NCBI RefSeq assembly: GCF_001652725.1
Contig: NZ_LWHJ01000011.1
Coordinates: 248,001 to 312,000, forward strand
Source: Pedobacter psychrophilus
GTDB lineage: Bacteria; Bacteroidota; Bacteroidia; Sphingobacteriales; Sphingobacteriaceae
Reading direction: 5' to 3'
DNA length: 64,000 nt
Position 1 is the first letter of the stretch. Each line of letters opens with the position of its first letter. This document shows, one piece after another, positions 1 to 64,000 of this stretch. A model generated the notes under the pieces. It saw only the letters and a list, made by a program, of their open reading frames with translations, was not told the origin of the DNA and ran no database searches. The position numbers and the translations under genes were made by a program.

Positions 1-1098
1 TTTTTCTTAGGTGGTTTCGAGTGTGCGGATCAAATTAATCGTTCAGGAGAACGGGTTAACTTATTAGAAATTACACAGCATCATTTAAGGGTAGAAGAGG
101 ATTATCAGCTTTTATTAGATATTGGAATAACCTCAGTGCGAGAAGGAATTTGCTGGAGTTCAATAGAAACTAGCCCGGGATTATTTGATTTTAATGAGGT
201 ATTGAACCGAATTAAAATTGGCGAGAAATTGGGAATTCAACAAATTTGGGACATGATTCATTTTGGCTATCCAGATGACTTGTTTCCAACGCACCCTAAA
301 TTTTGCTCCCGTTTCACTAACTTGTGTATTGAATTTGTTAGGTTTTATAATCAACATTCCTTGCAACCACTTCTTATTATCCCTATCAATGAAATCAGCT
401 TTTTATCTTGGTTTTCTGGAGATGTAAGGGGTACCGTTCCGTTTTTAGAGAAGAGCGGTTGGGATATGAAGTATCATCTTTGCAAAGCAGCGATACTTGC
501 AATCAAAGCTATTAGAGAAGAGAGTCCGTTAGCTAAGATAATTTTAGTAGAACCTCTTGTTAAAGTTCATCAAAACGGCATATTATCAGCAGAAGAGTTG
601 CAAAAAATTAATGAATACCAATTTGAAGCAGTAGATATTATTAAAGGCAGACTATGCCCAGAATTGGGTGGAAATAACATGCTTTTTGATATATTAGGCA
701 TTAATTATTATTGGAATTGCCAATGGGTTGAAGGTGGCGAAACAGTATATTGGCCAGATATTTTGAAAGTTAGGGTTCCTCTGAGACAATTGCTAAAAGA
801 ATCTTATTTACGATATAATAAACCCATTTTCATTTCTGAAACAGGGCATTTTGGACAAGGTAGGGTTGAATGGCTAGAAGAAATTTCAGAAGAATGCTTA
901 GCTATAAAACAAGCCGGAATTCCTTTTTTTGGCATTTGCATTTATCCTGTTACAGATCGCCCGGATTGGGACAATCTTTTAGATTATAGTAATTGTGGTA
1001 TTTTTGATTTGGATGCTATCGGAAATAGAATTCCTCATATAGAATATATTGAATCGCTAAAAGTGCAACAGATTAAATTTAAAGATATAGAGATTTGA
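1..1098 (+). CDS. GH1-like (clan A) glycosidase, 5' end outside window
   Basis: The reading frame is already open at base 1, so the true start lies upstream; a GTG at 136 is internal. The visible 365 residues begin FFLGGFECADQ, typical of the start of a TIM-barrel family related to glycoside hydrolase family 1, so only a few residues are probably missing. Candidate catalytic glutamates are in INEIS (codon 391-393, acid/base position at the end of strand 4) and ISETG (codon 838-840, nucleophile position), about 149 residues apart as expected for clan A retaining enzymes. The usual GH1 NEP and TENG motifs are altered, so the substrate is uncertain. I see no signal peptide in the visible part. 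Confidence 0.75.
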   Translation, partial: FFLGGFECADQINRSGERVNLLEITQHHLRVEEDYQLLLDIGITSVREGICWSSIETSPGLFDFNEVLNRIKIGEKLGIQQIWDMIHFGYPDDLFPTHPKFCSRFTNLCIEFVRFYNQHSLQPLLIIPINEISFLSWFSGDVRGTVPFLEKSGWDMKYHLCKAAILAIKAIREESPLAKIILVEPLVKVHQNGILSAEELQKINEYQFEAVDIIKGRLCPELGGNNMLFDILGINYYWNCQWVEGGETVYWPDILKVRVPLRQLLKESYLRYNKPIFISETGHFGQGRVEWLEEISEECLAIKQAGIPFFGICIYPVTDRPDWDNLLDYSNCGIFDLDAIGNRIPHIEYIESLKVQQIKFKDIEI

Positions 1099-1528
1099 AT
1101 TCCTGCCCAATTACAATTTAAAATTTAATAAATTCCCATATATCCCACTATTCGTTATGTTCAGCAGAGCATGTCGTAATTCCTAAAAAATAGGAGTTGT
1201 AATCCTAATCAAAAATTAACCAATTGTTTAAAACGAGCTAAAGCAAGTTTCTTATCAGACACAAATTATTTAATTAACTTTATGATGCTTATTCCGCCAC
1301 AAGCTGTCTAAAACAGTTTTGTTAAAGGGATTATTTTGCACATATATGCAAACTTGAAATAATTAAAACCGGGTTGCCCGCCATATCTAAAAATCGCATA
1401 AATAGCAGATTTAAGTAAATAGAGAAATATTAACAAAACTATACAGACACATACTTCCAACTTTAAAACATTAAATTTATCTAAATATAAATACTCAAAC
1501 TAACCTATAAATTGCACCTTTTTATCCT
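1099..1528. other. Intergenic region with partial dispersed repeat
   Basis: No convincing coding frame. It is AT-rich and holds a partial copy (1262-1350) of the repeat family also found at 3972-4237 and 8825-9100. It could contain the promoter for the outer-membrane protein gene that follows, but I see no perfect TTTG/TAnnTTTG pair. Confidence 0.6.
1262..1350 (+). repeat. Dispersed repeat family, partial copy A
   Basis: The 23 bases at 1265-1287 are identical to 4154-4176 and 9013-9035. About 50 bases further on, GCACATATAT at 1338 matches the right end of the other two copies, at comparable spacing (69-73 bases between the two landmarks in all three). The left part seen in copies B and C, with its GC-rich palindrome, is missing here. 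Confidence 0.7.
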
Positions 1529-2401
1529 ATGAAAAATTACATATGCTGTTTAATAAATCTGTTTTTATTTGTCGATTTTGTTAAAGCACAGGATAGATTT
1601 GAGTTTTCCATCTCAACGGCTTATCAGCAAAGTGATTTTAAATGGTCTATAGCTGGCAGTGCTAATGGTACAAATCCTAATGTATATTCGGAACTTATTT
1701 GGAAAAATCTTAGAGGTCCTGCGTTTCAAACCTCATTAAAAACAAAATTATGGAAAGGATTATTTATACAAGGGTCTGTAAATTATTCTGCTATAATAGG
1801 GGGTAGCGCCAACGATACTGATTATGCTGATGATAATCGTGTTAATCCAGTATTTGAAGCTAATTTACAAAGCGACAAAGGATATACTGCTGATTATTTA
1901 ATTACTGTAGGCTATAAATACAAAAATAAAAAACTTTCAATTTCCCCATATTTAGGTTACGGAAAATCTACTCAATCAATGTTTTTGCTCGATGAAAATA
2001 TAGAAGAATTAAATACCTCCTACAAGGCCAATTGGTCTGGTCCTTTTGTAGGTTTTATATTTGATGCACAATTAAAAACAAACCTGCATTTAGAAACAGA
2101 TTTTGCTTATCACCAATTAGGTTACCACGCAAAAGCCGATTGGAATCTAATCGATAATTTTGCGCATCCTGTCAGTTTTAAGCATACTGCAAATGGATTT
2201 GCATTGAATGGTAAGATAACAGTGGTCTATACTTTTTATAAAAGTTCAGCCTTTTTTATAGATGTCCAAAAAAGTTTTTGGAATACAGGAGCAGGGATTG
2301 ACGAACTATTTTATGATAATGGAGATATTGCGTTTACTAAATTAAACCAGGTAGAACGTAACAGTAATAATTTAGGTTTAGGGTTAAAATTGTATTTTTA
2401 A
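1529..2401 (+). CDS. Outer-membrane beta-barrel protein (possibly omptin-like fold)
   Basis: 290 residues with an N-terminal signal peptide (hydrophobic core, then VKAQ/D around residue 21). The rest is alternating polar/aromatic beta strands and ends in aromatic-rich GLGLKLYF, a typical outer-membrane barrel end. Segments such as SELIWKN, DTDYADD and SPYLGYG recall the omptin / Protochlamydia outer-membrane protein superfamily, but I cannot confirm the omptin catalytic residues, so protease activity should not be assumed. It stands alone, about 430 bases after the GH1-like gene and 270 before the GH16 gene, and preceded by a partial dispersed repeat. Confidence 0.6.
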   Translation: MKNYICCLINLFLFVDFVKAQDRFEFSISTAYQQSDFKWSIAGSANGTNPNVYSELIWKNLRGPAFQTSLKTKLWKGLFIQGSVNYSAIIGGSANDTDYADDNRVNPVFEANLQSDKGYTADYLITVGYKYKNKKLSISPYLGYGKSTQSMFLLDENIEELNTSYKANWSGPFVGFIFDAQLKTNLHLETDFAYHQLGYHAKADWNLIDNFAHPVSFKHTANGFALNGKITVVYTFYKSSAFFIDVQKSFWNTGAGIDELFYDNGDIAFTKLNQVERNSNNLGLGLKLYF

Positions 2402-2668
2402 AATAACGAGATCAATTTTGATAGTGGATTAATATCATGTTAAGCACACCCATAAATATTAGACAAAATCGTTTTTAAATAATTAGCTAATAGAACCCTC
2501 GGATTTTAAAAAAAAAATCATAAAATCCACATTTAATCAATTTTAATGAAAAGGCTAATAACCTTTAAATAATACATTTGAGTCTTACATTTGGTACAAA
2601 TGTCACTTACAATATCACCACATACATCTATCTTTGATAGATTATATACCAATTATAATATTACTTTA

Positions 2669-3769
2669 ATGAAGACCAAAAATATTTTAATTCTATTGCT
2701 TGCAATAGTAACTTTTAGCAGCTGCAGTAAAACAAAAACTCCAGATACGGTACCAAATACTAAACCTACCGACTTAGTAATCAACGCAGAAATAAGTTCA
2801 GATGGTTCTGGCAATGTAAATTTTACTGCTACAGCAAAAAATGCAGTACGATATAGTTACACATTCGGTATTTCTTACGGGGAGACTGCAATTAATTCTC
2901 CAGACGGACAAGCAACTATTAGATATTCATCTACAGGTAATTATACAGTTCATGTGATTGCATATTCTGCTAATGATAATTTCATTTTTGGCGATAAGGC
3001 TATAGCCGTAGATATACCTTTTACTATTCCTACTTTAGGTTATACCACACCGCTTACCTATCCAGGCAAAACACTTATTTGGGCGGATGAATTTTCAGGA
3101 ACTTCTTTAAATACCGCTTTTTGGACACAAGAAACTGGTAATGCTTGGGCAAATAACGAACAGCAAAACTACCAAGCCAGCAATACGGAAGTAAAAGATG
3201 GTTACCTTGTGATTACTGCAAAAAAAGAAGCAGTAAATGGAAGGCAATATTCATCATCAAGAATAAAAACTCAGGATAAAAAGTTTTTTAAATATGGACG
3301 AGTAGATGTCAGGGCATTGGTACCAAAAGGTCAGGGGATTTGGCCAGCGTTATGGATGTTGGGCAACAATAAAAGTGCAGTAAGTTGGCCAACTTGTGGC
3401 GAAATAGATCTAATGGAATTAATTGGCGGGTCAGTAAGTCCTAAAAGCGATTCTAAAACTTATGCTACTATCCATTGGAATGATGTAACCCACCAGCAGT
3501 CTCAAGGCTCTTATACTCTCCCTACAGGTAAATTTGCAGATCAATTTCATGTATTTAGCATGGAATGGAATGCAACCACAATTATTTTATACTTAGATGA
3601 TATCGAATATAAAAGATTTAATACCAGCCCAACCGGTATGGATGCTTTTAGAAAAGATTTCTTCTTCACATTTAATGTAGCGGTTGGTGGAGACTGGCCA
3701 GGAAACCCAGATACTACTACAGTATTTCCGCAGCGAATGGTGGTAGATTATGTAAGGGTTTTTCAATAA
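2669..3769 (+). CDS. Glycoside hydrolase family 16 lipoprotein (laminarinase/beta-glucanase type) with PKD-like domain
   Basis: The start at 2669 gives a classical lipoprotein signal peptide with lipobox FSSC; an upstream ATG at 2591 would add 26 residues before it and is less likely. Residues about 35-115 form a PKD/Ig-like domain, and about 130-366 form a GH16 jelly roll. The family signature EIDLME is present (catalytic residues near E245, D247, E250 from this start), flanked by conserved WPALWMLG and FHVFSMEW segments. GH16 enzymes cleave beta-1,3 or mixed-linkage glucans; the substrate here is inferred as laminarin-like. The protein is probably anchored in the outer membrane. A terminator-like hairpin follows at 3799-3830. 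Confidence 0.92.
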   Translation: MKTKNILILLLAIVTFSSCSKTKTPDTVPNTKPTDLVINAEISSDGSGNVNFTATAKNAVRYSYTFGISYGETAINSPDGQATIRYSSTGNYTVHVIAYSANDNFIFGDKAIAVDIPFTIPTLGYTTPLTYPGKTLIWADEFSGTSLNTAFWTQETGNAWANNEQQNYQASNTEVKDGYLVITAKKEAVNGRQYSSSRIKTQDKKFFKYGRVDVRALVPKGQGIWPALWMLGNNKSAVSWPTCGEIDLMELIGGSVSPKSDSKTYATIHWNDVTHQQSQGSYTLPTGKFADQFHVFSMEWNATTIILYLDDIEYKRFNTSPTGMDAFRKDFFFTFNVAVGGDWPGNPDTTTVFPQRMVVDYVRVFQ

Positions 3770-3798
3770 CAAAATTCAAAATATCCTATTAAAATATT

Positions 3799-3830
3799 AA
3801 AGAGGCGGGCCTAATAAGTCCGTCTTTTTT
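3799..3830 (+). terminator. Rho-independent terminator after GH16 gene
   Basis: AAAGA and CGGGC pair with GTCCG and TCTTT across a two-base GG bulge and a seven-base loop, followed by a run of T. It lies 30 bases after the GH16 stop codon. Confidence 0.65.
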
Positions 3831-3971
3831 AATTTTAACGCTGTTAAATAAATACTTAGGTTTAATAGGTATTTTAATTGATCACTTCTGCTATACAGCC
3901 TATATTTTAATTTTAACGATTAAGCCGTTTAATCCAAAGCTGAAATAAAAGAAAACTAAAATTCTTATTTA

Positions 3972-4237
3972 TACCATTTGCAAGGTATCCACCACCGGCG
4001 GGGGTAGGGGGGTGGTTAATGATAGTGATGTAAGCAAAGCGTAATATGCCCTGCAGGTTATGTCACATATCTTTACAAACAGTTTCAATAATCCACTAAA
4101 AAAGTTTAACCATTTACTCACGATAATACTTAAATAGTTGCTTTTTCACAAAGATTATTTAATTAACTTTATGATGATCTTACCCACATTTAAGCAAGAA
4201 TAGATAAATAAGAGGCTTCATTGCACATAAATAAGTT
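3972..4237 (+). repeat. Dispersed repeat family, full copy B
   Basis: About 265 bases align by eye along their whole length with 8825-9100. The left part has a GC-rich near-palindrome (around 3991-4013) like the perfect one in copy C. The middle shares TAGTGATGT, AAGCGTA and GCAGGTTA. The right part carries the 23-base identical core (4154-4176) and the end CACATAAATAAGTT. It lies immediately 5' of the DUF5694-like gene. Confidence 0.8.
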
Positions 4238-4272
4238 GTATGCAGTTAGCCAAAACAATCAAAATATATAGA

Positions 4273-5130
4273 ATGAAATTACAACTTATTTTACCTATCC
4301 TTTTAATAGGAGTATGGTCTAAGGCTCATGCACAAGCTCAAAAGACTGATATATTTATATTAGGTTCAGATCATCTGGCACAAATCTACAAAAGTGATAA
4401 TCCTAATACTGATGTTTTGCTTGCAAAAAGGCAAAAGGAAATTGCAGATTTTTCCGCATTAGTATTACCCTATAAACCAGATATGATTATGGTTGAATTG
4501 TTACCTGAAGATCAAACAAAAATTGACAGTTTATATGGGCTCTTTTTACAGGATAAATTAAAAATAGAAGATTTACCTGATGGGCGTAGTGAAGTGTATC
4601 AATTAGCATTTCGTATGGGCAAGAAACTTAATTTGCCGAAAATATTATGTGTAAATGCGCCAGGTGCTACTTCTCAAAGTATTTTAGAAAATGGAGAAAA
4701 CATTGAGATTTATAAAAAAGAAAATTTGGAACTTAGAACTTTTGCCAGTGAAAAATATAAGGCGCTACAAGAAGGAAGCTTATCATTTAAAGATTTCTTA
4801 ACTTTTTTAAATCAACCTGAAATAATTAATAAGATTTATCATTTACGATATATTACACCCTCTAGAGTAATAAATGGTACGTTTAAAAATCCTGATGCTA
4901 TGGTTGATACGGCATTTGTAAATCCTAAATATATAGGTGCAGAACTTACATCTGTTTTTAAAAATAGAGATTACAAAATTTATTCAAATATCGTGACTAC
5001 CGTAAATCAGCAAAATTCTAAAAAGACTTTATTAATTATTGGTGTAGCGCATATTGGTTCTCTGAAGAATATAATTCGGGATGACGAAGAATTCAATCTT
5101 ATTGATGGGCATCGTTATCTGGATAAATAA
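4273..5130 (+). CDS. Exported DUF5694-like protein (TraB/GumN-related fold)
   Basis: I chose the ATG at 4273, which gives signal peptide MKLQLILPILLIG...AHAQAQ; the ATG at 4240 adds 11 residues and overlaps the end of repeat B. The mature protein opens with IFILGSDHLAQIY and has PDMIMVELLPED in the middle and LLIIGVAHIGSL near the C-terminus. This paired GxxH...E...GxxH arrangement is seen in DUF5694 and the related TraB/PrgY/erythromycin-esterase-like folds. The conserved His and Glu suggest a hydrolase, but no substrate is known to me. The gene is isolated between two repeats and reads like a single-gene insert. Confidence 0.65.
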   Translation: MKLQLILPILLIGVWSKAHAQAQKTDIFILGSDHLAQIYKSDNPNTDVLLAKRQKEIADFSALVLPYKPDMIMVELLPEDQTKIDSLYGLFLQDKLKIEDLPDGRSEVYQLAFRMGKKLNLPKILCVNAPGATSQSILENGENIEIYKKENLELRTFASEKYKALQEGSLSFKDFLTFLNQPEIINKIYHLRYITPSRVINGTFKNPDAMVDTAFVNPKYIGAELTSVFKNRDYKIYSNIVTTVNQQNSKKTLLIIGVAHIGSLKNIIRDDEEFNLIDGHRYLDK

Positions 5131-5290
5131 CTACATGCTTCATCGGTGGGGCAATAGATCGGGTTTTGTACTAAATCGAAGATTAGTACATTTAAAAATT
5201 TGCCGATAATTGATATTTTAATTCCTATATTTTCTCCTTGGTAATGTTTAGCTTAATATTTGGTGATGTGGTGTATTTAATTTATTATCA
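5131..5290. repeat. Intergenic palindromic sequence R1
   Basis: It contains a hairpin, GTACTAA (5168-5174) pairing with TTAGTAC (5183-5189). The following stretch to about 5215 closely matches the palindromic region after the AraC gene (about 12924-12975). TTGGTGATGTGG near 5261 is the reverse complement of CCACATCACCAA near 12985. I see no gene. Confidence 0.5.
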
Positions 5291-5360
5291 TAATACTATG
5301 ATCTAGGATTAGCTAATTTTCTCATTGACTACCTAACCAAATCCTCCTCACCAATTCAAC

Positions 5361-6029
5361 TCATTTCCTTAAAACAACTGTTATATTTGTAGGTTGACCT
5401 TTATTGACCACAAGATTTTGGATAGCCTGTAAATGATTTGAAGTATCTATTTTAAAAGTGACATAAGTAAACCATTCTCCTAAACTCATTCCTGTTTTTA
5501 AGGCTTCTCCGTTAGCATCACTTTTAAGCTGATACACACTCCCTTTACTAGTTTTCGCTTCAGCCAATACCTTGCTTCTGAATAGGTAAATTTCTGCATC
5601 ATTCACCGGAAAACCAAGACTATCTGCCACCTTAAAAATTGCTCCTGTTGCATCTTTTGTAGCTATAGTAGCCTTAAGCATTTGTGGATTTTCAGATGGT
5701 TTTAAAGTTTGATAAATCGAATAAAAATTCCCTTTAATGGTATCTCTAAAAAAAATCAGGTAATCTTTATCATTCCTTAATCCTTTAAAATGATATTGCC
5801 CTACACTATCCGTACTTACACGATAGATATAATTTACGCTATCACTTGGTGAACTGGAGATATAAACTATGCGATTCTTAATGGGACTGGCCTGTGCTTC
5901 TAATGTTAAATATTGATTCTCAGCAGTGAGTATGCCATACAAATAGGCTTGCTCTCCAATGGTATTTACATTTTTACCACAGCCTAACAAAGCAAATGAG
6001 AGGATAATATATAGGATTGATTTTTTCAT
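5361..6029 (-). CDS. Lipoprotein of unknown function, Ig/carboxypeptidase-regulatory-like
   Basis: 222 residues with lipoprotein signal peptide MKKSILYIILSFALLGC (lipobox LLGC). Two beta-rich repeats follow, with phrases such as GQYHFKGLRNDKDYLIFF and the pattern NDAEIYLF...KSDANGEALKTG, which resemble carboxypeptidase-regulatory-like or SpaA-like prealbumin folds. It lies 24 bases downstream of the 706-residue secreted protein on the same strand, so the two are probably cotranscribed and may form a surface complex. I do not recognise a specific function. Confidence 0.6.
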   Translation of the reverse strand: MKKSILYIILSFALLGCGKNVNTIGEQAYLYGILTAENQYLTLEAQASPIKNRIVYISSSPSDSVNYIYRVSTDSVGQYHFKGLRNDKDYLIFFRDTIKGNFYSIYQTLKPSENPQMLKATIATKDATGAIFKVADSLGFPVNDAEIYLFRSKVLAEAKTSKGSVYQLKSDANGEALKTGMSLGEWFTYVTFKIDTSNHLQAIQNLVVNKGQPTNITVVLRK

Positions 6030-6053
6030 GACTTAAATTTAAATTATCGACTA

Positions 6054-8174
6054 TTATTTACCAAACAAACCTAAAGCTTTCAATAGGTTACCAGGCTCAA
6101 CACTAATAGATACATATCCTCTAGGCTGATAAATTTTCTTTTCTTCAATCACTTCATTGTTAACCACATCGTATCTGTTTTTTCCGGATAGATGTATTCC
6201 TGTAGAAAATAACAGCCCTGGCCCTATATTATATCCAACACCGCTGTAAAAATTGGTCAATGGCTCTGGTATGCCTACACCCAACTGCCAAAACAATCTT
6301 CCGCACCCATCTCTTTTGGGCAATATATTGTCATCTGGTTTTAACATCCCTTTTCCAACGAAATACAAATTAAATAATGCAATTCCCCGGTAAGATTGTG
6401 AGCTACTTTTGAAACTAATATTATCTTGGCTATCTTGATTCAGTTCGTTCTGTGATTGTGCATTAAATGTATAAGCTAATCCTCCACTTAAATTAAATCT
6501 CACGTATTTACCTACCTTAAATTTTACGGCATCAATCAACGTTGTATCTTTTTTGAGGATGGATTGTATCGTATATTTATACGTATTTAACGTATCCAGT
6601 GCTTCCGATTTTAATAGCTTGGTTTCAAAAATTGGGATTTTACTTTGGTTTGGCGTCCAAGGTGCAGGTGGTAAAGTACTTGTTTCCAGCAATTTTAGGT
6701 ATAAATTTCCTTTTTTCAAGGTTTCTACATCTCCATCAAATTTAAGTTCATTTACATCAAAAAGTGGTTTTTCTCCAAATGCTTTTTTTGGATCTTGGAT
6801 ATATCTTGGAGTTGTAATTTGGTTGACAAACTTATTGAACTGCAAAATATTAGGATTTAAAACTGCAAACAAACTAGCCGCTTCGCTAAAAAACCGATTA
6901 ATTTCCTGTTCTGTTTTCCCAGTTGCGTTTAACGCCACCTTATTGGGTGCGTTTAATTTAATGGTTTGCCCTTCAACTTTGTTATGTACGGCCCAAGTAA
7001 TTGTTTCTGCTGCATTCAAAAATTTCAAATCTTCATCATCCCCTTCTATTAATTCATTGTCAGCCATAATACTTCTATAATATCGCTCATTAATTGAAGT
7101 TTCATTATAGGGTATCTTTAAAAGATTAAGATAGGTAAACCCAATTTTCAGCTTGGTAAAATCTTGGTCTGATACCTTCTTCAAAGAATCTCTTATGGTA
7201 TTAAAAGTACTTCGACTTTTCAACAGATTTTTCTCAGCTAAAATCTGTTTAAATAGAGTGTAATTCCCACTACTATCAAAACTCACTTTTCGTTTGATCA
7301 ATGCATCTAAATAAGCTTGGTAGGCATGATCTTCAGATAAAGTCCAACCTGGGTTGTTCAGTAATAATATTTCGCTGGTATGATCAAATGGGTTGACTCT
7401 GGGTTCTGCTTTATTCAACCACAAAAGCTGTGCTAACCAGGGTTCTTTAAACATTAAAAAAAGCTCCGACTTGCTAATAATAGTAGCCAATTTATGGGCT
7501 TCCCTATAGCCTGAAGGATCCTTCAGTTTTTCCTCTAAACTTTTTAAAAGGTCACTAAATGTATTCAGTGCTGCAAATAAATCTCTATCGCCTAAACTTT
7601 TATAAATGGGATTCTTTGTATCTGCATAAACAAGGTTATAATGTGCCGCATAAAAAAGATTGGCTAAAGAAGGCTTGTAGATTTTAAAGGTTGCAAAAGT
7701 TTTGTTTAAATTTAAACTGGTAGCGCTATCAGTTTTTTTATCCCATACTTCTTTTAACGCATCAGTAATAAGGGGTAAGCCCCTAATATTTATATTATCA
7801 GCGTCTGATAAAGGTTTAGTGTTAATCAGCCTTTGTAAGTCTCCTCTTGCTTCACAATAATGGTCTCTAATTTCAGCTACTTTTTCAAATAGTAAACTAT
7901 ATTGTTCTTTCCCCCCTTCTAAAGATTTGATACTAGCCTCCAATCTTTCTATAATGTCTTTTATCAAATCAACTTTAGCTTCCTCTAAAGTAGCATCAAT
8001 AGCTGTCGTAGTTGTGTTAAAACTATTTTTTAATTTATCATACTCAGTTTGACCTTTTATGATAGGAGACACTTCAATTACCCTACCATTTTTGTCAAAT
8101 TTTATGGGTTTGATTTGTCCATAAGCAAATAACAAATTAAATAAGAGCGTCAGAAAAATAGTTAACTTCTTCAT
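6054..8174 (-). CDS. Large secreted protein of unknown function
   Basis: 706 residues with a clear signal peptide (MKKLTIFLTLLFNLLFAYG/Q). The first ~560 residues look mostly alpha-helical and soluble. The last ~150 residues are rich in alternating aromatic strands (GKYVRFNLSGGLAYTF, GIALFNLYFVGKG, RGYVSISVEPG), suggesting a small outer-membrane barrel or beta-sandwich C-terminus. I do not recognise a family. It is the first gene of a two-gene unit with the downstream lipoprotein. No T9SS sorting domain is visible at the C-terminus. Confidence 0.65.
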   Translation of the reverse strand: MKKLTIFLTLLFNLLFAYGQIKPIKFDKNGRVIEVSPIIKGQTEYDKLKNSFNTTTTAIDATLEEAKVDLIKDIIERLEASIKSLEGGKEQYSLLFEKVAEIRDHYCEARGDLQRLINTKPLSDADNINIRGLPLITDALKEVWDKKTDSATSLNLNKTFATFKIYKPSLANLFYAAHYNLVYADTKNPIYKSLGDRDLFAALNTFSDLLKSLEEKLKDPSGYREAHKLATIISKSELFLMFKEPWLAQLLWLNKAEPRVNPFDHTSEILLLNNPGWTLSEDHAYQAYLDALIKRKVSFDSSGNYTLFKQILAEKNLLKSRSTFNTIRDSLKKVSDQDFTKLKIGFTYLNLLKIPYNETSINERYYRSIMADNELIEGDDEDLKFLNAAETITWAVHNKVEGQTIKLNAPNKVALNATGKTEQEINRFFSEAASLFAVLNPNILQFNKFVNQITTPRYIQDPKKAFGEKPLFDVNELKFDGDVETLKKGNLYLKLLETSTLPPAPWTPNQSKIPIFETKLLKSEALDTLNTYKYTIQSILKKDTTLIDAVKFKVGKYVRFNLSGGLAYTFNAQSQNELNQDSQDNISFKSSSQSYRGIALFNLYFVGKGMLKPDDNILPKRDGCGRLFWQLGVGIPEPLTNFYSGVGYNIGPGLLFSTGIHLSGKNRYDVVNNEVIEEKKIYQPRGYVSISVEPGNLLKALGLFGK

Positions 8175-8384
8175 GCTGTTTTTTTTCTTCTAATTTAAAA
8201 GTTAAACCATACAGTAGCAATCCCCAAAATCAGGTATTTTTCATTTAAAGAAATAGTAAGTCGGTTTGAATTTATTAAAATTACACAACATACTTTACAG
8301 GCATACTTACTTTACTTAAAAGATAATTTTAATCATGAACTCCCATGGTGAATTGCCTCCGTTTTAAAAAAGATTGCTCTAATA

Positions 8385-8412
8385 AAAAGCCCTAAATTTC
8401 GTCAGGGCTTTT
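8385..8412. terminator. Terminator-like hairpin with no obvious upstream gene
   Basis: AAAAGCCCT (8385-8393) pairs perfectly with AGGGCTTTT (8404-8412) across a ten-base loop. It has a U-run in either direction, but no plus-strand gene ends before it and no minus-strand gene comes from the right. Confidence 0.55.
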
Positions 8413-8486
8413 CAATAATATTTACTTAAAATCTACTAACTGAATTCTCAAATAATAGCTAAAAATCATGTAGTATAAATTTTTGG

Positions 8487-8528
8487 CTTTAAGCTTTCTG
8501 CATTCGCATTCTGCTTTAAGCCTTCTGC
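8487..8528 (+). repeat. Degenerate short direct repeat
   Basis: CTTTAAGCTTTCTGC (8487-8501) recurs with one change at 8514-8528, a 27-base period, inside a C/T-rich stretch. It resembles low-complexity intergenic filler; no function is apparent. Confidence 0.5.
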
Positions 8529-8824
8529 CTTAAGCTGTTCGAGATGTTAGAAAAGCACATCATATAAAAAAAATAATTAAGGATTTTTAATCCGTTTCCA
8601 AAAATCTATTTAAAACTCGCCAAAGCTAAATAATAACAAAAAAAACCCCGTAAGCTTTAAATTGAGTAATCAACTTACATATCCCATAAAATTTAGGGAT
8701 ATTTAAAAAAAATAGTTAGCCTTATAATAATGCCATACTAAATGGACCGCAGATTTATTTACAAAAGAAAAAACCAAAATAAAAAAACTCAAAGCTTGAA
8801 TAACTCAAAACTCAAACTTTTATT

Positions 8825-9100
8825 GAACCGTTTGCAAGGTGTCCCCCCGCCGGCGGGGGTAAGGGGGTGATTAATAAACCTAGGCAGATAGTGATGTTAT
8901 CTAAGCGTACCATGTCTCGCAGGTTAAGTCGCACTTCTAACAGTCACTATAATTTTTTAAAAAGATTATCCAACCGCTCACATTAAGACTTAAAAATTGC
9001 CTTCTCACATAGATTATTTAATTAACTTTATGATGTTCATAAACCCATAATTAAACAAAAATAGTGATATACAGAGGGGTTTATAACACATATATAAGTT
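8825..9100 (+). repeat. Dispersed repeat family, full copy C
   Basis: This is the second full copy of the repeat at 3972-4237. It contains the perfect 16-base palindrome CCCCCGCCGGCGGGGG (8844-8859), striking in such AT-rich DNA, and the 23-base core (9013-9035). It ends CACATATATAAGTT just before ATCGGCAAC, and lies 55 bases upstream of the Crp-like regulator. Confidence 0.8.
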
Positions 9101-9155
9101 ATCGGCAACCCCAAAAAACGACACAACGAAAACATAAATCGACAATGAAATACAA

Positions 9156-9731
9156 ATGCTTGACAACTTAATTGACATTATTTCCAAGACTGTAAAACCT
9201 TCATTGGAAGACATTGAACTTTGTAGAACATATTTTGAACAAGTGAAAATTTCAAGAAATACTGTTTTAGAAGAGCAAGGTAAAACTCCTCAATATCTCT
9301 ATTTTGTTTCATCGGGGTTTATGCGACTATTTTATTATGACGAAAACGGTGATGAACAGACCACTTATCTTTGTTCTATCAATGGGTTTATTGCTTCATT
9401 TCTTTGTTTTATAAACCAAATAAAAGCAACAGAAAATGTGGAGTGCGTAACAGACTGCGAAATATTAAGAATAACAAATGCCAACCTTAAAAAGCTAATT
9501 GATGAAAGCGAAAACTTTAAAAAATTTAGTCTTATCATTTTTGAGCAAGCAATTTTTTCAACTGCAAACAGAGCAAACGACTTAGCCACACTAAACGCAG
9601 AACAACGCTACAAGAAACTAATAGACAATCAACCCCAGCTAATCCAAAACATACCTATTCAATACATTGCTTCATTTTTAGGAATGAAACCCGAAAGTTT
9701 GAGCAGAATTAGACGGCAAATCATTTCCTAA
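9156..9731 (+). CDS. Crp/Fnr-family transcriptional regulator
   Basis: 191 residues. Residues about 25-115 form a cyclic-nucleotide-binding-like beta-roll (LEEQGKTPQYLYFVSSGFMRLFY is the usual entry into it). After a dimerisation helix the C-terminus carries a short helix-turn-helix ending PIQYIASFLGMKPESLSRIRR. It lacks the cAMP-contact signature of true CRP and the cysteines of FNR, so the ligand is unknown. It lies 64 bases before the fatty-acid hydroxylase gene in the same direction and probably regulates or is cotranscribed with it. Its location right after repeat C suggests it arrived as part of an accessory block. Confidence 0.9.
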   Translation: MLDNLIDIISKTVKPSLEDIELCRTYFEQVKISRNTVLEEQGKTPQYLYFVSSGFMRLFYYDENGDEQTTYLCSINGFIASFLCFINQIKATENVECVTDCEILRITNANLKKLIDESENFKKFSLIIFEQAIFSTANRANDLATLNAEQRYKKLIDNQPQLIQNIPIQYIASFLGMKPESLSRIRRQIIS

Positions 9732-9795
9732 CAATTGTTAAGTGAATGCGCATTTATCCTAACGACTTTTGCAACTAAATTAAACGCAAAAGAAA

Positions 9796-10581
9796 ATGGA
9801 CGCATTAAAACAAATTTTATTGATCCTACCGCAAGGCTTTATTTCTGGACTTATGCTTAATGGAACTTTCATTCTATCAGCATATTTTTTGGTTTGGAAA
9901 AAATTTAAAAACCGATTACAGAATTGGAGAATACAACTCAAAGAACGAGTAGATGGCAACCAAATAAAACGAGAACTTAAAAACTCACTTTTCACATTAT
10001 TGGTGGGGGCAACTTTTAGTAGCATCGTAATTTATTTGAGCACAAAAGGATATACCAAAATTTACATTAACATTTCAGACCATAATATATTTTTTGCTTT
10101 TGGCGGTTTCTTCTTTTTACTATTACTTGACGACACGTGGTTCTATTGGTGTCATAGACTGTTACACCAACCAAAACTTTTTAAGTATGTTCATCTAGAA
10201 CATCATAAAAGTGTAGATGTAAATCCGTTTACTTCAATGTCATTTCATTTTATTGAGCCTTTTCTGCTTTCATTTTGGATTTTTCCAGTTGCCTATTTCT
10301 TTCCTATTTATGCCCCTGTATTAATGTTTGTACAAATTTGGGGGTTATTAGACAATGTAAAAGCTCATTTAGGCTATGAATTGTATTCGGCAAAACTTAA
10401 TAAAAGTTGGCTTCGTTTTTTAACATCAAGTACACATCATAATATGCACCATAGTAAATTCAACGGAAATTATGGTGTTCACTTTCGTATTTGGGACAAA
10501 CTTTTAGGGACTGAATTCAAAGACTACGAAAGTGAGTATGACAAAATACAAGAAAGGAAAAAATTAGACAATCACATTTAG
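9796..10581 (+). CDS. Fatty acid hydroxylase / sterol desaturase family membrane protein
   Basis: 261 residues with several hydrophobic segments (about 10-32, 72-112, 150-185). The three histidine boxes of this di-iron membrane family are all present: HRLLH, HLEHH and HHNMHH. Such enzymes hydroxylate or desaturate lipids at the cytoplasmic membrane using O2; the substrate here is unknown. Its neighbours are a Crp-like regulator upstream and, beyond a palindromic spacer, an aldo/keto reductase, which would fit a small lipid- or aldehyde-oxidation module. That link is inference. Confidence 0.9.
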   Translation: MDALKQILLILPQGFISGLMLNGTFILSAYFLVWKKFKNRLQNWRIQLKERVDGNQIKRELKNSLFTLLVGATFSSIVIYLSTKGYTKIYINISDHNIFFAFGGFFFLLLLDDTWFYWCHRLLHQPKLFKYVHLEHHKSVDVNPFTSMSFHFIEPFLLSFWIFPVAYFFPIYAPVLMFVQIWGLLDNVKAHLGYELYSAKLNKSWLRFLTSSTHHNMHHSKFNGNYGVHFRIWDKLLGTEFKDYESEYDKIQERKKLDNHI

Positions 10582-10750
10582 AGCCAACAACTTCTGATAG
10601 ACAAAAGGGCATCCGATAATAGTGTATTGGCTTAATAGTAGGTGACGTACTTAGATCGAACATTTGTACAATGTTCAGCTTTTGTGCTTCGATTGAACTT
10701 TTGTACAAAAAATCCGCCACTACGCCAATACCCAAACCGTTAGCTATTAT
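10582..10750. repeat. Intergenic palindromic, cassette-boundary-like sequence R3
   Basis: It opens AGCCAACAAC just after the hydroxylase stop codon and ends CCGTTAGCT (about 10737-10745), so the ends are near-complementary. TATTGGC (about 10625) and GCCAATA (about 10729) form a second inner pair. In the middle, GAACATT and AATGTTC flank TGTAC (around 10658-10678), and the GAACwTTTGTAC motif recurs about 35 bases later. No gene is supported. Confidence 0.55.
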
Positions 10751-10871
10751 ACTACAAGCAACCCTGCAACTACAAACCCTACCTCATTTTGAACACAAAT
10801 AACCTCAATTTGAACACGGGCAAACTTTCCAAACTTCTGACCTTTACACTTCATTACTAAAAAAATATAAA

Positions 10872-11909
10872 ATGAAGTACAAAATTTTAGGAAGTACAGG
10901 TTTAAAAGTTTCAACACTTTGTTTAGGAACAATGAACTATGGAGGAAAAGGTTTTTTTGGTTATATGGGAAACCTTGACCAAAATGCAGTAGATGAACAA
11001 ATTAAAACTGTAACCGAAGCAGGTGTTAATTTTATTGACACAGCAAATATCTATTCTGAAGGACTTTCGGAAGTGATGATAGGGCAAGCGATAAAAAATC
11101 TTAGGATCAACAGAGATGATTTAGTTTTGGCCACAAAGGTTAGAGGTACAATGGGCAAAAGTCAAAACGACCTTGGACTTTCAAAAAAACACATCATTCA
11201 ACAAGTTGAAGCAAGTTTAAAAAGACTTGGAACGGATTATATTGACCTTTACCAAATTCACACTGCCGACCCCTTAACACCTTTTGAAGAAACGATTAAA
11301 ACATTAGACGATTTAGTACGAAGTGGAAAAATTAGATACTTTGGTGCAAGTAATCTTGCAGGTTGGCAATTAATGAAAGCATTATCATATTCTAAATACA
11401 ATCATTTAGACAGTTTTGCTTCTTTACAAGCTAATTATTCGTTAGACGTGAGAGATGCCGAAAGAGAATTGGTGCCTTTACTATTAGACCAAAAAGTTGG
11501 AATGATAATTTGGAGCCCTTTAAGTGGTGGTTTATTGACAGGAAAATATAAAAGAGACGGACATAAAGAAGAAGGACGATTAAATACTTTTCCTTTTCCG
11601 CCATTTCACGAAGAAAGAGCTTATGATGTTTTGGATATATTGAGACCAATGGCTAAACAGAAAAACGCATCAATTGCCCAAATAGCCTTGGCTTGGCTGT
11701 TACATCAACCAGTCGTGACGAGTGCAATAATTGGTGCTACAAAAATATATCAGATAGAAGATAATTTAAAAGCGGTAGAAATTACTTTTACGAATGATGA
11801 ATTAGCACAATTAGATAATGTTAGTAAATTACCGATTGAATATCCCGGAAATGTTCTCGAGATAATGACAATGGATAGAAATTCAGGGGTTGATTTTCAA
11901 AATGCTTAA
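10872..11909 (+). CDS. Aldo/keto reductase
   Basis: 345 residues forming a complete NADPH-dependent aldo/keto reductase TIM barrel. The catalytic tetrad is visible: D and Y in FIDTANIYSEG, K in LATKVRG, H in YQIHTADP. The C-terminal coenzyme-binding segment (SAIIGATKIYQIEDNL) is present. It reduces aldehydes or ketones; the substrate is unknown. It is followed 55 bases later by an AraC-type regulator, a common pairing, and preceded by a palindromic spacer separating it from the hydroxylase gene. Confidence 0.95.
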   Translation: MKYKILGSTGLKVSTLCLGTMNYGGKGFFGYMGNLDQNAVDEQIKTVTEAGVNFIDTANIYSEGLSEVMIGQAIKNLRINRDDLVLATKVRGTMGKSQNDLGLSKKHIIQQVEASLKRLGTDYIDLYQIHTADPLTPFEETIKTLDDLVRSGKIRYFGASNLAGWQLMKALSYSKYNHLDSFASLQANYSLDVRDAERELVPLLLDQKVGMIIWSPLSGGLLTGKYKRDGHKEEGRLNTFPFPPFHEERAYDVLDILRPMAKQKNASIAQIALAWLLHQPVVTSAIIGATKIYQIEDNLKAVEITFTNDELAQLDNVSKLPIEYPGNVLEIMTMDRNSGVDFQNA

Positions 11910-11964
11910 ATTTATAAACTAAAAATGCACACACAGTTTTTGGCTGCCTGCAAGTTTTAAAAAT

Positions 11965-12873
11965 ATGAATAGTTTACAGCAAAATTTTATCAAAATAAAT
12001 TCAGTAAAAGAATTACATACTCTAATGGGTTTGCCAAGCCCATTAAATCCTTTAATAACAATTATTGACCATTCTATAACCACAAACAATTCTAAAAACC
12101 AAAAACTACTTTTAGAATTTTACAATATTTCAATAAAACGTAGTTTTAAAGGACAGCTAAAATATGGTAAAAACAAATATGATTTTGACGAAGGCACAAT
12201 GTCATTTATTGCACCAAATCAAATTATAACTGTTGATGCAGAAGAAAATAGAAATAATGATGGTTGGTCATTATTGTTTCACCCTGATTTGATTAGACAA
12301 TATTCATTAACAAAAACAATTAAAAATTATGGCTTTTTTTCTTACGAAATAAATGAAGCATTGCACCTGTCTAACGAAGAAGAAAAAACGATTGAGACAA
12401 TTGTAAAAAATATTCAAAATGAAATTAATTCCAGATTAGACAATTTTAGTCAGGACATAATTATATCAAACATTGAATTGCTTTTGAGTTATTGCAACCG
12501 TTTTTATTGTAGGCAATTTCTAACCAGAAAAATGGCAACAAACGACTTGCTTTCAAACTTTGAAAATTTATTACACCATTATTTTTCAGAAAAATCTGAT
12601 ATAATACTACCAACAGTCGAGAAATTAGCAAATGAACTCAATGTTTCTTCTTCTTATTTGAGTGATATGTTAAGAAGTGTAACAGGACAAAATACACAAC
12701 AACACATTCATAACAAACTCATAGAAAAAGCAAAAGAAATTTTGACAACAACCGATTTAAGTGTGAGTGAAATAGCCTACCAATTTGGATTTGAATACCC
12801 ACAATCGTTTAGCAAACTTTTTAAAACAAAAACAAAGTTAACACCAATAGAATTTAGAAATTCATTTAACTGA
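11965..12873 (+). CDS. AraC-family transcriptional regulator
   Basis: 302 residues. The N-terminal ~180 residues are a cupin-like sensor domain of the kind seen in AraC proteins beside aldo/keto reductases. Residues about 205-300 hold the two helix-turn-helix motifs, the second ending in the family hallmark SVSEIAYQFGFEYPQSFSKLFK...TPIEFR. It is codirectional with the aldo/keto reductase (55-base gap) and is its likely regulator. The block ends in a palindromic sequence beginning CTGCTAACA, similar to cassette-type boundaries. Confidence 0.93.
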   Translation: MNSLQQNFIKINSVKELHTLMGLPSPLNPLITIIDHSITTNNSKNQKLLLEFYNISIKRSFKGQLKYGKNKYDFDEGTMSFIAPNQIITVDAEENRNNDGWSLLFHPDLIRQYSLTKTIKNYGFFSYEINEALHLSNEEEKTIETIVKNIQNEINSRLDNFSQDIIISNIELLLSYCNRFYCRQFLTRKMATNDLLSNFENLLHHYFSEKSDIILPTVEKLANELNVSSSYLSDMLRSVTGQNTQQHIHNKLIEKAKEILTTTDLSVSEIAYQFGFEYPQSFSKLFKTKTKLTPIEFRNSFN

Positions 12874-12880
12874 TAGAAAA

Positions 12881-13000
12881 TCACTGCTAACATCCCCTTA
12901 ATTAAATTGGCGGCTCAGTAGTTAAATCGAAGGTTAGTACTTTTTAAAAATTTGGCGATTATTGAAGTTTAGGCTTCTTTACCCGCCACATCACCAAGCA
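12881..13000. repeat. Intergenic palindromic sequence R2
   Basis: It begins CTGCTAACA 8 bases after the AraC stop codon. TTGGCGG (about 12917) pairs with CCGCCA (about 12983). The stretch from about 12924 to 12975 matches R1 (5173-5220) at roughly four bases in five, and CCGCCACATCACCAA resembles CCGCCACTACGCCAA in R3. Confidence 0.5.
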
Positions 13001-13117
13001 GAGAAACCATCAGTTTAACACATAATATGAATACTTTATACGAATTTGAACAATGCTATTCTATAAAAAAGCCTCCTTTTTGGGGCAGATCTAAAATTTA
13101 GTAAATAAAACGTCTTC

Positions 13118-13258
13118 CTACTTTACAGGTTTCTCTTTCATCGTACCCACAGCTACAGCTGCCGCAACCAATCCTGCTGTAACCATATAACCCGCTAAAT
13201 TGGTCAGGATAACTGGTAACACAATTGGGCTTGCAAAAACAGCCGAACCGATACTAAC
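13118..13258 (-). pseudogene. Remnant of a small hydrophobic protein gene
   Basis: The minus strand is open for about 46 codons ending at TAG (13120-13118). It encodes a protein-like hydrophobic stretch (SIGSAVFASPIVLPVILTN, then AGYMVTAGLVAAAVAVG) and a polar tail MKEKPVK. No ATG is available: a stop codon closes the frame at 13259-13261 and the first ATG is deep in the second hydrophobic segment. The sequence looks like a two-helix small membrane protein that lost its 5' end. Alternatively it could use a GTG start (34 residues). Confidence 0.4.
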
Positions 13259-13700
13259 TAATTAATATCTAGCCTGTTCTTCTTAATATTTCATATTAAA
13301 AATTATCTTAACCTAAATTAACGGTTAATTTATAACATTAAAAAATAGACAAGGGTAGGATCACAAAACCATTTAATACCTTTTTACCCATGTTAGATAT
13401 TGTTCTTTTTAAACGTAGGTGTCTTATATTGAAATGAGGATAAAATATTTGTCGCAAATCACCCTTTTTTTGTCTTTTATTAACCGCTAACAATTTAATT
13501 TATTAGCCAATATTTGTATAATTAAAATAGCAAGCCATGCGATACTTTTTTATCGTTTAAAATGATAGGTTAATGAATGATCAATTCATTTCAAATGGGT
13601 TACAGTTTTCATTATTGGCCAGGGTATTTATTGCGCATTACATGAGTTCTTAAATTTATAATCAAAAAATATTTCTCAACCTAAAATCTAAATTAAAATT

Positions 13701-14138
13701 ATGGCACTTATCAATCCTTACATCAACTTCAACGGCAATGCCGAAGAAGCATTCCATTTTTATAAATCAGTATTTGGCGGAGAGTTCGCAAACATCATGC
13801 GTTTCAAAGATATGGCAAGTCCCCAAAATCCTGTACCAGAAAATGAGGCGGATAAAATAATGCACATTGCATTGCCTATCGGTAAAAATATTTTAATGGC
13901 TAACGATGTTCCAGAATCAATGGGCCGGGTAAACGAGAATGAAAACAGGTCTAAAATTGCGATCAGTGCAGAAAGCAAGGAAGAAGCCGATAAATTATTT
14001 AACGGACTATCTGCAGGGGGTAATGTTGAAATGCCTATTGGCGATAGTCCTTTGGGATCCTATTTTGCAATGTTTAGAGACAAATATGGAATTGAATGGA
14101 TGATAGATTTTGACCCCAAGTTTAAAGGACAAATGTAA
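13701..14138 (+). CDS. VOC-family protein (PhnB/glyoxalase-like)
   Basis: 145 residues beginning INPYINFNGNAEEAFHFYKSVFGGEF, the classic opening of PhnB-like / DUF1338-unrelated VOC proteins, with paired beta-alpha-beta-beta-beta modules. His in IMHIALPIG and Glu in YGIEWMIDF occupy metal-ligand positions of the fold. Members include glyoxalases, fosfomycin-resistance-type enzymes and many uncharacterised proteins; this one is of the widespread uncharacterised PhnB-like type. It is monocistronic, flanked on both sides by long non-coding DNA. Confidence 0.88.
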   Translation: MALINPYINFNGNAEEAFHFYKSVFGGEFANIMRFKDMASPQNPVPENEADKIMHIALPIGKNILMANDVPESMGRVNENENRSKIAISAESKEEADKLFNGLSAGGNVEMPIGDSPLGSYFAMFRDKYGIEWMIDFDPKFKGQM

Positions 14139-14211
14139 ACGCCTTATCCAGGATAAGAACATAAACCAGTAGATTGATGTAAACGCTCATATAATTAAAG
14201 ATGAGTAAATT

Positions 14212-14230
14212 CCCTCTCCTTTGGAGAGGG
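14212..14230. repeat. REP-like palindrome
   Basis: CCCTCTCC pairs with GGAGAGGG across a TTT loop, followed by ATTTAGGGTTAGG. This short GC-rich element is of a type widely dispersed between genes in Bacteroidota. It may act as a transcript-end hairpin for the VOC gene, about 75 bases upstream. Confidence 0.6.
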
Positions 14231-14566
14231 ATTTAGGGTTAGGCCTCCGCAACTATACCATTTAAAAAACCCTATCCGCTTCATAAAACCAACTTTAACC
14301 TAAAAACTAACCGTTTATAAATAACATAATTTAATAGGTGACTATAGGATAAAGATAAGACAACCATAGGATAACCATAAGATATGATGTTTTTGCATTT
14401 GGATAAAACACCTCAATTGAATATTTTAACAATTGAATAGGATTCTAATTTTGGGCTAAAACATAAATACCATGGACAAGTTCATATACTTATTTTAAGG
14501 ACGTAATGCCTTTTTCTCCCTCTAAAACCACTTTCAAAAAAAAATAGAAAAATAAGTGCGTAAGTA

Positions 14567-14597
14567 TTTGATAATTAATAACAGTTTCCTATCTTTG
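14567..14597 (+). promoter_or_regulatory. Bacteroidota sigma-ABfr promoter of rplC operon
   Basis: TTTG at 14567-14570, exactly 19 bases, then TATCTTTG at 14590-14597. This matches the Bacteroidota housekeeping promoter consensus TTTG-N19-TAnnTTTG without mismatch. Transcription should start a few bases after 14597, giving a leader of about 70 bases before rplC. Confidence 0.88.
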
Positions 14598-14600
14598 CCG

Positions 14601-14652
14601 TCCGCTAATGAGCGGATATTGTATCCACCTTGAACGAAGCCCTACTGCTTCG
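14601..14652 (+). promoter_or_regulatory. Structured leader of rplC operon
   Basis: Two hairpins lie between the promoter and rplC: TCCGCT (14601-14606) with AGCGGA (14611-14616), and CGAAGC (14635-14640) with GCTTCG (14647-14652). Their position in the 5' leader suggests transcript stabilisation or autogenous control by a ribosomal protein. The regulator is not evident. Confidence 0.5.
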
Positions 14653-14675
14653 ATGGGTGTTAATTAAATTAAGAA

Positions 14676-15293
14676 ATGTCAGGAATTATTGGAAAAAAAG
14701 TAGGAATGACCAGCATATTCGACGCAGACGGTAAAAACATACCTTGTACTGTTATAGAAGCTGGACCTTGTGTGGTAACACAGGTAAAAACCATCGAGAG
14801 TGATGGCTATGCTGCGGTGCAGTTAGCTTACGATGAGAAAAAAGAAAAAAACACTACTAATCCCCTTAAAGGTCATTTTGAAAAAGCTGGTACAACTCCA
14901 AAGCGTAAAGTGGTGGAGTTTAAGTATTTTACAGAAGACAAAACTTTAGGACAAACAGTAGATGTTAATCTTTTTGTAGAAGGAGACTACGTTGATGTAG
15001 TGGGTACTTCTAAAGGAAAAGGTTTTCAGGGTGTTGTAAAACGCCACGGTTTTAGCGGTGTGGGTATGCAAACTCACGGTCAGCATAACCGTTTAAGAGC
15101 TCCAGGTTCTTTGGGTGCTTCTTCATATCCTTCAAGAGTTTTTAAAGGAATGAGAATGGCCGGTAGAATGGGTGGTGATAGGGTGAAAATCCAAAACCTT
15201 CAAGTCGTTAAGATTTTTGCAGAACAAAACTTATTAGTAGTAAGCGGTTCAATCCCGGGTGCTAAAGGTTCTTATGTGTTAATAGAGAAGTAA
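14676..15293 (+). CDS. rplC: 50S ribosomal protein L3
   Basis: 205 residues, the usual bacterial length. Starts [15 protein letters not shown], the standard L3 opening, and contains the conserved extended finger region reaching the peptidyl-transferase centre ([13 protein letters not shown], then [12 protein letters not shown]). L3 binds 23S rRNA early in 50S assembly. It is the first gene of the operon here, with its own promoter; rpsJ, normally just upstream in S10 operons, is absent from the window. Its stop codon overlaps the start region of rplD. Confidence 0.98.
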
Positions 15294-15922
15294 TGGAAGT
15301 TAAAGTATTAAACATATCAGGTAAAGAAACAGGTGCCAAGGTGCAGCTTTCTAAAGATATCTTCGGTATCGAACCAAATGACCATGCCATCTATTTAGAC
15401 GTAAAACAATATCTGGCTAATCAACGTCAAGGTACGCACAAGTCTAAACAACGTAATGAGATCGCAGGGTCTACTCGTAAATTATACAAGCAAAAAGGTA
15501 CCGGTGGTGCAAGAGCAGGAAGTATTAAATCTCCATTATTTAATGGTGGTGGTAGAATTTTTGGTCCTCAACCTCGCGATTACAGCTTCAAATTAAATAA
15601 GAAGCTTAAAGAATTAGCTCGTAAATCAGCTTTATCTTATAAAGCTAAAGACAACAACGTAGTAATATTAGAAGATTTTAACTTCGATAACGCCAAAACA
15701 AAAAACTTTGTAGGGCTTTTAGGAGCATTAAATATCACAGGTCAAAAAACTTTGTTGGTATTGCCTGATGCAAATCAGAATGTATACCTGGCAAGCAGAA
15801 ACATACAAGGTACTAAAGTGGTTATTGCTGCCGATCTTAATACATATGATGTATTAAACGCAGGAAAATTAGTATTTACAACCGGTTCGGTTAAAACATT
15901 GGAGGAGGCATTAGCCAAGTAA
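15293..15922 (+). CDS. rplD: 50S ribosomal protein L4
   Basis: 209 residues. The conserved internal loop that lines the exit tunnel is present ([16 protein letters not shown], then [13 protein letters not shown]). L4 binds domain I of 23S rRNA, and in gamma-proteobacteria also represses its own S10 operon; whether it does so through the leader upstream of rplC here is unknown. The start overlaps the rplC stop codon by one base, implying translational coupling. Confidence 0.98.
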
Positions 15923-15923
15923 T

Positions 15924-16214
15924 ATGGACATTTTAAGAAAACCTGTATTAACAGAAAAAGCTACGCTGCAAACTGAGAAACATAACCGTTATACTTTTCA
16001 GTGCGATCAAAGAGCAAACAAATTACAGATAAGATCTGCAATTGAGGCCATGTATGGCGTAAGTATTTTATCGGTAAATACAATGGTAGTAGTTGGTAAA
16101 TTAAAAACCAGATCTACCAAAGCCGGTATGGTATCAGGTAGGGCTGCTAAATACAAAAAAGCAGTGGTTACTTTAAAAGAAGGTGAAGTTATTGACTTTT
16201 ATAGCAATATTTAA
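15924..16214 (+). CDS. rplW: 50S ribosomal protein L23
   Basis: 96 residues. Opens MDILRKPVLTEKAT and has the core YTFQCDQRANKLQIRSAIEAMYGV, typical of L23. It sits at the tunnel exit, where it docks trigger factor and SRP. One base separates it from rplD, and it continues the canonical order L3-L4-L23-L2. Confidence 0.98.
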   Translation: MDILRKPVLTEKATLQTEKHNRYTFQCDQRANKLQIRSAIEAMYGVSILSVNTMVVVGKLKTRSTKAGMVSGRAAKYKKAVVTLKEGEVIDFYSNI

Positions 16215-16221
16215 TTAGATT

Positions 16222-17046
16222 ATGGGCTTAAGAAAATTTAAACCAGTAACCCCAGGAACTCGTTTCAGAGTTGGTAATGATTTTACAGAAATCACTACTA
16301 ACATTCCTGAAAAGTCACTTGTTGTGAAACAAGGCAAGTCTGGCGGTAGAAACAATACTGGTAAAATGACTATGCGTTATGTCGGTGGGGGTCACAAGCA
16401 ATTGTACCGACTAATAGATTTTAAACGCGATAAAAAAGATATCCCCGCAACAGTAGCAACAATAGAATACGATCCAAATCGTACTGCCCGTATTGCGCTG
16501 TTACATTATGCCGATGGAGAGAAAAGATACATCATCGCTCCAGAAGGAATTCAGGTAGGTGCTAAAGTGATAGCCGGTGATACAGTTGCTCCAGAAGTGG
16601 GTAACAACATCTCTTTGGCAAATATTCCTTTAGGTTCTATTATTCATAACATAGAATTGAATCCTGGTAGAGGTGCTCAAATAGCAAGAAGTGCTGGTTC
16701 TTATGCACAATTAGCGGCAAGAGACGGTAAATATGCAACTATTAAGATGCCTTCTGGCGAAACTCGTTTGATCTTAACTACTTGTACCGCAACTATCGGA
16801 ACGGTTTCTAACTCAGAACATGCTAACGAAGTGTTAGGTAAAGCTGGTAGAAAGCGTTGGTTAGGTCGCCGTCCAAGAGTAAGGGGTGTTGCAATGAATC
16901 CAGTCGATCACCCAATGGGTGGTGGTGAAGGTAGATCATCAGGTGGTCACCCACGCTCAAGAAATGGCTTGTTATCTAAAGGTTTCAAAACCCGTGATAA
17001 AAAGAAGAACTCAAATCGTTTAATCATAGCTAGGAGGAAGAAATAA
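16222..17046 (+). CDS. rplB: 50S ribosomal protein L2
   Basis: 274 residues, full family length. Central OB/SH3 domains and the C-terminal segment [17 protein letters not shown] are intact; the histidine in this loop is the residue classically implicated near the peptidyl-transferase centre. It is required for subunit association and tRNA binding. The stop codon overlaps the rpsS start by one base. Confidence 0.99.
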
Positions 17047-17312
17047 TGGCTCGTTCGATTAAAAAAGGACCTTATATAGATCACAATGTAGAAAAGAAAG
17101 TTTCTACAATGAATGATGCAGGTAAAAAGACCGTAATTAAGACATGGTCAAGAAGATCAATGATATCTCCGGATTTCGTAGGTCATACGTTTGCAGTACA
17201 CAACGGAAATAAATTTATTCCTGTTTACGTAACTGAAAACATGGTTGGTCACAAATTAGGAGAGTTTGCTCCAACCAGAACATTTAGAGGACACGCTGAT
17301 AAAAGAAAATAA
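17046..17312 (+). CDS. rpsS: 30S ribosomal protein S19
   Basis: 88 residues. [19 protein letters not shown] and the C-terminal [17 protein letters not shown] are diagnostic. It sits in the 30S head near the A site and contacts S13. Overlaps rplB by one base and is followed by rplV after three bases. Confidence 0.98.
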
Positions 17313-17315
17313 GCA

Positions 17316-17681
17316 ATGGAAGCAATAGCAAAATTAAATAATTGCCCTACTTCGCCTCGTAAAATGAGACTGGTTGTTGATTTAATCAGAGGTGAACGTG
17401 TAGAAAAGGCACTATCGATATTAAAATTCACAAATAAAGAAGCAGCAATAAGAGTTGAAAAACTTTTGTTATCTGCTATAAAAAATTGGGAATCAAAAAA
17501 TGAGGGTGAACGCCCAGAAGAATCGGGATTATTCGTTAAAACCATTATGGTTGATGGCGGCCGCCAATTAAAGCGTTTAAGACCTGCTCCGCAAGGTCGT
17601 GGTTATAGAATTCGTAAGCGTTCTAACCATGTAACTTTAGTAGTAGATAGTAGTGTGAATAAAGAACCTCAAACTAATTAA
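17316..17681 (+). CDS. rplV: 50S ribosomal protein L22
   Basis: 121 residues. It has the helical N-terminus ([19 protein letters not shown]) and the beta-hairpin that lines the exit tunnel near the macrolide site ([21 protein letters not shown]). Tightly packed between rpsS and rpsC. Confidence 0.98.
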
Positions 17682-17687
17682 GTAGAA

Positions 17688-18491
17688 ATGGGACAAAAAG
17701 CTAATCCAATAGGACTAAGGTTAGGGATCATCAGAGGATGGGATTCTAACTGGTATGGCGGTAACAAATACGCTGATAAATTAGTTGAGGATGAAAAAAT
17801 TCGTAAATACCTATCTGCTCGTATAGCAAAAGGTGGGGTTTCTAAAGTTGTTATAGAAAGAACTTTAAAACGCATAACTGTAACTATTCATACTGCCCGT
17901 CCGGGTATTGTGATAGGAAAGGGAGGCTCAGAAGTTGATAAGATCAAAGAAGAGTTAAAGAAATTGACTAAGAAAGATGTTCAAATCAATATTTTTGAGA
18001 TTAAACGTCCTGAGCTTGATGCACAATTAGTTGCAGATGGTGTTGCTAAACAATTAGAAGCAAGGATTTCTTTCAGAAGAGCAATGAAAACTTCTATCGC
18101 TGCAACCATGAGAATGGGTGCAGAAGGTATCAAGATCATGTGTTCTGGAAGATTAGGTGGAGCAGAGATGGCTCGTAGTGAGCAATACAAAGATGGAAGA
18201 ACTCCATTACATACTTTAAGAGCTGATATAGACTATGCTTTAGGCGAGGCTTTAACTACTTATGGTAAAATAGGGATTAAGGTTTGGATTTGTAAAGGCG
18301 AAGTTTACGGTAAGAGAGATCTTTCTCCTAATATAGGTGCAAACACTGGTAAAGGTGATAAACCAGGCGGTGGAAATTTCGCTCCTCGTGGCGATCGTAA
18401 TGATCGTGGTGGAGATAGAAAACCAGGAAACCGTAATGGTGGAAACAACAGAGGTGGAGCAGGTGCGGGTGCCCCTAGAGGAAAAAGATAA
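17688..18491 (+). CDS. rpsC: 30S ribosomal protein S3
   Basis: 267 residues, longer than the ~233 of E. coli. Residues 1-215 are the normal S3, with [13 protein letters not shown], a KH domain ([14 protein letters not shown]) and the C-terminal domain ending near GKRDLSPN. The last ~50 residues are a low-complexity Gly/Arg/Asn tail with RGG-like motifs ([20 protein letters not shown]), of the sort common as an extension in Bacteroidota S3. S3 forms part of the mRNA entry channel and its helicase activity. Confidence 0.98.
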
Positions 18492-18528
18492 TTTAGAAAA
18501 ATCGTTTAAACGAATTAAAGATTAAGTA

Positions 18529-18949
18529 ATGTTACAGCCAAAAAGAACGAAGTTCAGAAAGATGCAAAAGGGCAGGATGAAAGGTTTAGCCTCTCGTGGT
18601 GCAGAATTGTCTTTCGGTTCATTCGGAATAAAATCATTAGAAGAAAGCTGGATCACCAGCCGCCAGATAGAAGCTGCTCGTATTGCCGTAACTCGTTTCA
18701 TGAAGTGAGGGTCAAGTATGGATCCGTATATTTCCTGATAAACCAGTTACCAAAAAACCAGCTGAAGTACGTATGGGTAAAGGTAAGGGAGCTCCAGAAT
18801 ATTGGGTTGCCGTTGTTAGACCAGGAAGAATCATCTTTGAAGCAGAAGGTGTGCCTTATGAGGTAGCAAAAGAAGCTATGCGTTTAGCTGCCCAAAAATT
18901 ACCTGTTCAAACAAAATTTGTAGTGCGTAGAGATTACGTAGAAGCATAA
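18529..18949 (+). pseudogene. rplP: 50S ribosomal protein L16, apparent frameshift
   Basis: The two halves of L16 are both intact but in different frames. The first frame gives 59 residues ([15 protein letters not shown] to TRFMK) and stops at TGA 18706-18708. The rest continues in the +1 frame from GAG 18707 ([13 protein letters not shown] to VVRRDYVEA). The span is 421 bases against 423 expected for 140 residues plus stop, so two bases (consistent with CG of a CGT codon for the conserved Arg in MKREGQ) are missing. L16 organises the A site and an intact copy is expected, so a sequencing or assembly error is the likeliest cause. Confidence 0.93.
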
Positions 18950-18960
18950 TAATAACAACG

Positions 18961-19173
18961 ATGAAATACTCAGAAATAAAAGAACTGTCTAACGAGGAAA
19001 TCGTTACCAGAATTCAAGAGGAGAAAGCAACTTTAACAAAATTGAAGTTTGCCCACGCAGTTTCTGCTATAGAAAACCCTACAAGAATTAACAAGGCGAG
19101 GAAAGTAGTATCCCGCTTAAATACTGAATTAACTCAGCGTACAGCTAAGGCAGCCTCTGAAAGTAATTCATAA
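18961..19173 (+). CDS. rpmC: 50S ribosomal protein L29
   Basis: 70 residues. [18 protein letters not shown] and the second helix [17 protein letters not shown] are characteristic of the two-helix L29, located beside L23 at the tunnel exit. Lies 11 bases after rplP and 14 before rpsQ. Confidence 0.97.
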
Positions 19174-19187
19174 TTTTTACAGTTGAA

Positions 19188-19442
19188 ATGGAAAGAAAAT
19201 TAAGAAAAACAAGAACTGGGTTAGTGACTAGCAATAAGATGGACAAATCTATTGTTGTAGCGATTGAGAGAAAGGTAAAACACCCAATTTATGGTAAGTT
19301 TGTGAAAACAACTACCAAATTTATGGCTCATGACGAGAAAAATGATTGCGGTATCGGTGATACTGTTCTGATCATGGAGACACGTCCGCTGAGTAAGAAC
19401 AAAAACTGGAGATTAGTTGAAATTTTAGAAAGGGCTAAGTAA
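19188..19442 (+). CDS. rpsQ: 30S ribosomal protein S17
   Basis: 84 residues. OB-fold protein with [21 protein letters not shown] and the C-terminal [17 protein letters not shown] primary 16S rRNA binder. One base separates it from rplN. Confidence 0.98.
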
Positions 19443-19443
19443 A

Positions 19444-19812
19444 ATGGTACAACAGGAATCAAGATTGAATGTTGCCGACAATTCTGGTGCTAAACAAGTT
19501 TTAGTAATTAGAGTGTTAGGCGGTACCGGTAAAAGATATGCATCTATTGGAGACAAAGTGGTTGTAACTGTAAAAAGCGCAATGCCATCTGGAAACATCA
19601 AAAAAGGTACTGTATCTAAGGCCGTAGTGGTAAGAACTAAAAAAGAAATCAGAAGAAAAGACGGTTCTTATATCCGCTTTGATGATAATGCAGCGGTGTT
19701 GTTAAACGCACAAGACGAGCCAAGAGGAACCCGTATATTCGGACCTGTTGCAAGAGAGCTGCGTGAGAAACAATTCATGAAAATTGTATCATTAGCACCG
19801 GAGGTATTGTAA
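19444..19812 (+). CDS. rplN: 50S ribosomal protein L14
   Basis: 122 residues. [19 protein letters not shown] is the diagnostic start, and [15 protein letters not shown] lies near the C-terminus. Located at the subunit interface and the binding site of the silencing factor RsfS. One base separates it from rplX. Confidence 0.99.
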
Positions 19813-19813
19813 T

Positions 19814-20149
19814 ATGGAAAAGAATAAAAAAATCAAATTAAATATCCGTAAAGGAGATTTAGTTAAAGTAATTGCCGGAGATTCAAAAGGACAGCAAGGT
19901 AAAGTAGTGGAGGTAATAACCAAAACTAGCAGAGTGATTGTAGAAGGAGCCAATATGGTATCTAAACACACTAAACCAAATGCTGCTAATCCTAATGGTG
20001 GTATCAATAAAATGGAGGCTCCAATTCATATTTCTAATGTAATGATGGTTGATCCAAAAACAGGAGCACCAACCAGAATCGGAAGAAAAAGAAATGAAGA
20101 CGGGAAAGTAATTAGAATAGCTAAAAAATCTGGGGAGGAAATTAAGTAA
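19814..20149 (+). CDS. rplX: 50S ribosomal protein L24
   Basis: 111 residues. The KOW motif is visible ([21 protein letters not shown]), followed by the conserved APIHISNVM segment. An assembly initiator protein for the 50S subunit. The stop codon overlaps the rplE start by one base. Confidence 0.98.
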
Positions 20150-20718
20150 TGGCTTACGCACCAAGATTAAAAAATAAATATAAAGAGGAAGTTGTTAGTG
20201 CTTTAAAGGAGAAATTCCAATACAAAAGCATTATGCAAGTACCTAAGTTGCAAAAAATTGCGATCAACCAAGGTGTTGGCGCAGGTGTAACTGATAAAAA
20301 AATTGTAGAATCGGCAATTACTGAATTGACTACTATTACAGGTCAACAAGCAGTTTCTGCTAAGTCTAAAAAAGATATATCAAACTTTAAATTACGTAAA
20401 GGAATGCCTGTTGGTGTTCGTGTAACTTTACGTGATAATCAAATGTTTGAATTTTTAGACCGTTTGATATCTGTAGCTTTACCACGTATCCGTGATTTTA
20501 AAGGTATTAATGATAAAGGTTTTGATGGTAAAGGAAATTACACTTTAGGTGTTTCTGAGCAAATCATCTTCCCAGAAATTAACATCGATAAAATCAATAA
20601 AATACAAGGTATGGATATTACTTTTGTAACTTCTGCTAATACTGATGTTGAAGCATTAGAGTTATTAAAGGCATTTGGTTTACCATTTAAAAATCATAAC
20701 ATAGTTCACAATGGCTAA
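20149..20718 (+). CDS. rplE: 50S ribosomal protein L5
   Basis: 189 residues, slightly longer than E. coli L5 but normal for the phylum. [18 protein letters not shown] and the 5S rRNA-binding loop [21 protein letters not shown] are present. The protein links 5S rRNA to the central protuberance. Its end overlaps the rpsN start by eight bases. Confidence 0.98.
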
Positions 20719-20980
20719 AGAAGGAATAAAAGCTCGCGAATTAAAGCGTGAGAGAATGGTGGCAAAGTACGCCGAAAAGAGACAAGCATTAAAAGCTGCT
20801 GGAGATTTTGAAGGTTTAGATAAATTACCTAAAAATTCTTCTCCTGTTCGTTTACATAACAGATGTAAATTAACCGGTCGTCCAAGAGGTTACATGCGTC
20901 AATTTGGTATTTCAAGGGTAACTTTCCGTGAAATGGCTTTGTCAGGTAAAATCCCAGGAATTACTAAAGCTAGTTGGTAA
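20711..20980 (+). CDS. rpsN: 30S ribosomal protein S14 (zinc-independent long form)
   Basis: 89 residues, the long form without the four zinc-binding cysteines; only one Cys is seen, in [14 protein letters not shown]. The C-terminal [17 protein letters not shown] is standard. Overlaps rplE by eight bases. A 132-base spacer follows before rpsH, the longest internal spacer between rplC and map; no gene is seen in it. Confidence 0.98.
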
Positions 20981-21112
20981 CATCAAATAAGTTTTAGTAT
21001 CAAGTATTAAGATTAATACTTGTATTAATTACTTAGACCATAATAAGAATTTAACAGATGGAAGGTCGTTCTGAAAATATCGGAAAGGAAACCACCATCA
21101 TAAAACAATAGA

Positions 21113-21511
21113 ATGTATACAGATCCAATCGCAGATTATCTTACAAGAGTAAGGAATGCCATTAAGGCCAACCACAGGGTTGTTGAAATTCCTGCATCAA
21201 ACCTCAAAAAGGAAATTACAAAAGTACTTTTTGAAAAAGGTTACATCACAAACTACAAGTTTGAGGATAATGATGTTCAAGGCACAATTAAAGTGGCTTT
21301 AAAATATCACCCAATAACTAAAATCCCTGCAATACGCAATATTGATAGGGCTAGTAAACCTGGTTTGAGAAAATATGCAGGTATGGGCAATATGCCAAGG
21401 GTATTAAATGGTTTAGGCATCGCCATCATGTCAACTTCTAAAGGTGTAATGACCGACAAAGAAGCTAAACAACTGAATGTTGGTGGTGAAGTTTTATGTT
21501 ACGTTTATTAA
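21113..21511 (+). CDS. rpsH: 30S ribosomal protein S8
   Basis: 132 residues. DPIADYLTRVRNAIKA at the start and the C-terminal signature GIAIMSTSKGVMTDKEA are present. S8 binds helix 21 of 16S rRNA and, in E. coli, autoregulates the spc operon through L5. The 132-base spacer upstream could hold a regulatory site, though I see no clear structure. Confidence 0.98.
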   Translation: MYTDPIADYLTRVRNAIKANHRVVEIPASNLKKEITKVLFEKGYITNYKFEDNDVQGTIKVALKYHPITKIPAIRNIDRASKPGLRKYAGMGNMPRVLNGLGIAIMSTSKGVMTDKEAKQLNVGGEVLCYVY

Positions 21512-21526
21512 TAGGAGGAGAGAGCA

Positions 21527-22084
21527 ATGTCAAGAATAGGTAAAGCGCCCATATTAATTCCTAACGGTGTTACATTAACAGTTTCGGCTAATAATGAGGT
21601 AACCGTTAAAGGCCCAAAAGGAGAATTAAGTCAGAAAGTAGATTCTGATATTTCAATAGCACAAGAAGACGGAAACATCATTGTTTCTCGTCCTACCGAG
21701 CAAAAAAGACACAAAGCCTTACATGGTTTGTATCGTTCATTAATCAATAACATGGTTGTTGGCGTTACAGAAGGTTATAAATTAGAACAAGAACTTGTTG
21801 GTGTTGGTTATAGAGCTACAAATCAAGGTAATACCTTAGATTTAGTTTTAGGTTACTCTCACCATATCGTTTTCTCGCTTCCTCCAGAAATTAAGGTGGC
21901 AACTACAGCAGAAAAAGGAAAGAATCCAACTATTATCTTAGAATCTATTGATAAGCAATTATTGGGACAAGTGGCAGCAAAGATTCGCTCTTTAAGAGCA
22001 CCAGAACCTTACAAAGGTAAAGGTATCAAGTTTGTTGGAGAGCAGTTGAGAAGAAAAGCAGGTAAGTCAGCATCTAAAAAATAA
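21527..22084 (+). CDS. rplF: 50S ribosomal protein L6
   Basis: 185 residues. MSRIGKAPI start, two L6 domains, and the C-terminal signature [14 protein letters not shown]. Located near the sarcin-ricin loop and factor-binding site. The start is preceded by an AGGAGG-like sequence (about 21512-21519), an unusually good Shine-Dalgarno for this phylum. Confidence 0.98.
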
Positions 22085-22089
22085 CGATC

Positions 22090-22446
22090 ATGGCAGGAAA
22101 AATTAAATTATCCCGTAGGGAAAGAATAAAAAAAGGAATCAGAAAAAGAATTACTGGTTCTAACGAGCGTCCACGTTTATCTGTTTTCAGAAGTAACAAA
22201 GGAATTTATGCTCAAATCATCAATGATATAGATGGCAAAACTTTAGTTGCAGCTTCTTCTTCAGAAAAAGATTTTAGCACTACAGGAACAAAAATTGATC
22301 AATCTAAAGAGGTTGGTAAAAAAGTTGCTGAAAAAGCTATCGCTGCTGGAATTACGGAAGTTGTTTTTGATAGAAATGGTTATTTATACCACGGTCGTGT
22401 TAAGTCTTTAGCAGAAGGTGCTCGTGAAGGTGGTTTAATCTTTTAA
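22090..22446 (+). CDS. rplR: 50S ribosomal protein L18
   Basis: 118 residues. Basic N-terminus followed by [20 protein letters not shown] and the C-terminal [23 protein letters not shown]. It binds 5S rRNA together with L5. Five bases after rplF. Confidence 0.98.
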
Positions 22447-22458
22447 TTAAAATAGAAA

Positions 22459-22977
22459 ATGTCAACTATAAATATAAAAAGAGTAAAAGCAAACGAAATT
22501 GAATTAAAAGATCGTTTGGTAAGCATACAACGTGTAGCAAAAGTAACCAAAGGTGGTCGTACCTTCAGTTTTTCAGCTATTGTAGTTGTAGGAGATGAAA
22601 ATGGTGTAGTAGGATTTGGATTAGGAAAAGCTAAAGAAGTAACTGAGGCAATTTCTAAAGGTATTGATGATGCGAAAAAGAACTTAGTTAAAGTTCCAAT
22701 TATTAACAATACTATTCCTCATGAGCAAATTGGTAAATTTTCAGGTGGTTTTGTATTCTTAAAACCTGCTGCAAATGGTACTGGAGTTATTGCTGGTGGT
22801 GCGATGAGAGCTGTTTTAGAGTCTGCTGGTATACATAACGTACTTGCAAAATCAAAAGGATCATCAAACCCTCACAACGTGGTAAAAGCTACTATCTCTG
22901 CATTGTCTCAATTAAGAGATGCTAGAACTGTAGCACAACATAGAGGTGTTTCATTAAATAAAGTTTTTAACGGTTAA
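22459..22977 (+). CDS. rpsE: 30S ribosomal protein S5
   Basis: 172 residues. Double-stranded-RNA-binding-like N-domain ([20 protein letters not shown]) and the conserved FGLGKAKEV and [15 protein letters not shown] segments. S5 shapes the mRNA entry channel and is a site of spectinomycin-resistance changes in the loop near residues 25-35. Four bases before rpmD. Confidence 0.98.
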
Positions 22978-22981
22978 GATC

Positions 22982-23161
22982 ATGGCAAAAATAAAAATTA
23001 CCCAAATTAAGAGCGTTATTGATAGAAGTGAACGCCAAAAAAGAACTATGCAAGCTTTAGGTTTGAGAAAAATCAATGCTAGTGTAGAAGTAGAAGCTAA
23101 TCCGGCTATTATCGGAATGGTTAAGAAAGTAACTCATTTGGTAGCCATAGAAAAAGTTTAA
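22982..23161 (+). CDS. rpmD: 50S ribosomal protein L30
   Basis: A 59-residue gene at the canonical place between rpsE and rplO. The product runs from MAKIKITQIKSVIDRSERQ through TMQALGLRKINASV to TTHLVAIEKV-like end (VTHLVAIEKV), matching L30, which has this KITQxKSxI...LGLRK pattern. It is a small 50S protein dispensable in some bacteria. Confidence 0.97.
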   Translation: MAKIKITQIKSVIDRSERQKRTMQALGLRKINASVEVEANPAIIGMVKKVTHLVAIEKV

Positions 23162-23166
23162 TTACC

Positions 23167-23613
23167 ATGGATTTAAGTAATTTAAAACCTGCAGAAGGTT
23201 CAACAAAAAATAGAAAAAGAATTGGTCGTGGTACCGGTTCAGGACGTGGTGGAACTTCCACTCGTGGTCATAAAGGGGCGGGTTCTCGTTCTGGTTACAA
23301 ATCAAAAGTTGGTTTTGAAGGTGGTCAAATGCCTTTACAACGTCGTGTTCCTAAAGTTGGATTTAAAAATCCTAACAGAATAGAATATGTAGGTATCAAC
23401 TTAGATGTGATACAAGGTTTGATAGAAAAGTTTGATTTGAAAGCTATATCTTTTGATACATTGAAAGAACATGGTCTTATCTCTAAAAATGATTTAATTA
23501 AAATCATGGGTAGAGGAGAGGTAAAAGTCAAAGTAGACGTTAAAGCACACGCATTTACCGCAGCTGCACAAAAAGCTATTGAAGCATTAGGTGGTTCTGT
23601 TGAAAAAATATAA
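23167..23613 (+). CDS. rplO: 50S ribosomal protein L15
   Basis: 148 residues. MDLSNLKPAEGSTKNRKRIG, the Gly/Arg-rich extension GRGTGSGRGGTSTRGHKGAG and FEGGQMPLQRRVPKVGF identify it. A late assembly protein of the 50S. Three bases separate it from secY. Confidence 0.98.
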   Translation: MDLSNLKPAEGSTKNRKRIGRGTGSGRGGTSTRGHKGAGSRSGYKSKVGFEGGQMPLQRRVPKVGFKNPNRIEYVGINLDVIQGLIEKFDLKAISFDTLKEHGLISKNDLIKIMGRGEVKVKVDVKAHAFTAAAQKAIEALGGSVEKI

Positions 23614-23616
23614 TTA

Positions 23617-24951
23617 ATGAAGAAGCTTTTCACAACTTTATCCAACATTTGGAAAATAGAAGAATTAAGGGTGCGTATTTTATACACACTCTTAATTCTT
23701 TTAGTGTATAGAATAGGATCGTTTATTGTTTTACCAGGTGTAGATCATAACTCCTTATCAAGTCAATCTGCTAAAGAAGGCTTGTTAGGATTATTAAACA
23801 TGTTTGCTGGAGGTTCATTTTCAAGAGCATCTATTTTTGCTTTAGGGGTTATGCCTTATATATCTGCATCCATCGTTGTTCAGTTATTAGGTATAGCAGT
23901 TCCTTATTTCCAAAAAATGCAAAAGGAAGGTGATAGTGGAAGGAAAAAAATCGATCAGATTACCCGTTATCTTACAATTGGTATCACAGCTTTACAGGCG
24001 ATAGGGTATGTAAAATCTCAAATTGCTCCAGAAGCTAGATTATTTGGCGACCCACTATTTACAATTTCTTCTGTTTTTATTTTAACAGCAGGTACCATGT
24101 TTGTCATGTGGATGGGTGAAAAAATAACTGATAAAGGTATTGGAAACGGTATTTCTATATTAATTATGGTTGGTATTATTGCTCAATTACCTTATGGTAT
24201 TGGAGCCGAATTTATCAGCAGACAAAATGGACAAGGTGGTCTTATCGCTTTCTTTATAGAGTTTGTAGCTTTATTTGGGGTTGTGATTTTTACAGTTTTA
24301 GTGATACAAGGCACAAGGAAAGTTCCGGTACAGTATGCTAAAAAGATTGTGGGAAATAAACAATACGGTGGAGTAAGACAATATATACCATTAAAATTGA
24401 ATGCTGCGGGTGTTATGCCTATCATTTTTGCTCAGGCAATTATGTTCGTACCTTCAACAATTGGACAGTTTTTTCCGAACGCACAATCTTCATGGCTAGC
24501 TTCTTTTAGTGATTACACATCACTTACTTATAACTTAACATTTGCTATATTAATTATCTTATTTACATTTTTCTATACGGCCATAACGATTAATCCTAAT
24601 CAAATGTCTGATGATATGAAAAAGAATAATGGATTTGTACCTGGTGTTAAACCAGGTATTACTACTGCAAATTATATCGATGGTATTATTTCTAGGATAA
24701 CATTACCGGGTTCTGTGTTTTTAGCTATCATTGCAATTTTACCATCTTTCGCTATTATAGCAGGTGTAAACTCACAATTTGCTCATTTCTTTGGCGGTAC
24801 TTCTCTATTGATTTTGGTAGCTGTTGTATTGGATACTTTACAGCAAGTGGAGGGTCATTTACTAATGCGTCATTATGATGGTTTAATGAAGACAGGTAGA
24901 ATTAAAGGACGTACACCAGCTGCTGTTGCAGGTACTGGAACCGTAATTTAA
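23617..24951 (+). CDS. secY: Protein translocase subunit SecY
   Basis: 444 residues with ten predicted membrane segments. The plug region (SQSAKEGLLGLLNMFAGGSFSR is in the first periplasmic loop) and the signatures ISASIVVQLL and GIGNGISILIM are present, as are the cytoplasmic ribosome-contact loops (KVPVQYAKKI and the FVPGVKPG region). It forms the channel for Sec-dependent export and membrane insertion and lies, as usual, at the end of the spc operon. map follows after eight bases. Confidence 0.99.
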   Translation: MKKLFTTLSNIWKIEELRVRILYTLLILLVYRIGSFIVLPGVDHNSLSSQSAKEGLLGLLNMFAGGSFSRASIFALGVMPYISASIVVQLLGIAVPYFQKMQKEGDSGRKKIDQITRYLTIGITALQAIGYVKSQIAPEARLFGDPLFTISSVFILTAGTMFVMWMGEKITDKGIGNGISILIMVGIIAQLPYGIGAEFISRQNGQGGLIAFFIEFVALFGVVIFTVLVIQGTRKVPVQYAKKIVGNKQYGGVRQYIPLKLNAAGVMPIIFAQAIMFVPSTIGQFFPNAQSSWLASFSDYTSLTYNLTFAILIILFTFFYTAITINPNQMSDDMKKNNGFVPGVKPGITTANYIDGIISRITLPGSVFLAIIAILPSFAIIAGVNSQFAHFFGGTSLLILVAVVLDTLQQVEGHLLMRHYDGLMKTGRIKGRTPAAVAGTGTVI

Positions 24952-24959
24952 TTATTAGA

Positions 24960-25745
24960 ATGTCCAATAAAATTATCTATAAAACACTTGAACAAATTGA
25001 ATTAATTAGGCATAGTTCTTTATTAGTGGGTAAAACCCATGCAGAAGTTGCTAAATTAATTGAACCTGGTGTTACAACTAAATTACTGGATAAGATAGCA
25101 GAAGAATTTATTAGAGATAATGGAGGGGTTCCGGCTTTCCTAAACTACAATGGATTTCCAGCTTCATTGTGTATCAGCTTGAATGATCAAGTTGTTCACG
25201 GTTTTCCCAGCAATTATCAATTAAAAGATGGCGATGTCTTATCTGTAGATTGTGGAGTTGTTAAAAATGGTTATTATGGAGATTCTGCATATACTTATGG
25301 AATTGGAGAAATAAGTGACGTGGATAAACTTTTATTGAAAGTCACTAAAGAATGTCTTCAATTAGGTGTAGAACAAGCGATTGTTGGAAATAGATTGGGA
25401 GATATTGGCTTCGCTATACAAAACCATGCAGAAAATCATGGATTTGGAGTTGTAAAAGAATTAGTTGGGCATGGAGTTGGTGTTAAATTACATGAAAAAC
25501 CTGAAGTACCAAATTACGGAAAAAGAGGTAATGGAACTAGGTTAGAGGAAGGAATGGTTATCGCTATAGAGCCGATGATAAATGCCGGAAGGGCTGGAGT
25601 TAAATTTTGGGATGATGGTTGGACAGTTTCTACTGTTGATAAAAAATCATCTGCACATTTTGAACATACAGTGGCAATAAAGAAAGGAAAAGCAGATATA
25701 CTTTCCTCATTTGAAGAGATAGAACAAGTTTTAAATAAAAAATAG
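24960..25745 (+). CDS. map: Methionine aminopeptidase, type I
   Basis: 261 residues, pita-bread fold. The five metal ligands are visible: D in LSVDCGVV, D in YYGDSAYT, H in VGHGVGVKLHEKP, E in IAIEPMI and E in HFEHTVAI. It removes the initiator Met from nascent proteins at the ribosome. Its place between secY and infA is the typical one, and a probable internal promoter follows at about 25765. Confidence 0.99.
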   Translation: MSNKIIYKTLEQIELIRHSSLLVGKTHAEVAKLIEPGVTTKLLDKIAEEFIRDNGGVPAFLNYNGFPASLCISLNDQVVHGFPSNYQLKDGDVLSVDCGVVKNGYYGDSAYTYGIGEISDVDKLLLKVTKECLQLGVEQAIVGNRLGDIGFAIQNHAENHGFGVVKELVGHGVGVKLHEKPEVPNYGKRGNGTRLEEGMVIAIEPMINAGRAGVKFWDDGWTVSTVDKKSSAHFEHTVAIKKGKADILSSFEEIEQVLNKK

Positions 25746-25764
25746 GATTTTAAAAATATTTGCT

Positions 25765-25789
25765 TAATTTTGCGTCCCGCTTTAGGCGG
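25765..25789 (+). promoter_or_regulatory. Probable promoter -7 element and leader hairpin before infA
   Basis: TAATTTTG at 25765-25772 matches the TAnnTTTG element and is followed by GCGTC and the short hairpin CCGC/GCGG (25777-25789). The region recalls the rplC promoter, which also has TTTGC(C)GTCC followed by a hairpin. No TTTG is found at the expected -33 position, so the promoter may be weak or activator-assisted. Confidence 0.55.
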
Positions 25790-25816
25790 TGCTAATCAAG
25801 TAAAAATCAAAGAAAT

Positions 25817-26035
25817 ATGGCAAAACAATCCTCTATTGAGCAAGACGGTATCATTAAAGAAGCATTATCCAATGCAATGTTCCGTGTTGAATTAGAGAAT
25901 GGTCATGAGATTATCGCCCACATTTCAGGTAAAATGAGGATGCACTACATCAAAATTTTGCCAGGAGATAGGGTTAAATTAGAAATGTCTCCTTATGATC
26001 TTACAAAAGGTAGAATAACTTATAGGTATAAATAA
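25817..26035 (+). CDS. infA: Translation initiation factor IF-1
   Basis: 72 residues, single S1-like OB fold: [40 protein letters not shown] and the C-terminal [12 protein letters not shown] are standard. IF-1 occupies the A site during initiation. First gene of the downstream infA-rpmJ-rpsM-rpsK-rpsD-rpoA-rplQ run. Confidence 0.98.
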
Positions 26036-26036
26036 A

Positions 26037-26153
26037 ATGAAAGTTAGAGCATCCATTAAAAAACGCAGCGCTGATTGCAAGGTGATCCGTAGAAAAGGAA
26101 AATTGTACGTGATCAACAAAAAGAATCCAAAGTTTAAGCAGCGTCAAGGTTAA
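26037..26153 (+). CDS. rpmJ: 50S ribosomal protein L36 (zinc-free form)
   Basis: 38 residues in the standard place after inf[22 protein letters not shown] and then [17 protein letters not shown]. Only one of the usual zinc-ligand cysteines is kept, so it is the C-minus form that does not bind zinc. One base after infA. Confidence 0.97.
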
Positions 26154-26177
26154 TTTTAAAAAATCAATAAATATTAA

Positions 26178-26555
26178 ATGGCAAGGATAGCAGGTATTGA
26201 TTTACCAAAAAACAAAAGAGGAGAGATCGGCCTTACTTATATCTTCGGTATTGGAAGAAGCACAGCTCAAAATATTTTGAAGCAAGCGGAAATCAACGTT
26301 GATAAAAAAGTTCAAGATTGGACCGATGAAGAATTAACAGCAATCCGTAACATCATCAATGAATCTATCAAAGTAGAAGGACAACTTCGCTCTGAAGTTC
26401 AATTAAACATCAAACGTTTAATGGATATTGGATGTTACCGAGGACTACGTCACAGGAAAGGTTTACCACTACGTGGACAAAGAACCAAAAACAATTCTCG
26501 TACCCGTAAAGGAAAGAGAAAAACTGTTGCTAATAAGAAAAAAGCTACTAAATAA
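26178..26555 (+). CDS. rpsM: 30S ribosomal protein S13
   Basis: 125 residues. [26 protein letters not shown] and the C-terminal [19 protein letters not shown] are characteristic. It lies in the 30S head, contacting the P-site tRNA and the 50S bridge. Followed 16 bases later by rpsK. Confidence 0.99.
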
Positions 26556-26571
26556 CTAATTGATTTAAAAG

Positions 26572-26961
26572 ATGGCTAAGTCAAAAAAAGTTACTAAAAA
26601 GCGTTTGGTTATTGTGGAGCCTATTGGGCAAGCACACATCAACGCTACATTTAATAACATTATTATTACCCTTACCAATAACCAAGGACAAACGATTTCG
26701 TGGTCTTCGGCTGGTAAGCAAGGATTTAAAGGTTCTAAAAAGAACACTCCATATGCAGCTTCACAAGCAGCTATTGATTGCGGAAAAGCAGCTCATGATT
26801 TGGGTTTACGTAAAGTTGAGGTTTTTGTTAAAGGTCCAGGTTCTGGTCGTGAGTCAGCAATCCGTACTTTGCAAAACTCAGGTTTAGAAGTTACTTTAAT
26901 TAAGGACATTACTCCACTTCCGCACAACGGTTGTCGTCCTCCTAAAAGAAGAAGAGTTTAA
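26572..26961 (+). CDS. rpsK: 30S ribosomal protein S11
   Basis: 129 residues. [20 protein letters not shown] and the C-terminal [18 protein letters not shown] are diagnostic. Part of the platform at the E site beside the mRNA exit. Confidence 0.99.
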
Positions 26962-27026
26962 TTAATCGATTTTAAAGATAAGATTCTCCCAATTAAGTTG
27001 GGATGATACTTTAAAAAACAAAAACA

Positions 27027-27635
27027 ATGGCAAGATATACAGGACCAAAATCCAAAATCGCCCGTAAATTCAGAGAACCAATTTTTGGTCCTGATAAGGC
27101 ATTAGATAGAAAAAACTATCCTCCCGGACAGCATGGTGCTTCAAAAAGAAGAGGAAAGCAGTCTGAGTACTCAGTACAGTTAATGGAGAAGCAAAAAGTA
27201 AAATACACTTATGGTGTTTTAGAGAAGCAATTCTCTAATTTATTTAAGAAAGCTTCAGCTAAAGAAGGTATCACAGGTACTAACTTATTGCAATTATTAG
27301 AAGCTAGATTGGATAATGCAGTTTACCGTTTAGGTATTGCTCCAACAAGATCTGGTGCTCGTCAATTGGTTTCTCACAGACACATTTTAGTAAATGGTGA
27401 ATTGGTTAACATTCCATCTTATACTTTAAGAGCTGGAGATGTAATAGAAGTAAGAGAGAAATCTAAAGCTTTAGAAACTATTTCTGACTCTGTTGCAGCC
27501 CGTATGATTAATAAATATAACTGGTTAGAATGGGATGCAAAATCTCTATCTGGTAAGTTTTTACAATATCCAGAACGTGAAAGTATTCCTGAAAACATTA
27601 AGGAAAACCTAATCGTCGAATTGTATTCTAAATAA
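27027..27635 (+). CDS. rpsD: 30S ribosomal protein S4
   Basis: 202 residues, without zinc cysteines. [17 protein letters not shown] start, and an S4 RNA-binding domain ([33 protein letters not shown]) in residues ~95-155. A primary binder of the 16S 5' domain and the translational regulator of the alpha operon in E. coli. A perfect hairpin at 27646-27670 separates it from rpoA. Confidence 0.99.
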
Positions 27636-27645
27636 TGATATTATT

Positions 27646-27676
27646 GAATTGCCGATTTAGTCGGCAATTCTTATTT
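27646..27676 (+). terminator. Hairpin between rpsD and rpoA (attenuator or partial terminator)
   Basis: GAATTGCCGA (27646-27655) pairs perfectly with TCGGCAATTC (27661-27670) over a five-base loop, followed by TTATTT. The T-run is interrupted, so partial read-through into rpoA is likely. Confidence 0.6.
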
Positions 27677-27708
27677 ATCCAAAATTAACATTAACAAAAG
27701 GCAAATAA

Positions 27709-28701
27709 ATGACAATCTTAGCATTTCAGAGACCCGATAAAGTTATTATGCAAAAATCTACGGATTTTGATGGTACGTTTGAATTTCGTCCATTAGAACC
27801 AGGTTTTGGCGTTACAATAGGAAACTCTCTTAGAAGAATTTTACTTTCTTCATTAGAAGGTTTTGCAATTACTTCAGTTCGTTTTTCAGGTGTATCTCAC
27901 GAGTTTTCTACCATTAAAGGTGTGGCAGAAGATGTTGTTGATATCATCTTAAATCTTAAACAAGTTCGTTTTAAGAAAACTGGCGATTCGGGCGATAACG
28001 AAAAAATATTTGTAATCATCAGCAATCAAGAGTCTTTTAAAGCTGGAGATATTACCAAATTCTCTAACAACTTTGAGGTTTTAAATCCTGATTTTGTTGT
28101 TTGTAATATGGAAAGTTCTGTTACTTTAGAAATAGAATTAACTATAAACAAAGGAAGAGGTTACGTACCAGCAGAAGAAAATAAGAACATGGATGCACCA
28201 GTTGGTGTAATTGCCATCGATTCTATTTATACTCCGATAAAAAATGTAAAGTACACCATAGAAAACTTTAGGGTAGAACAAAAAACTGATTATGAAAAAT
28301 TAGTTTTAGATATCACTACTGATGGTTCTATACATCCAGAAGAAGCATTAAAAGAAGCTGCAAAGATTTTAATTCAACATTTTATGTTATTCTCTGATGA
28401 GAATTTAGTGTTAGAATCTCAGGCAAAAGAAGAGACTAAGGAAGTTGATGAGGAAGTTTTACATATGCGTAAAATCTTAAAAACTGAGTTAGTAGATTTA
28501 GATCTTTCTGTTAGAGCATTAAATTGCTTAAAAGCAGCTGATATCAGATCTTTAGCTGAACTAGTTTCTTACGATGTTGCTGACATGTTAAAATTCAGAA
28601 ATTTTGGTAAAAAATCTTTAACTGAAATTCAAGAATTGGTTAAATCTAAAGGTTTATCTTTTGGAATGAATCTTTCTAAATTTAAGTTAGACGAAGAATA
28701 A
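27709..28701 (+). CDS. rpoA: RNA polymerase subunit alpha
   Basis: 330 residues. N-terminal dimerisation domain ([28 protein letters not shown]) and C-terminal DNA/activator-binding domain ([43 protein letters not shown]), joined by an acidic linker at ~240-250. It nucleates core RNA polymerase assembly. Located as usual between rpsD and rplQ. Confidence 0.99.
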
Positions 28702-28808
28702 AATATTTAAATTCCTTTAAAGGAATCTAATAAAATAGTGAAGAATGCCGCATAATTCCCGGTTCGCCATTTTGGCTGGAGCTGACGGTATGCGCAAACA
28801 ATAAAATA

Positions 28809-29408
28809 ATGAGACACGGAAAGAAATTTAATCACTTAGGTCGTAAAACCGCCCACAGAAAAGCAATGTTGGCAAATATGGCCTCTTCGCTTATTGAACA
28901 CAAACGTATCACTACAACTTTAGCAAAAGCTAAAGCACTACGTGTTTATGTTGAACCAATCATTACAAAATCAAAAAAAGATACTACTCATTCTCGTCGT
29001 ACTGTTTTTGCTTATTTACAAAATAAAGAGGTAGTAACAACTTTGTTCCGTGAGGTTGCAGAGAAAGTTGCTGATCGCCCAGGTGGTTACACTCGTATTG
29101 TTAAGTTACCAAATCGTTTAGGAGATAATGCTGAAATGGCATTAATTGAATTGGTAGATTTTAATGAGATTTACAATAAAGACGCTAAAGTAGAAAAGAA
29201 AACTACTCGTAGAAGAGGTGCTAGTTCTAAAGCTAAAAAAGCTGATGAAACTGAACCAACAAAAGCAGAAGATAAAAATGAAAAGGTAGTAGCTGAAGCT
29301 ACTCCTGAAACAAAGGAAGAAGTTATTGAAACTCCAGAAGCTAAAGTTGAAGAAACTCCAGCAACTGAAGAAGGTGCTGATTCAGAAGAAGAAAAATCTG
29401 CTGAATAA
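28809..29408 (+). CDS. rplQ: 50S ribosomal protein L17 with acidic C-terminal extension
   Basis: 199 residues. Residues 1-125 are standard L17 ([40 protein letters not shown]). The last ~70 residues are a low-complexity Lys/Glu/Thr/Ala tail ([18 protein letters not shown], then [16 protein letters not shown]), probably disordered and common in Bacteroidota. Last gene of the ribosomal block; a strong terminator follows after 15 bases. Confidence 0.98.
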
Positions 29409-29731
29409 TATTTGACTTATTACAAAAAAGCCTCTAACATTTATTTGTTAGAGGCTTTTTTTATTGGAACAACGTTCACTTTATTGGATGTGATATAGGC
29501 TAATTTATGCCATAGAATAAATAGTTTATAAAAACTTTAAACAATATTAAATGAATAATACCTGTGTTAAATAAACTGGATTGAAGAGGATACCGGCCTG
29601 TGGCTAATGCCTGTGCAGTATGAACAAAAAGCCAGACTGTCGGAAATTAAATAGTATAAAAGTTCCTTTTCCTAATCAATTTAATATTCTTAACCAATTG
29701 TATTTTTAGGTTAAGAATAATGAATTATATT
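29409..29731. other. Intergenic region between convergent rplQ and aminopeptidase genes
   Basis: Apart from the operon terminator it holds an inverted repeat, ATTCTTAACC (29686-29695) with GGTTAAGAAT (29709-29718), just after the end of the minus-strand aminopeptidase gene. It lacks a T-run, so it is at best a weak terminator. No gene is seen. Confidence 0.55.
29424..29462 (+). terminator. Strong terminator of the ribosomal protein operon
   Basis: GCCTCTAACA (29430-29439) pairs perfectly with TGTTAGAGGC (29446-29455) over a six-base loop, flanked by an A-run and a T-run. Confidence 0.92.
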
Positions 29732-32248
29732 TTATAGCATATTTATATCATTAATAGTTTTCTCGATTTCTTGTATTTGAGTTTGAAGATTTGCTTTATC
29801 ATTTGCGGCAGCTTTATCTAAATCGTTTTGCTTGCTTTTTAGCACATTATTAAGCATCACATTTATATATTTATCTGCCCCATAATTTTTATACTGTTTA
29901 CTCATAGATTTCAATTCGACAAGACCCTTTTTTAGATTGTCTATATTATTAACATTCATTAATAAACTAGCAAAACCAGGAATTAATTGAAATTTAGATT
30001 GTATCCCTGCTTCGGTAAAAGATTGGTACACGTAAGGAAATTCAGCATCGCTACCCTCAACACTATAAACATTTACAATGGCAGAAGATAATGGACCTTT
30101 GCTATCTTTTTCTAAATTTTTAGCAAGAGCTTTTGCCTGCGACATATCAATTGCCGCGATTGAATTTAAGGCTGCCCCTTCAATTGCATAAGATGGATTT
30201 TTTATTGATTCTATAAATACAGGCAAATAAGTTTTGTCTTGTAAATTACCTATTGATTCAATTGCTGCAGCCCTAACTAATGTATTGGCATCGTTCTTAG
30301 CTATATTAATAATGCTTGGCAATATTTGTTTCTTTAATTCTTCATTATCTAATTTCAAGTTATTGATTGCCTCAATACGCAAACCATAAAATGGGTCTTT
30401 TAAAGCCGCAATTAATATTTCCTGTGCCTCTTTTGTATTTATTTTTTTGATAGCAGCTTCAACCGCCTCTAATCTATCTACATATAAAGGAGCATTTTTA
30501 TATTGAAAGGCAAATTCTTGAACGGTTTTAGTGTCTTTTTTACTCATTAAGAGTATTTTATCAGCATCAACGTTTACCAAATCAGGTTTTACTTCTAATG
30601 GGAAACAAACAGAATCAGTTTTAGAGAGCATCCAATGTTCTAGCGTTATTTTTTTACCTGATGCATAAACATCAATTTTCATGGGTAAAATAAAAGCATC
30701 TAGTTTTTGTTTTTGAGTTAGATAAACAGTTTGGGTTTTATTTTTATCATCCCATTTATAAGTAATGTTTAAATCAGGATTACCAGCACCATAATACCAC
30801 TGGTTAAAGAACCAATTCAAATCTTTTCCACTTACTTGTTCTAATGCCAAACGTAGCTGTTGAGCTTCTCCATTACTATAAGCATTTGTTTTTAAATACA
30901 AATTTAGGCCTTTAAAAAAAGCATCTTCACCTAAATAATTCCTTAACATATTCAAAATACGCCCACCTTTTTGGTAAGTGACTACATCAAACATATCTTC
31001 TTTATCCTTATAATTAAAGCGGATCAAATTTTTTAATTTTGCATCTGGGGTACCTAAATAAGCTTGCATCGACTCATAATTATGCGCATCTCCAGCATCT
31101 TTTCCCTCTGAATGTTCTGCCCATAACGTCTCACTAAAATCGGCAAATGATTCATTTACAGATAAATTGCTCCAGCTTTCTGTAGTTACATAATCACCAA
31201 ACCATTGGTGAAAAAGCTCATGTGCTATTGTTTCTTCTCCATTGCTTCCATCCAAAAGCTCACGTTTAGTTTGTTGAACATATTCGCCATGTAAAGTAGC
31301 TGTGGTGTTTTCCATTGCGCCACTTACATAATCTCTTACCACTATTTGTGCATATTTATTCCAAGGATATTCTATTCCTAATTTTTTAGAATAAAAATCA
31401 ATCATTGCTGGCGTTTTTCCGAATATATCTTTAGCATATGAAGCGTAAGCGGGTTCTAAATAATAGTCGACAGGAATATTTTTGTACTTATCATGATAGA
31501 TTTTAAAGTCGCCGACAGCCATCATAAAAAGATATGGAGAATGTGGTTTATCCATTTTCCAGGTATCAGTACGTGTACCATCATTATTTTTCTTTTGTGA
31601 TATTAATGCCCCATTAGATAAAGTAACATACTTTGAAGGAACTGTCATGATGATTTCTTCAGTGGTTTTTTGATTTGGATGATCTATAGTGGGGAACCAA
31701 ACGGAAGATCCTTCAGTTTCTCCTTGGGTCCAAATTTGAACGGGTTTACCTTTTACGCTACTATCTGGATTTATGAAGTAAAGACCTTTTGCATCTGTGA
31801 TTGCCTGGCTTCCCTTTGCTTTATACTCGTTTGGTTTAGCAGTGTAAGCAATGTAAATGGTATAATTTTCTGAAGATTTATATGTTTTACCTAAGTTTAT
31901 TTTTAGTTGAAGACTATCGTATGTAAATTTTAAAGGGCTGTTAATGCTTCCGTTATTGATGGAAACATTTTTTATATCCATACCTTTTGCATCAAGCGTA
32001 AGAGAATTTGTTGGATAAAAATGAGGCTTTAAGGTTATCCATGCCTTGCCGTACAAATAGCATTTTTTGTAGTCAAATTTTACATCAAGTTTAGTATGCA
32101 CTAAATCGTTGATTTTATCTGGAGTTGCCCTGTAAATTTTTTCTTCGTTTTGGGTACTGTCTATAGATTTATTTTGAGCGTTGCCTATTAAAGTGGCTAA
32201 TGATAAAAATATAATAGAAAAAGCTTTACTAATTTGGGTTATTTTCAT
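29732..32248 (-). CDS. Secreted M1-family aminopeptidase with HEAT-like repeats
   Basis: 838 residues with a signal peptide (ending around ATLIGNAQ/N). Residues ~40-520 form the M1 metallopeptidase core: the exopeptidase motif GAMEN (SGAMENTTATLHG), zinc site HELFHQWFGDYV plus downstream Glu in NLSVNESFADF, so all catalytic residues are there. Residues ~580-740 contain HEAT-like repeats (AAIESIGNLQDKTYLPVFIESI, AALNSIAAIDMSQAK), replacing the usual ERAP1-like domain. It probably removes N-terminal amino acids from peptides in the periplasm. It stands alone, convergent with rplQ. Confidence 0.94.
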   Translation of the reverse strand: MKITQISKAFSIIFLSLATLIGNAQNKSIDSTQNEEKIYRATPDKINDLVHTKLDVKFDYKKCYLYGKAWITLKPHFYPTNSLTLDAKGMDIKNVSINNGSINSPLKFTYDSLQLKINLGKTYKSSENYTIYIAYTAKPNEYKAKGSQAITDAKGLYFINPDSSVKGKPVQIWTQGETEGSSVWFPTIDHPNQKTTEEIIMTVPSKYVTLSNGALISQKKNNDGTRTDTWKMDKPHSPYLFMMAVGDFKIYHDKYKNIPVDYYLEPAYASYAKDIFGKTPAMIDFYSKKLGIEYPWNKYAQIVVRDYVSGAMENTTATLHGEYVQQTKRELLDGSNGEETIAHELFHQWFGDYVTTESWSNLSVNESFADFSETLWAEHSEGKDAGDAHNYESMQAYLGTPDAKLKNLIRFNYKDKEDMFDVVTYQKGGRILNMLRNYLGEDAFFKGLNLYLKTNAYSNGEAQQLRLALEQVSGKDLNWFFNQWYYGAGNPDLNITYKWDDKNKTQTVYLTQKQKLDAFILPMKIDVYASGKKITLEHWMLSKTDSVCFPLEVKPDLVNVDADKILLMSKKDTKTVQEFAFQYKNAPLYVDRLEAVEAAIKKINTKEAQEILIAALKDPFYGLRIEAINNLKLDNEELKKQILPSIINIAKNDANTLVRAAAIESIGNLQDKTYLPVFIESIKNPSYAIEGAALNSIAAIDMSQAKALAKNLEKDSKGPLSSAIVNVYSVEGSDAEFPYVYQSFTEAGIQSKFQLIPGFASLLMNVNNIDNLKKGLVELKSMSKQYKNYGADKYINVMLNNVLKSKQNDLDKAAANDKANLQTQIQEIEKTINDINML

Positions 32249-32405
32249 TTGGATAAATATTTAAACTTTACTTTTTTTTGAGTAACAAATATAACAAACT
32301 ATCATTTGTGAGATAAGTTTTAATATCCATTATAATCTTTATCTTTTTCTAATTAAGAAATAATACGAAATTAAAGATATATTTATCGCACATAATCAAA
32401 CCTTT

Positions 32406-34562
32406 ATGGCGAAAAAAATACAGCCTATATTACCTTATATGCGTTTTAAGTTTTTAGCGATTTTTATATTTAGTTGTCTTTTATTAGTTGCGTTATCATA
32501 TTTAGATTTACATGCACAAGTAAATAAAACTAATGTTAGCTATTTAAATAAACTAACATTAGAAATAACTAATAAAAACTACCCAGCAGCTAAAGCAATC
32601 TTAGTAAAAATCGATAGCAATGCATTTAAACCAAATCAGTTAGAAAGAGGTATCTATTATCAGCAATTGGCAAGGCTGGCATATTATGATACCTATGAAG
32701 ATGATAAAGCGGTTAATTATTATTACAAAGCAATTAAAGTCTATGAGTACAATAAATCAAATGAGGATACAGGAATTGCTTATTCTAATTTAGTGGGTGT
32801 TTTAACCGATTTAAAGCGATATAAAGAAGCAGAGTCAGCAATTAACAAATCAATTCCTTACGTAAAGAACGATAAAATAAGGTATGGTAATGCACTTATT
32901 AATTACTCTAGATTATTAGAAGCAATGGGTAATTACCCAAAAGCTATCTCATTAAGTTTACAAGCTTTAAAATTATACGAATCTTCTGGTGATATTGCTA
33001 AAATTGGTTCAGGTAACTATCAAACCGCATTAGTTTTAGAAACCGCTAAACAGTTTGATAAATCTATATTTTATTACAAAAAAGCTTTAGATATAAGAAA
33101 AGGAATTAAAGATTCTTTAGGGATGTCTAACGTGTATAATAATTTAGGCATCATTTATAAAAATCAGAAGCAGTACGATTTAGCTTTAGAAAGTTATAAA
33201 AATGCTTATGATTTAGCCACACAAATGAATAGACCTGTTTTAGGTTTAAACCCATTGATTAACATCGGGGTGGTTTATAACAAGCAAAATAAAAATACAT
33301 TAGCCATTAAAAAATATGAAGAAGCCTTAGTAATAGCCAATAAATTTAATAGAACAAACGCTATAAAAATTATAGAAACAAATTTGGCATTACTATACAT
33401 GAATGAAGAGCAATACGAAAAAGCTTTACCATTTGCACAAAAAGCCTATGATTACGGTATAAAAGAGGGTAGTATTGAAGAGAAAATGGCTTTCAACTAC
33501 AACCTAGCCGAGGTTTTGGATGGTTTAAATAGATCGAAAGAGGCATTTCCTTATATGCAAAATGCCATGAAATTAAAAGACTCTTTAAATAATAACGAAA
33601 GCAGTGAAAACATTGCAGAAATGCTAACCAAGTTTGAAACCGAGAAAAAAGAACAACAAATTAAGTTACTAGCCAAAGAGAATAGCCTGCAAAAACTGGG
33701 TTTAGAAAATCAAGAATTAACCTTAAACCAAAGAGCTTTAGAGTTAGATAATAGCCGCATCAATATCAATTTAAAAAATAAAGTAATAGAATCTCAAAAA
33801 TTCAAAACGGCTAAGCAAAGTCAGCAAATATTATTGTTAGCCAAAGACAAGGAAATTAAGGAGTTAGAAATTACTAAAAAAAATATATATCTGGCAGCTA
33901 CTTTTTTTACCATGTTGGTTTTAGGAGTATCGGGCTATCAGTTTTATAAAAAGCGGCAACTGAATGAAATAAATAGGATGCAAGAAGAAAAGCTTCGTAT
34001 ATCACAAGAATTACATGATAATATTGGTGCACAGCTAAGTTTTATCAATAGCTCTATAGGTACACTTTCGGCAAACGATAAAGAAAATATCCAATTAAAA
34101 GAAACCCAAGTTATTACCCAAAACACCATCAGAGAGTTACGTAGTACAGTTTGGTTAATTAATCAGCAAGAGTTTAGTTTAGATGAGTTTGTGGTTAAGC
34201 TTAGAGATTATGTAAAGCCTTTCCATACTGGTAAACCGCATATTAACATAACAGATGAAACTAGCGGGAATATAATTTTACAACCAAATTTGGCCACAAA
34301 TTTATTTAGGATTATACAAGAAGTGGTAAATAATGCCATAAAACATGCTGACGCTAGTTTGCTAACTATCGATTTTAAAAGCAATCATCAAGATTTAGAA
34401 TTACTGATTACTGATAATGGGAAGGGTTTTGATATTAATGAAAAAGCTAATGGTTATGGCTTAAAAAACATCAATGCGAGAATCCAAAATATTAAAGGAA
34501 CAATTCAAAATTCATCAAAAATTGGAGAAGGAACAAAGACTAAATTAAATGTCACAATTTAA
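32406..34562 (+). CDS. TPR sensor histidine kinase 1 (HisKA_3/NarX-like)
   Basis: 718 residues from ATG 32406; an ATG at 32439 would start directly at the signal peptide (MRFKFLAIFIFSCLLL). Residues ~45-400 carry about eight TPR repeats in the periplasm. A coiled coil (~400-490) and one membrane helix (~495-518) follow, then the DHp motif ISQELHDNIGAQLSF with phospho-accepting H537, and an HATPase domain (NNAIKHAD, DNGKGFD, GYGLKNINARI). It probably senses a cell-envelope signal via TPRs and phosphorylates the adjacent regulator at 36353. It is nearly fused to a paralogous kinase downstream. A degenerate ATACGAA half-site lies 25 bases upstream (32363-32380). Confidence 0.95.
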   Translation: MAKKIQPILPYMRFKFLAIFIFSCLLLVALSYLDLHAQVNKTNVSYLNKLTLEITNKNYPAAKAILVKIDSNAFKPNQLERGIYYQQLARLAYYDTYEDDKAVNYYYKAIKVYEYNKSNEDTGIAYSNLVGVLTDLKRYKEAESAINKSIPYVKNDKIRYGNALINYSRLLEAMGNYPKAISLSLQALKLYESSGDIAKIGSGNYQTALVLETAKQFDKSIFYYKKALDIRKGIKDSLGMSNVYNNLGIIYKNQKQYDLALESYKNAYDLATQMNRPVLGLNPLINIGVVYNKQNKNTLAIKKYEEALVIANKFNRTNAIKIIETNLALLYMNEEQYEKALPFAQKAYDYGIKEGSIEEKMAFNYNLAEVLDGLNRSKEAFPYMQNAMKLKDSLNNNESSENIAEMLTKFETEKKEQQIKLLAKENSLQKLGLENQELTLNQRALELDNSRININLKNKVIESQKFKTAKQSQQILLLAKDKEIKELEITKKNIYLAATFFTMLVLGVSGYQFYKKRQLNEINRMQEEKLRISQELHDNIGAQLSFINSSIGTLSANDKENIQLKETQVITQNTIRELRSTVWLINQQEFSLDEFVVKLRDYVKPFHTGKPHINITDETSGNIILQPNLATNLFRIIQEVVNNAIKHADASLLTIDFKSNHQDLELLITDNGKGFDINEKANGYGLKNINARIQNIKGTIQNSSKIGEGTKTKLNVTI

Positions 34563-34572
34563 TGTTAAAAAT

Positions 34573-36312
34573 ATGCGCTTAAATATTTTTATTGGATTTA
34601 CAATATTGCTCTTACTTAATAGCTATGTGTTTGCGCAAAAGAAATCTGTTAATGGTGATTTAAAAAAATTAAATGCTGTAGCTATTCAGCTAGTTAAAGA
34701 TGGCAAAAGTGTAGAAGCTATTTCTGTTTATCAAAATATTTTAAAATTAGCTACTGATAGTGGAATAGTGAAAGCTGAAACACTAAATGAGATTGGAAAT
34801 TTATATGCAGATATGGGCGAGAATCTAAAATCTTTAACATCGTATTTAGAGGGTTTGAAATTTGTGCCAGAAAACGATAATCTATTAAATGCAACCATTA
34901 ACAAAAATATTGGTGCACTTTACTTAAGCTGGAAAAAGCTAGATAATGCTTTAAAATATGATTTAATTGCCGAAGATTATGCCATTAAAGCAAAAGATGA
35001 AAGAATGATTGCCGATTTGGCTAACAATAAAGGTGCAGTGTACGAGCAAAAATTTCAGTTTGTTAAAGCCAATAGCAATTATAAAAAAGCATTAAAATAT
35101 TATCTGAATAATGGAATTAATGATAGGATTTGTTTAACCTATAACAACTTAGCAATTTTATCTAAGGTTCAAAAAGATTTCAATCAATCTGCAAATTATT
35201 ACCAAAAATCTGTTGATTACGCGGCAAAAGCCGATAGTAAATGGCTAACCGCTGCGATAGGGAATAATTTAGGAAATTTGCTTAGCGAAATGGGGCGTTA
35301 CAAAGAAGGTGATGCGGCTTTGTTAATTGCTTTAAAATTGGAACAAGAAATTAAAGCAGGCGAATTAATTCCGGAAACTTTAGAAAATTTAGTCAATAAC
35401 GAAACAAGAATAGGCAATTTTAAAAAGGCATTTGACTATATGAAGTTAATGATAACCGAAAAAGATAAATTTATTAATACAGAAAACACCAAAGAGGTAG
35501 CTCTCTTGCAAGAGCAATTTGAAGCGGTAAAAAAACAAAAACAAATTGAAATATTAAATAAAGAGGGGAAAATTCAGCAATTAACTTTAGTAAAAAGGAA
35601 CACAACAATAGGATTAATTATAGGTGCTTTTTTTGTATTTGTAATTATCAGTGTTCTCATATTTAGTAGGTATAAATTAAATCAAGAAAGTAAACTGAAA
35701 CTTGCAACAGCCGAAACAAAAAATCAAGTTCAAGAAGAAAAATTACGTATCTCTCAAGAATTACATGATAATATTGGGGCACAATTAAGTTTCATCAATA
35801 GTTCTATAAGTACATTATCCGCTATCGATAAAGAAAACATCCAATTAAAAGAAACCCAAACTATTACTCAAAATACCATCAGAGAATTACGAAGTACAGT
35901 TTGGTTAATTAATGGGCAAGAGTTTAGTTTAGATGAATTTGTAATAAAATTAAGAGACTATGTTAAACCTTACCATACTGGGAAGCCGCATATAACAATT
36001 GAAGATGAATTTGAAGGAAATGTGATTTTACAGCCAATTATAGCCACCAATTTATTTAGAATTATACAAGAAGTAGTAAATAATGCCATAAAATATGCCG
36101 ATGCTACTGCATTAAACATTTTATTCAGAAACAACTATGAAGATTTGGAATTATTGATTACCGATAATGGGAAGGGTTTTGATGTGAATACGAAAGCTAA
36201 TGGTTATGGCTTAAAAAATATCCATTCGAGAGTTCAAAACATTAACGGCAAACATCAAATAGAATCTAAAATAGGTGAGGGAACACAAGTGAAATTGAAT
36301 ATTCCGGTATAA
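34573..36312 (+). CDS. TPR sensor histidine kinase 2, tandem paralogue
   Basis: 579 residues from ATG 34573, which begins a proper signal peptide (MRLNIFIGFTILLLLNSYVFAQ); the alternative ATG at 34549 would overlap kinase 1 by 14 bases. TPR repeats cover ~30-300, then a membrane helix near 350-370 and the kinase core with LHDNIGAQLSFINSSISTL (His at codon 35764-35766) and HATPase motifs DNGKGFD and GYGLKNIHSRV. The kinase core is almost identical to that of kinase 1 whereas the TPR sensors differ, pointing to duplication followed by sensor divergence. Likely cotranscribed with kinase 1. Confidence 0.94.
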   Translation: MRLNIFIGFTILLLLNSYVFAQKKSVNGDLKKLNAVAIQLVKDGKSVEAISVYQNILKLATDSGIVKAETLNEIGNLYADMGENLKSLTSYLEGLKFVPENDNLLNATINKNIGALYLSWKKLDNALKYDLIAEDYAIKAKDERMIADLANNKGAVYEQKFQFVKANSNYKKALKYYLNNGINDRICLTYNNLAILSKVQKDFNQSANYYQKSVDYAAKADSKWLTAAIGNNLGNLLSEMGRYKEGDAALLIALKLEQEIKAGELIPETLENLVNNETRIGNFKKAFDYMKLMITEKDKFINTENTKEVALLQEQFEAVKKQKQIEILNKEGKIQQLTLVKRNTTIGLIIGAFFVFVIISVLIFSRYKLNQESKLKLATAETKNQVQEEKLRISQELHDNIGAQLSFINSSISTLSAIDKENIQLKETQTITQNTIRELRSTVWLINGQEFSLDEFVIKLRDYVKPYHTGKPHITIEDEFEGNVILQPIIATNLFRIIQEVVNNAIKYADATALNILFRNNYEDLELLITDNGKGFDVNTKANGYGLKNIHSRVQNINGKHQIESKIGEGTQVKLNIPV

Positions 36313-36329
36313 TACGCAGTTCATCGTAT
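36312..36329. promoter_or_regulatory. Operator-like inverted repeat O1, before response regulator
   Basis: ATACGCAGTTCATCGTAT, two arms around a central TT. The outer five bases of each arm match perfectly; the inner bases are imperfect. It lies 23 bases before the response-regulator start codon. See O2 and O3 for the same motif. Confidence 0.72.
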
Positions 36330-36352
36330 TTTATAAAATTAAAATAAGCAGC

Positions 36353-37018
36353 ATGTTTGATAAAAATATAAAATTGCCTGTAAACATTGCCATTGCCGAA
36401 GACAACAGCTTTGCTTTAAAAGCTTGTTTAGATAAACTTGCACCACATGCGGAGTTTAAGGTGGTAATGAATGCCTTTAACGGCGAAGAATTGCTTCAAA
36501 ATATCAATAAAAAACCTGTCGATTTAATTTTAATGGATATACAAATGCCTAGTATGAATGGCATTGATGCTACTCGATTAGTCAAACAAAATCATCCTCA
36601 TTTAAAAATTTTAATGCTCACTACTTTTGATGATGATGAAAATATTTTTAAAGCGATTATGGCTGGTGCAAACGGATATTTGTTAAAAGAAGAGAATTCG
36701 GACAACTTGCGCCAATCAATATTCGAAACTCTTTCTGGTGGTGCAGCAATGTCGGCAGGGGTGGCATTAAGGGTTTTGAATTTATTAAGAAATCCGCCAT
36801 CTCAGCATCAATCAAATGTGCAAGATTATGGTTTAACTAAAAGAGAAATTGAGCTACTTACCCAGCTTAAAAATGGTTTAAGTTATGAGCAGATTGCCAC
36901 TAACCTATACATAAGTTACGGCACAGTAAGAAAGCACATAGAAAATATATACCGCAAATTACAAGTAAATAATAAAGTAAATGCAATTGATGTTGCTACT
37001 AAAAACAGGTTGATTTAG
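36353..37018 (+). CDS. NarL/FixJ-type response regulator
   Basis: 221 residues. The receiver domain has acidic pocket residues E16/D17, phospho-acceptor D62 (LILMDIQMPSMNG) and the conserved Thr and Lys (MLTTFDDDE, GYLLKEE). The C-terminal LuxR-type HTH runs GLTKREIELLTQLKNGLSYEQIA to TVRKHIENIYRKLQ. It is the obvious partner of the two upstream HisKA_3-type kinases. It is preceded by operator-like repeat O1, and similar repeats precede two of the following genes, so it probably autoregulates and activates or represses them (inference). Confidence 0.95.
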   Translation: MFDKNIKLPVNIAIAEDNSFALKACLDKLAPHAEFKVVMNAFNGEELLQNINKKPVDLILMDIQMPSMNGIDATRLVKQNHPHLKILMLTTFDDDENIFKAIMAGANGYLLKEENSDNLRQSIFETLSGGAAMSAGVALRVLNLLRNPPSQHQSNVQDYGLTKREIELLTQLKNGLSYEQIATNLYISYGTVRKHIENIYRKLQVNNKVNAIDVATKNRLI

Positions 37019-37236
37019 TAGAGATAATCTTTAAGTTATTAGCTATATTTTAAATAAGGGTAATTTCATAGTGTTATCCTAACAATGGGTTGTTGATATT
37101 TAATTTAATAATTAAAGTCAAATCTTACTAAATTTTATAATAGCAACAGTCTTACAAAGAGTATAAAGAAGTGAACTAACACTCCTGATAATCTAACTTG
37201 CCTTTTCCCAATAGTTAATAACAATTTCTTTCAAAA

Positions 37237-37254
37237 ATACGAAGTTCTTCGTAT
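37237..37254. promoter_or_regulatory. Operator-like inverted repeat O2, before lipoprotein gene
   Basis: ATACGAAGTTCTTCGTAT: perfect 8-base arms around TT. It lies 53 bases before the lipoprotein ATG at 37308, and closely matches O1 and O3. Confidence 0.8.
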
Positions 37255-37307
37255 GGTTTAGCCTGTGTATTTCACCCAACTTTACACTATTAATTTAAAA
37301 ACACATC

Positions 37308-38294
37308 ATGAAAAAAACATTTTTTTATTTAGCTATCGCCAGCCTTTCATTTTTAGCATGTTCTAAAAGCGACGATTCAAATCCCTCAGTTTCTTCTGAA
37401 GAAAGTACGACTGTATTTTACACCGATACTTTTAACATTTACAGCACCGATTTAAAAGGTGGAAGTAGAAAATTAGTAACCAGCGAAGGGCCGAGTAATA
37501 GCACCAGCAACAACTATATTATTGCTACGGTTTATGTACCAACCTCAAATAGGCTAGCTTATATTTATACCGAAAAGTATGACCAACCTTTCTTTTTAAA
37601 AACTTGTAATTTAGACGGTAGCGATAAAAAAACAATCAAAACCTTCCCGGCATTTACACAAATTGGTTTATTAAAAGCAACAAGCGACGGACAAATTTTT
37701 TATACCCTCCCGGGAAAACCATTTCCTAACCAAACGCCTTCAAAAACCTTTTCTATAAAAGCAGATGGTACTGGAGAAACAGAAATTACCCAACAAGTTT
37801 ATGCTAGCACATCCGATCCTGATTTAATAAGCGCAGATGGTAAAGGAGTTTTACTCAACGGAGGTTATTTCGCTGTAATAGTTAACGGTACATTTGACGA
37901 GCGCAACAGTTTCAATGTTTTAACAAACGAAGAGAAAGACCAAACAAAAATCAAACAATTAAGCCTTTCTAACGATGCTTCTAAATTAACCTTCGCACAG
38001 AAGACTGCAACTGCTGGTCAGTACGAAATAAGGATAAAAAATGTAGTAAAAGATGCACCAACTTCAACTGTATTATACACTCTAAACATTCCTTCTGATG
38101 CAAGTGAATTCACACTGTCGCTAAAATTTGTTAATGGGACAAAAAACATTTTGGTAAGCTACGGCAAATTTACTTCACCAAAAGGCTCGGTAAATGATTA
38201 CACAAATTGTGATTTAATTGATGCTGTTAGCGGAAAAGTAACCAACACTTGGAAATTTATGGGCGACGAAATTTATAATCCGTTTACCAATTAA
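37308..38294 (+). CDS. Lipoprotein with TolB/WD40-like beta-propeller
   Basis: 328 residues with lipoprotein signal MKKTFFYLAIASLSFLAC. The mature part is made of repeating short beta blades with phrases like RLAYIYTEKYDQPFF, DGSDKKTIKTF, DGQIFYTLPG and NDASKLTFAQ, typical of TolB/YncE-like propellers. Function unknown; perhaps a surface-exposed binding protein. Operator O2 lies upstream and a second lipoprotein gene starts 40 bases downstream, so the two are probably cotranscribed under the adjacent two-component system. Confidence 0.75.
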   Translation: MKKTFFYLAIASLSFLACSKSDDSNPSVSSEESTTVFYTDTFNIYSTDLKGGSRKLVTSEGPSNSTSNNYIIATVYVPTSNRLAYIYTEKYDQPFFLKTCNLDGSDKKTIKTFPAFTQIGLLKATSDGQIFYTLPGKPFPNQTPSKTFSIKADGTGETEITQQVYASTSDPDLISADGKGVLLNGGYFAVIVNGTFDERNSFNVLTNEEKDQTKIKQLSLSNDASKLTFAQKTATAGQYEIRIKNVVKDAPTSTVLYTLNIPSDASEFTLSLKFVNGTKNILVSYGKFTSPKGSVNDYTNCDLIDAVSGKVTNTWKFMGDEIYNPFTN

Positions 38295-38334
38295 TCAGAA
38301 TGAAAAATAGTTATTCAACTTAACCAAAATAATC

Positions 38335-39099
38335 ATGAAAAATCAATTCAAAACTATGTTACTATTTGCGGCAGTATTATTTACAATAGGCTGTGCAAAA
38401 GACGAAGATACAACTACAACCGGTGGTGGAACTTCGGCACAATTATTAATAAAAACCACCTTTTGGAATCCGACATCGGGTGTAGAATCAACCTTTGAAG
38501 AAGTAACTTATGATAGCAAAGGTGCTTTTGAAAGTTTTAAAAGTGGAGGAAATACCACAACTGTAGAATTGAACGCTAACGCTACAATTGCTAAATTTTT
38601 AGTTAAAGCAGCAAATTACCCAGTAAACTCTCAATTACATGAAATCACTTACACTAACAATAAAGTAAGTAAAATTGTAACTACATTTTACCAACAAACA
38701 GGTGCCGTTAGTAATACCTTAACAAAAAATTACGAATACAATACAGCAGGAAAAATCTCTAAATTAAGTTTTGTAGATAGCTCTAGACCAACTGATACTT
38801 ACAATTATAACTACACTTGGACAGGCGATAACGTATCTAAAAAAGAATATTTATTTAACGGAAATGTGGCAAGTAGTCAGGAATATACTTACGATGATAA
38901 GAAAAATCCATACTATGAAGGAGGTATTTTTATGGATTATATTTATAGCAGAAATTACGATCCAATTTCTAAAAACAACCGCCTAACTGTAAAATCATCA
39001 TTTGGCACACAAACCACCACTTATACCTACAATGATGCTGGTTATCCTACCTCATCTAAACAAACGGCTGCAGAGGGGATTAAATATTATTACAAATAA
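38335..39099 (+). CDS. Lipoprotein with repeated YD-like beta strands
   Basis: 254 residues with lipoprotein signal MKNQFKTMLLFAAVLFTIGC. A Thr/Gly-rich linker follows, then repeating strands with Y-x-Y/N patterns (EITYTNNKVSKIVTTFYQ, KNYEYNTAGKISKLSF, NYTWTGDNVSKKEYLF, TTTYTYNDAGYPTSSK), akin to the RHS/YD-like repeats of Bacteroidota lipoproteins with DUF4595-like folds. Function unknown. Ends in a strong terminator at 39124-39161 and is probably cotranscribed with the propeller lipoprotein. Confidence 0.7.
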   Translation: MKNQFKTMLLFAAVLFTIGCAKDEDTTTTGGGTSAQLLIKTTFWNPTSGVESTFEEVTYDSKGAFESFKSGGNTTTVELNANATIAKFLVKAANYPVNSQLHEITYTNNKVSKIVTTFYQQTGAVSNTLTKNYEYNTAGKISKLSFVDSSRPTDTYNYNYTWTGDNVSKKEYLFNGNVASSQEYTYDDKKNPYYEGGIFMDYIYSRNYDPISKNNRLTVKSSFGTQTTTYTYNDAGYPTSSKQTAAEGIKYYYK

Positions 39100-39123
39100 A
39101 TAAAACTTAAATAAACAATTAAT

Positions 39124-39161
39124 ATGGGAAAATCTCTACCGGAGGTTTTCCCATTTTTTTT
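39124..39161 (+). terminator. Strong terminator after lipoprotein pair
   Basis: A 13-base stem with one G-T pair (39124-39136 with 39142-39154) over a five-base loop, followed by eight T. Confidence 0.9.
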
Positions 39162-39232
39162 GAAAATCAATGATATTAAATTTAAAAAGAAGTTCCTAAT
39201 CAGTTGTATTAAAGATTTAGGATAGTCGAAAA

Positions 39233-39250
39233 ATACGCAGTTCTGCGTAT
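39233..39250. promoter_or_regulatory. Operator-like inverted repeat O3, before T9SS protein gene
   Basis: ATACGCAGTTCTGCGTAT: perfect 8-base arms around TT. It lies 55 bases before the ATG at 39306, nearly the same distance as O2 from its gene. Confidence 0.82.
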
Positions 39251-39305
39251 GTTTTTAAAAGCTCATTTTATGTCTTTTTGATTCATCAATCAAAAAGAAA
39301 AAATC

Positions 39306-42300
39306 ATGAAAAAATTATTACTCTTATTCTTGTTTGCTGTGGTTATGGCATTAAGTACAAAAGCCCAAATTGGTGGCGGTTATGATAGCGCCTTTAACTT
39401 TGGTGGAGCAGGGGCAGAAGTTAAAGCATTAACTAAAACTACAAATGGAGATACTTATTTTGTAGTAACAATTTATGGGAGAGCGCTTTTTGCAGGACAA
39501 CAAATTGATGCTGGTGCTTTAGGTAGCTTCCCAAACATTAAAACCATTTTTTGTAAAGTAAGTAGTGATGGAACACAAACAATTTTAAGAGATATAGTGA
39601 ATGGAGGAACTGGCTTTTCAATCAATCAAAATGGAGAGTTATATTTCTTTATGACTGGTAGTAATTATCTTACAGCTGATTACGGAAATGGAATTACCAA
39701 CAATGCTTGGGGTACTTATTTAGTTAAGTTAAATAATGCGGGACTTGGGCAGTTTATTAAAAAAGTAAACACAGGCTCTAATGTTGAATATGGTAATAGC
39801 GGAATTGCTTTAGCTAATATTCAAGGAATGCAATTTACTCCAGATGGAAATTTATTTGTAACCATAGATGCTAATAATCAAACCACAGCTGTAGCTCCTG
39901 GCTATGTTTATCCTCATAGAATAATAAAATTTGATGCTAACGGAAATGAAGTATGGCATAATGATTTCTTTTCTAAAGCTTTACTTACTGGTTTTTCAAA
40001 ACCAGATCAATTTGTGAGTAATGATGGAAGCGTAAGTTTTTCTATCAACAACACTAGCAATCAGTTCTATTTTGACGGAGAGGAAATTTCTTCAAAAATG
40101 TCTAATTATGTAAATTCTCAGTATACCGTAGTTATTTCATTAAAACCGGATGGAACAAAAAAATTCATTATACCAGCTGCTGCCGGAATAACAGTATTAA
40201 CAGGAGTAAATCCAACCACAGGTGATTTATATATTGGCTATACCAACGGAAATGTTGGAGTAAAACCAATTAATGCACCATATACCAGTTTAATAAACCA
40301 ATATCCAGTAAATGCTTTTGGATATTATTTGTTTAACGGAACATTAACTTTCAATAGTTCAGGTGTTTTTCAAACTTATAATGCCCTTACATTTGATAAA
40401 TTGATTGCAACTACAAATGGTTTTATTGGTTTTGAAAAGGGTTTTGCAAGCACCATTATAGATAAAGGCGGAGATTATATTTTCTCAACCAATACAACAG
40501 AGGGAGTAATTTCTTATTATGATGCAGCTTTCAATTTTTTAAAAGCCATCAAAACACCAAGATTAACTGTTTTATCAGAAAATTTGGGAAAAACTTTGAT
40601 TGCTGGCGATTTTAAAGGAACGCTTTCTTTCGGTTCAACCACACTAACCCAAAGCTATAACGATACAGATTTTCAAACTCGTTTTCCAAGTTTTGCATCT
40701 ATCAAAGCAGATATTTTTATTGCTCAGGCAGATGTGAACAATATTACACCTCCATCACCAAACAATTGGGTAGGCGTTGATAACAATTGGAATAATACTG
40801 CTAATTGGAGTAAAGGAATAGTACCCGATGCAACTACTATTGTTAAATTTAATAGTACAACAGCAAATATGCCAACTACAGCAACATCGCCAACAGCTTT
40901 AAAAGTAATTATTGATGCTGGTGTTACTGCGCAATTGCCAAGCACATTGATTATTAAAAATAAACTAATTATTAATGGGACTTTACAGATAAATCATACT
41001 GGAACTTTAAATTTCACTAACTACTCGGCAACAGCCATAGAAGGAACAGGAACTTTAGCTTTTAACGGTACAACAACGCCAAGTGTAACGGCTTATAATT
41101 TAACAGGCTTTAAAGATTTAAGTCTATCAACCAATGAGAATATCACTTTAGCCGGGATATGGAAAAATATTACATTTACAGGTACAAATGCAATTATAAC
41201 TGCATCAGGCGGGATTGAAATTACCAATCCAGATGTAAATGCAATAAGTGGACAAAGTGCTGCAAATTATATTGCCGGTAAAATTACTAGGGCGGTAAAT
41301 GCTAATGGTATTTATGTTTTTCCAAATACACAATTTGCTTATCTACAATCGGAACCCACAATAATAAGTTTAAACAATTTAACTGGCACAACCAAAATTA
41401 CAGTAGCAAACGATAATAGTCCCACTGCTCCAAATGTGAATTTTGCATCTGGAACTACAACATCAGTATTAGGAGATTACTATTGGAGAATAACACCCGA
41501 TTTTGCTCCTACTAGTGGAAGTTATGATGTTACATTCTCTAAGTCGGCTTTTACAAATGGTGTTACGGACGCTGATAGATATGTGGTTTTAAAACGTATA
41601 GCAAACGGCAATCCTTGGACTTTTGAAGGGACAAAGTCTGCTTCTACTCAAATTGGTGGAACAACAAGTGGGCAAACAGTAAGCAATGCAACAGTAACAG
41701 CAGGCATAACTGGTTTAAGCAAATTTTCTGATTTTGTAATTGGTATCAATTCAACAGCTGTGGCAACTAATACAACAATTACCACTTCTACATGGACAGG
41801 TGCTAATAACACAGCTTGGAATAATATCGCAAATTGGAGTAACGGTGTGCCAAATGCAACAATTGACGCAATAATACCTTCTGGTTTAACTAATTATCCT
41901 TTAATATATACAGCTACAGATAATGCTCGTTCTCTAACGATTAATTCGGGAATAACTGGTTTAAAATTACACTCAGAATTAATACTTACAAATGGATTAA
42001 TTAACAATAGTAATATTGAAATAGCAAAATTAGTTGGCTTTAATACAACTTTTAATGGATATGGAGGCGGTATCAGCGGAAGCGGGAAATTAAGATTTGA
42101 AACAACTGGTGGTTTAGTAAATACAATAGCAGGATTGGTAAATAACGATGTGGAGATTAATATTGGAAATTCAAATTCATTTAATTTATTAGGGAAATTT
42201 GGAGGCAATATTAATATAGTTTCTGGTTTATTAAATGCTTGGAGCACTGGTTCAAATTATTTAGAACAAACTAATCCAAATGCCACAATTCAAATTACTG

Positions 42301-44315
42301 CACCTATTAATAGTATTGCCGCAGAAAAACTCTCAAAAAGTGTAAATACAACAGGCACTTATATTTTTCCTTTGGGCGATTTTCAATACCATAGATTGGG
42401 AACAAGAAAATATGGTGATATCAGTATTACTAATAATAATATCAGCGCAGTTTCTGTATACAGTATAAAATTTGATTCTTACGCTACATCACCGGTTTCA
42501 CTTACCATTGGTTCTGATGTTTATCCGTCTTTCATAAATTCTGGGCAATGGTCTATTGAACCAAGTGTTTTTTCTGCAACCGGTACTGTAGATGTAACTT
42601 TTAAAACAGCTAACTATACAAATGGAAGGGTAAACACAAGTGATTATGTTTTAATGAGAAGAGCATCAACCGCAACAAATGGAACAACTACTTGGGTTAT
42701 AGTTTCTGGCGCAAACATTACAGAAAATGCTGGTATTATTACTGCTTCGGCAACAGCTATAGCGCCTTTTTCTACTAATACCATGTTCTGTATCGCTTTA
42801 AAAGCAACCACAACAACTTGGTTAGGTTTAACAAACAATTGGAATACATCAAGCAATTGGAGTAATGGTGTGCCTAGTGCAGCTGTAAAGGCGATAATTG
42901 CTAATGCTAATATATATCCAAACAATGCCCCAACAAGTGGAAGTGCTGCTGCAGCTATCGAAATAGCATCCGGTTCGACCCTAACTTTACCAGCTGGTTT
43001 TTATACGCCAAATGGTATTATCAATAATGGCACAATCAACATCAGCGGAAGCGGAACATTCTATGGTTTTGGTTCTGGCAGTACTTACAGTAATATTACT
43101 GGAACAGGGACTTTGGTTTTTGGTACTGGTATTACAACTTTTGATTCTGCTTTTATAGGTCAAACAGTAAATAATAGTATCGAAGTAAATAATGCAGCAG
43201 TTTTAACTGTGACAAGAACAACCACTTTTGCAGGAAATGTTACTTTAACAAATGGAGTGGTAACGATGGGATCTAGTCAAAACTTTATCATGAGCAACCC
43301 AAATGCAAGTATGACAGGCACTTCAACATCTTACATTATTGGTAACTTAAAACGCATAGTGAACTCAAGTGGTATTTATAATTTCCCGGTAGGTAAAACA
43401 GGTTATTATGCCCCAGCGAGTTTAACATTAACTGGCTTAGTAGGTACAACTGATATTTCTGCTTTTTTCTCTAATGCCGCAATAAGTGGCCAACCTAATT
43501 TAACCATTAGCGGTCAAACTGTAAATAGTATATTAAGCGGCGGGAGCTGGTTTATAACACCAAATATACAACCAACTGGGGGTAATTACAGCGTTTCGCT
43601 AAATGCACCAATAGGTTCTTCTGTGGCAAATAACTTTTATGTTCTTAAGCGTACTGATAACAATAGTTTCTATCAATGGGCAAATCAAGGTACAAATGTT
43701 GTCTCTACTATAACAGCAGGAATTGTAACTGCATCTGCAACAGGGATTACCAGTTTCTCTCAGTTTGGAATAGGCGAAGGTTTTGGAACACTTCCTGTTA
43801 AATTGGTTAAGTTTTTGGCTTCCGCCGATGCTAAAACCGCTAGACTATATTGGGAAACAGCAAGTGAATTAAACAACGATAAATTTGAGATTGAGCGCAG
43901 TAGTAACGGAACCGATTTTATAAAAATAGGAGAGCTTAAAGGAAACGGAACTTCTCAAAAATTAAACACTTACAGCTTTAAAGATTTTAGCCCTATAAAT
44001 GGAGTTAATTATTACCGCTTAAAACAAGTAGATTTTAATGGAGCAATTGAATACAGTGATATTAAGTTTGTAAGTTTTGATATTAAGGAAACAACTTTTA
44101 GCGTTTACCCAAACCCTGTCTCAGATTTCATCAATTTTAGTGAGTCGGTAAAATCTGTAGAAATGTATAATCTGCAAGGTGCGAAGGTGTTCCAACAAAA
44201 TACAACCACAAGCAGTATTAAAATACCCTCAGAAATTAATAATGGAGTTTACATCATAAAAGCAACTTTGTTAAACGATTCTTCAATCTCTAAACAAATA
44301 TTGATAAACAAATAA
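39306..44315 (+). CDS. Large T9SS cargo protein (type A sorting domain) with three tandem modules
   Basis: 1669 residues with a signal peptide (LFAVVMALSTKAQ/I) and a C-terminal type A T9SS sorting domain (FSVYPNPVSDFINF to KQILINK), so it is exported by the Bacteroidota type IX system to the surface or medium. Residues ~25-470 look like a beta-propeller with SBBP-like phrases (KFDANGNEVWHN). Then come three modules of about 345 residues, each opening with an NWNNTANWSKG-type motif (near residues 483, 828, 1171) and containing a YIxGKxxRxVNxxGxYxFP segment. Likely an adhesin or glycan-interacting surface protein. Its operator O3 ties it to the adjacent two-component system. Confidence 0.88.
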   Translation: MKKLLLLFLFAVVMALSTKAQIGGGYDSAFNFGGAGAEVKALTKTTNGDTYFVVTIYGRALFAGQQIDAGALGSFPNIKTIFCKVSSDGTQTILRDIVNGGTGFSINQNGELYFFMTGSNYLTADYGNGITNNAWGTYLVKLNNAGLGQFIKKVNTGSNVEYGNSGIALANIQGMQFTPDGNLFVTIDANNQTTAVAPGYVYPHRIIKFDANGNEVWHNDFFSKALLTGFSKPDQFVSNDGSVSFSINNTSNQFYFDGEEISSKMSNYVNSQYTVVISLKPDGTKKFIIPAAAGITVLTGVNPTTGDLYIGYTNGNVGVKPINAPYTSLINQYPVNAFGYYLFNGTLTFNSSGVFQTYNALTFDKLIATTNGFIGFEKGFASTIIDKGGDYIFSTNTTEGVISYYDAAFNFLKAIKTPRLTVLSENLGKTLIAGDFKGTLSFGSTTLTQSYNDTDFQTRFPSFASIKADIFIAQADVNNITPPSPNNWVGVDNNWNNTANWSKGIVPDATTIVKFNSTTANMPTTATSPTALKVIIDAGVTAQLPSTLIIKNKLIINGTLQINHTGTLNFTNYSATAIEGTGTLAFNGTTTPSVTAYNLTGFKDLSLSTNENITLAGIWKNITFTGTNAIITASGGIEITNPDVNAISGQSAANYIAGKITRAVNANGIYVFPNTQFAYLQSEPTIISLNNLTGTTKITVANDNSPTAPNVNFASGTTTSVLGDYYWRITPDFAPTSGSYDVTFSKSAFTNGVTDADRYVVLKRIANGNPWTFEGTKSASTQIGGTTSGQTVSNATVTAGITGLSKFSDFVIGINSTAVATNTTITTSTWTGANNTAWNNIANWSNGVPNATIDAIIPSGLTNYPLIYTATDNARSLTINSGITGLKLHSELILTNGLINNSNIEIAKLVGFNTTFNGYGGGISGSGKLRFETTGGLVNTIAGLVNNDVEINIGNSNSFNLLGKFGGNINIVSGLLNAWSTGSNYLEQTNPNATIQITAPINSIAAEKLSKSVNTTGTYIFPLGDFQYHRLGTRKYGDISITNNNISAVSVYSIKFDSYATSPVSLTIGSDVYPSFINSGQWSIEPSVFSATGTVDVTFKTANYTNGRVNTSDYVLMRRASTATNGTTTWVIVSGANITENAGIITASATAIAPFSTNTMFCIALKATTTTWLGLTNNWNTSSNWSNGVPSAAVKAIIANANIYPNNAPTSGSAAAAIEIASGSTLTLPAGFYTPNGIINNGTINISGSGTFYGFGSGSTYSNITGTGTLVFGTGITTFDSAFIGQTVNNSIEVNNAAVLTVTRTTTFAGNVTLTNGVVTMGSSQNFIMSNPNASMTGTSTSYIIGNLKRIVNSSGIYNFPVGKTGYYAPASLTLTGLVGTTDISAFFSNAAISGQPNLTISGQTVNSILSGGSWFITPNIQPTGGNYSVSLNAPIGSSVANNFYVLKRTDNNSFYQWANQGTNVVSTITAGIVTASATGITSFSQFGIGEGFGTLPVKLVKFLASADAKTARLYWETASELNNDKFEIERSSNGTDFIKIGELKGNGTSQKLNTYSFKDFSPINGVNYYRLKQVDFNGAIEYSDIKFVSFDIKETTFSVYPNPVSDFINFSESVKSVEMYNLQGAKVFQQNTTTSSIKIPSEINNGVYIIKATLLNDSSISKQILINK

Positions 44316-44336
44316 AAATCTTTTTTTGATTTGATA

Positions 44337-44369
44337 AAAAGTCGTAGGTTTTACTTACGGCTTTTTTTT
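44337..44369 (+). terminator. Terminator after T9SS protein gene
   Basis: AAAAG-T-CGTA pairs with TACG-G-CTTTT (T-G wobble in the middle) over a short loop, followed by eight T. Confidence 0.85.
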
Positions 44370-44476
44370 ATTATAGAGTTTTAGGAAATTCTTTAGAGAA
44401 TGATGATAAAATGATAAACATTTTTTTAAAAACTCACGAATAAGTACATTTAAAAAGAATTTACCTATTTGATATT

Positions 44477-46453
44477 ATGATGATTAGATTTTTTAAATCC
44501 AAGTATATATATTTCGTATTTGCAATTTTTCTTTTTACCCAAAAGTCTTATCCTGTTTTAGCTTTTCAAAAAACCGATATCAAAGATTCCATTAAATTAG
44601 ATAAGTATTTATCTTTTTTAAAAGGGATAAAGCCTGAAAATGTGGATAGTATGATTAGTGTTGTAAACGTTGCATTGCTGGATTTTAAGAAACAAAATGA
44701 TAGTTATAATCTTACTCAAATCAATAAGAATGCAGGTTTTATTTTATTGCGATATGGTTATTTAAATCTTGCTGAAAAATATTATAATGATGCCTTAAGT
44801 TTATCAAAAAGTTTAAATAATAAAAAGCTAGAGGCAGAAATTACTAATTCTCTAGGGGTTTTGTGGGGTAAAAAAGGGGATTTTCTTAAAGCCGAATCAT
44901 TATTTTTAAAAGCATTGTTAATTGCCAAACAAGATAACAATCCTAAAGAAAAAGTATCTTCTTATTTAAAATTAGGAACCCTTCGTATAAAACAAAATAA
45001 ACCAGACCAAGCATTAGATTTTTATTTAAAGGCTGACTCTGTTAATCAAAAAAATAAAACTAACTTTTTGAGTGAGGACTTAATAGCTAATAAAGCTATT
45101 GTATATGCAATTAAAGGAGAATTAGATAAAGCTTTAAAGCAATTTCAAATAGGTTATCAATCGGCTTTTGATGATAAGCGACCTATGGATCAAGTTTTAG
45201 CCCTGCAAAATATAGCCCTGGTTTATAAAGAAAAAGGTGATTTTCAAAATGCATTAAAAAATTTAGAAACCGGAATTGAACTATCAAAAAAGAACGGATT
45301 AAAGGAGGAAGAGCTTAGGATTTCTATCAATGTCCCCTCAGTCTTATTTGATCAGAAAAAATATAAACTGGCCGAAACTCAGCTTTTAATCTTATTAGAA
45401 AAAACTAAAAAATTAGAGCTAGAAGATTTAGAAATAGAAATATACAATGCTTTGGTAGAAACTTCTAAGGCTCAAAATGATTATAAATCTGCACTTAGCT
45501 ACTTTGAAAATAGTTCGCAATTAATAAATAAAGCAATTGACGTCCAGAAACAAAGAGCGTTAGCAGAAGCAAATGCTAGTTTAGGATTATACAAAGCGAA
45601 AGCCGAAATTTTGGAGAGTAAAAACCTATTGTTTCAGAAAACAAGGGAGAAAAACATTATTCTAGGTGTTTTAATATTTATTGCTGTTTTATCTGTGGTT
45701 TTGATTTTGGTTTTAATAAGGTTAAAAGTATTTAATGATAGACTAAATATCAATAAAACTGAACTTACCGAAAGTAATAATATTAAGAATAAACTATTCT
45801 CTATTATTGGTCATGATTTGAGAGGAGCATATGGTACAACATTAGGTATATTAAATTTAATTAAAGATGGTGAGCTAGAGCAAGAAGAAGAACAGAAGTA
45901 TTTAGATTTGATTATAAAACAGTCTACATCTTCATTGGCAACTTTAGATGATTTGTTATTATGGGGCCAAGCTCAAATTAAAGGGAATAAATTAAGTAAG
46001 GTTAAGGTTTCTGTTTTGCAGGAAGTTGATAAAGGCATTAGCCTGAATTTAGAAGCGATAAGCGAAAAACATTTATCATTAAATAAGATTGATTTAGATG
46101 AAAAAAATGTTTTTATAGATGCTAATCACTTTGCTTTTATCATTAGAAACTTAATTGCAAACGCCATAAAGTTTACACCCAAAAACGGAGAAATAAAAAT
46201 CTATGCTGATGATTATGATGTAAATTTAGTGAAAATATGTGTGGCTGATAATGGTATCGGAATTTCAAATGAAGATTTAAAAAGTGTTTTTTTGCCTGAT
46301 AGCAAAAGCAGGAGAGGAACAAGTAATGAGAAAGGAACTGGTTTAGGTTTAACACTTTGCCATGAATTTATAACAGCAAATGGAGGTAAGATTTGGGCCG
46401 AACAAAATGCTGAGCAAGGAACAATAATTTGTTTTACTTGTCAAAAAGGATAA
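44477..46453 (+). CDS. TPR sensor histidine kinase, HisKA class (orphan)
   Basis: 658 residues with a signal sequence (MMIRFFKSKYIYFVFAIFL...). About seven TPR repeats cover residues ~60-370, with a membrane helix at ~395-415 and a conventional HisKA DHp (SIIGHDLRGAYGTTLG, His446) and HATPase domain (NAIKFTPKNGEIKI, DNGIGIS, GTGLGLTLCHEFI). No response regulator adjoins it, so its partner is elsewhere. Its kinase class differs from that of the two kinases at 32.4-36.3 kb, so it is not simply a third paralogue despite the TPR sensor. Confidence 0.93.
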   Translation: MMIRFFKSKYIYFVFAIFLFTQKSYPVLAFQKTDIKDSIKLDKYLSFLKGIKPENVDSMISVVNVALLDFKKQNDSYNLTQINKNAGFILLRYGYLNLAEKYYNDALSLSKSLNNKKLEAEITNSLGVLWGKKGDFLKAESLFLKALLIAKQDNNPKEKVSSYLKLGTLRIKQNKPDQALDFYLKADSVNQKNKTNFLSEDLIANKAIVYAIKGELDKALKQFQIGYQSAFDDKRPMDQVLALQNIALVYKEKGDFQNALKNLETGIELSKKNGLKEEELRISINVPSVLFDQKKYKLAETQLLILLEKTKKLELEDLEIEIYNALVETSKAQNDYKSALSYFENSSQLINKAIDVQKQRALAEANASLGLYKAKAEILESKNLLFQKTREKNIILGVLIFIAVLSVVLILVLIRLKVFNDRLNINKTELTESNNIKNKLFSIIGHDLRGAYGTTLGILNLIKDGELEQEEEQKYLDLIIKQSTSSLATLDDLLLWGQAQIKGNKLSKVKVSVLQEVDKGISLNLEAISEKHLSLNKIDLDEKNVFIDANHFAFIIRNLIANAIKFTPKNGEIKIYADDYDVNLVKICVADNGIGISNEDLKSVFLPDSKSRRGTSNEKGTGLGLTLCHEFITANGGKIWAEQNAEQGTIICFTCQKG

Positions 46454-46536
46454 AAATCAAATAACGCTTTTGAAATGATTTAAAATTAGCTGGGTAGTGT
46501 TTTAGTTTATCATTTTTAAACTTTAAGTTTGTTGTA

Positions 46537-46920
46537 TTGAAAAAGCTGTGTTCTATCATATTCTTATTTGCTTACTTGCTTTCTGCAACCGAGTTAAACC
46601 AGTTTTTAAAAACCCCTGTCTTAATCCAACATTTTATCACTCAAGAAACTGAAAATCCAGAGCTTTCTTTCTTCGGATATTTAGAAATGCATTATTTTAA
46701 TGGTAATCCGCATGATTCAGATTATGATCAAGATATGCGTTTGCCTTTTAAATCTCATGATAATTGCGCAACGGTAATATTTTTAAATGTTCAAATTATA
46801 AACCAACAAGATTTTAAAATTCAACGTTATCCCCAAATAATTAAAATAAATACTCTTAGAGATATTTCTTATTCCTCCTATCATCTCAAAGCCATTTGGC
46901 AGCCTCCAAAGTTTGTTTAA
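46537..46920 (+). CDS. Small exported protein of heavy-metal efflux loci
   Basis: 127 residues with a signal peptide (MKKLCSIIFLFAYLLSAT) if TTG at 46537 is used; no better ATG is available in frame upstream. The mature part has LIQHFITQETENPELSFFGYL, MHYFNGNPHDSDYDQDMRLPFKSHDN, a pattern I associate with a small conserved protein found before CusA-type pumps in Bacteroidota. Several His/Asp/Met residues could bind metal, but this is inference. The RND fusion gene follows after 85 bases. Confidence 0.7.
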   Translation: MKKLCSIIFLFAYLLSATELNQFLKTPVLIQHFITQETENPELSFFGYLEMHYFNGNPHDSDYDQDMRLPFKSHDNCATVIFLNVQIINQQDFKIQRYPQIIKINTLRDISYSSYHLKAIWQPPKFV

Positions 46921-47005
46921 AAATTAGTTTATAAAGAAGAATGATGCTAGCAGTTTTTGGTAGTATCAACCCTGTTATATTTTAAATTTTTAATCACAAA
47001 ATTAA

Positions 47006-50000
47006 ATGCTTAATAGAATTATAGAGTTTTCTGTAAAGAATAAACTTATTGTAGGGCTTTTTATATTTATTCTGATAGGCTATGGAGCTTATCAAGTAAC
47101 TAAATTGCCTATTGATGCCGTACCAGATATTACAGATAATCAGGTACAAATAATTACTACTTCTCCAGCTTTAGGAGCTCCAGACGTGGAGCGTTTTATT
47201 ACTTTCCCAATAGAACAGGTCAATAATAATATCCCCGGATTAAAGCAAATTAGAAGCTTTTCTAGATTCGGACTTTCTGTAGTTACGCTTGTTTTTAATG
47301 ATGAGATAGATATTTATTGGGCAAGGCAGCAAATTGCCGAACGTCTGCAAATTGCCCAATCGGAGATACCAAAAGAATTTGGATCACCAACTATGGCCCC
47401 AATTACTACAGGATTAGGTGAAATATATCAATATGTAGTTAGGCCAAAATCAGGTTATGAAAATAAATATTCAGTAACACAATTAAGAACAATACAAGAC
47501 TGGATAGTTAGACGACAATTATTAAGCGTACAAGGTGTAGCTGATGTGGCCAGTTTTGGAGGATATTTAAAGCAATATGAAATAGCAATTAATCCAAGCA
47601 GACTTGCAGCAAATAAAATTTATATTTCTGAAGTATTTGATGCACTGGCAAAAAACAACCAAAATACTGGAGGTGCATATATAGAAAAAGGACCTATTGC
47701 GCTATTTATCAGAAGCGAAGGGTTAGTGGGTAATATTGCCGATATAGAAAACATTGTAGTTAAAAATGTTAGCGATGGAACACCTATTTTAATCAAAGAT
47801 ATTGCTAAAGTAGAAATTGGGCATGCAACGCGATACGGAGCAATGACTTATAATGGCAAAGGCGAAGTTGCAGGAGCGGTTGTATTGATGTTAAAAGGTG
47901 CAAATAGCAACGAAGTCATTAAAAAAGTTAAAGCGAGAATTGCACAAATACAAAAAACTTTACCTGAGGGTATTGTAGTAGATGCTTTTCTAGATCGTAC
48001 TAAAATGGTAAATAATGCCATCCATACCGTAAGTAAAAATTTAGTAGAGGGTGCGCTAATTGTTTTATTTGTCTTGATTCTTTTTCTAGGAAATTTTAGA
48101 GCAGGACTATTAGTTGCATCGGTAATTCCTTTAGCCATGTTATTCGCCATTATTATGATGAATATTTTTGGTGTAAGCGGAAACTTAATGAGTTTAGGTG
48201 CGATAGATTTTGGTTTGATAATAGATGGAGCGGTAATTATTGTGGAGGCTGTTTTACATAGTCTAACTCATTCTAAAAAATTTAGCCCTTTCACGCATCT
48301 CTCTCAAAAAGATATGAATCATGAGGTGCAAAGTTCTGCATCAAAAATGATGAATAGTGCCGTTTTCGGACAAATTATTATTCTCATTGTTTATCTGCCA
48401 ATTCTCACTTTGGAAGGAATAGAAGGTAAAATGTTTAAGCCAATGGCACAAACAGTGGCGTTTGCATTGATTGGTGCTTTTATACTTTCTATAACTTATG
48501 TCCCAATGATGAGCTCTTTATTTCTATCAAAAAAGATAACATCAGATAAAAATTGGTCGGCCAGAATGATGGAAAAACTCGAAAATTTTTATCAGAAATC
48601 TTTGAGAAAAGTCATGAATTATCAAAAAATTGTATTGGCCGGTTTGGCTTTCCTAATGATTATCGCAGCTTTTATTTTATCAAATATTGGAGGTGAGTTT
48701 ATCCCTACTTTACCAGAAGGTGATTTTGCTGTTGATACCCGAGTTTTACCTGGAAGTAACTTAAATACATCAATTAGAGCTTTAGAGAAAAGTCAGAAAG
48801 TACTATTGGCAAAATTCCCGGAAATTAAAAAAATTGTGGGTAAAACAGGGAGTAGTGAAATCCCCACAGACCCAATGCCTTTAGAAGCAACTGATATGAT
48901 GATTATCTTAAAAGATCGTTCTGAATGGACATCGGCAAATAATTACGACGACCTAGCGGCAAAAATGAGCGAGGAATTAAAACAAATTCCGGGAGTAACT
49001 TACTCTTTTCAATATCCTGTTGCAATGCGTTTTAATGAATTGATGACCGGAGCCAGACAAGATGTGGTGTGTAAAATTTTTGGGGAAGATATTGATACTT
49101 TGGTAGCTTATTCACAAAAATTAGGAAGCATTTGTTCTAAAATTGAAGGTTCGCAAAACTTATATGTAGAGCCTATTTCAGGAATGCCACAAATTGTGAT
49201 TAACTATAATCGCTCTGCGATAGCAAAATATGGATTAAGTATTACAGAAATTAACAATGCGGTTAATACTGCGTTTGCTGGGCAAAGTACCGGGCAAGTT
49301 TATGAAAATGAAAAGCGATTTGATATGGTAGTAAGATTAGAGAATGATGAACGTAGCAATTTAGCGGATGTTCAAAATTTATTACTGAGTACTTCTACTG
49401 GCGGACAGGTGCCATTAAATGCGGTTGCGGATGTAAGTATTAAAAACGACATCAATCAGATACAAAGAGAATACGCACAAAGGCGAATTATTGTTGGCTT
49501 TAATGTGAGAAATAGGGACATACAAACAACAGTGACTGATTTACAACAAAAAGTAGAAGAGCAATTAAAACTGCCAACAGGTTATTATGTAACTTATGGT
49601 GGTGCATTTCAAAACTTACAAGAGGCTAAATCCCGTTTAAGTATTGCAGTTCCGGTATCGTTGATATTGATTTTCTTACTGCTTTATTTTGCTTTTAATT
49701 CGGTAAAATATGGTTTGCTGATTTATACCGCGATTCCATTTTCTGCTATCGGAGGAATTTTAGCATTAAGTTTAAGAGGAATGCCTTTTAGTATTTCTGC
49801 GGGTATTGGCTTTATCGCACTATTCGGTGTGGCAGTACTTAACGGAATTGTGCTTATCGCAGAGTTTAACCAATTAAGACATCATCATAAAGATATTCCT
49901 TTACTTGATGTTGTAATGAGAGGCGGAAAAACCAGATTAAGACCAGTTCTAATGACGGCTTTAGTAGCATCATTAGGTTTTTTACCAATGGCACTCAGTA

Positions 50001-51337
50001 CTGGAGAAGGTGCTGAGGTTCAGAGACCTTTAGCTACCGTAGTAATTGGTGGTTTAGTTTTAGCTACTTTTTTAACCTTATATGTTCTTCCAATCTTGTA
50101 TATCTTTTTTGAGAAAAAATGGAAACCAAAAAAAGAGGTGATTTTACCTTTATTAATATTAGGATTTATAAGCTTTGCTCAATCCAGCCAGGCCCAAGAG
50201 AAAATTACTTTAAATGCGGCAATAGATTCTGCTTTGCAAAATAACCTGTCTCTAAAAGGTGGGAAATTAAAAGCAATAGGATTAGAACAGCAAATAGGTA
50301 CAGCTTGGAATATTCCGCAAACCAGCGTGAATTACGAGTACGGGAAATTCAATTCTAATCAAAATGATGACAGACTTTTCATTAATCAAAGCATCAAATT
50401 CCCGACAATTTATACTGCTCAAAAAAGTATAAACAATCTGGACTGGCAGCGTGAATTAGCCGTTGTATCTTTAAAAGAAAATGAATTGAAAAAACAGGTT
50501 AGTCTTGTTTTTAGTCAACTGATTTACCTGAGGGAAAAGAAAAAGCTACTGCAAGAAAGTGATGAGATATTTTCTTCTTTCTTGAAAAAAGCAGAACTGA
50601 GATTACAATTTGGAGAATCTAATATCCTAGAAAAAACCACAGCAGCATCTCAACGTGGCGAAATTTCCATTCAATTAAAGGCTTTAGTTTATGACGAGAA
50701 AGTTTTGATGTTACAATTTCAAAGAATTATTCATAGTGCTAAAGCCTATGTGCCTGAGGCTGAAAATTTTAAATTGGAACTTCCTTTTATGATGGATAGT
50801 AATCTTATCGCACAACATCCTTCCATTTCTATATTAGAAAAAGCTACAAAAGTCAGCGAAGCACAACTTAAATTAGAACGCAATAAGTTATTACCTGATC
50901 TTTTATTAGGATATAACAATATGAGTATTTATGGAACTGGAAATCCGAATCAAAGATTTGAATCTTTACAATTCGGGATAGGTATTCCTTTATTTTTTTC
51001 TTCCCAAAAGGCAAGTATTAAAGCTACAAAAGCCTTAATCTCGTTTAATGAGAACAGCTTAAAAGATGGTTTTGAGGGTATTGAAATGGTTTATTTACAA
51101 GAAAATGAGAGTTATCAAAAAAATCTACAGGTGGTAGATTACTATGAAAAAGTAGCCTTAAAAAATGCTGATATCATTGCAAAAACGGCTAATGAACAAT
51201 TTAGCAATGGTGAAATCAATTATCTGAATTGGGTGATATTAATAAATAATGCGCTGGTGATAAAAGATCAATACCTGGTATCGGTAAACCATTTAAATGA
51301 AAATATTATTAATCTTCAATCATTAATCAATAAATAG
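47006..51337 (+). CDS. Heavy-metal efflux RND pump (CusA/CzcA type) fused to TolC-like outer-membrane channel
   Basis: 1443 residues. Residues 1-1035 are an HME-RND permease, with the TM4 hallmark AIDFGLIIDGAVIIVE (near 398-415) and twelve-helix layout ending FLTLYVLPILYIFFEKKW. A hydrophobic segment resembling a signal peptide follows (VILPLLILGFISFAQSSQAQ, ~1041-1061), then a TolC-family outer-membrane factor (from ~1062: KITLNAAIDSALQNNLSLKG to LNENIINLQSLIN). The periplasmic adaptor is the next gene, seven bases away, so a complete tripartite pump is encoded. It exports a monovalent or divalent metal (Cu/Ag or Zn/Co/Cd); the ion is not decidable here. Confidence 0.94.
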   Translation: MLNRIIEFSVKNKLIVGLFIFILIGYGAYQVTKLPIDAVPDITDNQVQIITTSPALGAPDVERFITFPIEQVNNNIPGLKQIRSFSRFGLSVVTLVFNDEIDIYWARQQIAERLQIAQSEIPKEFGSPTMAPITTGLGEIYQYVVRPKSGYENKYSVTQLRTIQDWIVRRQLLSVQGVADVASFGGYLKQYEIAINPSRLAANKIYISEVFDALAKNNQNTGGAYIEKGPIALFIRSEGLVGNIADIENIVVKNVSDGTPILIKDIAKVEIGHATRYGAMTYNGKGEVAGAVVLMLKGANSNEVIKKVKARIAQIQKTLPEGIVVDAFLDRTKMVNNAIHTVSKNLVEGALIVLFVLILFLGNFRAGLLVASVIPLAMLFAIIMMNIFGVSGNLMSLGAIDFGLIIDGAVIIVEAVLHSLTHSKKFSPFTHLSQKDMNHEVQSSASKMMNSAVFGQIIILIVYLPILTLEGIEGKMFKPMAQTVAFALIGAFILSITYVPMMSSLFLSKKITSDKNWSARMMEKLENFYQKSLRKVMNYQKIVLAGLAFLMIIAAFILSNIGGEFIPTLPEGDFAVDTRVLPGSNLNTSIRALEKSQKVLLAKFPEIKKIVGKTGSSEIPTDPMPLEATDMMIILKDRSEWTSANNYDDLAAKMSEELKQIPGVTYSFQYPVAMRFNELMTGARQDVVCKIFGEDIDTLVAYSQKLGSICSKIEGSQNLYVEPISGMPQIVINYNRSAIAKYGLSITEINNAVNTAFAGQSTGQVYENEKRFDMVVRLENDERSNLADVQNLLLSTSTGGQVPLNAVADVSIKNDINQIQREYAQRRIIVGFNVRNRDIQTTVTDLQQKVEEQLKLPTGYYVTYGGAFQNLQEAKSRLSIAVPVSLILIFLLLYFAFNSVKYGLLIYTAIPFSAIGGILALSLRGMPFSISAGIGFIALFGVAVLNGIVLIAEFNQLRHHHKDIPLLDVVMRGGKTRLRPVLMTALVASLGFLPMALSTGEGAEVQRPLATVVIGGLVLATFLTLYVLPILYIFFEKKWKPKKEVILPLLILGFISFAQSSQAQEKITLNAAIDSALQNNLSLKGGKLKAIGLEQQIGTAWNIPQTSVNYEYGKFNSNQNDDRLFINQSIKFPTIYTAQKSINNLDWQRELAVVSLKENELKKQVSLVFSQLIYLREKKKLLQESDEIFSSFLKKAELRLQFGESNILEKTTAASQRGEISIQLKALVYDEKVLMLQFQRIIHSAKAYVPEAENFKLELPFMMDSNLIAQHPSISILEKATKVSEAQLKLERNKLLPDLLLGYNNMSIYGTGNPNQRFESLQFGIGIPLFFSSQKASIKATKALISFNENSLKDGFEGIEMVYLQENESYQKNLQVVDYYEKVALKNADIIAKTANEQFSNGEINYLNWVILINNALVIKDQYLVSVNHLNENIINLQSLINK

Positions 51338-51344
51338 AAATTTC

Positions 51345-52475
51345 ATGAAATATATAGGTATCATTTTATTGTCTGCATTATTAATTTCATGTGGCAATAA
51401 AGAAGAAAAAACAGAAACCACTGAAACTTCTTTAGAAAGTAATGTTGCTCAATTAAGCCAACAGCAGAAGAAAAACATTGGGCTTCAGTTAGGGAAATTA
51501 ACTCAGCAAAATGTGTCGTCTATTCTTAAATTAAGTGGACAAATTGATGTGCCACCTCAGAATATGATTTCCATTAGTATCCCATTGGGTGGTTTTTTAA
51601 AAAGCACCCAACTTTTGCAGGGTATGCATGTAAGAAAAGGGCAGGTTTTGGCAATACTTGAAGATCAACAATATATACTGCTGCAACAAAATTATTTGAC
51701 TACAAAAGTGAAACTTAAACAAGCAGCTCAAGATTATGAAAGACAAAAGGCACTCAACAAAAATCTAGCAAGTAGCGATAAAATTTTTCAACAAGCCACT
51801 TCGGATTATGAAATGTTGAAAATTCAACTGAATTCACTAGCCCAAGAATTGAAACTTATTAACATCAATGCAAACTCTTTAAATAGTGCAAATATTTCTA
51901 CCAGGATTAGTATCATTTCTCCTATTGATGGCTATGTTACTAAAGTGAATGCCAATATTGGCAAGCATATAGATACAAACGAGATTTTATTCGAATTGGT
52001 AAATCCTGACGACTTACATTTAGCTTTAACTGTTTTTGAAAAAGACGCAATTCAATTAAAAATTGAACAAAAACTTATTGCCTATAGTAATGATCAGCCT
52101 GATAAAAAATACCTGTGTGAAATTTTGTTGGTAGGAAAAGATTTTGGTGCAGATAGAAGTTTATTGGTTCATTGCCATTTTGAAAATGAGAAAGAAACAC
52201 AAGGGCTTATACCTGGAATGTTTATGAATGCCGAAGTAGAAGTGAAATCAGGAAATAAACCTTGCTTACCTCAAGATGCGATAATAAGTTATGAAGGAAA
52301 AGATTATGTGTTTGTAGCAAATGATGCTTCTCATTTTAAGATGACCGAAGTAAAAACCGGAAGTAATGAAAAAGGCTTTACAGCAATTGAAAACGCAGAG
52401 GCTTTAAACAATAAAAACATTGTAGTTCATGGTGCTTATGATCTTTTAATGAGTTTGAAAAATACTGAAGAGTAA
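51345..52475 (+). CDS. Efflux RND periplasmic adaptor lipoprotein (CusB/CzcB type)
   Basis: 376 residues with lipoprotein signal MKYIGIILLSALLISCG. It has barrel-sandwich hybrid halves (LSGQIDVPPQNMISISIP and SIISPIDGYVTKVNANIGKHI) flanking a helical hairpin, then a beta-barrel with GLIPGMFMNAEVEV. It bridges the inner-membrane RND pump to the outer-membrane channel and can hand metal to the pump. Seven bases after the RND fusion gene; a bidirectional terminator follows. Confidence 0.95.
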   Translation: MKYIGIILLSALLISCGNKEEKTETTETSLESNVAQLSQQQKKNIGLQLGKLTQQNVSSILKLSGQIDVPPQNMISISIPLGGFLKSTQLLQGMHVRKGQVLAILEDQQYILLQQNYLTTKVKLKQAAQDYERQKALNKNLASSDKIFQQATSDYEMLKIQLNSLAQELKLININANSLNSANISTRISIISPIDGYVTKVNANIGKHIDTNEILFELVNPDDLHLALTVFEKDAIQLKIEQKLIAYSNDQPDKKYLCEILLVGKDFGADRSLLVHCHFENEKETQGLIPGMFMNAEVEVKSGNKPCLPQDAIISYEGKDYVFVANDASHFKMTEVKTGSNEKGFTAIENAEALNNKNIVVHGAYDLLMSLKNTEE

Positions 52476-52490
52476 TTAATAAATGAAGAA

Positions 52491-52527
52491 AAAAAGTCCC
52501 GTTGCTAATATAGAAACGGGACTTTTT
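52491..52527. terminator. Bidirectional terminator between convergent genes
   Basis: AAAAAGTCCCGTT (52491-52503) pairs perfectly with AACGGGACTTTTT (52515-52527) over an 11-base loop. It has T-runs in both directions and serves the efflux operon (+) and the DUF296 gene (-). Confidence 0.92.
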
Positions 52528-52554
52528 AATCTTTTACAAGGCTATGAATCGATT

Positions 52555-53025
52555 TTACTTTTTAATTTGCTCAACCACTAATTCTTTATATCCGAAAGTT
52601 GGATCTATTTCTCTTTTAAATTCTAAATCCATTAATTCTAAAATCACAATTTCAGCAGTTGTATATACTTTGCAACCATCTAATAGATGACCTCCAAAAG
52701 TTTTTCCTTTTTCATTAGCAATAGAAATATGCATATGAGAGCCGTTTGTACTTAATACTCCTGTTAAAGATGTTATCTCGAAATGCCCTTTCAATAATTT
52801 ACCTTCTGGTTGATTGGCATATCTGATATTAGCATCAGTTAAACTACCAACGACAGTAACAATTGCTGCAGCTTTTATTTTATGATCAGTCAAGAATTTT
52901 TCTATTCCTACTTTCAGGTCTTCACCCGGTTTTAAACGGAAAGCATATGATTTAGATGTAGATGATTGTGCCATTGTATAAGTAGATAATAAACAGATCA
53001 ATAAACCTAAAATTATTTTTTTCAT
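52555..53025 (-). CDS. Exported DUF296 / PPC-domain protein
   Basis: 156 residues. A signal peptide (MKKIILGLLICLLSTYTMAQ) precedes a complete PPC (DUF296) domain: YAFRLKPGEDLKVGIEKFL, AAAIVTVVGSLTDANIRYA, SHMHISIANEKGKTFGGHLLDGC. The His residues in GSHMHIS and GGHL are the metal-site positions of prokaryotic PPC proteins. PPC domains are otherwise known from plant AT-hook DNA-binding proteins and cytoplasmic bacterial homologues, so an exported one is unusual and a DNA role is unlikely. Lies downstream of gcvP on the same strand, with a terminator between. Confidence 0.88.
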   Translation of the reverse strand: MKKIILGLLICLLSTYTMAQSSTSKSYAFRLKPGEDLKVGIEKFLTDHKIKAAAIVTVVGSLTDANIRYANQPEGKLLKGHFEITSLTGVLSTNGSHMHISIANEKGKTFGGHLLDGCKVYTTAEIVILELMDLEFKREIDPTFGYKELVVEQIKK

Positions 53026-53061
53026 AGCAGAAGTATTTCTCTTAATTCTAACTCTTTAAAC

Positions 53062-53095
53062 AAAAAAGGTTCAATTTTTAAACAATCGAACCTTT
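53062..53095 (-). terminator. Terminator after gcvP
   Basis: AAAGGTTC (53065-53072) pairs with GAACCTTT (53088-53095); on the minus strand it is followed by a T-run. It lies 23 bases past the gcvP stop codon. Confidence 0.7.
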
Positions 53096-53117
53096 AAATT
53101 TTAATTAAATTTTAGTT

Positions 53118-56003
53118 TTAAACCAAAACATCAAACTCATATTCTTCAATAGGAGGGCAGGTACAAATTAATGTTCTATCCCCAAAAGTGTCATTCACTC
53201 TACCAACTGATGGCCAAAATTTATTTAGGGCAACGTAAGGTAAAGGAAAACCAGCTTTCTGACGGGTATAAGGTTTATCCCACTCATTCCCAGTAATAAC
53301 AGCTGCTGTATGTGGTGCATTTTTTAAAGGATTATTATCTTTATCCAACACTCCAGATTCGACATCAGAAATTTCATTTCTAATCGCAATCATTGCATCA
53401 CAAAAACGATCTAATTCATGCTTAGGTTCAGATTCCGTGGGCTCAACCATAAAAGTTCCTGCAACAGGGAAAGATACTGTAGGAGCGTGGAAACCATAAT
53501 CCATCAAACGCTTTGCAATATCTGTAACTTCTATTCCAAAATTCTTAAAACTCCTGCAATCTAAAATCATTTCATGTGCACAACGTCCATTAGCACCAGA
53601 ATATAGTACTGGATAGTGTTCTTCTAATCTTGCCTTGATATAATTAGCATTAAGAATCGCATATTTAGTTGCATTTGTTAATCCTTTTTCTCCCATCATG
53701 GCAATGTAAGCATGAGAAATTAACAGGATAGAAGCAGAACCCCATGGCGCTGCAGAAACTGCCGAAATCGATTTCTCATGAGCTATATCCACAACTGAAT
53801 GACCTGGTAAAAACGGAACTAAATGTGCTGCAACACCAATTGGACCCATACCTGGACCTCCACCACCATGTGGAATGCAGAAGGTTTTATGCAAATTTAA
53901 ATGACAAACATCAGCACCAATATTTGCTGGAGAAGTTAAACCAACCTGAGCGTTCATATTTGCACCGTCCATATAAACCTGTCCGCCATGTTGATGAATG
54001 ATGTCACAAATCTCTATAATAGATTCTTCAAAAACACCATGAGTAGAAGGATAAGTTACCATTAAGCAACTTAGATTTTCAGAGTGTTCCTCGGCTTTTG
54101 CCCTTAAATCTTCAACATCAATATTTCCCTTTTCATCACATTTAGTCACAATAATCTTCATCCCTGCCATAGCTGCTGATGCAGGATTTGTTCCATGTGC
54201 TGATGAAGGAATTAACGCAATATTTCTATGAGAATCTCCTCTATCTAAATGATAGGCTCTAATTACCATTAGACCTGTATATTCTCCTTGTGCGCCAGCG
54301 TTTGGCTGTAAACTCATGGATGCAAAACCTGTAATTTCGCTTAACCAATCATTTAATTCGGCCATAATTTGCATGTAGCCGCCAGTTTGATGTACAGGAG
54401 CAAATGGATGTAAATTTCCAAACTCTGGCCAGGTAACCGGAATCATTTCTGTAGTTGCGTTCAGCTTCATGGTGCAAGAACCCAATGCAATCATAGAATG
54501 GCAAAGAGATAAATCTTTTGCTTCTAAAGATTTGATGTATCGCAACATTTCATGTTCTGAATGATGCTTATTAAAAACCGGATGTTTTAAAAACGCTGAT
54601 TTTCTTTGTAATTCTTCTGGAATGATACTTTCAATATCCGCTTTAAGTGAATCTAAATCTATATCATTTACATTGATGCCTTTAATTTTAGCAAAAACCT
54701 TAACGATGTTTTCAATATCATATAAACGAGTGGTTTCATCTAAAGCAATGGTGATGATTTCTCCCTCGTAATTAAAATTCATTTCATTATTTAATGCTTC
54801 AGAATGGATTGGGTTTACCAAAGCACCTACGTTAAATTTAATGGTATCAAAATAAGCAGTGTTTAATTGCTCAAAACCTAATTCTGATAAAGCTTTTGTT
54901 AGTAAAATAGCTAAACCGTGAATTCTATCTGCAATAGATTTTATATCTTTTGGCCCATGGTAAGTAGCATACATGCCTGCCATAATTGCCAATAAAGCTT
55001 GTGCAGTACAAATATTTGAAGTTGCTTTATCTCTACGGATGTGCTGTTCTCTGGTTTGTAAAGCCATTCGTAATGCATAATTCTCATGAGCATCAATGGT
55101 TACACCAATGATTCTTCCCGGCATACTTCGTTTATACTCTTCCTTAGTTGCAAAAAATGCAGCATGTGGCCCACCAAAACCCATCGGGATGCCAAAACGT
55201 TGTGTAGTGCCAACAACTATATCCGCTCCCCATTCTCCCGGAGGAGTTAAAAGTGCCAAACTCATTAAATCTGCTGCAACTGTTAATTTGATATTTTTTT
55301 GATGTGCAGCATCGGCGAAAGCCTTATAATTATAAACTTCACCAAGTCCGGCAGGATATTGAACCAAAGCGCCAAACATGTCATCGGTTAATTCTACGGT
55401 TTGGTGATTACCAATAATTAATTTAATCCCATAAGGTTGTGCCCTTGTTTTTAAAATATCTATGGTTTGAGGGAAAACTTCTTCAGAAACAAAATAAGAT
55501 TTAGCCTCAGTCTTTTTACGCAGACTGTATTGCATAAACATGGCTTCGGCGGCTGCTGTTCCTTCATCTAAAAGAGAAGCATTTGCAATTTGCATTCCTG
55601 TTAAATCCAAAACCATGGTTTGAAAATTTAACAATGCCTGTAATCGACCTTGCGCAATTTCGGCTTGATAAGGTGTGTATTGCGTATACCATCCCGGATT
55701 TTCTAAAATATTACGTTGAATTACGCCCGGTACAATCACATTGTAATATCCCTTACCAATGTAAGATTTGAAAACTTTATTTTTAGAAGCCGTAACACGT
55801 AGATCATTCAAATATTCAAACTCGCTTTTCGCAGCCGGTAAATCCATCGGTTTTTTAAGTCGAATATTTTCTGGTACCGTTTGATTGATTAATGCATCAA
55901 CAGAATCTACACCAATTGTTTTTAACATAGCTTGTGTATCTTGCTCATTTGGAGCGATATGTCTATGTTCAAATTGTTCTTTATAATCTACGTTCAACTT
56001 CAT
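53118..56003 (-). CDS. gcvP: Glycine dehydrogenase (decarboxylating), P protein
   Basis: 961 residues, full length for the single-chain form. Two fused homologous halves: the N-terminal one starts [17 protein letters not shown], and the C-terminal one carries the PLP lysine (K706, in [16 protein letters not shown]). The glycine-rich motif GCTMKLN-like [15 protein letters not shown] is also present. It decarboxylates glycine and passes the aminomethyl group to GcvH-lipoate in the glycine cleavage system. The genes for T, H and L proteins are not nearby. Confidence 0.99.
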
Positions 56004-56070
56004 TTGGGAAAGTATTTTAATCTTTTAAAAAGAATCTAAAATTTCATTAATGTGAAGAATAATGAAACGG

Positions 56071-56078
56071 CAAAAGTA
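56071..56078 (-). promoter_or_regulatory. Probable -7 element of gcvP promoter
   Basis: TACTTTTG on the minus strand matches TAnnTTTG, about 68 bases before the gcvP start codon. No clear TTTG at -33 was found and I see no glycine-riboswitch-like structure in the leader. Confidence 0.5.
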
Positions 56079-56246
56079 GGAAAATTTGTGCTTTTGTTAT
56101 GGAATGTAACAAGCTGAAAATTGTAAAGTTTTTAACAGTTGAAAGATTTTGTGGAGAAGATGTATAAAGAGAAACCATCATTTAATTTTTTAAATATTAA
56201 CATACTATAAAACAACAAAATTTTTACTTTTGAGTATACATCTATA

Positions 56247-59200
56247 ATGAAAAGTGCTTTAAAGTTTTTATTAATTATTTTATTATCTATTTTAACATTA
56301 AATACTTATTCTGAAGTTTTTACTGTTACATCAAATGCTGATTCAGGTACAGGAACTTTACGTGAAGCATTACAAAAAGCTGCTGATAATGGAAATCTTG
56401 AGAAAGACTTTATCTATTTTAATTTACCAGATTTAAGTGAGGCAGGTAGGACAATTTTACTAAATTCAGAACTTCCTGAGTTAACATCAAACATAGAAAT
56501 AGACGGGGGTACTCAAAAAGGTTTAAATTTTGGATTAAGTTCAGCTAAGATAGGTATATCTTATATCCAAACCAATAACTCAAAATTATCTGGATTGAGA
56601 ATTTACAACAAAGAGGATATCTTTATTGGAGGGATATTTTTGAAAAATACAATTGACTTTGATAAAACACAAACCAGTTTATACTGTATAGGAATAGATA
56701 TAAGAAGGAGTAAAAATATACAGATTGGGGCAAGTAATAGAGGAAATGTAGTTTCAGGGTTTGCAAATTTAATAATGACAAATAATCGTTATAGTGAAAC
56801 GGTTGATAGTACATTTAACATCACAATAAAATCAAATTTAATAGGTCTTGAAGCAGATGGGGCGACTTCAAGTTTATATCCGAACGGTATAACAGAATTT
56901 TATAAAGTTTACAATAAAATAATTGTTGGTGGCAGTAATGGTGAGGGAAATACTATTATTAATGGTCTATCAATCAGTTATAATGGTAATAAAGGTAATT
57001 ACAAAACTGACATTTTAATTAAAGGTAATAATATAGGGGTTAACTTTTTTGCAGATGAAGTTTTAGGTTTACATGGTTTAGACATAACGAACGGCACTCT
57101 TAATTCAAATGAAACAATTAAAATTGAGGACAATGTTATTTCGAACCTTAATGGTGATGCAATTCATATTTATGATAACCAACAGGATGTTACCATTCTA
57201 AGAAATTATATTGGCACCAATAAATCAAAAACTAAAGTTTTTAAAACAGGCGGTATATTTATATATTCCTGTAAAAGAGTAAATGTTGGAAGTGATAATA
57301 TTATTGACGCAAACTATATCACAAACTGTAATCCAATCACAATTTGGTCGTCTTCTAATATATCTGTAAATCAAAATAGTTTTTATTGTCTAAAAAATGT
57401 TGCTCCCATGTATAATGATGCAACTGCAAATTTATTTCATCCAACAATTGAAATTTTGAATTCTACCACAACATCAGTTAGTGGAATAGCAACTCCAAAC
57501 TCAAAAATAGAATTATTTTATACTGATAAATGTAATACTTGCTCTCCTGAGAATTATTTCGCATCAATATTTGCAGATGCAGAAGGCAAATGGAGTTATA
57601 ACGGTTCATTGAAAAATACAGTAATTGCATCTGCAACTCTAAATAACTCAACATCTAATTTTACTGTACCTGAAATTAACGTTACTAATATTAAAGTAAT
57701 ATCAAATTGTGACGGAACGGGTTCTATAACTGGTATTACATTAGGTTTTATAACATCAAAAAGATGGGTTAATGAACGTGGTGAAACTGTAGGTGTTGAT
57801 ACAAATTTGAAAAATGCAACACCGGGATATTATCAATTAATTGTTGAATATGGTACTTGCACAACAGTTTCAAAATTTTATGAAATAGGGGAAAGCATTA
57901 AATTAAATGAATCTAGTATTAAGATTACTCCTATTTGTGGTGATAAATTAGGTTCTGTAAAAGGATTATTTTTTAGAAATAGCGCATTAATAAAAACTCA
58001 AATTTGGAAGGATCAAAACGGTAAAGAATGGTCTAAGGATTTGGATTTAATTGATGTACCAAGTGGCGTTTATACTTATTATATTACTCTTGAAAAAGGT
58101 TGTGAAACAATTTCGCAACAATATATTGTAAATGAGGCAGTTCCACCTATAATTGATCAATCTATAACTTTAATATCAAATTCGACTTGCTCTCAATCGA
58201 ATGGATCAATAAAAAATATTAAAGTAATTGGTTCTGGAATTTTAAACTACACTTGGAAAAATCAAAGTAATCAAATTGTAGGCTCCTCAAAAGATTTAAT
58301 CAATCAACCTGCCGGGAAATACATTTTGGAAGTTAAAGATGAATCTTCTTGTGGCCCAATATATTCCTCTGAATTCGAAATAAAAGAAATCAACGGAATT
58401 TCTTCTAATCAAAATTCTCTTAAAATCACAGCTGCAAACTGTAATAAAAGCAATGGTTCTATAGCTGGATTAATCATATCAGGAGCTACTACCTATCAAT
58501 GGTTTAATGAAGCAAAGCAAGCTGTTGGTAATAATCTTGATTTAACAGGTCAACCACCTGGAAAATATACTTTAATTGCAAATAATGAAAATTGTGTAAA
58601 GGATTTTGGACCTTTTACAATAGATTTAGTAACACAAAAAAATTATGGCATCCCTAATAACACAGTTTTGTTTCCCACATGTGGAGAAATTAATGGGACT
58701 ATAGAAGTTAATTTTAAAACTGATATTGCTCCTTCAAAATATGATTGGAGAAAAATAGGTGGTGCATCATTAAATATAAATTCTAATAAGATAACCAATT
58801 TAGACATTGGTAAATATTCATTATTCTTGATAGATGAGAATGGGTGTGAACAATTTATTAATACTTATGAAGTAAAGGCAGGAAGGCCCTCAATGGCAAT
58901 AGTTAATAACTCTTGGAAGACAACTGCAGACAATTGTGGTACGGCTACAGGAAGTATTAGTGGTATAAGATTTAATTATGAAAATGGTCCAAATGATTTT
59001 TCTTGGTTCAATGATAAAGGCGATGTAGTATCTAATGAAAGAGATTTAAAGAATGCCAAATCCGGTAATTATAGATTGCTGATTAAAAATCAATATTGTG
59101 GAAATACATTTGATTTTTATATTCCTTACAAAGAAGAGTTTTTACCCCAAGCAATAGTTTCAGACATATTTATTTGTGCACCAACGGTAATTAATTTAAA

Positions 59201-59642
59201 TATAAAAGAAATTGCAGATAGTTATTTTCTTTATGATGAATCCGGAAAATTAGTTTCTCAATCATCTAAAAATCAAATGAATTTAAAGATGTTAGAAAAT
59301 AAAAGATTTGCATTAACTTATAAATTAGGAAATTGTGAAAGTGAAAAGGCATATTTCAATGTAAATATTGGTACTTCTTCCATATCGGTTCCATCAGCTT
59401 TTACTCCTAACGATGATGGTGTCAACGATTTTTGGACGATTAAGGGATTAGAATTGTACAATAGTGCTAAGGTTTCAATTTTTAATAGATATGGTCAAGA
59501 AGTTTTTAAACATCAGGGAGGTTTTCTGAATTTTGACGGAATTGTAAATGGAACAAAATTACAAACTGGTACTTATTATTATGTTATTAAGTTAAGTGAA
59601 GATTGTTCGCCACTTTCGGGAAGTGTTATGATTGTAAATTAA
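56247..59642 (+). CDS. T9SS cargo adhesin with CSLREA-like start, beta-helix and six SprB-like repeats
   Basis: 1131 residues with a signal peptide (MKSALKFLLIILLSILTLNTYS). It begins VFTVTSNADSGTGTLREAL, the CSLREA-type opening of right-handed beta-helix proteins. Residues ~60-440 form the beta-helix. Six repeats of ~85-95 residues follow from ~485 to 980, each with a Cys-x-x-x-x-GSI-type start, a Trp and a final Cys (e.g. CNKSNGSIAGL, YQWFNEA), like SprB repeats of gliding adhesins. The C-terminus is a gliding-type (CHU_C, type B) sorting domain: FTPNDDGVNDFWTI. It is exported by the type IX system; the glycosyltransferase gene starts two bases later. Confidence 0.88.
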   Translation: MKSALKFLLIILLSILTLNTYSEVFTVTSNADSGTGTLREALQKAADNGNLEKDFIYFNLPDLSEAGRTILLNSELPELTSNIEIDGGTQKGLNFGLSSAKIGISYIQTNNSKLSGLRIYNKEDIFIGGIFLKNTIDFDKTQTSLYCIGIDIRRSKNIQIGASNRGNVVSGFANLIMTNNRYSETVDSTFNITIKSNLIGLEADGATSSLYPNGITEFYKVYNKIIVGGSNGEGNTIINGLSISYNGNKGNYKTDILIKGNNIGVNFFADEVLGLHGLDITNGTLNSNETIKIEDNVISNLNGDAIHIYDNQQDVTILRNYIGTNKSKTKVFKTGGIFIYSCKRVNVGSDNIIDANYITNCNPITIWSSSNISVNQNSFYCLKNVAPMYNDATANLFHPTIEILNSTTTSVSGIATPNSKIELFYTDKCNTCSPENYFASIFADAEGKWSYNGSLKNTVIASATLNNSTSNFTVPEINVTNIKVISNCDGTGSITGITLGFITSKRWVNERGETVGVDTNLKNATPGYYQLIVEYGTCTTVSKFYEIGESIKLNESSIKITPICGDKLGSVKGLFFRNSALIKTQIWKDQNGKEWSKDLDLIDVPSGVYTYYITLEKGCETISQQYIVNEAVPPIIDQSITLISNSTCSQSNGSIKNIKVIGSGILNYTWKNQSNQIVGSSKDLINQPAGKYILEVKDESSCGPIYSSEFEIKEINGISSNQNSLKITAANCNKSNGSIAGLIISGATTYQWFNEAKQAVGNNLDLTGQPPGKYTLIANNENCVKDFGPFTIDLVTQKNYGIPNNTVLFPTCGEINGTIEVNFKTDIAPSKYDWRKIGGASLNINSNKITNLDIGKYSLFLIDENGCEQFINTYEVKAGRPSMAIVNNSWKTTADNCGTATGSISGIRFNYENGPNDFSWFNDKGDVVSNERDLKNAKSGNYRLLIKNQYCGNTFDFYIPYKEEFLPQAIVSDIFICAPTVINLNIKEIADSYFLYDESGKLVSQSSKNQMNLKMLENKRFALTYKLGNCESEKAYFNVNIGTSSISVPSAFTPNDDGVNDFWTIKGLELYNSAKVSIFNRYGQEVFKHQGGFLNFDGIVNGTKLQTGTYYYVIKLSEDCSPLSGSVMIVN

Positions 59643-59644
59643 AA

Positions 59645-60436
59645 ATGATGCTTAAGCACACATTTGTAATTCCTGTTTATAAAGAATCATCATATTTAGA
59701 AACTTGTATTCAAAATTTACTTAAACAAACTGCCAAGAGCGAAATCATTTTATCTACATCTACTCCAACCACCTTTTCTAAGGAATTAGCTAAAAAATAT
59801 CAACTTCCATATATTATTAATCATCAAGAAAATAAATCTATAGCAAACGACTGGAATTTTGCCGTAACACAAGCGAATACACTATATGTAACAATTGCTC
59901 ACCAGGACGATATTTACGATGAAAATTACACTAAAGAGTTTTTAATCCAATTAGAAAAACATCCAAATACATTAATAGCTTTTTCAGATTATAGTGATAT
60001 TATAAATGGAGAGGTTGTCAAGAGTTCGTTAAATAAATTTGTAAAGCATTGTTTACTTTTTCCTTTTAGAATTATATCATCTTATAAAAATCAATTCATT
60101 AAAAAATTAATTCTAAGTTTTGGTAGTCCCATTTGTTGTCCAACAGTAACTTATAACAAAGAGACTCTTGGTAACTTTAGGTTTAGTGAAAGTTATTTAG
60201 TGGCTTTAGATTGGCTTGCTTGGTTAGAGATTGCGAATAAAGAAGGCAAATTTTTATATGTGAATAAAGATTTGGTAAAACACAGAATTCATCAGGAATC
60301 TGAAACCACTGCTCAGTTAAATAATGGTAAGCGACTATTAGAAGAACAAGCAATTTTAAAACAAATTTGGGGTGATTTTTTAGGTAATATCATTTCTAAA
60401 TTTTATGTATTTGGGCATAAAGGCAATAAAATATAG
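59645..60436 (+). CDS. Glycosyltransferase family 2
   Basis: 264 residues from ATG 59645 (the frame extends upstream to 59603, but that would overlap the adhesin gene). The GT-A fold starts HTFVIPVYKESSYLETCIQNLL, with a DxD-like metal site in AHQDDIYDE. It transfers a sugar from a nucleotide donor in the cytoplasm. Only two bases separate it from the T9SS adhesin gene, so it may glycosylate that protein or a linked surface glycan (inference). Confidence 0.9.
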   Translation: MMLKHTFVIPVYKESSYLETCIQNLLKQTAKSEIILSTSTPTTFSKELAKKYQLPYIINHQENKSIANDWNFAVTQANTLYVTIAHQDDIYDENYTKEFLIQLEKHPNTLIAFSDYSDIINGEVVKSSLNKFVKHCLLFPFRIISSYKNQFIKKLILSFGSPICCPTVTYNKETLGNFRFSESYLVALDWLAWLEIANKEGKFLYVNKDLVKHRIHQESETTAQLNNGKRLLEEQAILKQIWGDFLGNIISKFYVFGHKGNKI

Positions 60437-60542
60437 TTTTAATAAACTTTTAATTAAAAATAAATCATTTTAATACTATTTAGAATTTCAATTGTATTTT
60501 TAAGCACTATATTATCAAATTAGCTATTTAACATATAACTTA

Positions 60543-61250
60543 ATGCAAACACTTAACTACACCCCAACAGAAAGAATAATAGTTAACAAAACTGTAGACC
60601 GTTTAAATTATATATTAAGTAAATGTTTAAATAAGGTGGTTTTAGATTTAGGTTGTTTTGATGAAACCGCAACTATTAAAGAAAATTCTGGAAATTATTT
60701 ATTTGAAGAAATATCTAAAGTATCCTCTGTACATATCGGTATAGATAATTCATCACTTTTACCTGAGGAAGGAATAAAATTTGGGGAAAAGGCTGAAATA
60801 CTTTTTGGCAGTGTGTATGATTTAGATAAAATACCCGCTTTAGCAAATTATAATTTTGACGTTATTGTTGCTGGCGAATTGATAGAGCATTTACCTGATA
60901 CTTTACGGTTTTTAAATGATATGAAAAGACTTTATTCTGGTAAAAAGTTAATTTGTTCAACCCCAAACACAACATCACTTTCTAACATTTTACTTTCTGT
61001 ATTTAATCGCGAATCTTGTCATATAGATCATTTACAAGTTTATTCTTTTAAAACTTTAACTACTCTATGCCGACTTGCAGGTTTTAAAAATTGGGCTATT
61101 TTTCCCTATCATGTGAGGTATACAGAAATGATAATGGCCGCTAAACAACCTCAAAAAACAATTGTAAAAGCTTCTGAAAGCATTATAAATGGTTTAGAAA
61201 ATATTTTTCCAATGATGGCTGGAGGTTATATTTTAGAAATTGAACTTTAA
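60543..61250 (+). CDS. Class I SAM-dependent methyltransferase
   Basis: 235 residues. SAM-binding motif I is VVLDLGCFDE; the later NFDVIVAGELIEHLPD is the typical post-motif region of UbiE/Methyltransf_11-like enzymes. Similar proteins modify glycans, lipids or small molecules; its surroundings suggest a surface-glycan substrate. It is convergent with the minus-strand TPR protein and ends 27 bases from it. Confidence 0.88.
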   Translation: MQTLNYTPTERIIVNKTVDRLNYILSKCLNKVVLDLGCFDETATIKENSGNYLFEEISKVSSVHIGIDNSSLLPEEGIKFGEKAEILFGSVYDLDKIPALANYNFDVIVAGELIEHLPDTLRFLNDMKRLYSGKKLICSTPNTTSLSNILLSVFNRESCHIDHLQVYSFKTLTTLCRLAGFKNWAIFPYHVRYTEMIMAAKQPQKTIVKASESIINGLENIFPMMAGGYILEIEL

Positions 61251-61277
61251 ATATTTATCAGTTTATAAAGAGGATTA

Positions 61278-63329
61278 TCACTTTTTAAGTTTTGCTAATT
61301 CCTCTTTTGCCCAATTTAAATTACCTATAGCCAATTTATTATTTGGGTCTATTTCTAAAGCCATATTTAAATATTTTATGCTTTCTTTCCAGTTTTTAAG
61401 CTGATTATTTGATGCACCAATATTTATAAAAGCCTCAATTTTTTTAGGATTGATATCCAGAGCCTTTTTACATAGTTCTATACAATCCTCATATTTTCCT
61501 TGATTGTACATCGCTAAACTTCGATTGATGTAATCAACAACTTTAGCCTCAGGAGTGTTAACCGTTGAGCCGTTAATATAATATGGAGTCTTATTTAAAC
61601 TAGCTTTTAAGTAATTATTTGCCAATTCATTATCAGGTAATATGGCTAAATATTTTCTGGATACTTCTTCTAGTTTAGTCCAATTAAGTTGTTGATTATA
61701 TAAATCTAAAAGCATCTCAAAAATACTGGCCGAAGTTGGGTTTAAGGATAAAGCTTTTTCTCCCATTTGCGTTGCCTCTTCTATCCTATTATTTGTTTTA
61801 AGATAGCGGGTGTAAAATAAATAGGGTTTATATGAATTTGAATCTAGTCTAATTCCAGTTTTAAAGTCTGCATCGGCTTCTGCAACATTACCTAGTCCAT
61901 TTTTTGCGATACCTAAATTAATATACACAGAACTATAATATGGAGTTAACACTTTTGCTTTTTCAAAATATTCAATTGCATTTTGGTAATTGCCAATTGC
62001 CATTTCTGTAAGGCCAAAATTCATGAATCCTCTACCGTTTCCTGGACTTTTAACAGTAACATCATACCAAAGTGTAGCTTCTGATTTCCATATTTTATTT
62101 CTTTGATGTACACCGTAAGCATTTAATGAAATAATTATAAATGCAGAACAAATAATGGCATACTTGATTAAACTATTTTTATTGATTTTCTCTTCATACT
62201 TAATTAAGAATAATCCAATACAGGTTACCACACTCAAGGCTAATCCTACAAAGGCAAAAAACATTCTATGATCATTTGTTACTTCTGCAAAAGGAGCAAT
62301 AGAGGTAGGTAATAAAGAAGCGCCAAACCATATTAAACCAAACGCAATAGGTTTAGTAGTTATGTTTTTAGATGTTTTTATAATTGCGATAACATAAGCT
62401 ACCATAAATAATAGCCCAAGAATGATACGCTCGTCAAATAAATTCTTGAATACTGCCCAATCACTATCAGCGCTTAAGTTTAGAGGTAAAAAGAAACTGA
62501 TAAAATAATGCAACCATATGTAGGTTTGTGTAAGCAAATAATCAAATAAAGGATTACTGATACCAGGAATGGATTTTACCGCTGAAAGTGTATAAATCTG
62601 AGTAGCTACAACTACTATGGTTAGCGGTAATAATTTTACTATGGTATTTATGATATGTTTAAAATTTGCGGCTTTAAACAAATCTTGAATTGATAAATTT
62701 TTCTCAAATAATAAGATGTAAAAAAACATGACGATTACCAATACCAAAACAGTTTCTTTGGCAAAAACCCCGATAAATGCAGGGATGATATATAAATAAT
62801 ATTTTCTTTTTTGAGGGTAAGCGATGTAAATCAGAAAAGAAGCTACGATGCATAACGTTGATAATACATCCGATCTAGAGATGACATAATTAATGGTTTC
62901 GGCATTTGCGGTGTGCAATAAAAACCATGCTGTCCCGAAAATCGCGATATAGGAAGTCCATTGATGAGAAATAGATTTTTGCAGCAAAATCTTATACATA
63001 AAAAACATGATTACGCCCAAAACTATAAACCAAATGAAAGTGGAAAGATGAAAGTAAAATGGATCTAGACTATTTCCTAATTTATAATCAATAGCTAAAG
63101 TTGTGGTAACCAAAGGTCTTAATCCCCAATGGTCTGGATCAACACTAAACATTTTTGGATCATGAAAAAATGCAGGGATGTTGCTGATGTTTCTAATGAA
63201 TAAATTTTCTTCAATCGTATGCCAATCATCAAAGTGAAAACCATTTTGAAAATGATTTGAATAAGCAACAATTAAAACAATTAAAGTAAGTAAAGAAAGG
63301 ATAATTATATTTCTATCGATTTTATTCAT
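61278..63329 (-). CDS. Multi-spanning membrane protein with C-terminal TPRs (TMTC-like)
   Basis: 683 residues. Residues ~8-400 carry about ten membrane helices, with the opening loop SNHFQNGFHFDDWHTIEEN, reminiscent of GT-C / TMTC-type O-mannosyltransferase-like proteins with an FDD motif. Residues ~425-680 have TPR repeats (NAIEYFEKAKVLTPYYSSVYINLG, YEDCIELCKKALDINPKK). In Bacteroidota such proteins are usually annotated only as TPR proteins; a lipid-linked sugar transferase role is inferred. It follows the DUF2304 gene by 14 bases in the same operon. Confidence 0.75.
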   Translation of the reverse strand: MNKIDRNIIILSLLTLIVLIVAYSNHFQNGFHFDDWHTIEENLFIRNISNIPAFFHDPKMFSVDPDHWGLRPLVTTTLAIDYKLGNSLDPFYFHLSTFIWFIVLGVIMFFMYKILLQKSISHQWTSYIAIFGTAWFLLHTANAETINYVISRSDVLSTLCIVASFLIYIAYPQKRKYYLYIIPAFIGVFAKETVLVLVIVMFFYILLFEKNLSIQDLFKAANFKHIINTIVKLLPLTIVVVATQIYTLSAVKSIPGISNPLFDYLLTQTYIWLHYFISFFLPLNLSADSDWAVFKNLFDERIILGLLFMVAYVIAIIKTSKNITTKPIAFGLIWFGASLLPTSIAPFAEVTNDHRMFFAFVGLALSVVTCIGLFLIKYEEKINKNSLIKYAIICSAFIIISLNAYGVHQRNKIWKSEATLWYDVTVKSPGNGRGFMNFGLTEMAIGNYQNAIEYFEKAKVLTPYYSSVYINLGIAKNGLGNVAEADADFKTGIRLDSNSYKPYLFYTRYLKTNNRIEEATQMGEKALSLNPTSASIFEMLLDLYNQQLNWTKLEEVSRKYLAILPDNELANNYLKASLNKTPYYINGSTVNTPEAKVVDYINRSLAMYNQGKYEDCIELCKKALDINPKKIEAFINIGASNNQLKNWKESIKYLNMALEIDPNNKLAIGNLNWAKEELAKLKK

Positions 63330-63343
63330 GAGGGCATAAAATA

Positions 63344-63685
63344 TTAAATGTCGTTTTCAAGTTTTTGCTTTAGCTGAGCGATTTGCTGAGCCATACTTTT
63401 ATTTTGCTTTTGAAGTTTTGATGCAACCACACTAAGGTGTAATAGGTAAATAATTACCACAAACATACAGGCGGTAAAAATCAGGTTTGGAGGTTCTACA
63501 ACACCAAATAATTTTGAAACTATAGCTAATCCATCTCTCCAGAAAGAAAATATAACAAGAACCAAAGTACTGATGCACCATACAATGGAATATTCTTCTC
63601 TTAGTTTTCCTTTTATAATTAACCTGGAAATGTATAGCAATAATGCGATGGTTACAAAAATTGTAATTATTTGAATTCTATTCAT
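63344..63685 (-). CDS. DUF2304 membrane protein
   Basis: 113 residues with three hydrophobic segments (~6-22, 33-50, 68-88) and a C-terminal coiled-coil (KLQKQNKSMAQQIAQLKQKLE). The charged loop KLREEYSIVWC is typical of DUF2304. Such proteins are commonly paired with dolichyl-phosphate-sugar-type GT2 enzymes, as here: the GT2 gene ends three bases upstream. Confidence 0.88.
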   Translation of the reverse strand: MNRIQIITIFVTIALLLYISRLIIKGKLREEYSIVWCISTLVLVIFSFWRDGLAIVSKLFGVVEPPNLIFTACMFVVIIYLLHLSVVASKLQKQNKSMAQQIAQLKQKLENDI

Positions 63686-63688
63686 GAT

Positions 63689-64000
63689 TTAGATTTTTCT
63701 GATGGAAGTAAAAAACATGGCTATAGTTACCTTGATACAATAATATAGAGAATTTAGACTGTTTATCGATGATTTCCCGCCTTGTCTTTGCTCCATAAGA
63801 ATTGGAACCTCTTTTATTTTTAACCCAGCTTTTGAAAATAAGATGAGAGATTCTGGTTCTGGATAATCATCTGGATAATGCTGAATACTAATTTTCATCG
63901 CTTCCCTATCAAATAGCCTAAATCCAGAGGTGCTATCGTATATTTTTTGTCCAGTTATAATCCTATTTATCCAATGAAAATAACTAATACCTAATCTTCT
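63689..64000 (-). CDS. Glycosyltransferase family 2 (DPMS-like), 5' part outside window
   Basis: The frame is open to the right edge; 103 C-terminal residues are visible, starting RRLGISYFHWINRIITG. IYDSTSGFRLFDREAMK matches the region following the catalytic core of dolichyl-phosphate mannose synthase-like GT2 enzymes (usual form D-x-x-SGFR). Metal-binding motifs lie outside the window. It is upstream of the DUF2304 and TMTC-like genes in the same operon, suggesting synthesis and use of a polyprenyl-phosphate sugar. Confidence 0.85.
   Translation of the reverse strand, partial: RRLGISYFHWINRIITGQKIYDSTSGFRLFDREAMKISIQHYPDDYPEPESLILFSKAGLKIKEVPILMEQRQGGKSSINSLNSLYYCIKVTIAMFFTSIRKI

Follow-up and report, generated by a model that had tools for sequence, protein, structure and literature searches.

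A predicted operator at fixed promoter spacing connects a TPR-kinase/NarL-type two-component system of Pedobacter psychrophilus with its own regulator gene and with genes for secreted proteins

Analysis of a 64,000-nucleotide stretch of Pedobacter psychrophilus DNA (the whole of which is referred to here as the window) points, with a probability of roughly 0.87, to an autoregulated two-component system whose NarL-type regulator activates its own gene and a secreted-protein regulon via an operator of fixed spacing. As gene order and protein families suggest, both TPR sensor kinases would phosphorylate the one NarL/LuxR-type regulator, presumably in response to a signal, and the phosphorylated dimer would bind an 18-bp operator of 7-2-7 layout. 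It would thereby activate its own gene, whose promoter would lie in the gap separating this gene from kinase 2; a lipoprotein pair, a T9SS cargo protein and two or more remote operons would be further targets. The genes of the signaling proteins are:

32406..34562, + strand: TPR sensor histidine kinase 1, 718 aa (Pfam TPR_12, HisKA_3 and HATPase_c; His, N and G boxes)
34549..36312, + strand: TPR sensor histidine kinase 2, 587 aa (Pfam; hydropathy and motifs)
36374..37018, + strand: NarL/LuxR-type response regulator (Pfam Response_reg and GerE; apparent ORF from ATG 36353)

Both kinases, which overlap by 14 bases, combine a HisKA_3 domain containing an HD motif with HATPase_c, and their TPR families and membrane segments indicate an N-terminal TPR array on the exported side. 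In kinase 1, an N-terminal membrane/signal segment is followed by the TPR array, HisKA_3 (ELHDNIGAQL) and HATPase_c, a second membrane segment being below the hydropathy cut-off used; in kinase 2, two membrane segments flank the array by hydropathy. The regulator has a receiver domain (Response_reg, E=1.1e-25) with the phosphoacceptor Asp in a DLILMD motif and, as had been proposed in a preliminary description of this DNA, a C-terminal NarL/LuxR HTH (GerE, E=3.3e-16; end-to-end alignment with VraR).

The candidate operators and their associated -7 boxes are:

36312..36329, + strand: operator 1, ATACGCAGTTCATCGTAT, in the response regulator promoter, its first base being the final one of the stop codon of kinase 2
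36352..36359, + strand: -7 box CATGTTTG, 22 bp after operator 1 (predicted +1 at 36364; spacing statistics)
37237..37254, + strand: operator 2, ATACGAAGTTCTTCGTAT (sequence match)
37277..37284, + strand: -7 box CAACTTTA, 22 bp after operator 2 (predicted +1 at 37289)
39233..39250, + strand: operator 3, ATACGCAGTTCTGCGTAT (sequence match)
39273..39280, + strand: -7 box TCTTTTTG, 22 bp after operator 3, with one mismatch to TANNTTTG (predicted +1 at 39285)

The three palindromes are exact where the preliminary description had placed them, and recounting confirmed their distances of 53 and 55 bases from the start codons of the lipoprotein and cargo genes. Within the 4.0 Mb genome, TACGMAGTTCTKCGTA with at most one mismatch occurs in just these three places, and matches with up to three mismatches on both strands of the window number 6 vs. 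0.29 in dinucleotide-preserving shuffles. Comparative data define the conserved operator as ATACGNA-N4-TNCGTAT, correcting the motif initially proposed: a heptamer with a fixed TT spacer and inner G/C was rejected, as the inner four bases vary among orthologs. The suggested NarL-type 7-2-7 geometry stands, since the TAC-N10-GTA frame of the predicted operator is identical to that of E. coli NarL sites. A degenerate half-site previously suggested before kinase 1 (ATACGAAATTAAAGATAT at 32363) was dropped because only one of its halves is kept and it was missed by a relaxed box-coupled scan (up to 4 mismatches, -7 box at +22). Another palindrome of the same genome, C11:237843, is an exact operator with a box at +21 and no clear gene after it, and on both grounds was excluded from the regulon.

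A Bacteroidota -7 box (consensus TANNTTTG) lies exactly 22 bp after the operator in 48 of 121 site-orientations, whereas the other offsets average 0.9. This distance puts the operator at -52 to -35 relative to the predicted start, with its center near -43.5, so that it ends at the expected -33 element. By sequence, such placement adjoining the -33/-35 region, with a constant distance to the -7 box, is a class II activator position, from which the regulator would recruit RNA polymerase. The opposite direction of control, with the regulator repressing its own gene and the surface genes being derepressed on signal, appears rather unlikely. Repressor sites usually vary in position, whereas those found here are fixed, one-sided and end at about -35, upstream of the -7 box; moreover, inspection of the window promoters revealed no evident -33 TTTG. 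The repressor reading draws on the precedent of NarL itself, which represses some promoters through 7-2-7 sites near the transcription start (PMC4549865).

The same geometry bears on the start of the regulator gene. Operator 1 is separated by 23 bases from ATG 36353 and by 44 bases from TTG 36374; since the former codon falls inside the -7 box and the latter aligns with the ATG of regulator orthologs, TTG 36374 is probably the real start. More generally, an ATG that overlaps the -7 box can mislead start-codon assignment in these regulators. Autoregulation, already envisaged in the preliminary description, gains support from the comparison of loci. Operator 1 keeps its position in five orthologous loci (L019-L023) and in more distant relatives, a site lies between kinase and regulator in 5/5 of the closest regulator orthologs, and further sites in these five loci precede either target orthologs or genes for other secreted proteins. 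Across a broader set, 43 of 98 regulator genes have an operator with 22-bp spacing upstream, while no alternative spacing between 14 and 31 accounts for more than 4, which suggests that positive autoregulation is old. About half of the regulator upstream regions, including nearly all from Algoriphagus, have no recognizable operator at this spacing.

The operator tracks this regulator at the genus, family and class levels. In 1.46 Mb of regulator neighborhoods, 17 exact + strand sites were found vs. 0.04 expected. Within the genus, exact operators are present in 8/8 genomes with the regulator and in 0/10 without it. In a family sample of 301 genomes, the regulator was detected in 16, the operator with its box in 17 and both in 12 (p=1e-14); the respective numbers for a class sample of 247 genomes are 26, 27 and 16 (p=8e-12). 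These counts are not independent, as many loci are orthologous. Only exact or box-coupled sites were counted because, in the genus, a reversed control matched as often as the bare motif with one mismatch allowed. Random scatter of the motif, or its absence from relatives keeping the regulator, had been set beforehand as grounds for refutation; the comparison was run and the idea survived it.

These data also weigh on a still less likely alternative, namely, that another transcription factor co-travelling with the regulator gene binds the operator and that the two-component system is a mere target. The regulator is linked to the operator through sequence evidence, and the family sample contains five composite sites in genomes lacking the regulator, approximately the number predicted from 7 reversed-control matches. 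In addition to the strong co-occurrence at all three levels, close relatives without the regulator are also without exact sites, the duplicated regulators of L019 and L020 have their own site each, and the 7-2-7 frame is of the NarL type (PMC4549865). Furthermore, operator base 7 varies with the recognition helix of this very regulator (YG with A in 11/11 cases, P-[SPKR] mostly with C), an association that follows phylogeny and is given here without tree correction.

The predicted targets within the window are:

37308..38294, + strand: lipoprotein with a LACS lipobox, operator 2 upstream (weak Pfam match only)
38335..39099, + strand: second small lipoprotein (no Pfam family above threshold)
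39306..44315, + strand: secreted T9SS cargo protein, 1669 aa (Pfam Por_Secre_tail; T9SS C-terminal sorting domain)

The two lipoprotein genes are probably co-transcribed. Orthologs of the first one in L019 and L020 likewise have an operator upstream; its possible beta-propeller fold was left unconfirmed by a model with a mean pLDDT of 44 (three sequences only). Orthologs of the cargo protein are present in L020 and L021, and its function as an adhesin in surface attachment is conjectural. Two remote promoters of high confidence, C28:112518 and C29:50392, lie on separate contigs, and recurring remote targets include a 126-aa protein (G000, G006, G016) and a 185-aa lipoprotein (G000, L023). Nearly all predicted targets look secreted, with signal peptides present, and relatives have other secreted targets. 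The proposed control of adjacent surface genes by a two-TPR-kinase system is supported, whereas the remote promoters and the targets in relatives speak against its initial portrayal as a self-contained circuit that serves only a surface adhesin.

The remote sites help to discount two further readings. It is very improbable that the palindromes function at the RNA level, as hairpins for termination, attenuation or processing: although inverted repeats, with operator 1 located in a possibly transcribed kinase-regulator gap, they lie upstream of the predicted start and hence outside the mRNA, they also precede isolated remote genes, and both the 22-bp coupling and the NarL frame are features of DNA. 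Chance, or a palindromic repeat of mobile or selfish nature, is a negligible option despite three copies in 3 kb, being contradicted by shuffles, reversed-pattern controls, spacing and co-occurrence statistics, and by a genome-wide total of only five high-confidence copies, all promoter-placed, with flanks unrelated to one another except for the spaced box.

Overall, an activated operator-promoter unit of fixed spacing remains our preferred reading, to which this study has added the coupling to the -7 box at exactly 22 bp, class-wide conservation and a probable correction of the regulator start. To our knowledge, operators have been described for very few response regulators of Bacteroidota. 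We found no description of this one in the literature searched, and the main text of a Flavobacterium psychrophilum promoter map mentions neither LuxR regulators nor palindromes. The sequence by itself suffices to read the operator, which follows its regulator across a class and sets an activator geometry for the unusual Bacteroidota promoter combining the -7 box with a weak -33 element. As a consequence, TPR-kinase regulons become predictable in many environmental and host-associated genomes. The operator also supplies ready material for testing recognition-helix specificity and a sequence-based lead to the targets of FimS-like TPR sensors.

Among known systems, VraSR/LiaSR and DesKR similarly pair HisKA_3 kinases with NarL-family regulators; indeed, the best solved-structure matches are VraR for the regulator, and VraS and DesK for the kinase ATPase domain. 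Those systems are Gram-positive, lack a TPR sensor and use other operators. PorX/PorY-SigP resembles the present system in tying two-component control to T9SS-dependent surface proteins in Bacteroidota (PMC4800418); there, T9SS component genes are controlled through the ECF sigma factor SigP, while the T9SS cargo gene analyzed here is apparently under direct NarL-type control. E. coli NarX/NarL shares the receiver with a GerE/LuxR HTH, the 16-bp inverted TAC-N10-GTA frame (7-2-7; e.g., TACCCCTAAAGGGGTA) and a site near -44, as at the activated promoters napF and yeaR (PMC4549865), and differs in its heptamer (TACYYMT vs. TACGNAN), its nitrate rather than TPR sensors, and by having neither a Bacteroidota -7 box nor a small secreted-protein regulon. 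The closest known system is FimS/FimR of P. gingivalis, also a TPR sensor kinase and a regulator linked to surface structures: FimS carries its TPR domain in the periplasm, flanked by two membrane helices, and has an unknown signal (PMC11053733), and FimR directly binds the mfa1 and pg2130 promoters and activates surface structures (PMC1974823). In the latter paper, we found no FimR palindrome, consensus or binding site, while the operator and promoter spacing are defined here. In contrast to FimS/FimR, the window encodes two kinases, and its targets are lipoproteins and T9SS cargo instead of FimA/Mfa1 fimbriae; as regards control of fimbrial genes (fimA cluster, mfa1), a Pfam scan of the window targets and representative targets found no fimbrillin family. 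Tentatively, at somewhat less than even odds, the window system may belong to an ancestral class-wide Bacteroidia regulon, with a TPR-kinase/NarL-type pair that activates itself and lineage-specific secreted surface proteins by way of a single operator at the fixed 22-bp spacing; in it, helix and base 7 would have co-evolved between sub-clades, and FimS/FimR would represent one specialized branch.

The kinase-regulator locus of the window encodes a real and well-conserved regulatory circuit, a NarL-type two-component regulon whose operator and promoter geometry is unusually clear. The gene content named in the preliminary description (two TPR kinases, regulator, lipoprotein and T9SS-domain protein) is borne out, and the three 18-base inverted repeats lie exactly where it had placed them (36312, 37237 and 39233). 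The features of the locus are:

32406-34562, TPR histidine kinase 1, with HisKA_3 and HATPase_c domains
34549-36312, TPR histidine kinase 2, with HisKA_3 and HATPase_c domains
36352-36359, -7 box of the regulator gene, CATGTTTG, containing an apparent ATG at 36353
36374 (probable start), regulator, with Response_reg and GerE domains
37308, lipoprotein, with a second gene (38335) probably under the same promoter
39306, T9SS cargo protein, 1669 aa, with a T9SS sorting domain

Directly 3' of the cargo gene lies a third TPR protein with a HATPase_c domain (44477-46453), a probable histidine kinase of another type, with no operator upstream.

Matches to the repeat with up to three mismatches number six (three places, both strands) vs. 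0.29 expected from shuffled windows, and no other place in the entire 4.0 Mb genome matches TACGMAGTTCTKCGTA with one mismatch or none. A query of genome contigs with the regulator yielded 79 loci, and 1.46 Mb of regulator neighbourhoods contain 17 exact plus-strand operators vs. 0.04 expected. Each of the five closest orthologs (66-81% identity; Pedobacter, Pelobium and MAGs) carries a related palindrome in the gap from the kinase stop codon to the regulator gene, with extra palindromes before orthologs of the window lipoprotein or T9SS cargo or before other secreted proteins. Their comparison defines ATACGNA-N4-TNCGTAT as the conserved core; the GTTC inside the window operators varies and falls outside it. 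One further exact palindromic operator (L146:3844; G000:C11:237843 in the source genome) lies outside the window, some 10 kb upstream; its box, at +21, is weak, with no clear gene after it.

The Bacteroidota -7 box, TANNTTTG, occupies -12 to -5 (PMC6847099), and here it lies exactly 22 bp downstream of the operator. At offset 22, ANNTTTR occurs in 48 of 121 site-orientations, against a mean of 0.9 at other offsets (0-69); sites were picked blind to the box. Each palindrome was read in both directions, so this count means that most sites have a box on one side. Measured from the box, the operator reaches from about -52 to -35 and is centred at -43.5; NarL 7-2-7 sites are reported at -40 to -49 (napF) and -38 to -47 (yeaR) (PMC4549865). 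Judged from sequence, this placement is of the class II activator type, and we infer activation of the operator-bearing promoters.

Within the genus, exact operators are present in 8/8 genomes with the regulator (at least 50% identity) and 0/10 without (Fisher p=2e-5). Among 301 genomes of the family, 16 have the regulator (E<=1e-55), 17 operator plus box and 12 both (p=1e-14), and among 247 of the class the numbers are 26, 27 and 16 (p=8e-12), samples that include related genomes and p values that overstate independence. A reversed-pattern control in the family sample gave 7 matches vs. 39 for the true pattern, and several class-sample sites directly adjoin the regulator gene (e.g., in genomes G493, G522, G489, G422 and G481). 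Rather than being scattered at random or absent from relatives keeping the regulator, the operator occurs at few places in the genome and co-occurs with the regulator at all three levels.

An operator-like palindrome with a box at spacing 22 precedes 43 of 98 regulators (non-redundant upstream regions, at least 44% identity), no other spacing from 14 to 31 exceeding 4, and autoregulatory operators extend outside the family (e.g., Lutibacter, Draconibacterium and Flavobacteriales loci). On this distribution, positive autoregulation from a promoter in the kinase-regulator gap looks ancient. The regulator transcript is predicted to start at 36364. Three orthologous loci (L020, L021, L022) have an ATG 44 bases past the operator, at the position of the window TTG (36374), and box and ATG are separate, with the protein start at the same place, in G004, G005, G007 and several distant relatives. 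The conserved ATGTTTG is therefore most plausibly the -7 box, with the true start probably at 36374, and start codons in this regulator family may be mis-called in annotations.

After the first pair, L019:10483-12563 and L020:10705-12786 hold another kinase of 457 aa, with a different sensor, and another regulator (~70% identical); this second pair has its own autoregulatory operator. Algoriphagus orthologs (L024-L026, L028-L030, L034, L059, L077, L082; 53-57% identity) have no recognisable operator at the regulator gene; it may have diverged or relocated. Another homolog (L173; G487:C23:18185-18820) has two in-frame stops and is probably a decayed copy.

Five promoters of the source genome have operator and box at no more than one mismatch, two-mismatch matches being at control level:

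promoter 1, window, regulator gene
promoter 2, window, 37308 lipoprotein with 38335
promoter 3, window, 39306 T9SS cargo gene
promoter 4, contig C28, 185-aa lipoprotein
promoter 5, contig C29, 126-aa secreted protein, then 610-aa and 476-aa secreted proteins

Operators recur at the 126-aa target in G006 and G016 and, beside the regulator, at the 185-aa lipoprotein in L023, and this recurrence supports real regulation. By a crude rule, signal-peptide-like N-termini are found in 29/31 non-regulator targets vs. 76/175 background ORFs; the targets are otherwise dissimilar (PQQ_2-domain, MORN-repeat, DUF6252 and unassigned proteins). The proposed control of surface genes is supported, and dedication to a single adhesin is not: several unlike targets, mostly with export signals, make the circuit a small secreted-protein regulon. 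At L027:2538-6018, three tandem paralogous secreted proteins each have an operator and 22-bp-spaced box, with MORN repeats in the one member checked.

The operators, their spacing, their co-occurrence with the regulator and the export signals of its targets are directly visible in the sequence, and a mechanism may be built on them. The TPR kinases most likely sense an envelope or extracellular cue and phosphorylate the regulator, whose dimer would then bind and, from the class II position, activate both the regulator gene and the genes for secreted proteins, producing a self-reinforcing switch, presumably with a role in surface attachment. In regulators with an operator upstream, an ISYGTVRKH recognition helix pairs with A at operator base 7 (11/11) and ISP[SPKR]TVRKH mostly with C (e.g., ATACGACAATTGACGTAT); this pairing, uncorrected for phylogeny, fits the regulator itself reading the operator.

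No description of the operator was found in the non-subscription literature searched, and its novelty is therefore provisional. It shares the TAC-N10-GTA frame of E. coli NarL 7-2-7 sites such as TACCCCTAAAGGGGTA (PMC4549865), so the 7-2-7 geometry suggested earlier is right; the operator's heptamer bases differ from TACYYMT of NarL (PMC4886647). PorX/PorY-SigP, a different system, controls T9SS components (PMC4800418). The nearest functional parallel is FimS/FimR of P. gingivalis, in which FimS has a periplasmic TPR sensor of unknown signal (PMC11053733) and FimR activates mfa1 and, via pg2130, fimA (PMC1974823). Fimbriae are not under the control of the system in the window, no fimbrillin family being found in its targets there or in the representative targets scanned.
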